35,638 nt of DNA from the IMG/VR virus record IMGVR_UViG_3300047310_000968, positions 1 through 35,638 of that record. One strand, given 5' to 3'. The notes beneath the pieces were generated by a model. It searched no databases and had not been told where the DNA came from. It saw only the letters and a program-made list of their open reading frames with translations. Both the position numbers and the translations under genes were made by a program. Below are positions 1 to 35,638 of the stretch, piece by piece. The stretch is from a virus. Each line of letters opens with the position of its first letter. Position 1 is the stretch's first letter.

Positions 1-1
1 C

Positions 2-481
2 GTCGTTGTCGCGCACAACGCTGCCTTCGACATGAGTTTCCTCCCCTGCCTCGCCGGAAGAAGTGTGCTCTGCACGAAAAGGCTCGCGCAGCATCTTGCT
101 CCGCAGATGCCGGGATTCGGAAACCAAGTGTTGCGGTACGCGTTTCTTAGTGAGCTTGATCGGGCTCATATCAATGAGCAAATGCGTAACCTTGTACCAC
201 ACCGCGCCAAGGCAGATGCTTTGGTTACATGGTTTGTCTTGAACAAGCTGCTTTCATTATATCGCCTAGATACGGCGGGCAATGACGACTTAGGCGAACT
301 GCTTTCGTTGGCTGCGAGTCCGATCAAGGTGAGAAATTTTCGATTCGGAAAACATCGCGGGGAGCTGATTGACGATATTGCTCGGAATGATCCTTCCTAT
401 ATCTCGTGGTTATTGCGGAATGCGCAAGACCTCGATGACGATCTTCGGTTCACGCTGGAAGAGGCATTGAAGGCGCGATGA
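2..481 (+). CDS. DEDDh 3'-5' exonuclease (DnaQ/ExoX-like), 5' end outside window
   Basis: The reading frame is open to the left edge, so the true start and the first (DxE) exonuclease motif lie outside the window. The visible part begins with an ExoII motif, AHNAAFDMSFL, and has an ExoIII motif HRAKAD about 50 residues later; these bind the two catalytic metal ions in DEDDh exonucleases. The C-terminal 50 residues (FRFGKHRGELIDDIARNDP onward) match the small domain that follows the nuclease in exodeoxyribonuclease X-like proteins. The likely role is trimming of DNA 3' ends in phage replication or repair. An internal ATG at 32 exists but would cut into the ExoII motif, so it is not the start. 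The stop overlaps the next start (ATGA). Confidence 0.8.
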   Translation, partial: VVVAHNAAFDMSFLPCLAGRSVLCTKRLAQHLAPQMPGFGNQVLRYAFLSELDRAHINEQMRNLVPHRAKADALVTWFVLNKLLSLYRLDTAGNDDLGELLSLAASPIKVRNFRFGKHRGELIDDIARNDPSYISWLLRNAQDLDDDLRFTLEEALKAR

Positions 482-783
482 ACACCAATAAAAACATGGT
501 TTCCCGCGCGCTCTGTATGCTCCGCACGTATCACCATCTTTCGCCGAGCGAACTCGCGGATAAGCTCGGCGTGGCCGAGGGTGTTGTTCTGAACATCGAA
601 AACGGAAGCGATATCGCAGAGCCGGAGATCGTCGAGAAATACGCCGAAATTTTCAAGGTTCGCGCGTCCGACATCATGCTTTTTGCCGAGCCGGTTGGTC
701 ATGATTTTACGACCGGAGAGAAAATACGGATTTTCGTCGCAGATAAAATACTGCGTGTGCTCGAGTGGATCGAAAGGAAGTAG
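478..783 (+). CDS. XRE/Cro-type helix-turn-helix regulator
   Basis: This 101-residue protein carries a Cro/CI-type HTH over roughly residues 8-65: helices around ALCMLRTYHHLS and PSELADKLGVAEGVVLNIENG are the scanning and recognition pair, followed by EPEIVEKYAEIFKVRASDIM, the usual tail of XRE domains. It probably binds DNA as a dimer. The remaining 30 residues are charged and may help dimerise it. The start overlaps the preceding stop by four bases, and a GAAGG Shine-Dalgarno sits upstream. Its target is unknown; the palindromic sites at 4554-4610 and 16035-16058 are candidates, but nothing in the sequence links them directly. Confidence 0.75.
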   Translation: MNTNKNMVSRALCMLRTYHHLSPSELADKLGVAEGVVLNIENGSDIAEPEIVEKYAEIFKVRASDIMLFAEPVGHDFTTGEKIRIFVADKILRVLEWIERK

Positions 784-787
784 CAGC

Positions 788-919
788 GTGAAAGTTTTGG
801 TAGCGCAGTTGCAACGTCCGATAGCCGTTTCCGCGATAAAACCGGAAGATCTGATGCGCGAAGAGATTCGGTGCGAAAACGAACGCAAGCTCCAGGACGT
901 TCGAAGGCTGCTCAAATGA
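788..919 (+). CDS. Small hypothetical protein, GTG start
   Basis: A 43-residue product beginning VKVLVAQLQRPIAV and ending in a charged helix (LMREEIRCENERKLQDVRRLLK). The GTG lies eight bases after a good Shine-Dalgarno, GGAAG, located inside the end of the upstream gene. The same frame is open back to an ATG at 683, but that longer version overlaps the XRE gene by 100 bases and its extra residues look like a shadow. The stop overlaps the next ATG. No function recognised. Confidence 0.45.
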   Translation: MKVLVAQLQRPIAVSAIKPEDLMREEIRCENERKLQDVRRLLK

Positions 920-1038
920 GCGACGAGGCGTTTGACTGGAACGCGGCAGCGTGGTTTTTAGCGGCGTCGTGTGGGATGCATGGGGGAATCACTCCCGACA
1001 TGATTCCGCTCACTATTCCAAGTGAGGTGGCGACGTGA
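916..1038 (+). CDS. Small hypothetical protein
   Basis: A 40-residue product (MSDEAFDWNAAAWFLAAS onward) joined to both neighbours by four-base overlaps, ATGA upstream and GTGA downstream. The overlaps and the lack of any gap make translation likely. The composition (acidic N terminus, then a small hydrophobic patch) does not identify a family. Confidence 0.45.
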   Translation: MSDEAFDWNAAAWFLAASCGMHGGITPDMIPLTIPSEVAT

Positions 1039-1283
1039 TTGACGAAAACGGGATTTGTTCGGAGTGCTACATCACGCCGGATTGCACCGAAGTAAAATGC
1101 ACGGCTATGCCGATATGCCCGGCGTGTGACCAACGAAAGGCACCTCGCGGTCGCTCCGTCGGCGCCGCTGCCGCAACATCATATTGCCACTGTCCGGCTG
1201 AGAACGACGAGCCACGCGCCGGGCATCTGTGGCCCGAGGAATGGCGTGAGCATGTCGCTGGACACCCGAAGGAGATTGACTGA
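1035..1283 (+). CDS. Small Cys-rich, probable zinc-binding protein
   Basis: An 82-residue protein with a GTG start overlapping the preceding stop. Cysteines at residues 8, 11, 17, 22, 28 and 31 form CxxC pairs (CSEC and CPAC) typical of a zinc ribbon, and a further CHC lies near residue 51. The C-terminal third (LWPEEWREHVAGHP) is Trp/His-rich. The function is unknown; such small zinc proteins are common in phage early regions. It ends one base into the next ATG. Confidence 0.5.
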   Translation: MIDENGICSECYITPDCTEVKCTAMPICPACDQRKAPRGRSVGAAAATSYCHCPAENDEPRAGHLWPEEWREHVAGHPKEID

Positions 1284-1774
1284 TGACCGACTTCGTTGCC
1301 GTCAGCCGTACATCTGAAGAGCGAATCACGGAGATCCGCGGTCGTCTCGACGATTGGAAAATGAAGGCGATTAGCTGCGTTGATTTCAGCGCATTGGATG
1401 TTGACGCACTTTTTAGCGCGCTCAATGTTGCCGAAGACGAACGCGACGAGGCCCGCGAGCTTCACGGGAAACTCGCCATCGCGTACAGCGATGCGGTGCA
1501 TAAACTCAACCTCATCAACAAAATTATCGCAGCGTGGAGCGCGGTGCATCCGCAAGCCGGATTCGAGAAAGAGGCCGTTGCTGGCTACTCCATCGCTTGC
1601 GGCAACGCGGAAGCCACGATGATCGAGGCTATGAAGTCGGAGGATTGCCTTGTGTGCGGAGAGGTGCATCGTATTGGGGATCATTGCCAATGTCCGATAT
1701 GTGTCGCGGCTCACGCTGACCCCGAAGCCGTCGCCATGAACGGTGCTTTCGTCGGCCCGGTGCCGCATGAGTGA
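1283..1774 (+). CDS. Hypothetical protein with N-terminal FSALDV motif and C-terminal Cys cluster
   Basis: A 163-residue protein in three parts. Residues 15-50 contain IRGRLDDWK...FSALDVDAL, a segment shared with the MazG-like protein at 2289. Residues 45-90 are helical and charged, probably a coiled coil. Near the C terminus, CLVCGEVHRIGDHCQCPIC is a compact Cys/His cluster likely to bind zinc. The start overlaps the previous stop by one base (TGATG). The enzymatic role is unknown; the shared N-terminal segment suggests an adaptor or a domain reused in this phage. Confidence 0.6.
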   Translation: MTDFVAVSRTSEERITEIRGRLDDWKMKAISCVDFSALDVDALFSALNVAEDERDEARELHGKLAIAYSDAVHKLNLINKIIAAWSAVHPQAGFEKEAVAGYSIACGNAEATMIEAMKSEDCLVCGEVHRIGDHCQCPICVAAHADPEAVAMNGAFVGPVPHE

Positions 1775-2105
1775 AACGAAAGAATCTCTCGCAGCCGAGT
1801 TCCAGCGCCTACATAGTGCTTGGCAAAAAGCATGGGACGTAGAGAGCGATCAAATCGGCATGCCCATAACAGAAGCTCGTGCGGATGAGGTCCACGAATT
1901 TGCTACGGAACATGGCGACCTCATTGCTCGTGCGCTGCGATTGCTCGAAGTCTGCGAAAAAGACGATGATGCGTTCGCATCCTCAATGGCTCGGAGAATG
2001 TGGGACCGCGCACTCCAAACCGTTGACATAGCACCGACGCCGGAAGACCACTATGCCTTTGCAGGCCGGGCAGTGCTTGCCGCGCTCCTGGAGGCCGTGA
2101 AATGA
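1767..2105 (+). CDS. Hypothetical helical protein
   Basis: A 112-residue, mostly helical acidic protein (MSETKESLAAEFQRLHSAW onward). A GTG at 1743 would add eight residues, but the ATG at 1767 gives the short overlap typical of this operon and is preferred. No domain recognised. It ends in ATGA with the next small gene. Confidence 0.5.
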   Translation: MSETKESLAAEFQRLHSAWQKAWDVESDQIGMPITEARADEVHEFATEHGDLIARALRLLEVCEKDDDAFASSMARRMWDRALQTVDIAPTPEDHYAFAGRAVLAALLEAVK

Positions 2106-2242
2106 AAACAATCCCCGACAACGTACAAGCCCTAATCACTAAAGCCGCGAACCGAGAGGCAAAGAAAACTGGGCGCGCATCGTGGAAAATCGAGCGCGTC
2201 ATGGTTGCGGCGTATCTTGAGACGGGCCTGGTGCCGAAATGA
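2102..2242 (+). CDS. Small basic hypothetical protein
   Basis: A 46-residue basic protein (MKTIPDNVQALITKAANRE onward) with four-base overlaps on both sides. The lysine/arginine content and two predicted helices would fit a small DNA-binding or regulatory peptide, but no family is recognised. Confidence 0.45.
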   Translation: MKTIPDNVQALITKAANREAKKTGRASWKIERVMVAAYLETGLVPK

Positions 2243-2292
2243 TGCCGCTTTCCGACATAGGCGTTATTGTGCGGCGTGAGGTCGCGGCATGA
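2239..2292 (+). CDS. Possible 17-residue coupled peptide
   Basis: The sequence from ATG 2239 encodes MMPLSDIGVIVRREVAA and stops at 2292. Its start overlaps the upstream stop and its stop overlaps the downstream ATG, both as ATGA. It may be a real peptide or a translational bridge that delivers ribosomes to the MazG-like gene. Without it there would be a 46-base gap in an otherwise gapless chain. Confidence 0.3.
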   Translation: MMPLSDIGVIVRREVAA

Positions 2293-2783
2293 GCGGGAGT
2301 GCGGTGGAGATCGTCTCCTACGACGTGCCTGCGATACGTGCGCGGTACGGGTCCTGGAAATCAGACGCCAACACGGATATCGGATTTAGTGCGTTAGATG
2401 TAGCGGCGCTCATCGAAGAAATCGAACGCATCGAAGAAACTCCATCGCGAGCGGCATTGCTCGTCGCGAAGACCGAGGAACTTAACCTACGGCATCGGCG
2501 TGGGTGGCGTCCATCCGAGCGTAGTCTTTTGGTGATGGTTGAGGATGCACGCAAGGAACTCCGAGAGCTGGAGGATGCGATCAAGCGCGACAATTATGCA
2601 CGATCCTTCCCGGAGTTGGCCCATCCTCCCGCTTTATTGGAGGCGAGAGAGGAAGTCGCAGATGTCTTCGTGATCGTCGCACGCATCGCGGCGCGCTTGG
2701 GGATGTCTTTCAATGATTTAGATTTGGAAGCAACAAGGAAAATAAAGCTGCGCTTCAAGGGCGCTGAAGGGATTAACGTGTAG
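2289..2783 (+). CDS. MazG-like nucleotide pyrophosphohydrolase
   Basis: A 164-residue protein. The C-terminal half fits the all-alpha NTP pyrophosphohydrolase fold: E90xxE93 in RKELRELEDAI, then E122xxD125 in EEVADVFVIVARIAARLG, the metal-binding signature of MazG and dUTPase-like enzymes, then a closing helix EATRKIKLRF. Such enzymes hydrolyse (d)NTPs to the monophosphate and pyrophosphate, cleaning the nucleotide pool or lowering (p)ppGpp-linked stress during infection. Residues 15-50 hold the IRARYGSWK...FSALDVAAL segment also found in the protein at 1283. Its substrate cannot be read from sequence. Confidence 0.7.
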   Translation: MSGSAVEIVSYDVPAIRARYGSWKSDANTDIGFSALDVAALIEEIERIEETPSRAALLVAKTEELNLRHRRGWRPSERSLLVMVEDARKELRELEDAIKRDNYARSFPELAHPPALLEAREEVADVFVIVARIAARLGMSFNDLDLEATRKIKLRFKGAEGINV

Positions 2784-3040
2784 TGGGAAAGCCGAAGTGG
2801 GTCGGCTACCGGAATTTAGATATGCCGACATCGGAAGTTTGTATCTGTGGAAAAAAAATCAAGCTCTACGTGACATGCGGAGGAGATGGATGTCTCGCCG
2901 CCACGTACGCAGCGGAGCGCGAAAAATCCCTGAGAGTACGGCTCGCGAAACAGCAAGCCGCACAGATGGCGCTTGATTTGCATATGCCGGAAACCGTTCG
3001 TGAAATTAAGCCGGAACGGAAAAAGAAGGAGGCAGCGTGA
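2783..3040 (+). CDS. Small zinc-ribbon-like protein, GTG start
   Basis: An 85-residue product with Cys at 20, 22, 32 and 37 (CIC and CGGDGC), a plausible single zinc site, followed by a long basic helix ending KPERKKKEAA. The basic tail suggests nucleic-acid contact. The GTG overlaps the upstream TAG by one base, and the gene ends in a GTGA overlap. Confidence 0.5.
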   Translation: MGKPKWVGYRNLDMPTSEVCICGKKIKLYVTCGGDGCLAATYAAEREKSLRVRLAKQQAAQMALDLHMPETVREIKPERKKKEAA

Positions 3041-3297
3041 GCATGGAGACGCCGCATAATCTTGATGATATGCTCGTGGAGATACTGCACGAACGACCTG
3101 CAACTCGCGGAACCCTCAGAGCTGAAGACCGAGCGCTCTTGGAAAAGATGGTTGAACGTGCCGATGCTGGTGGGTCAGGTTTTTATGCGTGTCGACTTGA
3201 GGATGGCGCTGTCGATTGGTTCATGGCGCAGATGACGCCAAAGGAATGCATAATTCTTCTTAGTCGGTGCATTGAATCGCTAGCGAGCCGATCATGA
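3037..3297 (+). CDS. Hypothetical protein, GTG start
   Basis: An 86-residue acidic, helical protein (MSMETPHNLDDMLVEILHE onward). The GTG at 3037 overlaps the previous stop; an ATG two codons later is an alternative start. It ends overlapping the RusA-like gene. No family recognised. Confidence 0.5.
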   Translation: MSMETPHNLDDMLVEILHERPATRGTLRAEDRALLEKMVERADAGGSGFYACRLEDGAVDWFMAQMTPKECIILLSRCIESLASRS

Positions 3298-3779
3298 TCG
3301 TGCGCGTCAAGGTGCCGGGGAAAGTTGTCGGCAAGAACGCCCGGAATGGCCCACGAGGAGGCCCGAAGTTAGGCATTCTCCTCCGCACGGAGGCCCGCGA
3401 GTTCATGGAGCGCGTTGCGTTGTACGGCTTGGCTGCGCGCAACGCGTCGGAGTGGCCGCGGGAGATGCTCGCGCCGAGGTTGGTGCGCTTGACGGTTGAT
3501 GTTTGGAATACGAAGCACGATGCAGCGGCCTCCTCGCCCCTCATTGCCGATGCGCTCGAAGGAGTTTATTACCACAATGACCGCGTGGTATGTTACGACC
3601 CGCAGGAATTGCCGCTTAAAGATGGCGGAGAGGCGCGCGTGGAGATTACGCTGGAGCTTCTTGCGGTGAGAACGGCCCAAGAGATTGCCGCTATGAAGGC
3701 GGCGATGGAATCAAGGCTGTTCGCTAAATTCCGGCGTGGGAAAGGTAAGAAGAAGAAGTTGAATTTGGCTTTCGCGTGA
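3294..3779 (+). CDS. RusA-like Holliday junction resolvase
   Basis: A 161-residue protein. The N terminus VRVKVPGKVVGKNA is the first beta strand of RusA-type endonucleases. The core contains D76 (TKHDAA), D87 (IADALEG) and D96 (YHNDRVV), placed like the acidic residues that hold the metal ion in RusA, and the LPLKDGG...VEITLEL strand follows. RusA homodimers cut four-way DNA junctions symmetrically, resolving phage recombination and replication intermediates before packaging. The Lys-rich C terminus (RRGKGKKKKLN) is longer than usual and probably binds DNA. The ATG overlaps the previous stop by four bases. Confidence 0.65.
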   Translation: MIVRVKVPGKVVGKNARNGPRGGPKLGILLRTEAREFMERVALYGLAARNASEWPREMLAPRLVRLTVDVWNTKHDAAASSPLIADALEGVYYHNDRVVCYDPQELPLKDGGEARVEITLELLAVRTAQEIAAMKAAMESRLFAKFRRGKGKKKKLNLAFA

Positions 3780-3979
3780 AAAATCAATCAATGCGGCAGC
3801 GTCGGCGTTGCCTGAAGTCCATGTACGGGGCGAACGGCGAGATCAAGAGCGGCGAATGGTGGATCAGTGGGTGGAAGCCCGGCGAGAAGGTTCGTATCGT
3901 CGAGTGCAAGAGACGGCGCGGGCATCGCGGCGAATGCCATTCGGACGGGTTCGGGATGAAGATATTGAGGACACCGTGA
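3776..3979 (+). CDS. Small basic hypothetical protein, GTG start
   Basis: A 67-residue strongly basic protein. GTGA overlaps with both neighbours fix its limits. WWISGWKPGEKVRIVECKRRRGHRGEC could be a small beta domain. Its function is unknown. Confidence 0.45.
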   Translation: MKNQSMRQRRRCLKSMYGANGEIKSGEWWISGWKPGEKVRIVECKRRRGHRGECHSDGFGMKILRTP

Positions 3980-4215
3980 CATATCGTTTCAAGGTTGGCG
4001 AAACGGTTTGGGTGCGCGATAGAGGGCGGCGTGGGGGATATACGATAACTCCCGCAACCGTACGCGAGCAACATTACCACCCGGATCGAGATCCTTTTTA
4101 CCCGGACGGAGAAGGTTACGCCCTCGATGGGAATTTGTGGTGGGATTGCTACCCCGGTTGCCGAGTGTTCGCGACCAAAAAAGAAGCAACGGCAGCACGA
4201 ATGACGAGGATTTAG
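3976..4215 (+). CDS. Hypothetical beta-rich protein, GTG start
   Basis: A 79-residue product starting VTYRFKVGETVWVRDRGRR, reminiscent of a small SH3-like or KOW-like barrel, ending KKEATAARMTRI. The frame is open upstream to 3808 but that part would overlap the preceding gene entirely; GTG 3976 gives the usual four-base overlap and starts at the first strand. No family assigned. Confidence 0.5.
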   Translation: MTYRFKVGETVWVRDRGRRGGYTITPATVREQHYHPDRDPFYPDGEGYALDGNLWWDCYPGCRVFATKKEATAARMTRI

Positions 4216-4535
4216 TGACAGGAAAACTTCCAAAAATCAAGCTCATCAATCGGAGGGCGCGGCGTGTCGTTCGGGTGTTCTTCTACACGCAAGCCCGTTG
4301 CGAGGCTATGGCATGTGGCGAGCGATGCCGCGACGACGGCACAAACCGTGTTACCGATGCCCTCGGCGTTTGGCGGGCCGTTTGTGGTGTCCATCGCGAA
4401 GGCGCGCGATTCATCATCATTCCGCCGAGTAAGAAACCCGAGTATCCCACGGAATCGCAGCGGACGCTTCGCCCGATCGTTCCTCAGATGAATCCACCGG
4501 GAATGCCGGAGAGGCTGCGTCGAGCTTTCGCCTAG
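4215..4535 (+). CDS. Hypothetical protein, last gene of the left chain
   Basis: A 106-residue protein from a GTG that overlaps the preceding TAG by one base. Four cysteines (CEAMACGERC, then C in VCGVHREG) could bind zinc, and the C terminus is Pro-rich (PPGMPERLRRAFA). The ATG at 4137 in frame would overlap the previous gene by 79 bases and is unlikely. Followed by a 109-base intergenic region, so it ends this coupled block. Confidence 0.5.
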   Translation: MTGKLPKIKLINRRARRVVRVFFYTQARCEAMACGERCRDDGTNRVTDALGVWRAVCGVHREGARFIIIPPSKKPEYPTESQRTLRPIVPQMNPPGMPERLRRAFA

Positions 4536-4553
4536 GCGATGTGGCTTGACTTG

Positions 4554-4610
4554 CTGTGAAAGGCAATCACAGGTCCGAAAAATTGCCTTTATGCAATTAA
4601 AAAATTGCAG
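4554..4610. promoter_or_regulatory. Overlapping inverted repeats in the intergenic region
   Basis: Three perfect inverted repeats overlap here. CTGTGA (4554-4559) and TCACAG (4567-4572) are separated by 7 bases. AAAGGCAAT (4559-4567) pairs with ATTGCCTTT (4582-4590). AATTGC (4581-4586) pairs with GCAATT (4593-4598), and a further AATTGC lies at 4603-4608. The second and third hairpins share bases and cannot form together. This could be a cluster of operator half-sites or an RNA switch ahead of the gene at 4645. No convincing sigma-70 promoter was seen. Confidence 0.5.
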
Positions 4611-4644
4611 GTATGAAGCCCGGGCGCGGTAAAGCGCCGCTACA

Positions 4645-5043
4645 GTGGAACCCCTTTTTGTTGCGCAAGACTCGGTGCCGGTGGATATCTGCTCATTGCA
4701 GAAAATGTCCGTCGAGAACCCGCCGCCGCCTACTAGCCCGTGGTGGGAAACCTACGCACGCGAGCATGTGTGGTCGCATGCAGCGTGGATAGTGCTGGAG
4801 CGCGGGAAGTGCGATGACTGCGGCAAAGACGGGCGGCCGTCGAAGGCTGAAATTGCGGCTCTCGGCCCCATGCGCAACAAAAACACCTGGACGATTGCGC
4901 GCGAGGCCCTACAATTGAAGCATGCATTGATCGTGGTTCATGCGCGCAAGCTCAATCATGATATCGGCTTTGATGGATGCCATCATCACCTCGATAATTT
5001 GCTCGTTCTTTGCGCGCCGTGCGCCGCAAAACGGGCGCAATGA
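4645..5043 (+). CDS. HNH-endonuclease-like zinc protein
   Basis: A 132-residue product. C56xxC59 (KCDDCG) and C123xxC126 (LCAPC) form a zinc knuckle pair framing a beta-beta-alpha region with VVHARKLNH, H113-H115 and DNLLVLC, the arrangement of HNH nucleases. In phages such proteins nick DNA during packaging or act as homing enzymes. The start is uncertain: GTG 4645 is the first start after an upstream stop, while ATG 4705 also lies before the domain; neither has a good Shine-Dalgarno. It begins a new block after the inverted repeats at 4554-4610. Confidence 0.6.
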   Translation: MEPLFVAQDSVPVDICSLQKMSVENPPPPTSPWWETYAREHVWSHAAWIVLERGKCDDCGKDGRPSKAEIAALGPMRNKNTWTIAREALQLKHALIVVHARKLNHDIGFDGCHHHLDNLLVLCAPCAAKRAQ

Positions 5044-5141
5044 TGAACCCCAAAGATGCCGCTTTTCTTTGTGAGATCGTGATTTTCGCCGTGGTGGTAT
5101 TACTCATAGGTCTAGCGGGATGGGGGCTTCTAAGCCGATGA
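5040..5141 (+). CDS. Small single-pass membrane protein
   Basis: A 33-residue product (MMNPKDAAFLCEIVIFAVVV onward) consisting of one hydrophobic helix of about 20 residues with a short tail. It starts within the preceding stop (ATGATGA) and its stop overlaps the next ATG. Possible roles include membrane interference or lysis accessory, but nothing proves this. Confidence 0.45.
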   Translation: MMNPKDAAFLCEIVIFAVVVLLIGLAGWGLLSR

Positions 5142-5320
5142 ACAACGAAGAACTCGAATCCGAGAACCGCGAACTTCGGAGCCGTCTCGCGCAACGCGAT
5201 AAGGCGCTTGAGGCCGTATCCGAGCTTGCCGAAAAGTGGGCGAAGGGGAATGGCGACGAGTTCCGTTTGGGGAGCGAGTTGCTTGCGGTTATCGCTCCGG
5301 CGGGTGCCACTCGTGCCTAA
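5138..5320 (+). CDS. Small coiled-coil protein
   Basis: A 60-residue product. MNNEELESENRELRSRLAQR is a clear heptad-like helix, followed by EAVSELAEKWAKGN. The ATG at 5138 overlaps the preceding stop. An upstream in-frame start at 5120 would overlap the membrane protein and is less likely. It may oligomerise; function unknown. Confidence 0.5.
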   Translation: MNNEELESENRELRSRLAQRDKALEAVSELAEKWAKGNGDEFRLGSELLAVIAPAGATRA

Positions 5321-5510
5321 GTCCGTCGCGAACGTTCTTCTCGTCGTTGCTGCTTCGTTTTATGCGGCCCTGTGTTACGTGGCGCTCACGCTCGACGCTC
5401 CGCAAGCGGTTATGATTGAGCGATTTGCGGTTGTCATGGTGGTCTTTTCTGCAATTGGGATTGCCTTGAACGTATTCGCTCGCAAGGCCGATCAGGGGAG
5501 AACTCCGTGA
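5313..5510 (+). CDS. Two-helix membrane protein, GTG start
   Basis: A 65-residue product with two hydrophobic segments, NVLLVVAASFYAALCYVAL and FAVVMVVFSAIGIALNVFA, joined by a short polar loop; a small two-pass topology like many holin-sized proteins. No lysin is next to it, so a holin call would be a guess. The GTG at 5313 overlaps the upstream stop by eight bases. Confidence 0.5.
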   Translation: MPKSVANVLLVVAASFYAALCYVALTLDAPQAVMIERFAVVMVVFSAIGIALNVFARKADQGRTP

Positions 5511-5776
5511 AGTGGGATCTGCGGATGGTTGGTGGACCATACGACGGGTGGACCGTCCCATCATTGAGCGAGAAGCCTGATCGAGAATGGTGGTTTGCTG
5601 GCTATCCGTACGCACATACGCAGATGGATGCGCGTATGTTTTGCGATAAGGAGATACTGCCATCATTCCCGCCCATACCGCATTTTAGTTATTATCTGTC
5701 AGCGGCTTTCAACGATGGTAGAAAAAATATCGCGGTGTATTTCTATCAAGGTCCAGAATGCGAGAGGGTCCTATGA
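5507..5776 (+). CDS. Hypothetical protein, GTG start
   Basis: An 89-residue product starting MKWDLRMVGGPYDGW. The motif GGPYDGW near the N terminus followed by beta strands is a common opening in short phage and actinobacterial proteins of unknown function. GTGA overlap with the previous gene. It ends at ATGATGA. Confidence 0.5.
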   Translation: MKWDLRMVGGPYDGWTVPSLSEKPDREWWFAGYPYAHTQMDARMFCDKEILPSFPPIPHFSYYLSAAFNDGRKNIAVYFYQGPECERVL

Positions 5777-5792
5777 TGAGAGTCTGTGCGCT

Positions 5793-6035
5793 TTGTCTTC
5801 CAGAGATTTCTCGTATTGGCTTCAAGGATTTCTTGAGATCAATCGTGCCGCTGAACCCCTTCGCGCTCGTACATTCAATGAATCGCAGATCGCTTGCATC
5901 GAGAAGCATCTCGCGATGGTCTTCACGCATGAGATTGATCCATCTTTTGGCGATACGAACGCAGCTTTAGATGCCATACATCATCCGCCAAAGATAGGCG
6001 GAACAACAAGTGAAGGTGTCTTGGTTCGATGCTAA
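5793..6035 (+). CDS. Small conserved phage protein (SRDFSYWLQGF type), start uncertain
   Basis: The frame encodes SSRDFSYWLQGFLEI followed by LNE-like FNESQIACIEKHLAMVF, which I recognise as the core of a small phage protein family (roughly FCYWLQGFxE...LTEKQxxxIKDHLALVF). The only usual start near the core is TTG 5793, 80 residues, with GAGAG upstream. The ATG overlap expected in this operon (5773) reads a different frame, MMRVCAL, and gives an implausible 65-residue product. So either the TTG is used or the gene carries a -1 shift near its start. Confidence 0.55.
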   Translation: MSSRDFSYWLQGFLEINRAAEPLRARTFNESQIACIEKHLAMVFTHEIDPSFGDTNAALDAIHHPPKIGGTTSEGVLVRC

Positions 6036-6083
6036 CTTCATCGTTATTTGCACGTTTTCATGGCTGCGCGTTAGGATAACCAC

Positions 6084-6263
6084 ATGCCGAAATATTCCGT
6101 ATCCACCAGCGATTCCGCGCAGTACGTCGTGCCTGCGAAAAACATTCTCGGTGCGATAAAATCCGCGTTGCCGGTCATTGAATCGAACGAGCCGGAGAAG
6201 CTTGCCGGAAGCGTCCTCACCCTTCGCATTGCGCAGATCGTCCCGAAAGAAAAGGTGCAGTAG
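6084..6263 (+). CDS. Small hypothetical protein
   Basis: A 59-residue product (MPKYSVSTSDSAQYVVPAKN onward) with an AGGA Shine-Dalgarno seven bases before the ATG. It looks like a small alpha/beta domain. Preceded by a 48-base gap, the largest inside this block. Ends overlapping the next GTG by one base. Confidence 0.55.
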   Translation: MPKYSVSTSDSAQYVVPAKNILGAIKSALPVIESNEPEKLAGSVLTLRIAQIVPKEKVQ

Positions 6264-6640
6264 TGCTTATCTCCTTGATTTTTGCGCTGGCGACTACGCC
6301 CACGCCGATGCCCACGAAAACCCCGTTCATCGTGGCGAAGCATACGCCCGCAGCGGCCCCCGCGCCGACGCCGCAGATCGTCTCGAATGCAACGTGCGCC
6401 GCGATATTGCAGCGTGCGGACATCACCGGCCACGTTGACAATCCCGACCGTCTGAAATTCGCGGAGAACGTCGGGAAGCTCATCGGCGCGGCCACGCAGA
6501 TACACGTCTTCGATGCCGACACCGTGAACACGGAGGGCTTGCATCGTAAGAGCGTTGCGCGCGGGTTCGTCGACGTCATCGGGATGCAGCCCACGAAGGG
6601 GAGTCCGGGCATCGTTGGATGCATCGAGCGGTACAAGTAG
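6263..6640 (+). CDS. Probable secreted or periplasmic protein with Pro/Thr-rich linker
   Basis: A 125-residue product. It starts with a short hydrophobic stretch (LISLIFALA), then a linker rich in Pro, Thr and Ala (residues 11-40), then a globular part from NATCAAILQRADITGHVDN to GIVGCIERYK with two cysteines that could form a disulfide. The layout suggests export and a surface or periplasmic domain on a flexible stalk. It directly precedes the lipoprotein at 6643, so the two may act together at the envelope. Confidence 0.5.
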   Translation: MLISLIFALATTPTPMPTKTPFIVAKHTPAAAPAPTPQIVSNATCAAILQRADITGHVDNPDRLKFAENVGKLIGAATQIHVFDADTVNTEGLHRKSVARGFVDVIGMQPTKGSPGIVGCIERYK

Positions 6641-6642
6641 CG

Positions 6643-7389
6643 ATGAAGAAGATCATCGCAGGAATAGCCCTTGTCGTAAGCCTTTCAGGATGCGCATCCA
6701 CCATAGAAACCGGCTACCGCGGCGTCACGCTCGATTGGGGAAAGCCCACCGGAGAAGTGAAGCCCGAGGGGCTTTATTGGTACGCGCCTTTTGCCGGCAC
6801 GTCGATCGTGCCGATGAACGTGCAGATCCAAAGCTGGCAGGTCAAGGCTTCCGCCGTTTCACGCGACCTGCAAAAAGTGGATACCGAAGTAACGCTCAAC
6901 GCAAACCTTGATCCGGGGAAGGTCGTTCACGTATACGGCCAATTCCGCGAAGATTACGCGGAGCGACTTGTCGGTCCGACCGTTCAAGAGACGGTGAAGT
7001 CGATAACAGCGCGCTTTTCTGCGGAAGAGCTTATCACGCGGCGCAACGAAGCGAAGGCCGCTATTGAGAATAGCTTGCATGGTGTTCTTGAGCCGTACGG
7101 AGTTCACGTCGACCAAGTTCTCATCACGGATTTTCAATTCTCAAAAGACTTCGCTGCCGCTATTGAAGCGAAGGTGACGGCGCAGCAGAATCTCATAACC
7201 GCGAAAACCGAGGCGGATACGGCGATTACCAAGGCGCGCGGTCAAGCCGAATCCCAAAAGCTTCAGCACCAAACGCTTACACCGATGCTTGTCCAGCTTA
7301 AGGCGATCGACAAATGGGATGGGCATTTGCCCCAGGTGACGAGCGGGGGAACGCCGTTCTTGAACCTATCAGCGGGAAAGAGCGAATAG
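6643..7389 (+). CDS. SPFH/prohibitin-like lipoprotein
   Basis: A 248-residue product. MKKIIAGIALVVSLSGC is a lipoprotein signal with lipobox LSGC and lipidated Cys17. Residues 25-175 resemble the SPFH (stomatin/prohibitin/flotillin) domain: RGVTLDWGKPTGEVKPEGLYW, then alternating strands, then the FSAEELITRRNEAKAAIENSL and YGVHVDQVLITDFQF segments typical of prohibitin-like proteins. The C-terminal helix (AKVTAQQNLITAKTEADTAI) is the coiled-coil oligomerisation region. SPFH proteins form membrane scaffolds that protect or control proteases. A phage copy could alter membrane protein turnover. The ATG at 6643 is preferred over 6619 because it begins the signal peptide. Confidence 0.7.
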   Translation: MKKIIAGIALVVSLSGCASTIETGYRGVTLDWGKPTGEVKPEGLYWYAPFAGTSIVPMNVQIQSWQVKASAVSRDLQKVDTEVTLNANLDPGKVVHVYGQFREDYAERLVGPTVQETVKSITARFSAEELITRRNEAKAAIENSLHGVLEPYGVHVDQVLITDFQFSKDFAAAIEAKVTAQQNLITAKTEADTAITKARGQAESQKLQHQTLTPMLVQLKAIDKWDGHLPQVTSGGTPFLNLSAGKSE

Positions 7390-7390
7390 G

Positions 7391-7546
7391 GTGATGCGCG
7401 CGCTTGCGGAGGCGTTTGGTGTTCTCGTTGCAATAGCGGCGCTTGGATTTTTCGCTCCTCCCTTGCTTGGGTTTGTGGTCTGGGCATGGAGCAAGTGGAT
7501 GCGGCTTTGGGAGAGGTTATACGTGCGAGGCGATAAGGCGGAATGA
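7391..7546 (+). CDS. Small membrane protein
   Basis: A 51-residue product from GTG 7391 (or 50 from ATG 7394). It has one long hydrophobic segment, AFGVLVAIAALGFFAPPLLG followed by FVVWAW, with a basic C-terminal tail (KWMRLWERLYVRGDK), so the tail likely stays in the cytoplasm. It sits one base after the SPFH lipoprotein and overlaps the ParB-like gene by four bases. Confidence 0.5.
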   Translation: MMRALAEAFGVLVAIAALGFFAPPLLGFVVWAWSKWMRLWERLYVRGDKAE

Positions 7547-8427
7547 ATCATACATCCGAAACGTCCGCCATTGAAACGATCACGCCGGAACTGGCCGACC
7601 GTATCCTTGAAAAGAACACGAACCGCCGCATGAGCGAGGCGCGCGTCCTTGAATATGGCAGTGCGATGGAACGCGGCGAATGGCGCGTTTCCAACGATGC
7701 GATCGTTATTGATAAGGACGGATTCCTTATCAATGGGCAACACCGCGTTCGTGCCGTATCGGTTTCCGGCGTAGCGATTCAGGCGCTCGTCGTACGGAAT
7801 GCGGATAAAGCATCTCAGGTCGTCATGGATCTCGGACGCAAGCGGACGTATGCGGATCATCGGCAGGTTGCGACGGGAACGCGCGTAGGTTTAGAGTTTT
7901 CATCGGTCATGCGCGTGCTGCTTACGCTGAAGTATCCTTGGCGTGAAGGGCAACGTCTTACCATCGGCGAGATCGCGAATGCGAACTATAAAAAGCCGCC
8001 GTCGTTCCAACAAATCGACGCAGAGGCTGAAGCGTTTCCTGACCTAGACGACGCTATCTCATTCGGTCGGAAGCTTTCGCATAGCACCAAGGATTATGCG
8101 CGTGTTCTGAATTTAACATTGACGGCGAGCGTCGTCGGCGTACTGTTGACGCGTAGGGCTGCTCACGGAACGCAGATCAATGCTTCGGAGTTTGAGATCG
8201 GGCTTCATTCGGGGGTAGGGCTTTACGAGGGCGACCCACGTCTCCGCCTCCGCTCGTTGAGCAAGGATCGACGCAGCCATTTCCATGTCGGCAACGTCCG
8301 CGAAGCTGCGATGTACGTTAAAGCGTTCAACGCCTGGGCGCAAAAGAAGAAAATGGGAAGCTCGTATGCGCGAGATGAGGAGCAATTTCCGATGCCGCTT
8401 GGCAAGGACCCGTTTCGCCCGTCATGA
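7543..8427 (+). CDS. ParB/sulfiredoxin-fold phage protein
   Basis: A 294-residue product. Residues 10-85 contain a ParB-like core: ELADRILEKNTNRRMSEARV, DAIVIDKDGFLINGQHRVRA. The NGQHR box (residues 64-68) is the nucleotide-binding loop of the ParB/Srx superfamily. The rest is helical. Phage proteins of this type are usually annotated as ParB-like nucleases or DNA-binding factors; it may bind CTP or nick DNA, which cannot be decided here. No ParA partner is nearby, so a partition role is doubtful. Confidence 0.65.
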   Translation: MNHTSETSAIETITPELADRILEKNTNRRMSEARVLEYGSAMERGEWRVSNDAIVIDKDGFLINGQHRVRAVSVSGVAIQALVVRNADKASQVVMDLGRKRTYADHRQVATGTRVGLEFSSVMRVLLTLKYPWREGQRLTIGEIANANYKKPPSFQQIDAEAEAFPDLDDAISFGRKLSHSTKDYARVLNLTLTASVVGVLLTRRAAHGTQINASEFEIGLHSGVGLYEGDPRLRLRSLSKDRRSHFHVGNVREAAMYVKAFNAWAQKKKMGSSYARDEEQFPMPLGKDPFRPS

Positions 8428-9206
8428 GTAAGAGGCGTGGCGGCATGGCCGCGAACGTGGAGATTGACGAAGCGGCGCTCGCGGCGGCGCATGCCGGAGT
8501 GTCGGAGATTGCCGTAGAGCCCGAGATTCCCGAATCCGTAGAAGACATCTTCGCGGAGATCGATCCGCGCTGCGCCCGCGGCGGGAAGTCTTATCAGTTT
8601 TTCCCGCGCTTCGAAACCGAGGAAGAGTTCCAAGCGTGGCGTGATTCGCGGCCGGATCGCGAAAGCTGGATCGATGAAGATGGCCGTCCAAACGCGCAGA
8701 TAGTTATGAGCATGGCACCGGGGGAACCGGGAGCGCGTACGCCGCGCGGGTCAAGCTCGGAGAGCAAAAGGCCGCAGAAGAAGCCCGTGAAGCCGGTCAA
8801 AGAGTATAAGGTAAAGGAAGGGGAGTCCGCCTCTCCGCTCGTGCGCGCGCACGTTCGCGGTCTTACGCACGGTGTACGGGAGTTCTATGGAAGGAATCCC
8901 GGCCTTGCCTGCTCGATCGCGAAACAGATCGCGCAGAAAATCGCAACGAAACAAGTGCCGCTTATTCCGCGCCGCAAGAGAAGCAAGGTGAAAAATAAGA
9001 GCATCGGCATTGAAATTTATGGGTTGAACGAAGCGGATGCTACGCAGCTTCGCCGTCGTCCGGGATCTCTCGCGCAAGAGTTGACGAAGTTCGCGTACGA
9101 GCAAGATGGTGCGCGCATTCATCGGCGCGATAACGATGAGGTCACGGGAAACCCTTGCGAAGAAAAGGATTCCGTGGTACATTCTTTCGCAGAGGGCGAG
9201 ACTTAA
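8424..9206 (+). CDS. Hypothetical protein with charged linker
   Basis: A 260-residue product. Residues 1-105 are acidic with FPRFETEEEFQAWRDSRPDRESWIDEDG in the middle. Residues 110-135 form a basic Lys/Pro-rich linker. Residues 140-260 are basic, including RRKRSKVKNKS. No family recognised; the basic half suggests nucleic-acid contact. It overlaps the ParB-like gene by four bases and is the last gene before a terminator. Confidence 0.5.
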   Translation: MSKRRGGMAANVEIDEAALAAAHAGVSEIAVEPEIPESVEDIFAEIDPRCARGGKSYQFFPRFETEEEFQAWRDSRPDRESWIDEDGRPNAQIVMSMAPGEPGARTPRGSSSESKRPQKKPVKPVKEYKVKEGESASPLVRAHVRGLTHGVREFYGRNPGLACSIAKQIAQKIATKQVPLIPRRKRSKVKNKSIGIEIYGLNEADATQLRRRPGSLAQELTKFAYEQDGARIHRRDNDEVTGNPCEEKDSVVHSFAEGET

Positions 9207-9245
9207 AAAGTCCCCACCGGATTCACACGGATTTCACACTGCACG

Positions 9246-9274
9246 AAGGCGCGCCAAAATAGGCGGCCTTTTTT
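9246..9274 (+). terminator. Rho-independent terminator
   Basis: GGCGCGCC (9248-9255) and GGCGGCC (9262-9268) form a stem with one bulged G, flanked by AA on the left, followed by six T (9269-9274). It ends the block that closes with the gene at 9206 and lies 20 bases before the ATG at 9295, inside that gene's leader. Confidence 0.7.
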
Positions 9275-9294
9275 GTTTTCTGGAGATCAACCGC

Positions 9295-9552
9295 ATGCAC
9301 ACAGCTTCCGTCGAGAAATGCACGGTTGAAGTTGTAGAGGCGCTTTGTCGAGCGCGTCAATCGGGAGCGACGTATGCTAAGGCAGCAAAAAGCGCCGGCA
9401 TTCACCCCAATACGCTGACGAAGTGGAACGACCGCGGCCTACAGGGTCAAGAGCCTTTCGCAACGTTCCTAAAGCGTTGGACGCAAGCCGAACAAGATTA
9501 CCTGGACGGCAAAGCCGCCGCGATAGCAAAGCCGCATGATGCAAAAAGCTAA
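9295..9552 (+). CDS. HTH DNA-binding protein (terminase-small/transposase-type HTH)
   Basis: An 85-residue product from ATG 9295 with TGGAG upstream. Residues 10-45 form an HTH: VVEALCRARQSGATYAKAAK then SAGIHPNTLTKWNDRG. The RGLQGQEPFATFLKRWTQAE tail is common in short phage HTH proteins resembling the DNA-binding part of small terminases. The frame is open to 9106, but the terminator lies in that part, so the short form is right. Since a better small terminase sits at 16127, this is more likely a regulator. Confidence 0.55.
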   Translation: MHTASVEKCTVEVVEALCRARQSGATYAKAAKSAGIHPNTLTKWNDRGLQGQEPFATFLKRWTQAEQDYLDGKAAAIAKPHDAKS

Positions 9553-9688
9553 TTTCATCAAAGATTCCGAGAAGCGATTGCGTCGCGAGGTCATATGCCG
9601 GAATGCGCGACAGCGTATTTGGGCCGAGTACGCATCTCAGCAAAAATTCGCCTTATATGGAAGCGCCGGGAATCGCCGTGACATCTGA
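9536..9688 (+). CDS. Small basic hypothetical protein
   Basis: A 50-residue product (MMQKANFIKDSEKRLRREVI onward) starting inside the end of the previous gene. Basic and helical, then ending in YGSAGNRRDI. It overlaps both neighbours. Weak evidence; it fills the gap between two better genes. Confidence 0.35.
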   Translation: MMQKANFIKDSEKRLRREVICRNARQRIWAEYASQQKFALYGSAGNRRDI

Positions 9689-9815
9689 GCCAAAATGCCG
9701 ATGGTGCCGTGACCCAATTCCGCAGAGCGATCAGCAAAATAATGATGGCCGTTGTGATGAGTGCAAAGCCGTTGAATACAATGGGAATTTGATGCCCGCG
9801 CAAGCCTTCGCGTAA
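9678..9815 (+). CDS. Small zinc-ribbon protein
   Basis: A 45-residue product from GTG 9678; ATG 9657 in the same frame is an alternative. Two CxxC pairs, C7xxC10 (CRWC) and C26xxC29 (CDEC), with a 15-residue spacer make a minimal zinc ribbon. The function is unknown. Confidence 0.45.
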   Translation: MTSEPKCRWCRDPIPQSDQQNNDGRCDECKAVEYNGNLMPAQAFA

Positions 9816-9834
9816 ACATTTTTAGGAGCACCTC

Positions 9835-10167
9835 ATGGCTGACCTCAATATTGGAGATGTCGGCAAGCCGGTGATCGATGTGTATCGCTACGAAATAATC
9901 AATGGAGTGGATACAAGAATTTCCATCCCTACTGATATTACGAGCATAGAAATTGTTTTCGTTGGAAGGACAACAGGCGCGCGCGTTCCCATCATCCCAA
10001 CGGTTCAGCCTGATTTAGATGGTATACGGTACGCTAAATATACGCCTGCACAGTCTGATTTTTCTCAACCTGACAACTACGAAACGCAATTGATTTTTGC
10101 TGGACCCGGCTACAACGAGTCTTCAAAATCGTGCAAAAAACTTCTCTGCGTGGAAGCGCGCAAGTAA
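9835..10167 (+). CDS. Probable baseplate or fibre-associated beta-sandwich protein
   Basis: A 110-residue product after a strong AGGAG Shine-Dalgarno. MADLNIGDVGKPVIDVYRY leads into beta strands, with TSIEIVFVGRTTGARVPIIP and GPGYNESSKSCKKLLCVEAR resembling the immunoglobulin-like N-terminal domain of phage baseplate upper (BppU-type) proteins. It is first in a run of virion surface genes, which supports a structural role. The family match is by eye only. Confidence 0.5.
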   Translation: MADLNIGDVGKPVIDVYRYEIINGVDTRISIPTDITSIEIVFVGRTTGARVPIIPTVQPDLDGIRYAKYTPAQSDFSQPDNYETQLIFAGPGYNESSKSCKKLLCVEARK

Positions 10168-10187
10168 CTTACGGGAGATTCACCCTC

Positions 10188-11339
10188 ATGATCGTTGACG
10201 CAATCCCTGAACTTGGTGGCTCCGGCACGCGAGTACGCGATCGGAAAAATCCTGCGCATGATCGTGAAGATAGGGCGTTGTTGTCGAGGGGGATACTCGA
10301 CAGGGTTGGATACGAAAATGGATATAACCCTCAGAAAGACCCCGTTGAGTACCTTGTTTTTAGCGGAGAAAAGCTCGCGTCCATGGGCTGCTCTCTTGTA
10401 AAGGAGAGCGAAGAAAAAGCTTATTGGGTCTATCAAGATCGGCCTATCCGTCTTAGCGACAAGCGATGGCCCCAAGGTGAAGGCTACCTTCGTTCGCTCG
10501 GTTGCGAATACGTAGAAGCAACGCATGATGCAAACGGTGAGATTGCCGTCTCCGCGCATTGGCGTTACCAGGGCACGCCCATCGATCTCGATGAGATGCG
10601 TTGGAAGCCTGCTCTTAGCGCGGTACGCCGCTCGCAAAATTTGCGCACGACGATGGGCCGCGATCAGTGGCAGCGTCTCACGATGTTCGGAAATATTACC
10701 GCGAACGCGACGGCTTACACCGGCGTAAGCGGAAGCGCGACGGCGACGAGCGCAACGACGCTCACGAACTCGGGCGCGGCATTTCCCACTTCCGGTGGCC
10801 CAAACGCAAGCCTTCAAGGTCAGGTCGTCGTTTGCAATGCCGCAGGCGTATACGGCGTCATCGTGTCCAATACGGCGACGGTGCTAACCGTTGACCAGTG
10901 GACATCGCTCACGAGTTCATCCGGCGCGGCGGGTAGCACCCCCGGCGGCACGGATACCTACTCAATCATCCCGTGGGCCGGGCTTGCAACATGGATCGGC
11001 CTCTCTACCAATTCGGCTGCGGCAGCCGCGGGCGACGTGCTCCGTACGTCGGATGGGTTATTCGGCGATGGAACCACGAGCGCAAGCGCGACGGAACCCA
11101 CCACGAACGGCCTTGCGCGCGCATTTATTCAACCGACGTTTCCCGGCGCCGGTCAGATTCAATTCCAAAATACGTGGACATATTCCGGTTCTTCGCTAGT
11201 GACGATTCAGAAAGCCGTTTTGTGTAATTCGAAAGCGGCTGCCGGCTCATTGCTTGTGCTCGAAACGTTGCTTTCTGCTCCGGCTTACGTGAATGCCTCG
11301 GGAGATGCGAGCTTGCTGACTTGGCTCATAACCCTCTAA
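10188..11339 (+). CDS. Phage tail fibre or spike-like structural protein
   Basis: A 383-residue product from ATG 10188, with GGGAG upstream; the frame is open to 10131 but that part overlaps the previous gene. Residues 1-175 are an alpha/beta region with two similar segments (SMGCSLVKESEEKAYWVYQD and SLGCEYVEATHDANGEIAV), apparently an internal duplication. Residues 180-383 are Ser/Thr/Gly/Ala-rich beta strands, including GQVVVCNAAGVYGVIVSNTA and TVLTVDQW, a motif I associate with phage tail or fibre proteins. The duplicated part may be a host-binding or attachment domain. Confidence 0.55.
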   Translation: MIVDAIPELGGSGTRVRDRKNPAHDREDRALLSRGILDRVGYENGYNPQKDPVEYLVFSGEKLASMGCSLVKESEEKAYWVYQDRPIRLSDKRWPQGEGYLRSLGCEYVEATHDANGEIAVSAHWRYQGTPIDLDEMRWKPALSAVRRSQNLRTTMGRDQWQRLTMFGNITANATAYTGVSGSATATSATTLTNSGAAFPTSGGPNASLQGQVVVCNAAGVYGVIVSNTATVLTVDQWTSLTSSSGAAGSTPGGTDTYSIIPWAGLATWIGLSTNSAAAAAGDVLRTSDGLFGDGTTSASATEPTTNGLARAFIQPTFPGAGQIQFQNTWTYSGSSLVTIQKAVLCNSKAAAGSLLVLETLLSAPAYVNASGDASLLTWLITL

Positions 11340-11383
11340 GAGCAAAAACTATCAACCAGTATTGACCGAGAGAGGGCGCTCGC

Positions 11384-14071
11384 GTGAGTCTCTCGGTCAA
11401 GCAAATAAAAGGCCAACAAGCGGACGGCACGGGCACGCAATCGTCCATCACCGTTTCCGGCCTCACGGCTCCGGTGAACGGAAACGCCGTTCTGTTGGCC
11501 GTCTTCAGTGCTCACGGTAACGCGATAAACACGCCTGCTGGCTTCACGCTTATCGCGTCAAAATCCGGCGGCGAAGCGAGCCTCACGCTATTCGGGAAAA
11601 TTGCGAGCGGCGAGGGTACGTCGTATACGGCGACCGCAAGCGGCGCGGGGTCTGATTACATGTCGGCGGTCGTCGTCGAGATTCAAGGCCCCGTAATCCA
11701 AAATATCTCCCAGTTACTCAACCGAAACGGCACACTTGTTGATAACGGAACCGGCGGAAGTAACGTCGGAACGACGGGAACGCTCACGCCTACCGTTCTC
11801 AATTGTCTTCCGATTGTTTTCTCGTCGGTAAACACGCATTGCAAAGTTAACGCGTTTACATCGGGTTGGACGCAGCAATACTCGTCTTACGCATCAGGCG
11901 TCGGCGACGGGTATATCGCGAACTACGACTCTCTTTTTGTTGCGATTGGTCCCATAACAACCGATGTCGTAACGGGCATTTCTTCTTCGGTTACGTGGAA
12001 TTTCACGAACGGAAATTCGCCGGAAGTCCGCATTTGGGAAGGCTTGATCGGCGCTATCCAATCGAACACGGTTACCGCTTCGGATGCATTCTCTTCGATT
12101 TCGGATAGCGTTGCAAAGGGGAATCAAAGCTTCACGCGCGCTGCCTCAGAAAGTGTTGGAGCCGTAAGCGACGCCGTTTCAAAAACGAAATATTCGGCAC
12201 GCACCGCAAGCGATACCGTTTCTTCGCCATCGGATTCTGTTACGCGAGGGGCGCAAGCGCGCACACGGATGGCTTCTGATGGGATCGGGAGCATATCCGA
12301 CAGTGTAGCGAAGGCCCCTCAAACGTTCGCGCGCGCATCTTCGGATGCTCTTACCTCTCTCAATGAATCCGTTGAACGCCTTGCCTCGTCAACGAGAATC
12401 GCGTCGGATGTAATCGCTAGCTCCTCTGACAGCGTCACGCGGGCTCACCAGACATTTTCTCGCACGGCGTCCGACACAGTTGGTTCCATCGGAGAGGCGA
12501 TCACTAGGGTTCAATCCATCGCGAGAGATGTCGCGGATGCGATTTCCGGTGTTCTTGATTCTCTCGATCGCACCGCGACGGCTTCGCGAGGCATTTCGGA
12601 TGCAATGGGGCCGGTTTCTGATTCCGTAAGCCGCGCAAATCAAGCCTTTGAAAGATTAGTTTCGGATGCGGTAGACCCCGTAAATGAATCGCTCTCAAAG
12701 GCGCAAGTTGCGGTAAGAGCCGCGTTTGATTACGTAGATTTCCTCAACGAGTTCGTTGCGCGTGTTGCATCGGTGTCGCGAACGTCGGCTGATGAAATTG
12801 ATGGGGTTGTAGACTACGTCGATCGACCCGGTCAGTTATTTTCGCGCGATATCTCCGATTTTGTTTCAGCGATCAGCGAAGCGACGACGAAAACCCAATC
12901 TTCGGAGAGAGCAGCAACCGATGAGGTTCCTTCGCCTTCCGATCTCGTTGACCGTTCGCCGCAATCCTTCGATCGTACAAGCTCCGATGAGTTTAATGGC
13001 GTCTCCGATTCGGTTGTTAGGGATGCACAAGCGTTCTTGCGGTCGTCGTCGGATTCGCTCGATGTAATCAGCGAAAGCCTTGCGAAAATTCAATCGTCGC
13101 CACGCTCGGCAGGCGACGCCGTTGACTCCATCGCGGATTCCATAGCGCGCCTATCGCATGCAGCAAGAGACGCATCTGATTCGCTCGACGGCGTTTCTGA
13201 TTTCGTCGCGAGATCAGCGCAGGCGTTTGCTCGCGCGACATCAGATCAGCTATCGGCCGTTGTTGACGCAGCAACGAGGGAAGCCCAATCCGTTGTTCGT
13301 GGGGCCTCGGACAGCGTTGGTGGGATATCGGATTCCGTAGAGAGGCGGAGCGCGCTTCAGCGTACGGCTTCAGATGACGTGGATGGGCTAGCGGATGTCG
13401 TTTCGCGTTCGCCGCAAGCGTTTGAGCGCGGCGTGAGCGATGCTCTCCCTGCCGTCGATGACGTACTCACCCGTGAGGCACAATCTCGCCAACGTGCGGC
13501 CTCGGATACCATAGATACGGTAAGCGATGCCCTTGATCGCGCGCAAGCGATAAACCGCACCGCCGGGGATGGTATTGGCAGCGTCTCGGATTCGTTGACG
13601 CGAGATCCCCAGGCGTTTTCGCGGGCTATGGCAGATGGGATTGATTCTCCCGCGGAAGCTCTTTCGCGCGCGGTAGCGGCACCCCGTTCGGCCGCCGATA
13701 CTATCGCTGGAGTAACCGACGCGGTTTCCCGGCAGACGATCGCGCTGCGGGCGATAAGCGACGCGGTGAGCGGCGTATCGGAGAGTGTTTCCCGCAGCGC
13801 GCAGGCGTTCATCCGTTCGGCTTCGGATGCTTTGGCCGCGCCTATGGATGCGCTCCGGCGTGGTCCGCAACGCTTCGTTCGCGGCGTTGTCGACGGTATC
13901 GCGGCGCTCATCGAATCGCTTTTCGGCTCCTCGCTGCCGAGTCTCGAAAAAAATCCGATCATTCTACATTGTCTCATGCCGACGAGCGTTACTCTCGAAG
14001 TGGAAGCTCCGCCGGAAGTGACGTTTAGCGTGATGATGCCGACGAGCATCGAACGAAATGTAACCATGTAA
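11384..14071 (+). CDS. Large repeat-containing virion surface protein (fibre-like)
   Basis: An 895-residue product from GTG 11384. Residues 1-225 are a beta-sandwich of the jelly-roll kind (APVNGNAVLLAVF, TPAGFTLIASKSGGEASLTL, SDYMSAVVVEIQG). Residues 233-835 hold 28 imperfect repeats of 21 or 22 residues, consensus SDxhxxhSDShxRxxQxFxR (h, hydrophobic). The last 60 residues repeat MPTSVTLEVE and MPTSIERNV, a short anchor-like end. Length and repeats suggest a long trimeric stalk with an adhesive head, and the position among virion genes agrees. Repeat number is expected to vary between relatives. Confidence 0.65.
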   Translation: MSLSVKQIKGQQADGTGTQSSITVSGLTAPVNGNAVLLAVFSAHGNAINTPAGFTLIASKSGGEASLTLFGKIASGEGTSYTATASGAGSDYMSAVVVEIQGPVIQNISQLLNRNGTLVDNGTGGSNVGTTGTLTPTVLNCLPIVFSSVNTHCKVNAFTSGWTQQYSSYASGVGDGYIANYDSLFVAIGPITTDVVTGISSSVTWNFTNGNSPEVRIWEGLIGAIQSNTVTASDAFSSISDSVAKGNQSFTRAASESVGAVSDAVSKTKYSARTASDTVSSPSDSVTRGAQARTRMASDGIGSISDSVAKAPQTFARASSDALTSLNESVERLASSTRIASDVIASSSDSVTRAHQTFSRTASDTVGSIGEAITRVQSIARDVADAISGVLDSLDRTATASRGISDAMGPVSDSVSRANQAFERLVSDAVDPVNESLSKAQVAVRAAFDYVDFLNEFVARVASVSRTSADEIDGVVDYVDRPGQLFSRDISDFVSAISEATTKTQSSERAATDEVPSPSDLVDRSPQSFDRTSSDEFNGVSDSVVRDAQAFLRSSSDSLDVISESLAKIQSSPRSAGDAVDSIADSIARLSHAARDASDSLDGVSDFVARSAQAFARATSDQLSAVVDAATREAQSVVRGASDSVGGISDSVERRSALQRTASDDVDGLADVVSRSPQAFERGVSDALPAVDDVLTREAQSRQRAASDTIDTVSDALDRAQAINRTAGDGIGSVSDSLTRDPQAFSRAMADGIDSPAEALSRAVAAPRSAADTIAGVTDAVSRQTIALRAISDAVSGVSESVSRSAQAFIRSASDALAAPMDALRRGPQRFVRGVVDGIAALIESLFGSSLPSLEKNPIILHCLMPTSVTLEVEAPPEVTFSVMMPTSIERNVTM
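12080..13888 (+). repeat. 28 tandem 63/66-bp protein-coding repeats
   Basis: Each unit encodes 21 (13 copies) or 22 (15 copies) residues. The two SD pairs are seven residues apart, followed by Arg at position 13. The 22-residue copies typically carry Gln16 and Phe18 (QAFxR, QTFxR), the 21-residue copies lack one residue there. The units are diverged at DNA level, so they are old and selected rather than a recent expansion. Confidence 0.85.
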
Positions 14072-14083
14072 GTAGGAGTTGAA

Positions 14084-14335
14084 ATGTTGAAATCAAGCGG
14101 CGTTTTCGTTTGCCACGATCACGAACATTATGGTGATGAGCACCGGGCGCAATTCACGCGCCAACTGAGTGGTGAGGACAAAAAAGCGGAAGCTGAAAAA
14201 GCCGAAAACCCTGTGCCGCATCTTTCGGTGACGCATCCGGCGGGGCTCCTCGAGGCCGGGAAAAAGTACAAGATTGAGATTAGCGAGATCGAGGAAGAAA
14301 AAGCCAAGGCTTCGCCGGCAAGCGAAGGCATCTAG
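14084..14335 (+). CDS. Hypothetical small acidic protein
   Basis: An 83-residue product with a TAGGAG Shine-Dalgarno. MLKSSGVFVCHDHEHYGDEH is His-rich, followed by a Lys/Glu stretch and a beta part (HLSVTHPAGLLEAGKKYKIE). It is the last plus-strand gene before the minus-strand block and probably belongs to the fibre unit. The function is unknown. Confidence 0.5.
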   Translation: MLKSSGVFVCHDHEHYGDEHRAQFTRQLSGEDKKAEAEKAENPVPHLSVTHPAGLLEAGKKYKIEISEIEEEKAKASPASEGI

Positions 14336-14342
14336 GCGGAAA

Positions 14343-14370
14343 GAAGCGCCTCTCATCTCGGAGGCGCTTC
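14343..14370. terminator. Hairpin between convergent genes
   Basis: GAAGCGCCTC (14343-14352) and GAGGCGCTTC (14361-14370) form a perfect 10-bp stem with an 8-base loop. It lies between the plus gene ending at 14335 and the minus gene ending at 14390, so it could stop transcription both ways. Neither side has a strong T run, so its strength is uncertain. Confidence 0.5.
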
Positions 14371-14389
14371 AGCGTCTAAGGTGGCGGTA

Positions 14390-14593
14390 TCATTCGCTCG
14401 TCTTTTTAGCTTTCTTTCGTGCGCGTGTTGCGCGCTTATTCGCGCGTTCACGATGTACCGGAGAGGTGTATCGTACGATGTCTTCCTTGCCCAGCATGCG
14501 TGCGCGAGAGAGGACGCTTTCGGGAATTTCCTCGCCGCATCCGCAAGCGCAGAGGCGAGGGGAAGTGCTCTTGCCGGGCTTGGGGTCAGGCAT
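14390..14593 (-). CDS. Small Cys/basic protein of the minus-strand block
   Basis: A 67-residue product from ATG at 14593: MPDPKPGKSTSPRLCACGCG followed by EEIPESVLSRARMLGKED and a very basic tail (RERANKRATRARKKAKKTSE). CACGC is a possible metal site and the tail should bind nucleic acid. The frame extends to 14824, but that overlaps the next gene. Eight-base overlap with its upstream neighbour. Last gene of the block. Confidence 0.5.
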   Translation of the reverse strand: MPDPKPGKSTSPRLCACGCGEEIPESVLSRARMLGKEDIVRYTSPVHRERANKRATRARKKAKKTSE

Positions 14594-14798
14594 CGAACGC
14601 CTCCACCGTATCGACACGGATCGACGAGAAGTCATATTCTGAGTCGTTCGCGCTGTAAAAATCGACACTTGTGCCGTCGCATAGCCCGCTCCGGTGCAGG
14701 TGACGCCGCAACGCATGATCGGCGTCATTCTCGGTAGGGGCTTCGACGGTGTAAAGCTGGCGTTCGGTACAATCGACGCCGACGATGAACTTATGCAT
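14586..14798 (-). CDS. Hypothetical protein of the minus-strand block
   Basis: A 70-residue product (MHKFIVGVDCTERQLYTVEA onward) with strands and one long helix (NDADHALRRHLHRSG). It overlaps both neighbours by eight bases. The shape resembles the small alpha/beta proteins common in phage early operons. No function. Confidence 0.5.
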   Translation of the reverse strand: MHKFIVGVDCTERQLYTVEAPTENDADHALRRHLHRSGLCDGTSVDFYSANDSEYDFSSIRVDTVEAFDA

Positions 14799-15000
14799 GT
14801 TGCCATCCCGGCGGCAGGCGCCATATATGGCCGGCAGGCGTTATGCGGTAGTATTCGTCAGCCTCCGGGTCCTCGACGATGACGGAGCGACGTGTCTCGG
14901 CGGCGATGCGGCGCGCCATGATCAGCGCCTCGTCGCATACGAGGCCGGATTGCACACCTTCCGTGCAGATGGTCTGGTCGAGATAGTAGATTGTCGTCAT
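14791..15000 (-). CDS. Hypothetical protein of the minus-strand block
   Basis: A 69-residue product from ATG at 15000 (MTTIYYLDQTICTEGVQSGL onward), ending in a Trp/Pro-rich tail. A longer start at 15036 would overlap the next gene by 40 bases. The middle has a helix-strand unit (ALIMARRIAAETRRSVIVED) seen in small alpha/beta folds. Function unknown. Confidence 0.5.
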   Translation of the reverse strand: MTTIYYLDQTICTEGVQSGLVCDEALIMARRIAAETRRSVIVEDPEADEYYRITPAGHIWRLPPGWQHA

Positions 15001-15176
15001 GCCTGAGTCTCCTGGGTGGCTTTTAGTGCTTGCCACGCCTTCCGGCGCGGTGTGTGGGAAACTATGCCGCCGAGCTGCGGCGCGCGGAGGTAATCACATA
15101 GCTCGCCTATTTTCGCGCCGCAAACGCTGCACGGGACGGCGGCGATGATCCGATCCTCCCGCGTGCGGCTAGCCAT
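14997..15176 (-). CDS. Small zinc-finger protein
   Basis: A 59-residue product from ATG at 15176. AAVPCSVCGAKIGELCDYL, then a His in VSHTPRR, has the C-x2-C-x6-C-x(n)-H spacing of the short zinc fingers widespread in phages of Gram-positive and other bacteria. It could bind DNA or RNA. Overlaps its neighbours by four and eight bases. Confidence 0.55.
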   Translation of the reverse strand: MASRTREDRIIAAVPCSVCGAKIGELCDYLRAPQLGGIVSHTPRRKAWQALKATQETQA

Positions 15177-15525
15177 GACATACCTCGCGCTGCACGATGC
15201 CCTGTACCACGAGATGCCAGCCCATCGCCGCGAGGGCGACGTCGCGATAAAAATCCGCGTAGCCGAGCCCGCATAACGCATCCGCGATGCGGTCACGCAG
15301 CGGTTCGTCGTCCGGGATCTCCGAGAGGATGCTCGCGCGGGTGGGGACGGCGTGGTACATATTGAGCCCGCCCATCGCACGGATGAGCCCGTCGGCTCTC
15401 CTCGACTGCCTCTCCCGATCGGCGCATATAGCGCACTCCTCGTGCGATGAGGCGCAGTGCCCACGGTAGTAGAGTGGATGTGTCGGACATATCTCGTGCG
15501 ACGAGGCGATCTGGTCAGCGGTCAT
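15169..15525 (-). CDS. Cys-rich hypothetical protein of the minus-strand block
   Basis: A 118-residue product from ATG at 15525, after a strong AGGAG Shine-Dalgarno. The N-terminal third has a Cys/His cluster (HEICPTHPLYYRGHC, then HEECAICADRERQ) likely to bind zinc; the rest is helical (DRIADALCGLGYADFYRDVA). A frame extension to 15606 runs into the next gene and is rejected. The good ribosome site suggests a main product of this operon. Confidence 0.55.
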   Translation of the reverse strand: MTADQIASSHEICPTHPLYYRGHCASSHEECAICADRERQSRRADGLIRAMGGLNMYHAVPTRASILSEIPDDEPLRDRIADALCGLGYADFYRDVALAAMGWHLVVQGIVQREVCHG

Positions 15526-15572
15526 CGTGAGTCTCCTTGGGGTGAGTGAAGTGAAATGATGGTGAGCGATGC

Positions 15573-15914
15573 TCACCAATCGAAAGCTGTGCAAACCGGG
15601 CCGCAATTAGACCGTGAGCATTGATGTGCGCGAATCGCTTTGATGCGGATTTCTTCCGCGCGCCGCATGCCGGCAATCTTCGAGCCGGTTGCCGTTGCCA
15701 CGTTGATGCCCTCGGTCAGTTGCTGGCAGCGCTCACACTGCGGATCGCGGCGCCCGAACGCTCCGCCGTGCGAACAGGTGTGAATCGCTTGCCCTGTCGT
15801 GGCGGCGTTGATCTTGCATCGCGGGCAATCCACGCTCTTACGATCGAAGCCGCTTGAGTAGTCGTGGTTGTGGGAGGGGAGCTTATCGCTCCCCGTTCTG
15901 CGTCCCCAGGCCAT
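15573..15914 (-). CDS. First gene of the minus-strand block, zinc-binding
   Basis: A 113-residue product. CPRC, HTCSH, CERC and CSRSNCGPVC give at least eight potential zinc ligands, so two metal sites are likely, around a helix (GSKIAGMRRAEEIRIKAIRA). It is the promoter-proximal gene, with the operator/promoter at 16035-16069 and a 120-nt leader. A regulatory role, perhaps autoregulation, is an inference from position only. Confidence 0.55.
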   Translation of the reverse strand: MAWGRRTGSDKLPSHNHDYSSGFDRKSVDCPRCKINAATTGQAIHTCSHGGAFGRRDPQCERCQQLTEGINVATATGSKIAGMRRAEEIRIKAIRAHQCSRSNCGPVCTAFDW

Positions 15915-15927
15915 TACGCGGAGACCT

Positions 15928-15946
15928 GCTCAAGGATCACTTGAGC
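15928..15946 (-). promoter_or_regulatory. Inverted repeat in the leader of the minus-strand operon
   Basis: GCTCAAG (15928-15934) and CTTGAGC (15940-15946) are a perfect 7-bp inverted repeat around five bases. On the minus transcript it sits 14 bases before the ATG of the first gene, where a protein or hairpin could control translation. Confidence 0.4.
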
Positions 15947-16034
15947 GATCAAGGAATTTTCACTTTGCATTCGAGGCTCTTTCACAGCTTCGGGTGCTGG
16001 AGTCGAGCGATGTCAGTCGTTCGGCTCTCTTTTG

Positions 16035-16069
16035 TGTCCCTATGATATCATAGGGACAGGTGAAGTCAA
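16035..16069 (-). promoter_or_regulatory. Minus-strand promoter overlapping a 24-bp palindromic operator
   Basis: Bases 16035-16058 are a perfect 24-bp palindrome, half-site TGTCCCTATGAT. Reading the minus strand, TTGACT (16069-16064) is a good -35 box and TATCAT (16047-16042), inside the palindrome, a good -10 box, 16 bases apart. A repressor on the palindrome would block RNA polymerase. Because the palindrome contains a -10-like sequence on both strands, a weak plus-strand promoter toward the terminase genes is possible, but no good plus -35 was seen. Confidence 0.65.
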
Positions 16070-16126
16070 TAGGGCTCCGAGAGATTTTTTTGAGGGCCGC
16101 CGGGGGCTGGGTAGCGAGATTATGTG

Positions 16127-16774
16127 ATGAGCGAGATGGAGATGCCGCTTAAGAAGAAGGGGCAGGGGTTAGCACCCGAGGCGCTTGCTCAGGCGCGCAA
16201 GGCTTACGAGGGTGGAGAGCCGATGGCTTCTGTTGCCAGGCGGCTCGATATTCGTCGCCCAACGCTCATTGCCGCACGAGATCGAGATCGTGACAGGGGT
16301 GATCCCTGGATCGTACAGGCTTCCGTACAGGTGTCACCGACCGATGTACGGGCAATTCAGGAGCGCGCAAAGAGCAACGTCATCAACATGGCGACGCGCC
16401 AAGCGATGGAAGACGCTGTAGCCAACGGAACGGTTAGCCGCATGAAGGCGCAGATCGAAAACGATCTCAAGCGCCATGGTAAGCTCGCGAAAATGCTCAT
16501 GGATTATGCCGAGCAAATGCTACAAAAAGGGATAGACGGCGATATAACCCCGAGCGAAAAGCAGAGTGCGGCCGATGTCTTTAATGCCGTCATTATGGGC
16601 GTGGGACGAGCAATTGAGAAGTCGCGGCAAATCGGCGGCTTGCAAGATGGTGACGCTTCAGCCGATAGCACCGGAGAAGATCCCGTTACTGCCATCGAGA
16701 TACGAAAAAACATCGTTCCAAAACCTGTTGCGAGAGACTCGGCTATCCTCGTAACTCCCGGACTCAAGAGATAA
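16127..16774 (+). CDS. Terminase small subunit
   Basis: A 215-residue product from ATG 16127 (a GTG at 16124 adds one residue). The N terminus has an HTH (EALAQARKAYEGGEPMASVA, then RRLDIRRPTLIAARD), the middle is a long helical oligomerisation region (residues 85-165), and the C-terminal tail is Asp/Pro-rich. It lies 18 bases upstream of the large subunit, which is the best evidence. Small terminases recognise the packaging site and form a ring that loads the large subunit. Confidence 0.7.
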   Translation: MSEMEMPLKKKGQGLAPEALAQARKAYEGGEPMASVARRLDIRRPTLIAARDRDRDRGDPWIVQASVQVSPTDVRAIQERAKSNVINMATRQAMEDAVANGTVSRMKAQIENDLKRHGKLAKMLMDYAEQMLQKGIDGDITPSEKQSAADVFNAVIMGVGRAIEKSRQIGGLQDGDASADSTGEDPVTAIEIRKNIVPKPVARDSAILVTPGLKR

Positions 16775-16792
16775 AACAGCAAGAGAAGCAGC

Positions 16793-18316
16793 ATGGCAAC
16801 GGTTATCGTCGAAACGGATGTAACCGAGTGGCAGGGAGAATTTCACGCATTTGTTGGGAAAACTGGCGTTGTTGTCGGCGGCATATCTTCCGGGAAGTCG
16901 TTTAGCGCCGCAGAGTGGTTGCTCGATCGTTCGCATGAGTGGCCTATCTCTCGCTCGGGAATCGTTTCCGGTACGTTTAAGCAGGCGAAAGAAGGCGCAT
17001 GCTACACCTTCCGTGAGAAACTAAAAGACTACGGTTATAAAGAAGACAAACATTGGAAACAAAATAAAACCGATCTGAGCATAACAATGCTTGGAAGCCC
17101 GTTAAAGGGGCATCAATTTACCGTTTGGTATGTTGCGAACAATGCGTATAAGGCACTCAAATCGGTTGAGTTGGATTCCATTTGGGCGGATGAACTTCAG
17201 GAGTGGCAGAACGGTGAAAAGGCGCTCACGTTTCTTTACGGACGCAATCGATCCTCGCCGTTAGCACTGGCCGCGTATGGATATCGCGGCGAAGATGGAT
17301 TGCCCGCTTGCCGTATGCACGCGCAGATGCGTTGCACGGCAAACCCTCCGTGGACGACAACGCATTGGCTGCACAAAAAATTTATCGCGAAAGACGGATA
17401 TGATCCGGCGCAAGACGATAGCGGTGCAACGGTTCGGGTTTGGCGCGTCTCAACGTTTGACAATTATCTCATGGCGAACCGTGAGGAGTTCATCGAGCAA
17501 CTTCGGCGCGATATGCCGGAGGATGTCTTCCGCATTGAGGTCCTTGGCGAATCCGGCGATGTCGGCGTTGGTCGTGTGTATACCTCGTTCTTCCGTACGC
17601 GCCACGTTGCTACCCCGGCGAACACCCGAACGTCGGCACAGATCCTTCCTTACATCGACGAGAACGGCTTGCCTGAGCTTGCCAAAAACAACCCGCTCGT
17701 TTGGGCTCACGATTTCGGCGTTGATCCGCGGGCAGCGGTCATCATGCAATACCACACGCTCCCGGAGCCGATCTTCGGATTCCAGCGTGAAGTAGTGTAT
17801 GTTCTCGATGAGATTCGCATCCGCGACGGCTCAACCGATAGAATGATCGACGCATTCAACGATTGGGTCCGTGAGCATTACGGCGAAGATGAGCTTCCCG
17901 TCGAGGTGGAGTTTTACGGCGATGCCTCGGGCGACAATCGGAACTCGGCGGTCGGATACTCGGATTGGGGCATGCTCAAAACCGACCCTCGCCTTGCCAA
18001 GTATCACAAAACCTGGCACGTTCCACTGAAAAACGGCGCGATCGTGGATCGGGTAAATGCTTTCAATCATAAGCTTTTGGATGCCGCAGGCAACGTCGGC
18101 ACGATCTTTCATCCGCGATGCGGTCACAGCATTGAGGACGTGCAACAAACGCACTGGTTGGAAGGGACGAGGCAGCTCGATCACGGTACGCGGAGTAAGG
18201 AAATTTTCCGCACTCACATGAGCGACGGCATAGGCTATTTCGTCGTGCGCAAGTGGCCGGTGGTCTTCCGTAAGCCACCCGAAATGTCGTTCGCCATTGC
18301 GAAAAATCGGAGATAG
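16793..18316 (+). CDS. Terminase large subunit
   Basis: A 507-residue product of normal length. Walker A GGISSGKS is at residues 29-36 and Walker B SIWADE at 129-134 with catalytic Glu134. The RNase-H-like nuclease half has acidic residues D307 (WAHDFGVD), D377 (FYGDASG) and D478 (HMSDGIGYF), the expected three metal ligands. It pumps DNA into the prohead through the portal and cuts the concatemer. All key residues are present, so it should be active. Confidence 0.9.
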   Translation: MATVIVETDVTEWQGEFHAFVGKTGVVVGGISSGKSFSAAEWLLDRSHEWPISRSGIVSGTFKQAKEGACYTFREKLKDYGYKEDKHWKQNKTDLSITMLGSPLKGHQFTVWYVANNAYKALKSVELDSIWADELQEWQNGEKALTFLYGRNRSSPLALAAYGYRGEDGLPACRMHAQMRCTANPPWTTTHWLHKKFIAKDGYDPAQDDSGATVRVWRVSTFDNYLMANREEFIEQLRRDMPEDVFRIEVLGESGDVGVGRVYTSFFRTRHVATPANTRTSAQILPYIDENGLPELAKNNPLVWAHDFGVDPRAAVIMQYHTLPEPIFGFQREVVYVLDEIRIRDGSTDRMIDAFNDWVREHYGEDELPVEVEFYGDASGDNRNSAVGYSDWGMLKTDPRLAKYHKTWHVPLKNGAIVDRVNAFNHKLLDAAGNVGTIFHPRCGHSIEDVQQTHWLEGTRQLDHGTRSKEIFRTHMSDGIGYFVVRKWPVVFRKPPEMSFAIAKNRR

Positions 18317-18318
18317 AA

Positions 18319-18699
18319 GTGATAGAAAAGCGCTTGAAATACTCCCTCGATGAGATCGACTTCATGCGGTGGGCGACCGCTGTTGACGAGGTGCTATCCC
18401 ATAGGCTCGGTTGTCTTTACGGGGTTCACGTCAACGTAGATGCCATTGCTGGCATCGCAAAGCTTGATGCGAAGGCTTGCGGTGATTGCCTACATCATCT
18501 CATTGCGACGGAAGCAAGCGAGAAGCGCAACGAGGAGAAACTCCGCACGTACATGCTCAACGGGACGATCCCGGAAGAGCTTGCGAAGCGTATCCTGAGT
18601 GCGGTCAAGGATGGTGGATACGCGCTTTGGTGGCCGCGTGAATTGGCCGCATGGTATGAGTTGTTCTGCGGACCGACGCCGCCCATTTGCACCGGATAG
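18319..18699 (+). CDS. Hypothetical protein downstream of terminase
   Basis: A 126-residue helical product from GTG 18319, two bases after the large terminase. CGDCLHHL around residue 55 could bind metal, and AKRILSAVKDGGYALWWPRE is an amphipathic helix. No family recognised. Its stop lies within a small inverted repeat (ACCGG 18691-18695 and CCGGT 18710-18714), just upstream of the structured RNA. Confidence 0.5.
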   Translation: MIEKRLKYSLDEIDFMRWATAVDEVLSHRLGCLYGVHVNVDAIAGIAKLDAKACGDCLHHLIATEASEKRNEEKLRTYMLNGTIPEELAKRILSAVKDGGYALWWPRELAAWYELFCGPTPPICTG

Positions 18700-18722
18700 G
18701 CTGGTAGAGCCGGTCCCGTCAT

Positions 18723-18962
18723 GCAAGCACGTAGGCATGCTTTCTCGCCTCTTTGCACCGTGTAGGAGGTCTTCGCCGTATACCGTCGCGCGAAGCGCTA
18801 GCGGGCACGGCAAGGGCGCGTAGCGGCGGAACGTAGTGGAGCGTACCCTTGCCGTGTCTGCTACCCTCCGGGGACGGTATACGAGCGCAAGACCGCACGG
18901 TGCATCGAGATTGCGGAGGCCGGAGCGCGTTCGTGAAGCGTCTCTCGCTTCATCGTGCTTGC
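18723..18962 (+). ncRNA. Candidate structured non-coding RNA with a four-way junction
   Basis: The segment folds into nested perfect helices: 18723-18731/18954-18962 (9 bp), 18747-18751/18916-18920 (5 bp), 18754-18762/18896-18904 (9 bp), 18768-18773/18889-18894 (6 bp) and 18777-18787/18873-18883 (11 bp). The last helix opens into a junction with no unpaired base: hairpin 18788-18798 (GCGC, loop GAA), an 18-bp arm 18799-18816/18846-18863 and hairpin 18864-18872 (CCC, loop TCC). A side hairpin, 18934-18940/18946-18952, abuts the closing helix. The arm has two G.U pairs on the plus strand, which would be A.C mismatches on the minus strand, so the plus strand is the likely functional one. No known RNA family is recognised. 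Confidence 0.65.
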
Positions 18963-19120
18963 GGGTCAACCTGGGGAACGCGCGATCTTCCGATTTTCGC
19001 GTCATTTTCTCCCTACACGATACACGATAGAGATGAGCACGAAATGTTACGCCTGGAAGTACTCAGCGTACGTGTAGGCGTACTCCTTTTGTCTCAAGTT
19101 GAATCGCAAGGGGGCGCGTA
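18963..19120 (+). other. Non-coding leader between the structured RNA and the RepL-like gene
   Basis: This 158-base stretch holds two further stem-loops: ACGCG (18978-18982) with CGCGT (18998-19002), then TACGCC (19048-19053) with GGCGTA (19077-19082) followed by CTCCTTTT, a weak terminator-like end. A 25-residue frame (19044-19121) overlaps the next GTG by one base but has no good ribosome site. The AAGGGGG before 19121 serves as Shine-Dalgarno for the RepL-like gene. Confidence 0.4.
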
Positions 19121-19603
19121 GTGGCGTCCGTCAGTCGGAACCTCGGCACGGTTGATTTAGAGACCGGGGAGCTTGTCGACGGCGTCTTCGCGTTCTCGCC
19201 CGTTAAGCCAAAGAAGCCGCATACCAAGGCCCTGGAAGAGCCTCACCTTGTCATGTTTCAAGCGGGCCTGCTCGATGTTGCTCTTCAGAAAAATTTCAAG
19301 TGGCAAAATCTTCGCGTTTTGCTTTACCTGGTCGGCGTGATCGGATTTGAAAACGAATGGCGTCAACTGAATCAGCGTGAGGTGGGCGACAAGCTCGCCA
19401 TGCGGCGCAATCATGTCAACGCCTCGATTCAAAAGCTCGTGAAGGCGGGCATCGTCGTGCGCGGCACTCGCCTTGGAAGCGGCCATGTATACAGGATGAA
19501 TCCGTACTTTGGATATAAGGGCAAGCTCATCGCAATTGACGATGCTCGTAAGGCGCATGACGAGAAATTCTTGCGGTTGCAAGTGGAAAACGCTTCCTGC
19601 TAA
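19121..19603 (+). CDS. RepL-like winged-helix protein
   Basis: A 160-residue product from GTG 19121 with AAGGGGG ten bases upstream. Residues 42-140 match the layout of RepL-type plasmid replication proteins: HLVMFQAGLLDVALQKNFKW, LRVLLYLVGVIG, then a winged helix (LNQREVGDKLAMRRNHVNAS, IQKLVKAGIVVRGTRLG) and the end motif VYRMNPYFGYKGK. RepL proteins start replication of small plasmids; phage relatives may act as initiators or regulators. It sits oddly between terminase and portal genes and next to the structured segment, which could be its binding site, an origin or its leader RNA. Confidence 0.6.
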   Translation: MASVSRNLGTVDLETGELVDGVFAFSPVKPKKPHTKALEEPHLVMFQAGLLDVALQKNFKWQNLRVLLYLVGVIGFENEWRQLNQREVGDKLAMRRNHVNASIQKLVKAGIVVRGTRLGSGHVYRMNPYFGYKGKLIAIDDARKAHDEKFLRLQVENASC

Positions 19604-19611
19604 AATTAGGA

Positions 19612-19929
19612 ATGGAAGAAGCATATTATCACCTTGAAGGTGATTGGTTCGTTTCGGTCAAGATCGTTCCACTATGGGGAAGCGGGAAGTCTTATAAGAT
19701 CATTTTTCCACGAGGCGAGGAGTACATAGTAAAGCGAGAAGATTTGACTTTATCATTGCCAAGTAATGCAAAGGTAACAAGTGATAATTATTACAGGAAA
19801 AAAAGTCGTGTATTGCGTTTCAAGAAAAGGTTTGCACTTCTAAGTCGGCGCGTTATTCGCGAGGGCGTTCCGCAAGAAGATGCTTTCAGGGCGCTTTTGA
19901 GAGCCATAGGCCAGGAATCAAGCCCATGA
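19612..19929 (+). CDS. Hypothetical protein, lower GC
   Basis: A 105-residue product (MEEAYYHLEGDWFVSVKIVP onward): beta strands first, then a basic helical half (YYRKKSRVLRFKKRFALLSR). GC content is visibly lower than that of the neighbours, suggesting recent acquisition. The AGGA abuts the ATG, so ribosome binding may be weak or the start may differ. No family recognised. Confidence 0.45.
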   Translation: MEEAYYHLEGDWFVSVKIVPLWGSGKSYKIIFPRGEEYIVKREDLTLSLPSNAKVTSDNYYRKKSRVLRFKKRFALLSRRVIREGVPQEDAFRALLRAIGQESSP

Positions 19930-19986
19930 GAGCGACATCGTTTTCGAATATTTGCGTGTTTTTTCATGGCATTGTAGGATTTATGC

Positions 19987-20331
19987 ATGTTGATTGATAT
20001 AGACAATCTGTATGTGCAAGGGCTTATAAGCCCAGAGGAGCACTTACGGATATTCCACGCTCATCATGCGCTGAAGCGTGATTGTAAATTAGGAATTGCT
20101 TCTATCGAGAAAGCGCAGATTTCATGGGAACTTGTCATGGGCGTAACGCATGAAGGCAACGTGAGAGACTATCGCATGAAATGTGACTCCATGGAAGACG
20201 CATCCAAGAGACACAATTCTGTAGAGGCTGAGATTAACCGCGCTGGTTGTGATGGCATATTGTTGGTGAGTTTTGGCGAGGCGAGTGTTCGTCCTCAAGA
20301 CGTTGTTTTTTTGATGGTGGTGGGGTCATGA
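19987..20331 (+). CDS. Hypothetical protein, lower GC
   Basis: A 114-residue product with AGGA upstream of ATG 19987. MLIDIDNLYVQGLISPEEHL is followed by helices and ends in a strand-rich part (GCDGILLVSFGEASVRPQDV). Like its left neighbour it is lower in GC. A 57-base gap precedes it, with a T6 run and no clear terminator. Function unknown. Confidence 0.45.
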   Translation: MLIDIDNLYVQGLISPEEHLRIFHAHHALKRDCKLGIASIEKAQISWELVMGVTHEGNVRDYRMKCDSMEDASKRHNSVEAEINRAGCDGILLVSFGEASVRPQDVVFLMVVGS

Positions 20332-20627
20332 AGAAAGCTTCGAAGAAAACCGCCGCCAAGAAAAATCCCGTTCGTAAAAATGTTGCGAAACCCGTGCGTA
20401 AAAGTGCAACGAAAAAGCCTCGCATGGAAAGCGCGCTCAAGGAAGCCGTTAGGCGTATCGAGACTTGCACGAGCCAAATTCTCACGCTCCTGCAGCTCCA
20501 ACACTTCGCCCCGTCCAAGGAGCAAGGCTTCATCAAGCGTGAGTATGGTGCGAAAGATAGCTACGAGCCGATTCCCGAAAAAGATCATGCTGTTGCACGT
20601 TCTGCCGATACGAAGGCGATTGAATGA
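20328..20627 (+). CDS. Lys/Ala-rich, histone-tail-like protein
   Basis: A 99-residue product. Residues 1-32 are a very basic KKASKKTAAKKNPVRKN-type tail like those of histone H1 or bacterial nucleoid proteins. Residues 33-60 form an acidic amphipathic helix (ALKEAVRRIETCTSQILTLL) able to oligomerise. It may coat DNA or RNA. Four-base overlaps on both sides. Confidence 0.5.
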   Translation: MKKASKKTAAKKNPVRKNVAKPVRKSATKKPRMESALKEAVRRIETCTSQILTLLQLQHFAPSKEQGFIKREYGAKDSYEPIPEKDHAVARSADTKAIE

Positions 20628-20839
20628 ACGGGCCCCTGTTATACGGTAGCGTCTCGCTAGCCTGCTCGCAACATGCAGCGCAGTTGGATGCTTTCTCGAT
20701 TTTCCGCCCCGATGAAAATCGCATTGTCGCTCCATCGCGACAATCGGCATTGAGGCGAACTCTGGCGAGTGCCGAAGCAAGAGATTTCCTTGTTGCTCAC
20801 GCCGAGTGCGAGTTGAAGATGGTTGCGAAATATGGATGA
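20624..20839 (+). CDS. Hypothetical protein with in-frame continuation past its stop
   Basis: A 71-residue product (MNGPLLYGSVSLACSQHAAQ onward). After its TGA at 20837 the same frame stays open to 21001 and encodes a plausible helical segment, FPELSNLAVQADFLTREIIE. The first part alone is not recognised. See the separate entry at 20867. Confidence 0.45.
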   Translation: MNGPLLYGSVSLACSQHAAQLDAFSIFRPDENRIVAPSRQSALRRTLASAEARDFLVAHAECELKMVAKYG

Positions 20840-20866
20840 GCAGTCCAAAGTGATTCCTTTGAGACG

Positions 20867-21001
20867 TTGTTCCCCGAGTTGTCGAACCTCGCGGTCCAAG
20901 CCGATTTTCTCACTCGAGAAATCATCGAATCGAAAAGCGTACCGCAAATGATTCGGCTAGTGCGTGATGCTCGCGATCAAGCCAACTCAGCAATGACATA
21001 A
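20867..21001 (+). CDS. Small helical protein, start unclear
   Basis: From TTG 20867 the frame encodes 44 residues (FPELSNLAVQADFLTREIIE, then SKSVPQMIRLVRDARDQANS), a natural-looking pair of amphipathic helices. There is no ATG or GTG in this frame after the TGA at 20837. An ATG at 20832 in another frame reads MDEQSKVIP but continues into an implausible Ser/Arg/Lys-rich sequence. Possible explanations are a TTG start, a -1 frameshift from 20832, or readthrough of the TGA. Confidence 0.4.
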   Translation: MFPELSNLAVQADFLTREIIESKSVPQMIRLVRDARDQANSAMT

Positions 21002-21029
21002 CCCCCTAGCGCATCCACGGAGGCCCCGC

Positions 21030-22421
21030 ATGGCGTCGTTTATCCAACGCCTGCGGGCGGCTTCGTCTGCCCTGTTCTCTCCCTCCGTGCGTACCCCAAA
21101 GGCTCCGTCGCGTGGATACTACGCGGCGGGCGTCTCCGGTCAGACGAATTGGGGAGTTCATGGGGCGAAGCGTGGTGCGCGTACATTGCGCCGATTCTCG
21201 GAGACGAACGTCTGGACGAGCATCGCGATCAACCGCCGCCGGCAAGAAATCTCGCAAGCCGATTGGGCGATTGTGCGACGAGATGATCCGAAGGCGAAGC
21301 CTGACGCCTCAATCGTGAGTGCGATGGATGATCTGTTCACTTTCATTAACGACAAGGGCGAATCGCTCTCCACGCTCCTCGGCATGCTCGTGGAAGACAT
21401 CCTCATTTTGGATGCCGGATGCGTTGAGATAGAGAGGAAGGCAGGCGGGAAAATCGCCGCCCTGTGGTCGGTGCCCGGCGAGGAAATTGCTCCCGACCCG
21501 AAGTGGAACGGCAGCAGCCCGAAAATGGTGCGCTATCATCAATTCCGCGACGGCAAGCTTATCGCGCAATACAAAAACGACGAGATGATCTACATGATGG
21601 CCCGCCCGCGGTCGTGTAGCGTCGTCGGTTTATCTCCGCTTGAAACGCTCATGGATACGGTCGAGGCCGATCTGTACGGCGAAGATTTTGAGTTCGGGCG
21701 CATGAAGGAAACAGCCCCGAGCGGCATCCTGTACCTCGGCGGTGGCTGGCCTCCCGAAAAAGTGGATGCGTTCCGCGATCAATGGGAAACGGATATCGCC
21801 GGCACACGCGATGTGGCGATTATTGGCGGCGGCGGCTATGATCCCGAGAGCGGCACGACCTCGCAACCGCCGAATTTTATTCACTTCACGCGCACCGCAC
21901 GCGATGAAATGCGGCGCGAATACATGCGTTGGCTTGCTACGAAAGTTGCGGCAGCATTTCAGATGGACTTGCTCGTTTTCAACCTGAGCGAGACGATCCA
22001 TAAGAGCGTTGGGCAATCTCTGCAAGCAAAGACCGATTCCGGCTTGATTGGCCTTGCGAACGTCGTTCAGTCTTACATCACGCGCGAGATTTTATGGGTG
22101 ATCGATCCATTACACCGACATAAATTCGAGTTTCAAAATCTCACGCCGCGCGATGAATTAACAGAGGCGGAAATCGACCGCATAAATATGGAGATCGGAT
22201 GCACGTTCCCGAACGAGATTCGGGCGCGCAAGGGCCTTGATCCCGTGAAATGGGGTGATCGCCCATGGCCGACGGAGACTGCGAAAGTCGGCGATCCAGC
22301 AGCGCAGGGCCAGGATGACGAAACGCAAGAGAAGAGCGTTGAGTGCGATGGATGCGGCACTGGATATCGGAGTACAGATCGTGTTCCGAACTGCCCGGCG
22401 TGCGGGCTTGCGAATCCATAA
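21030..22421 (+). CDS. Portal protein with C-terminal zinc ribbon
   Basis: A 463-residue product with GGAGG upstream. It has the HK97-type portal pattern: N-terminal NVWTSIAINRRRQEIS, the strand/helix wing, GLSPLETLMDTVEADLYGED, then the stem and crown region (TARDEMRREYMRWLATKVAA, FQMDLLVFNLSETIHKS). Twelve copies form the channel at one capsid vertex, where terminase docks. Unusually, the C terminus carries a zinc ribbon with C439xxC442 and C455xxC458. Position just after the packaging genes and before the protease fits. Confidence 0.85.
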   Translation: MASFIQRLRAASSALFSPSVRTPKAPSRGYYAAGVSGQTNWGVHGAKRGARTLRRFSETNVWTSIAINRRRQEISQADWAIVRRDDPKAKPDASIVSAMDDLFTFINDKGESLSTLLGMLVEDILILDAGCVEIERKAGGKIAALWSVPGEEIAPDPKWNGSSPKMVRYHQFRDGKLIAQYKNDEMIYMMARPRSCSVVGLSPLETLMDTVEADLYGEDFEFGRMKETAPSGILYLGGGWPPEKVDAFRDQWETDIAGTRDVAIIGGGGYDPESGTTSQPPNFIHFTRTARDEMRREYMRWLATKVAAAFQMDLLVFNLSETIHKSVGQSLQAKTDSGLIGLANVVQSYITREILWVIDPLHRHKFEFQNLTPRDELTEAEIDRINMEIGCTFPNEIRARKGLDPVKWGDRPWPTETAKVGDPAAQGQDDETQEKSVECDGCGTGYRSTDRVPNCPACGLANP

Positions 22422-22448
22422 GCGTAAAAATTAAGCGTATCCATAACG

Positions 22449-22471
22449 GCGACAAGCAAGTCGCTTTTTTT
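22449..22471 (+). terminator. Rho-independent terminator
   Basis: GCGAC (22449-22453) and GTCGC (22460-22464) flank a 6-base loop and are followed by seven T (22465-22471). The stem is short, so efficiency may be moderate. It ends the portal unit and lies 38 bases before the ATG at 22510. Confidence 0.65.
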
Positions 22472-22509
22472 GTTCCCACAAATCACGCGCAAAGCGCCGG
22501 AGGTTAGTA

Positions 22510-23448
22510 ATGGCTCAGAGTACGCTAGTCGGTTATGAGAACGTGGAAATGGTTTGGGTCGAGTCGGCAAACGGGGAAGCTGTTGCCGGTGTCGATATTG
22601 ACGGCGGCCAATCTGCCGCAGCAGCTTCAGCCTTATACGCGAGCGATGGCGTTCTCGCGAGCCCGTTACGCAGTACGTACGGCCTCAAGCTCAACAACGT
22701 AAGCATTTCCTCCGGTGGTGGCGTCGCCTCGACCTCGATCATCGCCTCCTCAGCTCCCGCAGGTTTACGTCCAAACCAAAAAATTTGGCTCACGACGGGT
22801 GCAACGAATCTTACGAGCGGCAACACTGAAGTCGTGCAAGTCGCACCGACCTATGTTGTCGGATCAGCCACGATTCCGATTACCACGGCAATCGCGCTCA
22901 GTGGTCACACCACGATTCTTTGGTCGGCTTCGGCCTACGCTGGTCCCCAGGCTGGCCTCATTCTTCCGTCAGCGATCTTGCCGGTTCAGGGCGTTGTTTT
23001 CGATCCGGCGACGGGTTTTTACGCGCAAGCGGTCGCGGCAACACAAGACGCGCAGGCCATTAAAAACGTGCCGGAACACGCGATCGGCCTACTCAACGGC
23101 GCGGCAACAATAGATCGCTTGCAAGGCATCGTCGGGCGCGCTTACGTCTTTGCCGGCGGCGCGCAAGCCACGTCAATCGCCGCCGCAGGCGCATCGCTCG
23201 CGGGCAGCGGTATTCTCAAGGCAACGCCGGGCGTCATTTGCAAAGCACAGGTAACTGCGGCGGGCAATGGTTCCGTGGCAATGTTGATTTACGATACTGC
23301 ATCGGGTACGGCCACAGGAAACGTCATCGGCGTTGTCAAGGCAGCGGCAGCAGTCGGCGATCAGTACACCTTCGACATGCCTGCGGCGCTCGGTATATCC
23401 GTTCCGGCGCAAGCGAATGCGCCGACAATCACCCTGAGCTGGGCATAG
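22510..23448 (+). CDS. Structural protein of the head module
   Basis: A 312-residue product, Ala/Gly/Ser/Thr-rich and beta-strand dominated, e.g. TSIIASSAPAGLRPNQKIWL and GVICKAQVTAAGNGSVAMLI. GGAGG lies upstream of the ATG. Composition and position between portal and protease suggest a virion surface or head-decoration protein. No family match can be made by eye. Confidence 0.5.
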   Translation: MAQSTLVGYENVEMVWVESANGEAVAGVDIDGGQSAAAASALYASDGVLASPLRSTYGLKLNNVSISSGGGVASTSIIASSAPAGLRPNQKIWLTTGATNLTSGNTEVVQVAPTYVVGSATIPITTAIALSGHTTILWSASAYAGPQAGLILPSAILPVQGVVFDPATGFYAQAVAATQDAQAIKNVPEHAIGLLNGAATIDRLQGIVGRAYVFAGGAQATSIAAAGASLAGSGILKATPGVICKAQVTAAGNGSVAMLIYDTASGTATGNVIGVVKAAAAVGDQYTFDMPAALGISVPAQANAPTITLSWA

Positions 23449-23493
23449 CTAAATCACTCGCGCGAATCACGCGCAACTCTTTGAGGAAACACC

Positions 23494-25374
23494 ATGAGCA
23501 AAAAAGACGAGCGCGTGATTCGTCGCGATTTTGATTTGAATTTTGACGGCGTTAATCTGAAGGCGTACACCGAGACTATCGACGGCCAAGAGGTCAAGTT
23601 TCTCGGCGGCACCGCATCTTCCACAGCGAAAGACCTGTACGGCGACATCATCGCGCCGAGCGGCCAGGTCAAGATGTTGGAAAAGCTCACGAAGCTTGCG
23701 GCTGAATTGTCCGGTCAAAACTCCGGCCTTACGGCGTGGGTAAACCACCAATATAAGATCCCTGAAGATACGCTCGGCGCATTCGTCGGCGCATCGCTCA
23801 CAACGCGCGACGATGACGGCGAGACGTTCATCGACCTCGATATCAAGTGTCGCGTCACCGAAACGAATCCGCGCGCTCTAGCAGCCTGGCAACAGGTCAA
23901 AGACGGCATCCGTCACGGTTGGAGCATCGGGGCGTATTTCCTGGAAGCGGAATGGCTCTCCGATGATCCGGCATCGCCGGATTACTGGAGCCTGTACGTT
24001 ACCGACCTGAATCTCATCGAAATTTCGCTCGTCGGCATCCCCGCGAATCAACGTGCATGGTGCAAGAACGCCGCGGACATGAAAGCGAAGGCGGTTGAGG
24101 CTGCCGAGCGTATCACCCGCGAAGCGAGCGAAAAGGGCAAGTCCAACATGGGCTTGCGTCAATTCGTGCAGCGTTCGCTCCTCGGCGAAGATGCCGAAAC
24201 GCGCCGTGTTCCCGGCAGCCCCAACAATCCTCGCCCGGAGATGCGTTCCGAGGGCGATCCGGCAGTGGAGACACCCGCGCAAGAAGTGCCTGCGGTGCAA
24301 GATCCCGTGCAAAACGAAGCGCCGAAAACCGCCGACTCGACGACGACGGCTCCGATTGTTGCCCGCACATTCGTTACCGAGGAAGAGCTTCGAGCAATTG
24401 GCCGCGATGCTGCGGTGAAGACGTTGCGCGAGCTACAAGATAAGGTTGGCGACGAAAACGGCAACGGCACGCGCCTCGCCCTGGAAGTGGGAATATGGGC
24501 GATTGAGAAGAGCAACGACGATCCGGTGGAGATGACCGAGCTATCCGTATCGCTCCGTGAAGCCGCCGGCAACGATCCGGCAAAGCTCATGCTCGCGCAA
24601 GCGGCCGACGCGATTGACGCGCTCTCTAAGCTCATCACCGCAGGCGCGGAACTTGTAAAGCGTGATTCGGCAGATGGCGACGGCGAAACGCCCAATGGAA
24701 ACCAGGGGAAGATAAGCCTAGCGATCAGCCACCTCGCGAAATCCGTAGGGCACGGTCTGTGCGTTCGCGGCGGTGGTCATATCGCGAAGGCGATCGATTG
24801 CCTTGCGGCAGCGGTCCCTGAAGGGGATGGAGATCCCGATCAACTCGCGGCGCGTATCGAAAAGCTCGAACTACAAGCGGGCGATGTGCTTATCGTGCAA
24901 TCAGCACCGCAGTACCTCGATTCCTTGCGCGGCGTGTTTGCTACGCCCGGCATCCTGCCTGACGGCGTCAAGTTGCTCCTCCTATCGGATGAGATCACGA
25001 CTACGCTAGATGCCGACCTTGCTTCGCGGGCGCTATCTCTGACCGAAACGAATGCGCTCCTGGAATCAAGAACCACCTACCTTGTTACGACCGAAGCATC
25101 TATTGCCGCGAAATCTACCGAGCTTTCGGACATCGAGAAAAAGCTTACCGAGGCTGGTGTCAAGCTTGCGGAATTGGAAGCGAAGATTGCCGAGGCTAAG
25201 GACACGCGTCTCGGCCGCAAGTCTCCCGACTTTGCCGAACTCGCCGCAATACGTAACACCGCCGTTGATCCTTCGGCATACCCGAAGAACGAAACCGAGC
25301 GCGTTGCGGCAATCGCAAAGATGCTGCAGGGAGAAGGCGCTCCTTCCGGGCGCGACATGGTAGCTGGGCGATAA
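23494..25374 (+). CDS. Prohead protease with long scaffold-like C-terminal part
   Basis: A 626-residue product. Residues 20-190 are the HK97 prohead protease (U35) fold with H85 (AWVNHQY), S144 (GWSIGAYF) and E176 (IEISLVGIPAN) as the His/Ser/Glu triad. Residues 200-480 are acidic and low in complexity. Residues 510-590 form a coiled coil (TEASIAAKSTELSDIEKKL, TEAGVKLAELEAKIAEAK). Classic U35 proteases have about 200-230 residues, so the extra 400 probably include the scaffold that shapes the prohead and is then cut away; no separate scaffold gene was found. Confidence 0.8.
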   Translation: MSKKDERVIRRDFDLNFDGVNLKAYTETIDGQEVKFLGGTASSTAKDLYGDIIAPSGQVKMLEKLTKLAAELSGQNSGLTAWVNHQYKIPEDTLGAFVGASLTTRDDDGETFIDLDIKCRVTETNPRALAAWQQVKDGIRHGWSIGAYFLEAEWLSDDPASPDYWSLYVTDLNLIEISLVGIPANQRAWCKNAADMKAKAVEAAERITREASEKGKSNMGLRQFVQRSLLGEDAETRRVPGSPNNPRPEMRSEGDPAVETPAQEVPAVQDPVQNEAPKTADSTTTAPIVARTFVTEEELRAIGRDAAVKTLRELQDKVGDENGNGTRLALEVGIWAIEKSNDDPVEMTELSVSLREAAGNDPAKLMLAQAADAIDALSKLITAGAELVKRDSADGDGETPNGNQGKISLAISHLAKSVGHGLCVRGGGHIAKAIDCLAAAVPEGDGDPDQLAARIEKLELQAGDVLIVQSAPQYLDSLRGVFATPGILPDGVKLLLLSDEITTTLDADLASRALSLTETNALLESRTTYLVTTEASIAAKSTELSDIEKKLTEAGVKLAELEAKIAEAKDTRLGRKSPDFAELAAIRNTAVDPSAYPKNETERVAAIAKMLQGEGAPSGRDMVAGR

Positions 25375-25402
25375 CCGCTACCATAATTCAATTTTGAACG
25401 AG

Positions 25403-25429
25403 GGCCGATTGTAACGATCGGCCTTTTTT
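25403..25429 (+). terminator. First terminator in the capsid-gene leader
   Basis: GGCCGAT (25403-25409) and ATCGGCC (25417-25423) with a 7-base loop are followed by six T (25424-25429). It ends the protease unit and lies 80 bases before the major capsid ATG. Confidence 0.75.
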
Positions 25430-25459
25430 CATTTCCAACCCAAATTACTCACTACGAAA

Positions 25460-25487
25460 GAGTACGCTTATTCAGCGGCTCTTTTTT
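25460..25487 (+). terminator. Second hairpin with T-run in the capsid-gene leader
   Basis: GAG..CGCT (25460-25468) pairs with AGCG.CTC (25474-25481) around a 5-base loop, with small internal mismatches, followed by six T (25482-25487). The T-run and the sequence after it, CATTTCACGAGGA, are almost the same as those before the gene at 31033. Only 21 bases remain before the capsid ATG. Confidence 0.6.
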
Positions 25488-25508
25488 CATTTCACGAGGA
25501 AAGTGTAA

Positions 25509-26618
25509 ATGGAAAACAATTACCCGCTGTTTAAGCCCGCACACAAAGGGCTTGCGCGCAATGACGCCGTCCTTCAGCAGTTCGGCCAACTCTTGGCGGC
25601 GCAAACGAGAAACGCTGATTCGACAAGCGTATCGCCGATCGTAGCGCAACGCCTCGAGCCTTCCGTTATGGAAGTTTTCGTCAAAGAGTTCCCGCTCTAT
25701 AATTTACTCGACAAAGTTCCGTCCAACGGCCTCTCGCACACATATCTACAGCAAACGGCATTCACCGGCAGCGCAGTGCCGCACACGCTTTCGGAAACCG
25801 GAACCGTTGCCGACGATGCAAACGTCTACTTACGTAAGACGACAAACATCGCGCAACTGGCCGTTCGTAGGGGCGTAACGCTCAAGGCGATGTTCGCCGG
25901 GATGAATGCGGGCGCACCGTCTACGGACCTCATGGCGCGTGAAGTGGACGGCGGCTTGCTCACGCTTATGCGCGACGCGCAGATGGAAATGCTGCGCTTC
26001 CAGGATTCCGATAGCGGATCAACCACGGATACGGCGGCAAACGGTAAGTACGACGCAAACGGCATGAACGGCTTGCGTTATATTCTCCAGAATCAAGCGC
26101 CGCCGGAAAATAACGCACTCGTCGATATACGCACGACCAATTGGACCGACCAGCGCGTTCTCCATGCGGTGCGTACGCAGGTGAACGCCATCGTCGACAA
26201 GGGCGGCAAGCCGGACCTCATCGTGACGACCACGCGCGGCTCCGAAGCGATGTTCCAGGATCAGATGCAGTTGACGCGCATCATTACGCCGTCGCGACAC
26301 GAGATCGTCCCCGGCTTCTCGGTGCAAGCGATATCCACGGATGTCGGCGAGTTGCCGGTTGTCGTCGTGCCCGGTGGTACGGCGGCCGGCGGCATCGGAA
26401 CGTGGGTTGACTCCAATCCGTTCACGTACTTCGATATCTTCATCCTCCAGACGAATACGATGGAAATCCCGTATCTCGGTGCGCCGGAAGCAACGGTTAT
26501 TCGCATTCCGATTGGCACGGACGGACAACTCCGCGAGTTGGCGATCATCTATTGCTTGCTCGGGCTCGCAGCGAAAGCGCCGCAGTACCTTGCGCGTGTA
26601 AGCTGCCGCGTCGCCTAA
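25509..26618 (+). CDS. Major capsid protein (HK97 fold)
   Basis: A 369-residue product with AGGAAAG Shine-Dalgarno. Length and position right after the protease are as expected. The fold is suggested by the N-arm and E-loop region (residues 50-105, e.g. LYNLLDKVPSNGLSHTYLQQ), a spine helix (TDLMAREVDGGLLTLMRDAQ), the P-domain and the A-domain strands near the end (SVQAISTDVGELPVVVVPGG, FDIFILQTNTMEIPYLG). Some 400 copies or more build the capsid. Transcription must pass two hairpin/T-run elements to reach it. Confidence 0.75.
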   Translation: MENNYPLFKPAHKGLARNDAVLQQFGQLLAAQTRNADSTSVSPIVAQRLEPSVMEVFVKEFPLYNLLDKVPSNGLSHTYLQQTAFTGSAVPHTLSETGTVADDANVYLRKTTNIAQLAVRRGVTLKAMFAGMNAGAPSTDLMAREVDGGLLTLMRDAQMEMLRFQDSDSGSTTDTAANGKYDANGMNGLRYILQNQAPPENNALVDIRTTNWTDQRVLHAVRTQVNAIVDKGGKPDLIVTTTRGSEAMFQDQMQLTRIITPSRHEIVPGFSVQAISTDVGELPVVVVPGGTAAGGIGTWVDSNPFTYFDIFILQTNTMEIPYLGAPEATVIRIPIGTDGQLRELAIIYCLLGLAAKAPQYLARVSCRVA

Positions 26619-26643
26619 TCCAAACTCTGATTAAAACGCTTTA

Positions 26644-26685
26644 GGGGCGCGCGCAAGCACGCCCCGCATCAGCTCCAATCGGAGC
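26644..26685 (+). other. Two leader hairpins after the capsid gene
   Basis: GGGGCG (26644-26649) pairs with CGCCCC (26660-26665), and GCTCC (26672-26676) with GGAGC (26681-26685). Neither is followed by a T run, so these are more likely RNA-stabilising or processing structures between the capsid gene and the gene at 26700 than terminators. Confidence 0.4.
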
Positions 26686-26699
26686 AAGGATAAGATACG

Positions 26700-26960
26700 A
26701 TGGCTACACAGGTTATCGCGCAGATCGACAACGCCAAAGTTGTCGGTGCTCCCTATGGTGATCCGGCTGACGTTGAGAACGATACGTCTCTCGCTCCGCA
26801 AGGTACCGTAAACGTGCATATTCAGCCAACGCAAGGAGTTAGCGGCTTCTTGACGATCGAGCCTACCGCGACGGCCGTTATCGCGGCGTTGACGAACGGA
26901 AACTGCACAGTATGGGTTGGGCAAGGAGCCGGAACAACGAGCGTTGTTGTACCGTCCTAA
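26700..26960 (+). CDS. Small beta-rich probable head protein
   Basis: An 86-residue product with AGGA upstream. The second half (TVNVHIQPTQGVSGFLTIEP, TATAVIAALTNGNCTVWVGQ) looks like a single beta sandwich. Directly following the capsid gene, it could be a head decoration or cement protein. This is inference from position and fold appearance. Confidence 0.45.
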   Translation: MATQVIAQIDNAKVVGAPYGDPADVENDTSLAPQGTVNVHIQPTQGVSGFLTIEPTATAVIAALTNGNCTVWVGQGAGTTSVVVPS

Positions 26961-26986
26961 TGCCTCGCGAAATTCGCATAGCAAAC

Positions 26987-27020
26987 CGCCGGGATGGTTC
27001 TTTCCCGGTTCCTCCCGGCG
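26987..27020 (+). other. Leader hairpin with two competing partners
   Basis: CGCCGGGA (26987-26994) pairs with TCCCGGCG (27013-27020); alternatively CCGGGA (26989-26994) pairs with TCCCGG (27003-27008). The two forms exclude each other. The hairpin lies in the 97-base leader of the gene at 27058. A 67-residue frame from ATG 26960 runs through it but overlaps the next gene by 106 bases and is not supported. Confidence 0.4.
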
Positions 27021-27057
27021 CGGCTTTCACCCGTGCCGTCATAGAAAGTGAAAACCC

Positions 27058-27309
27058 ATGGGACAACTCATCAAGGGACTTAACCTCGGCGTCCATATCT
27101 TCACGCCGTACGGGTGGTTTCGCAACGGAACGGAACCCGGCGATAAAGTCAAAAAGCACTTAATGGACGACGGCTACAAATTCGTGCCGCATAACGCTTC
27201 CCCGGCGGAAGAAGAGAAGCTGGAAAATGCCGGTCCATTGCCGACGGTTCCTGCTCCGGTCGGCAAGAACGACCCTCTGCCTATTATCAATCAGAACGCT
27301 AAATCGTAA
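27058..27309 (+). CDS. Hypothetical protein, paralogue of the next gene
   Basis: An 83-residue product (MGQLIKGLNLGVHIFTPYGW onward) with the pattern LGVxxxTxxGxxRNG...L...GYxxV shared with the protein at 27313. The second half is Pro-rich (AGPLPTVPAPVGKNDPLPII). It is likely structural, because it sits between capsid and connector genes. Its fold is unknown. Confidence 0.5.
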   Translation: MGQLIKGLNLGVHIFTPYGWFRNGTEPGDKVKKHLMDDGYKFVPHNASPAEEEKLENAGPLPTVPAPVGKNDPLPIINQNAKS

Positions 27310-27312
27310 TTC

Positions 27313-27633
27313 ATGCCGTTCCGCGTCGTCGGCGTGCGATTGGGTGTGCAGTTGCATACGGATCACGGCGTAGCCCGCAACGGAGAGATAAACGCTAAAC
27401 AGCGCGATTCCCTTAAAGCTGCGGGCTATCGACTGGTGGAGTGTTCCGGCATTCCCGATCCGACCCCAACTCCCGAAGAGCGCGATGAGATGAAGGCCGC
27501 AAACAAATTCCTCGGCATCCTTCCGCGTGATGACGGCAAGACGATTCTCGAGCATCAAATCAATAAGCGCATGAGCGATCTTCTTAAGCCGCTTCAGAAA
27601 AAAACGTATCTCGATCCAAAGTCCTGGCGGTAA
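27313..27633 (+). CDS. Hypothetical protein, paralogue of the previous gene
   Basis: A 106-residue product, three bases after its paralogue. The first 45 residues (GVRLGVQLHTDHGVARNGEI, AAGYRLV) match the pattern in the 27058 protein; the rest is helical and basic (LEHQINKRMSDLLKPLQKK). No clear Shine-Dalgarno, so it is probably translated by coupling. Probable minor head or connector component. Confidence 0.5.
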   Translation: MPFRVVGVRLGVQLHTDHGVARNGEINAKQRDSLKAAGYRLVECSGIPDPTPTPEERDEMKAANKFLGILPRDDGKTILEHQINKRMSDLLKPLQKKTYLDPKSWR

Positions 27634-27658
27634 CGCTCTCTCGCGTAAAGGGTAACTC

Positions 27659-28564
27659 ATGGCAGCATCACTTTCGACTTCGATTGTTGACGCTGCCCCC
27701 GGGAACATCGTCACGCTACAAGGACAGGGTCTTGTCGCGGGATCAGGCGCGTCGGTTCGGCTCGATTCACAGGGCGTGACTGCCGCTCCGGGCCTCTCTC
27801 CAACGACCATAACGCTCCATGCGACTTTCAACACGACGAACGTCCAGATCGTCATCCCGGACGGTGTGATGGATGGAACGCTCACCGTGACCGCAGGCGA
27901 TGCAACGGCGGAAACATGCGCCCTTCGCGCGTGCTCACAGTACATTCAAGCGTCCGAATACATCGGCGAGGGTGAGGATGTTTCCAAGCTCGCCCACGGC
28001 GAACTCGACATCATTCTGCGCCGCGCAAGTTCCGATATCGATTCCATGATGGGCGATGGTGTGCGCCTTCTCCAGAAGGTCGAAAACCCGCGTTATCGTG
28101 AGAACAAGAAAGGCCCTCCGGTTATTCGGCCATACCGTTGCCGCGGGCGGCGGTGCCCGATCCAATCCGTTGACCAGTTGACGTTTATTTCAGCAAAAGA
28201 CCTTGTTACCGTTTTCAATGTTGGCGACATCTACGTTAATACGTCTCTTGACTACAGCGAAGTCCTCGCTTATGCGGTTGGCAATTTCGCGTTACTCGGT
28301 GAATTGCAAACCATCGGGTACTCGGCGAATGTTTTGCAGCTCGCCTACACATCCGGCTACACCATGGCAAAATATCCGTCGGAGATACGTTCGGCAACGA
28401 TCATGATGGCAACCACGCTCTTAAATAAGCGAAGGCGTCAAAAAATGGGCATGGGACCCTACTCGCAGTTCATGGATAAAATAAAAATCGATCCCGTAGG
28501 TGTGGAAACGCGGAAAGAAGTCCGTCGCCTCATCGCCCCTTGGACAATATCGACCCTAAGCTAA
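27659..28564 (+). CDS. Head-tail connector (gp6-like) with N-terminal Ig-like domain
   Basis: A 301-residue product. Residues 1-95 form an IPT/TIG-like Ig domain (SIVDAAPGNIVTLQGQGLVA, TTITLHATFNTTNVQIVIPD, GTLTVTAGDATAE). Residues 97-290 resemble the gp6-type connector that sits under the portal: EYIGEGEDVSKLAHGELDII, RRASSDIDSMMGDG, and a C-terminal helix region (SEIRSATIMMATTLLNKRRR). gp6-like proteins are usually near 100-180 residues, so the Ig domain is an extra. Confidence 0.6.
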   Translation: MAASLSTSIVDAAPGNIVTLQGQGLVAGSGASVRLDSQGVTAAPGLSPTTITLHATFNTTNVQIVIPDGVMDGTLTVTAGDATAETCALRACSQYIQASEYIGEGEDVSKLAHGELDIILRRASSDIDSMMGDGVRLLQKVENPRYRENKKGPPVIRPYRCRGRRCPIQSVDQLTFISAKDLVTVFNVGDIYVNTSLDYSEVLAYAVGNFALLGELQTIGYSANVLQLAYTSGYTMAKYPSEIRSATIMMATTLLNKRRRQKMGMGPYSQFMDKIKIDPVGVETRKEVRRLIAPWTISTLS

Positions 28565-28579
28565 TGCCGGAGATTTTCC

Positions 28580-29356
28580 ATGAGTGCTTTCGATGCGATG
28601 CACGAGGAGCTTCAACTCATGGGCGGCGGTTTTGCCGAGGATTGGGGACAACCGTACGACGTTCGCAGGCTCAATGAAAATACGAACACCTCTATTTCGA
28701 ATAATGATCCAATAGACGTTACCGGCAACGGCTGCGGCTTTCGCGCGTGGGTTGAAAAGGCGTCGCGGAAAATGCTCGAAAACTCCGCTTTTGATATCCT
28801 TGCTTTCGAGGCGACGTGCAATAATCTTCAACTAAAAATAGGCGATACGTTCACGCAAACGGGAAAATATAACGACGGCTCCATCTTCACGTTGGCCCAG
28901 ATGCGCCCTATGCACGAAACGATCTTTGTGAGAACGGAAGCGGGTTGTGCCGTCTCGCGCATCATGCCGACGGCGGGCGCGGCGGATCAGCAGCCCATGT
29001 CCGGCATCGTGGAAACGGAAGGATACGGCGGCGTTGACAAGGGCACCGAGCATTTTCTAAAGCTCCAAAACGGTAATTATTTTTTCTCCGACGACGGCAC
29101 GATCCCCAATGCTTCGGTACTTGCGGGTCTGCAACCGATCTCGCGCGTCCGCGACGGCGTAAGCGCTCTTCCCGGCACGGGACTTTATCGCGAAGATTAC
29201 ATCGTTTGGCTTCCGCTCATGCCGGGAGAAATGCTGCATGAGCTTGATCGCTTGCGCTTCCCCAACATGGATGCGTATCAAGTTGCGCGGTCTTTTTCCA
29301 GCAATGCGGTTGGTATGTCCGGTTACATCTGCACCATTGAGAGGGTGAATGTTTGA
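28580..29356 (+). CDS. Probable neck or tail-joining structural protein
   Basis: A 258-residue product (MSAFDAMHEELQLMGGGFAE onward) with mixed alpha/beta content. The position between the connector and further neck genes suggests a virion structural role such as a neck protein or tail terminator. No family recognised. Its stop overlaps the start of the receiver gene by one base. Confidence 0.5.
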   Translation: MSAFDAMHEELQLMGGGFAEDWGQPYDVRRLNENTNTSISNNDPIDVTGNGCGFRAWVEKASRKMLENSAFDILAFEATCNNLQLKIGDTFTQTGKYNDGSIFTLAQMRPMHETIFVRTEAGCAVSRIMPTAGAADQQPMSGIVETEGYGGVDKGTEHFLKLQNGNYFFSDDGTIPNASVLAGLQPISRVRDGVSALPGTGLYREDYIVWLPLMPGEMLHELDRLRFPNMDAYQVARSFSSNAVGMSGYICTIERVNV

Positions 29357-29721
29357 TGCGTATTGTTTGCGCGGATGACTCAGCCCCTACTCTCGCTTAC
29401 ATCGTGGGGACGGTGACGAGAGCGGGTCACAAGGTCGTAGGGCAGGCCAGCAACGGCGTTGAGGCCGTGGAGCTTTGCAGTAGGCACAAGCCCGACATCG
29501 TGATTCTGGACAACACGATGACCGGTGGGAACGGCTCGGTCGCCGCAAAGATCATCTACGAGAAGAAGCTCGCGCGCGGCGTCATCATCGTCACGCTCGA
29601 CGCGCAAAAAGAGGCGTTTCGCTGCCTGCTCGATCAGGGAGCGATTCTGCTCGGGAAGCCCTGTTCACCCAAGCAGATCATGCGCGCGGTGGAAGCCCTC
29701 GTAACTTCGCTTTCCCTTTGA
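29356..29721 (+). CDS. Stand-alone CheY-like response-regulator receiver domain
   Basis: A 121-residue single-domain receiver. All five classic residues are present: D7 and D8 (CADD), phosphoacceptor D52 (IVILDNTM), T80 (IIVTLD) and K101 (LGKPCS). The usual DxxMP loop reads DNTMTGG. The alternation of strands and helices covers the full CheY fold, and there is no output domain. It would be phosphorylated by a host histidine kinase and act by protein contact. It overlaps a structural gene on the left by one base and the next gene by four, so it is made with virion proteins. Confidence 0.85.
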   Translation: MRIVCADDSAPTLAYIVGTVTRAGHKVVGQASNGVEAVELCSRHKPDIVILDNTMTGGNGSVAAKIIYEKKLARGVIIVTLDAQKEAFRCLLDQGAILLGKPCSPKQIMRAVEALVTSLSL

Positions 29722-29993
29722 AGCCTACCGAATACCGCGAGCGAGCGAGCGCGATAGAGCGGCGCGCGAACGAGGAGCTTGAGCGCTTACGCAACTCGTT
29801 CCGCGTACATTTTCCGGCGCATCGCTCTACTCGCTACGCCTCCGGCATGGCCGACGTCATCCGCGAGATGGCGATTTCTTCTTCGCGCAACGAGATAGAA
29901 CGCCGTATGCGCGTCGAGCTAGATGCCCTCGACGCGGAGATGGCCGCTTTCTACCACGATAACCCGGAGATAGACGACGATGAAGCCGATTGA
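29718..29993 (+). CDS. Helical hypothetical protein, TTG start
   Basis: A 91-residue almost wholly helical product (SAIERRANEELERLRNSFRV, then NEIERRMRVELDALDAEMAA) with an acidic tail. TTGA overlap with the receiver gene, so the two are translationally coupled and may act together; it could be the receiver's partner. Its stop overlaps the next gene by 14 bases. Confidence 0.5.
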   Translation: MKPTEYRERASAIERRANEELERLRNSFRVHFPAHRSTRYASGMADVIREMAISSSRNEIERRMRVELDALDAEMAAFYHDNPEIDDDEAD

Positions 29994-30963
29994 GCAGGAC
30001 GTTCTCGAAACGGTACGCTCGGCCGTCAAAGTCGCCCTTGCGTCTGCGGCAACTGCCGGCAATCTCGACGCCGTTGCTCAAGTTATCGTGGGTTGGCCGA
30101 CTTCAACGGAGTTGGACAAGATTCTCTCTCAGGCGCAATCGCAGGTTTCCGTTTACTTGTTGGCGGGCGGCAAGCAAGATACGCGATACGCGCCGGAATA
30201 CGTCTCCGTTTCTGCTCCCAATGTTCCGCTCACCGCTGAAGTTGTGGATGATACGCTTACGTTTTCCGGCTCGGTCATCCCTGGGCTCAATATCCACACC
30301 TTTTTCGGCTCTCCTCTTGTTGACGCATATTTTCAAACCGTCACCGGAGACAATCTTCAATCCGTCGCGACGAAAACGCAGAACGCGATCAACGAACTCG
30401 CCGTTCAAGGTATTTCCGCATCAGCTACCGGCGCAAGCGTAAAAATCACTCAAGATTTATCCTTTGCAACTCCCGATCTCGTGAACCTCAATAGCCCGAT
30501 GGCGCTAGATGAGTCGGGCGCATTAAATCAAGCCGGTTCGCTCGATGGCGGCTCATCGTCCGGCAATATCACGAGTCCTTGGTATCTTTCGTGCAACATC
30601 GGCGCATCTGTCGTCCCGTTGGTTCGTGAAGCGCAGTTACTACAAAACAGCGTACAGGTTTCCGTTTGGTGCCCAGATCCCAATACACGCTTCGCAATGA
30701 TCGATCCGCTGCTCTCATCGATTGGGACGATTGATAATTCGTTTTTGACGCTCTCGAACGGCATGTCGATGCGAATCCAATTCAGCGGTCGTCAAAACTG
30801 GAATAACGATAAGCTACAGCTTTCGTATTCTTGCTATGAAGCGCACCTCGTCTACGACGTTGAGTATTACGCCGTAAGTTCAATATCCGGCTCGCAAGTT
30901 GAATCGATAGAAGAGCATTTTTCGATCAACAACGCAGCCGCTCACATTTTCATAAACGACTAA
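29980..30963 (+). CDS. Probable tail-neck structural protein
   Basis: A 327-residue product, mostly beta strands. WYLSCNIGASVVPLVREAQL and QVSVWCPDPNTRFAMIDPLL resemble phage tail-terminator or neck proteins. Its position upstream of the sheath supports a tail completion role. No precise family. Confidence 0.5.
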   Translation: MKPIEQDVLETVRSAVKVALASAATAGNLDAVAQVIVGWPTSTELDKILSQAQSQVSVYLLAGGKQDTRYAPEYVSVSAPNVPLTAEVVDDTLTFSGSVIPGLNIHTFFGSPLVDAYFQTVTGDNLQSVATKTQNAINELAVQGISASATGASVKITQDLSFATPDLVNLNSPMALDESGALNQAGSLDGGSSSGNITSPWYLSCNIGASVVPLVREAQLLQNSVQVSVWCPDPNTRFAMIDPLLSSIGTIDNSFLTLSNGMSMRIQFSGRQNWNNDKLQLSYSCYEAHLVYDVEYYAVSSISGSQVESIEEHFSINNAAAHIFIND

Positions 30964-30988
30964 CCAGAGTTTTTAGAACCCATCAACC

Positions 30989-31013
30989 GGTGCGCTTTTC
31001 GCGCGCCTTTTTT
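30989..31013 (+). terminator. Terminator in the leader of the sheath unit
   Basis: GGTGCGC (30989-30995) and GCGCGCC (31001-31007), one T.G pair, loop TTTTC, followed by six T (31008-31013) and then CATTTCATGAGGAGG, matching the element before the capsid gene. The GTG at 31033 follows 20 bases later. Confidence 0.7.
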
Positions 31014-31032
31014 CATTTCATGAGGAGGCTAC

Positions 31033-31272
31033 GTGAGAGTCACCGTTACCGTTCCATTTCACTTCGCGGATGAAAGCGAATTATCTCAACGCGGGCGCGT
31101 CTTTGAAGATGCAGATGCGCAACGCATTTTAGATCACGACTCTTGGCATCGTTGTGTAGCCGTTACGGATAGAACGCCGTACGTTGAGGCCCCCGAGCCG
31201 CCGCCTATTACTCCCGCGTCAATTCCCAAAGTCACTGCTGCTTCTGCGCCTACCGTCGGGCCAAAGGAGTAA
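31033..31272 (+). CDS. Small hypothetical protein before the sheath
   Basis: A 79-residue product with a strong GAGGAGG site before GTG 31033. First half alpha/beta (VTVTVPFHFADESELSQRGR), second half Pro-rich (APEPPPITPASIPKVTAASA). It lies six bases before the sheath gene and is likely a minor tail component. Function unknown. Confidence 0.5.
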   Translation: MRVTVTVPFHFADESELSQRGRVFEDADAQRILDHDSWHRCVAVTDRTPYVEAPEPPPITPASIPKVTAASAPTVGPKE

Positions 31273-31278
31273 TTTTTC

Positions 31279-33228
31279 GTGTCATTTATTTCACCGGGCG
31301 CAGCATCCAATCTCGTAGCGGACGGCGCGTATGTCGTTCAAGTTGCAGCGCCTCCGCAACTTACGCCGGGTCCGGCAAGTAACGTCCTCGCCGTTGTTGG
31401 TTCATTCACCGATGGTAAGCCCAACACGCCTATCCGCGTTTCGACCAACGGTGGAACGGCCGGGCTTTTAGCCGCAGTTGGTTCGGGCATCGTCAACAAC
31501 GCGATCATGGCGAACAGCGGCGTGCGTGAAGTCCTATCCGCTGGACCTGAGGCAACGGAGTTCGTTCTCGTTCGCCCCACGGACGGAACGGAAACAAACG
31601 CCACTTCTAACATGGTGGACAACACCGGCTTCGCAACCGAAAACATCGTCGTAGCAACAAACGCGGGAACCTCGCAAACCATTGCGCTCGCCTTCGTAAA
31701 CGGCAGCACGACGGTAAACGTCCCATCCTCGGGCGCATACGCCGTTCCGAACGGGCAAACGCCCACGGTAACTGCGGCCGCGCTCGCGGCGCTCATCAAT
31801 AATTCGCCGGCGGTTCTCGGATCAAGCGCATTTATTCAAGCGGTAACGCCTTCCGTCGGCACGATTCCGGTGAATGCGCTGGCGGCCGGAACGGCCGGAA
31901 ACTCCATTACCATTCGAGCGACGGTAGTCGGTTCGGGGCAAACGGTAACGCCGAGCAGCGCGACGGCCATGAGCGGCGGCGCTGCCCCGAGCAATGTGCT
32001 CGTTTTCCCCGCCGTTAATCCCGGCACCAACGCAAACGGCATGACCACGCGCGCGGATCTCGTCGCGGGATCAACAAGCACAAGCCCGGTCTACAATATC
32101 ACGGTAAACTATCCGTACAACCCCACGCAAGTGTGGCGTAATATCATCGGCTACGCAACGGCCGGAGGTGGTTATGATGCCGCTACTTTCAAGGCGAACG
32201 CTTTGGCGCAAATCAACGGGACCGCGCCGAACAGCGTCGCTTCTCCCGTCGCCGTGGTGTCTGCCGGCTCCTCAACGGCACCGCCGCTGACCGGCGTGAA
32301 CAATGCGGCGTCCGGCGGAAGCAACGGTGGTCCACTTACTCCATCGATGTTTGTTGGTCAAGATGGAAACGCTCGCAAGGGCATGTATGCCCTACGCGGA
32401 CAATCCTTCGGCGGCATTCTCTTCGCGGGGGTTACCGATCCAACGGTTGCCGCAAGTATGGCGTCTTTCCTGGATCAGGTTGGGGGAATCGGATTTACGG
32501 CGTTCCCCTCATCGACCTTGACGGATAGTGCGGTAACCACGAAAAACGTCAACAATATCAATTACGCCCGCATTATCTCGTGCTTGGATTGGGATTATTT
32601 CCCCGATGTCTTGAGCGGGCAAAACTCGGTTCTCGTTTCTCCGATGGGAGCAATCGCCGGAATTATCATGTCGATTCCGCCGTGGTTTGATCCCTCAAAC
32701 AAACCGGAAGGGGCAACGAAAGCCGGTGTTCTCGCGACGGAAAAAACGACGACATCCGCGCTACCGGTCGATCCGCAATCCGAGGGCGCGAAGCGCAAGA
32801 CAAACGGGATCATGTACCTGACCAACGGGCAGCCGCGCACGGGGAGATTGTACGGACTTCCGCACGGCAAGGCTTCCGACGGCAGCAATATTCTCGATAC
32901 GCGGACCTACGATTACGTCGCCAGGCGTGTTCTCGGGGTGCTCTCGAGATATGTGGGGAGAACGCAAACGCCACCTCCCACCAGCGGCTTGGATACGGAT
33001 GCAACGCGAACTGATTGCAATGCGGACATGGAAAAGCTCCGGCAAGATCTCATAAGCCCCACGGGCGTTGGAGGGCAAAAGCTGGCAGCATTCCGCTACG
33101 TGTTCATCTCCACAGCACCGCAAGTTGCTGCGGGATACCTGGCTTACAACATCTTTGGAACGACACTGGCCGGCATTGAGTTTGCGATCGGTCAAATCTC
33201 GGTGGGCAGCACGGTTCCAACCTCCTAG
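31279..33228 (+). CDS. Contractile tail sheath protein
   Basis: A 649-residue product. The N terminus SFISPGAASNLVADGAYVVQ then PGPASNVLAVVGSFTDG is the usual sheath opening strand and fold. Inserted beta-rich domains occupy about residues 100-330, where Ser/Thr/Ala dominates. The C-terminal third has the conserved core: SPMGAIAGIIMSIPPWFDPS, then LTNGQPRTGRLYGL and DTRTYDYVARRVLGVLSRYV, with a final helix-strand unit that links neighbouring subunits. It forms the outer tube that contracts. The following tube and chaperone genes support the call. Confidence 0.8.
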   Translation: MSFISPGAASNLVADGAYVVQVAAPPQLTPGPASNVLAVVGSFTDGKPNTPIRVSTNGGTAGLLAAVGSGIVNNAIMANSGVREVLSAGPEATEFVLVRPTDGTETNATSNMVDNTGFATENIVVATNAGTSQTIALAFVNGSTTVNVPSSGAYAVPNGQTPTVTAAALAALINNSPAVLGSSAFIQAVTPSVGTIPVNALAAGTAGNSITIRATVVGSGQTVTPSSATAMSGGAAPSNVLVFPAVNPGTNANGMTTRADLVAGSTSTSPVYNITVNYPYNPTQVWRNIIGYATAGGGYDAATFKANALAQINGTAPNSVASPVAVVSAGSSTAPPLTGVNNAASGGSNGGPLTPSMFVGQDGNARKGMYALRGQSFGGILFAGVTDPTVAASMASFLDQVGGIGFTAFPSSTLTDSAVTTKNVNNINYARIISCLDWDYFPDVLSGQNSVLVSPMGAIAGIIMSIPPWFDPSNKPEGATKAGVLATEKTTTSALPVDPQSEGAKRKTNGIMYLTNGQPRTGRLYGLPHGKASDGSNILDTRTYDYVARRVLGVLSRYVGRTQTPPPTSGLDTDATRTDCNADMEKLRQDLISPTGVGGQKLAAFRYVFISTAPQVAAGYLAYNIFGTTLAGIEFAIGQISVGSTVPTS

Positions 33229-33262
33229 CATCTAGCACCACATTCACTTTTGCACGTCTTTA

Positions 33263-33293
33263 GGCTGGTTCTCTTCGGAGTTCCGGCCCAGCC
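33263..33293 (+). other. Stem-loop in the tube-gene leader
   Basis: GGCTGG (33263-33268) pairs with CCAGCC (33288-33293) around a 19-base loop. A GTGTTTCC follows, without a strong T run. It may tune the high expression of the tail-tube gene. Confidence 0.4.
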
Positions 33294-33318
33294 GTGTTTC
33301 CTTGCGGGGATATAAGCA

Positions 33319-33777
33319 ATGGCGTTCGGCCCATCATACACGGGTGCTAATGCAAATTACGGCACCGATCAGAGTTTGAAAATTACGCGGAACGATAATG
33401 GACAAGAGATTTTTTTGGGAGGCAGAACCACGGCCGTTCACTTCATGCAAAAATCAACAATTGATAAGGACGACGGCATAACAGACGGCGGGCGTATCTA
33501 TCACACGCGCATTCCGGGCGAATGGGAAGGCGATATCACCCTCGACCGCTACAACGGCGATCTTACCAAGTTTATGAAATTCCTCGATGCGAATTTTTAC
33601 TCCGGGCAAGGGCAAATTGAATTAACCGTTGTGCAAACGATCCGCAATAAATTCGACAACAGCACGGACATCAATACCTACACGCACGTCGTCGTGGATC
33701 AGCCGGATGAAGGAACGTGGAGCCGCACGAAGCGCGTTTCATCGACCTTAAAAGCATACGCAACGGAAAGGCTCTAG
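33319..33777 (+). CDS. Tail tube protein
   Basis: A 152-residue product of normal length for a myovirus tube. A GGGG-based ribosome site (GCGGGGATATAAGC) precedes the ATG. Mostly beta strands: DQSLKITRNDNGQEIFLGGR, WEGDITLDRYNGDLTKFMKF, NTYTHVVVDQPDEGTWSRTK. Hexameric rings stack to form the inner tube inside the sheath. Placement directly after the sheath and before the chaperone is the standard order. Confidence 0.75.
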   Translation: MAFGPSYTGANANYGTDQSLKITRNDNGQEIFLGGRTTAVHFMQKSTIDKDDGITDGGRIYHTRIPGEWEGDITLDRYNGDLTKFMKFLDANFYSGQGQIELTVVQTIRNKFDNSTDINTYTHVVVDQPDEGTWSRTKRVSSTLKAYATERL

Positions 33778-33783
33778 TAACCG

Positions 33784-34230
33784 ATGGCAACAATAGAAAA
33801 GCGCAACCTCTCACGGAAAGAGATCGTGCTTGAATCGAAGCGCGGGCGCGACGTTGAAGAGATCGTTGACGGCGAGAAGAAGATGGTCACCGGAAAAGAC
33901 ATTCCGGTTATCTCGATCACCATGCAAGAGCTGACCTGTGCCGAGGCGATGGATGCAGACGATTTCTCGCTCGCGCAATCGAAAACCGGACGGCCGTCGA
34001 TTCAACGTATCTTCAAAACGTACGGCATTTTCTCGGTCGTCAAGATCAAGGATAAGCACGCTCCTCACGGTGAGAGCGTGTCTCCGAAATCCGATGAACT
34101 GGAATACGAAAAATTCCTCAACCGCATTAGCAGCGCGCATGCCGATCGCCTCGGTATGGAATACCGCATTTTTGCGAATGAGATCGCCGAGGAGCACGAC
34201 CCAAAAAATTCGCCCAACGACAAGCCGTAA
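33784..34230 (+). CDS. Tail assembly chaperone, upstream product
   Basis: A 148-residue product read without frameshift. MATIEKRNLSRKEIVLESKR leads into an alpha/beta region; residues 100-148 are helical and acidic. Position after the tube and the slippery site 34203-34209 near the end identify it as the short form of the two chaperones that coat the tape-measure protein during tail assembly, like lambda gpG. Confidence 0.65.
   Translation: MATIEKRNLSRKEIVLESKRGRDVEEIVDGEKKMVTGKDIPVISITMQELTCAEAMDADDFSLAQSKTGRPSIQRIFKTYGIFSVVKIKDKHAPHGESVSPKSDELEYEKFLNRISSAHADRLGMEYRIFANEIAEEHDPKNSPNDKP
34203..34209 (+). other. Programmed -1 frameshift site
   Basis: The heptamer A AAA AAT lies in the upstream frame as CCA AAA AAT. 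A one-base slip back joins residue 142 to FAQRQAVKVMATAVAAGVGW and reads on to 34409, giving a 208-residue fusion like lambda gpG-T. The downstream frame is open at this point without its own good start, and its composition is that of a normal protein. Confidence 0.7.
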
Positions 34231-34235
34231 AGGTT

Positions 34236-34409
34236 ATGGCGACGGCGGTTGCCGCCGGAGTCGGTTGGGGAGACGCCAAGAGTATGCCACGATGGGAGCT
34301 TGAGGGCTGGACGCACGCGATCAACATCGCGAAGTGGGAGCGCGAAGGCGGAACGTACGACCCCGAGACGGACACATGGGAGCCGCCTCCAACTCCACCC
34401 GGAGGATAG
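34236..34409 (+). CDS. Tail assembly chaperone, downstream part of the frameshift product
   Basis: ATG 34236 opens a 57-residue frame (MATAVAAGVGWGDAKSMPRW onward) but the protein-like sequence starts earlier, at 34209, in the same frame (FAQRQAVKV). MPRWELEGWTHAINIAKWER is the amphipathic helix typical of the T part of G/T chaperones; the end is Pro-rich. It is probably made mainly by frameshifting. Confidence 0.65.
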   Translation: MATAVAAGVGWGDAKSMPRWELEGWTHAINIAKWEREGGTYDPETDTWEPPPTPPGG

Positions 34410-34412
34410 GCG

Positions 34413-34847
34413 ATGGCGCAGCGATTCGACGGATGGGGGGCTTTCGCCGATCACCTTGACCGCGTTGCGTTCAACCTCGTCGACGCCCCTTTTGAAGCCG
34501 CGCACATCGCCGCGCCGCTCATGGCCGATGCGGTCAAGGAAGTCTTCGGACACGATCCGCCGTTGCAAACGCTCGCGGACTCCACGCAAGCCGAACGCGC
34601 GCAGCTTGGCTACGCGCCGAATGAGCCGCTTGTACGGAGCGGAGAGTTACGGGAAAGCGTCGAGCACGAAGCGGACGGCACGATAGCGGGCATGGGCAGT
34701 GCGAATTTCCTCGCACCCATTCATGAGTTCGGGAACGCGCACATTCCGCCGCGGCCTGCGTTCAAGATCGGCTTCGAAATCGTGCATGAATATTTACAAC
34801 GCCTCTGGTCCGCGATTATCGGGCGGGCGATTCGTAACGTGAGATGA
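34413..34847 (+). CDS. HK97 gp10-like / virion morphogenesis-type protein
   Basis: A 144-residue product with GGAGG upstream. EPLVRSGELRESVEHEADGT, then GSANFLAPIHEFGNAHIPPR and PAFKIGFEIV, is the signature of the gp10-like/phage virion morphogenesis family, which acts at the tail terminus or neck. In many phages it lies before the sheath; here it lies after the chaperone. Last plus-strand gene of the window. Confidence 0.65.
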   Translation: MAQRFDGWGAFADHLDRVAFNLVDAPFEAAHIAAPLMADAVKEVFGHDPPLQTLADSTQAERAQLGYAPNEPLVRSGELRESVEHEADGTIAGMGSANFLAPIHEFGNAHIPPRPAFKIGFEIVHEYLQRLWSAIIGRAIRNVR

Positions 34848-34849
34848 TT

Positions 34850-35437
34850 TCAATTTTCCATGGAACGTAAAAGCTTGATCGTGCTCTCCGTCATATCGCT
34901 CCCATTGGACAAATCATCGCTTTTACCACCCATAGCAACGTAATGGGAGCGGGCTTGTTGAACTCCTCGCCGAAAAGATTCAGCCGATGATTCCACTTTA
35001 TCTTTCGAATCAGCCGCGCTTGATGGCTCTTGATTATCAAGATACGAGCGGAGAGAAGAAACCGCATCTTTTAGATCGTTTGTGGCGCTAAAAAAGCTGC
35101 CTTGAACGTCGCTCCATCCCTCAGGCGTATTGTCGTTTGCGGCTGAAGCGGCCTTAGCTGCTGTGTCGATTGCTCTTTTGAGAATCGCCGAGGCGTTAAC
35201 GGAATCGCCTTTTTCTATAAAATCACCTGCGATGGTGACACATGCGCGCGTGAGAGAAACTTGGTTGACTACACGGAGATACCATTCTTGAGCGGTAGCG
35301 CGTCGAGCGTGTGAATCCACGGGGGTTGGCGTATCTACCGCTTGAACGTCCTCGGCGCTTGCTGTAGAGTCCGGCATTGGAGTCGCGTTTGGCGAGTGGG
35401 TGATTTCACTGCCAATAAATGCGACGACAAAAACCAT
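34850..35437 (-). CDS. Downstream part of a split zinc-ribbon/membrane protein
   Basis: ATG at 35437 opens 195 residues: a short hydrophobic segment (MVFVVAFIGS), a Ser/Thr/Pro linker, and a helical domain (EWYLRVVNQVSLTRACVTIA, ASAILKRAIDTAAKAASAAN). The same frame is open upstream to a TAA at 35510-35512 and, beyond it, continues as the zinc ribbon of the next entry. The full protein would be zinc ribbon, basic linker, membrane segment, extracytoplasmic domain. GC is lower than in the phage genes. It may be a pseudogene, a host gene or a moron. Confidence 0.5.
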   Translation of the reverse strand: MVFVVAFIGSEITHSPNATPMPDSTASAEDVQAVDTPTPVDSHARRATAQEWYLRVVNQVSLTRACVTIAGDFIEKGDSVNASAILKRAIDTAAKAASAANDNTPEGWSDVQGSFFSATNDLKDAVSSLRSYLDNQEPSSAADSKDKVESSAESFRRGVQQARSHYVAMGGKSDDLSNGSDMTESTIKLLRSMEN

Positions 35438-35509
35438 GACACAAAATCTCTTAAAGCTAAAACTACCTGATTTATTCCATCCGAAAAGCCAAATAATCCA
35501 TGCAAACTC

Positions 35510-35638
35510 TTACTTGAAAGTTCTTTTCCTTGATTTAACTTGTGGCGGCGTTGCTGGGGTCAGAGACTCCCCGCATTTACGGCAAAAAGCGGCACTCGGG
35601 GGCGCGCTATCTCCACACTTGGGACAAAAAAATTCCTG
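35510..35638 (-). CDS. Zinc-ribbon protein, 5' end outside window, ends at in-frame TAA
   Basis: On the minus strand the frame from the right edge reads QEFFCPKCGDSAPP then AAFCRKCGESL, two CxxC pairs that form one zinc ribbon, followed by a basic linker (VKSRKRTFK) and a TAA. The start is just outside the window. The frame is exactly in phase with the 195-residue gene downstream, 24 sense codons apart. The downstream segment (EFAWIIWLFGW) supplies a membrane helix, as in many zinc-ribbon membrane proteins. Confidence 0.6.
   Translation of the reverse strand, partial: QEFFCPKCGDSAPPSAAFCRKCGESLTPATPPQVKSRKRTFK

Follow-up and report, generated by a model that had tools for sequence, protein, structure and literature searches.

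Does the non-coding stretch behind a small gene of an uncultivated myophage encode a structured RNA, as a preliminary description had proposed for about 240 of its bases, and what might such an RNA do? The window, i.e., the whole 35.6-kb stretch of DNA analyzed here, is an IMG/VR virus record carrying terminase large subunit, portal, protease, and major capsid genes, together with a tail-sheath-like gene that weakly matches Komagataeibacter phages. The element lies in 421 bases of non-coding space. Directly upstream is orf126 (18319 to 18699, plus strand), encoding a small protein with no Pfam or PHROG match and an uninformative structure prediction (pLDDT 41), which is preceded in the same operon direction by the terminase large subunit gene (16793 to 18316, plus strand). 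The gene for a RepL-like winged-helix replication protein (19121 to 19603, plus strand) starts 222 bases past the element core. This protein, found here in a myophage, is 33 to 37% related to a replication gene carried by enterobacterial plasmids down to 1.3 kb in size.

Thermodynamic folding of 18690 to 19010, with shuffled sequences for comparison, gave a structure far more stable than chance (z = −6.6). Within the window, 18750 to 18910 folded most stably (−103.8 kcal/mol; z = −9.3; 0 of 200 shuffles as good). Since a sliding z-score with 12 shuffles was too noisy for ranking, stretches were ranked by energy, and 18750 to 18910 was the lowest of 2366 161-nt stretches in the window (best unrelated stretch, −80.3). 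The predicted fold reproduced the gapless four-way junction of the preliminary description (18777 to 18883, plus strand). Here, an 11-bp closing helix (18777-18787/18873-18883) opens into the hairpin GCGC-GAA-GCGC (18788 to 18798; 4-bp stem, 18788-18791/18795-18798), a long 18-bp arm (18799 to 18863; stem, 18799-18816/18846-18863), and the hairpin CCC-UCC-GGG (18864 to 18872; 3-bp stem, 18864-18866/18870-18872). Below the closing helix lie the 6-bp helix GGUCUU/AAGACC (18768-18773/18889-18894), a middle 9-bp helix (18754-18762/18896-18904), a 5-bp helix (18747-18751/18916-18920), and an outermost 9-bp helix (18723-18731/18954-18962), with a side hairpin, GAAGCG-UCUCU-CGCUUC, at 18935 to 18951. 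Every helix that had been named was found in the sequence, as were the G·U pairs of the arm at 18803/18859 and 18805/18857.

Conservation in a relative phage

Scanning IMG/VR with the RepL-like protein returned two contigs, L003 and L004, that share the same DNA. Outside the window, the element has one known homolog, in the 128.9-kb phage IMGVR_UViG_3300047317_001031 (here, the relative), plus an identical fragment; the independent sequences of the element thus number two (window and relative). The two phages are partly collinear: the protein encoded at 7543 to 8424 is 68% identical, tail genes and orf126 are also common to both, and the gene order orf126, element, RepL-like gene is identical, with one element copy in each phage. 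The orf126 homolog (50% amino acid identity) occupies the same place, and in both phages the element follows orf126 with no gene intervening. The RepL-like homolog (74% amino acid identity; L003:4932-5399) lies ∼1.7 kb downstream of the element; because further open reading frames (ORFs) intervene before repL in the relative, the tighter link is that between orf126 and the element. Paired repeats are found directly before repL in the window (19047 to 19085) and in a matching stretch of L003, where GTTACCTGTAGGGGTAAC occurs twice.

Positions 18753 to 18934 are 85% identical to a stretch upstream of repL in the relative, compared to ∼70% nucleotide identity for repL and orf126. Since the element is better conserved than the flanking genes and this conservation includes the loops, its sequence is constrained as well as its shape; at the junction, the two sequences are almost identical. 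A minus-strand frame of 171 amino acids (18490 to 19005) is open in the window and stopped in the homolog, and 1- and 2-base indels or stops interrupt every reading frame across the element between the two sequences. These comparisons agree with the earlier statement that the stretch holds no plausible long gene; the uninterrupted conserved frame that had been named as contrary to an RNA was sought across the element in the two phages and is absent.

Pairing was retained in the homolog. Across the inner five helices (6, 11, 4, 18, and 3 bp), 41 of 42 pairs were kept, and 98.9% of the cells were paired when 47 core pairs were scored on the two-sequence alignment. The second pattern named as contrary, bases kept without their pairing, is therefore not what this one homolog displays. 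Three core pairs carried double compensatory changes: AU to UA at 18780/18880 in the closing helix and, in the long arm, CG to GC at 18806/18856 and AU to UG at 18807/18855. Two others changed on one side to G·U, including UA to UG in the helix GGUCUU/AAGACC, and one was broken (18811/18851, in the arm, the apical part of which was less conserved between the two phages). When pairing partners were slid by 1 to 3 columns as a control, pairing fell to 37 to 48% and all double changes were lost. With two sequences, a control based on letter shuffling was of low power (the observed value was reached in 69 of 500 shuffles). We therefore simulated chance change by distributing 8 substitutions over the inner five helices (42 pairs); at least three compensatory pairs arose by chance with a probability of 2.5 × 10−5 to 1.2 × 10−4. 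Conserved pairing with compensatory change, the general criterion for a structured phage RNA, was thus observed across two sequences.

Pair retention also redrew the limits of the element. The relative kept 6 of 9 pairs of the middle 9-bp helix, 4 of 5 of the 5-bp helix, 4 of 9 of the outermost 9-bp helix, and 3 of the inner 6 of the side hairpin. Because so few of their pairs were kept, the outermost helix and the side hairpin are unsupported as conserved parts, and we narrowed the conserved core to ∼18759 to 18899 (plus strand), consisting of the inner five pairs of its outer helix, the bulge AGGA/GGGA, two nested helices, and the four-way junction. Folds, pair counts, and 85% nucleotide identity to L003:3075-3255 delimit this core. 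The nested architecture originally described therefore stands for the inner five helices and in part for the middle 9-bp helix, and both "large" and "about 240 bases" were too wide for a core of ∼140 bases.

The plus-strand reading of the preliminary description was likewise upheld as a prediction from two sequences. In at least one phage, six core pairs are G·U on the plus strand and none is A·C; the two G·U pairs of the arm noted above are constant. This bias is modest evidence, since its one-sided probability is 1 in 64 under no strand preference. G·T is also better than A·C in single-stranded DNA, and a strand-specific DNA role is compatible with the same bias. Folded alone, the relative's element forms the same junction on the plus strand (z = −4.8), and the junction is not formed in the fold predicted for its minus strand. 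Taken together, the compensatory changes, the G·U bias, and the plus-only junction fold of the homolog support a plus-strand RNA. The element is probably a working RNA whose fold was retained in a distant relative through matched changes on both helix sides.

Known families and four-armed Bradyrhizobium repeats

The element passes a covariation test rarely reached by RNA candidates from single sequences and matches no curated RNA family: none of 4227 Rfam 15 families matched at the gathering cutoff, and under lax thresholds the best matches were at chance level (18 bits). No match was obtained by blastn against phages (window and relative as queries) or plasmids (window as query). When IMG/VR was scanned for motifs of the element (two exact, one gapped), only the known relative was returned; scans with neighboring proteins returned the relative, the extra fragment, and one distant phage lacking the element; and scans with the terminase and the first orf126 query returned no match. 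Profiles of the RepL-like protein and orf126 found nothing in 385 alphaproteobacterial genomes. The element itself was found in none of 289 alphaproteobacterial genomes by DNA or 385 by RNA model, searches whose first-look filter was weak and also missed the Bradyrhizobium repeats described below.

Among known systems, HK022 put RNA (∼70 nt, two stem-loops downstream of early promoters; PMC9378689) is likewise phage encoded and structured, and the element would likewise act in the transcript; membership was rejected because the element is a four-way junction behind orf126 with no promoter-like site. Repetitive extragenic palindromes (REPs) are palindromic intergenic sequences of 20 to 40 bp with many copies, and their GTAG and CGTC families are known in alphaproteobacteria, including Bradyrhizobium (PMC3733652). 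The element resembles CGTC REPs in being palindromic and intergenic and in carrying the tetranucleotide CGTC before its first hairpin. Unlike these, it is single copy, ∼140 bases long, and a four-way junction, and its CGTC is followed by the 4-bp GC hairpin GCGC-GAA-GCGC rather than by an 8- to 9-bp stem beginning with A-T pairs (PMC3733652); it was not assigned to this family. A VIPR guide RNA was rejected for want of GGY/NN repeats, and a packaging site, the first guess, was rejected given that the relative's element lies ∼20 kb from its presumed terminase gene (by ORF reading only).

Scanning 84,980 species genomes for a motif gave four sites; one, in Bradyrhizobium sp. DOA9, lies inside a dispersed repeat of ∼165 bp, the nearest look-alike of the element to be found, which is present in dozens of copies (74 matches, a number that includes palindromic places counted on both strands). 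Repeat loci (L012, L014, L017, L020-L025, L047, and L048) came from DOA9 and one further 8.0-Mb alphaproteobacterial genome. Among 385 alphaproteobacterial genomes, a 19-base motif occurred at 13 sites in two genomes; all inspected sites lay in copies of this repeat, although two of them (L019 and L046) are incomplete or rearranged. The repeat had no Rfam match, and the literature searched gave no name for it.

The consensus fold of seven repeat copies was a four-way junction with its arms in the order of the phage element, and its third hairpin varied through compensatory change. Both have a closing helix, the GCGC-GAA-GCGC hairpin, a long arm starting from AGCGGG, and a third hairpin, and they hold in common the junction sequence TCGCGCGAAGCGC.AGCGGG, formed in the phage by the first hairpin and the next bases. 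The relative's element and copy L014 agree at 24 of 25 nt across the first hairpin and the base of the arm. In contrast, the closing helix, arm tip, and third hairpin of the repeat differ, it is present in dozens of copies per genome rather than one per phage, and it is not tied to phage genes; its copies carry both G·U and A·C pairs, whereas the phage element carries G·U only. Similarity did not extend along the whole element: the best local alignments of phage and repeat spanned 21 to 25 nt, with no shared sequence elsewhere. A covariance model of the phage element (R1) scored the repeats at 27 to 37 bits, values that are inflated because the loci were themselves chosen by motif. The common layout and junction sequence mean that ancestry from a DNA repeat has to be considered, and given the 24 of 25 nt shared with the relative, a common origin is possible; between common origin and convergence, these sequence comparisons lead us to lean slightly toward the former. 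The earlier statement that no phage RNA family of this form was known agrees with the lack of an Rfam or phage match, but the form is not unique, since the Bradyrhizobium repeats share the layout.

Candidate roles

Our tentative preference, held with limited confidence, is that a small lineage of uncultivated myophages has a single-copy plus-strand RNA element, located where the terminase/orf126 message ends and having a role at that 3′ end. No sigma-70-like promoter was detected before the element in either phage (by a scan that does not cover phage promoters), so read-through fits better than a gene of its own. Convergent minus-strand ORFs (L003:3262-3919) lie directly past the element in the relative, an arrangement consistent with a plus-strand message having its 3′ end there. 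The lack of a terminator directly behind the element counts against this reading. Read-through transcription from the terminase large subunit gene and orf126 would carry the element, and the stiff, nearly fully paired cross may be bound by protein and resist nucleases. Judging from its position, the cross could protect or trim the 3′ end of the orf126 message, separating it from the downstream repL message. The element may descend from a REP-like four-armed palindromic repeat present in an alphaproteobacterial host.

A compact stable fold, high sequence constraint, and plus-strand bias would also suit a free-standing small RNA gene, i.e., a stable phage RNA of ∼140 to 240 nt, transcribed from its own promoter and acting in trans, e.g., through binding of a host protein by the junction. 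The 421 non-coding bases and the gene-free interval behind orf126 in both phages favor such a gene as well. We nevertheless consider it somewhat unlikely, given that both phages lack a promoter-like site in front of the element and an intrinsic terminator directly behind it, and that the element directly follows a gene on the same strand.

The preferred 3′-end element might belong to a new class of phage RNA, derived from a dispersed host repeat, in which a rigid gapless four-way junction is now single copy, functional, conserved at the junction, and recognized by a specific protein; this broader proposal appears unlikely at present. If the Bradyrhizobium link is real, it becomes testable whether phages turn dispersed palindromic repeats into single-copy functional RNAs. 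Distinctly unlikely is that the element is simply a palindromic DNA repeat of the REP or MITE kind, inserted into a phage ancestor and, if active, acting as cruciform DNA. This would explain the dozens of DOA9 copies whose four-arm layout, first hairpin, and arm base match those of the element, as well as the confinement of the 19-base motif, among the 385 alphaproteobacterial genomes, to such copies, some incomplete or rearranged. However, the element is single copy within the same gene neighborhood in both phages, is under more constraint than the genes, has a plus-strand G·U bias absent from the repeats, and shares no sequence with them beyond 21 to 25 nt. Finally, a replication element, in which the plus strand folds as single-stranded DNA (e.g., a single-strand origin) for the downstream RepL-like initiator, would suit the strand-specific folding, the nearby repL, and the tiny plasmids run by RepL relatives, but is very improbable, since 1.7 kb and other ORFs separate the two in the relative, the paired repeats directly before repL look like RepL sites instead, and the RepL plasmids checked hold nothing resembling the element.

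Other features of the two phages

A second conserved structure was observed at 15967 to 16028 (plus strand), where two adjacent hairpins (12 bp with a 7-nt loop, followed by 11 to 13 bp) precede a gene at 16124 that itself lies just before the terminase large subunit gene. The 128.9-kb relative retains both hairpins (L031:6523-6628), and four one-sided changes between the two phages all leave G·U or G-C on the plus strand; a third palindrome (16040 to 16055) is not conserved there. The second hairpin, together with the CTTTTGTG that follows it, is terminator-like. In outline only, this pair of stem-loops recalls HK022 put RNA, and it is more put-like than the four-way junction element. A lone response-regulator receiver domain gene (29353 to 29721) lies among the tail genes and is kept in the relative. 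In the relative, ORF starts suggest inteins in a terminase-like gene (L032:15868-17787) and after a DnaB-like gene (L035:86-2263).
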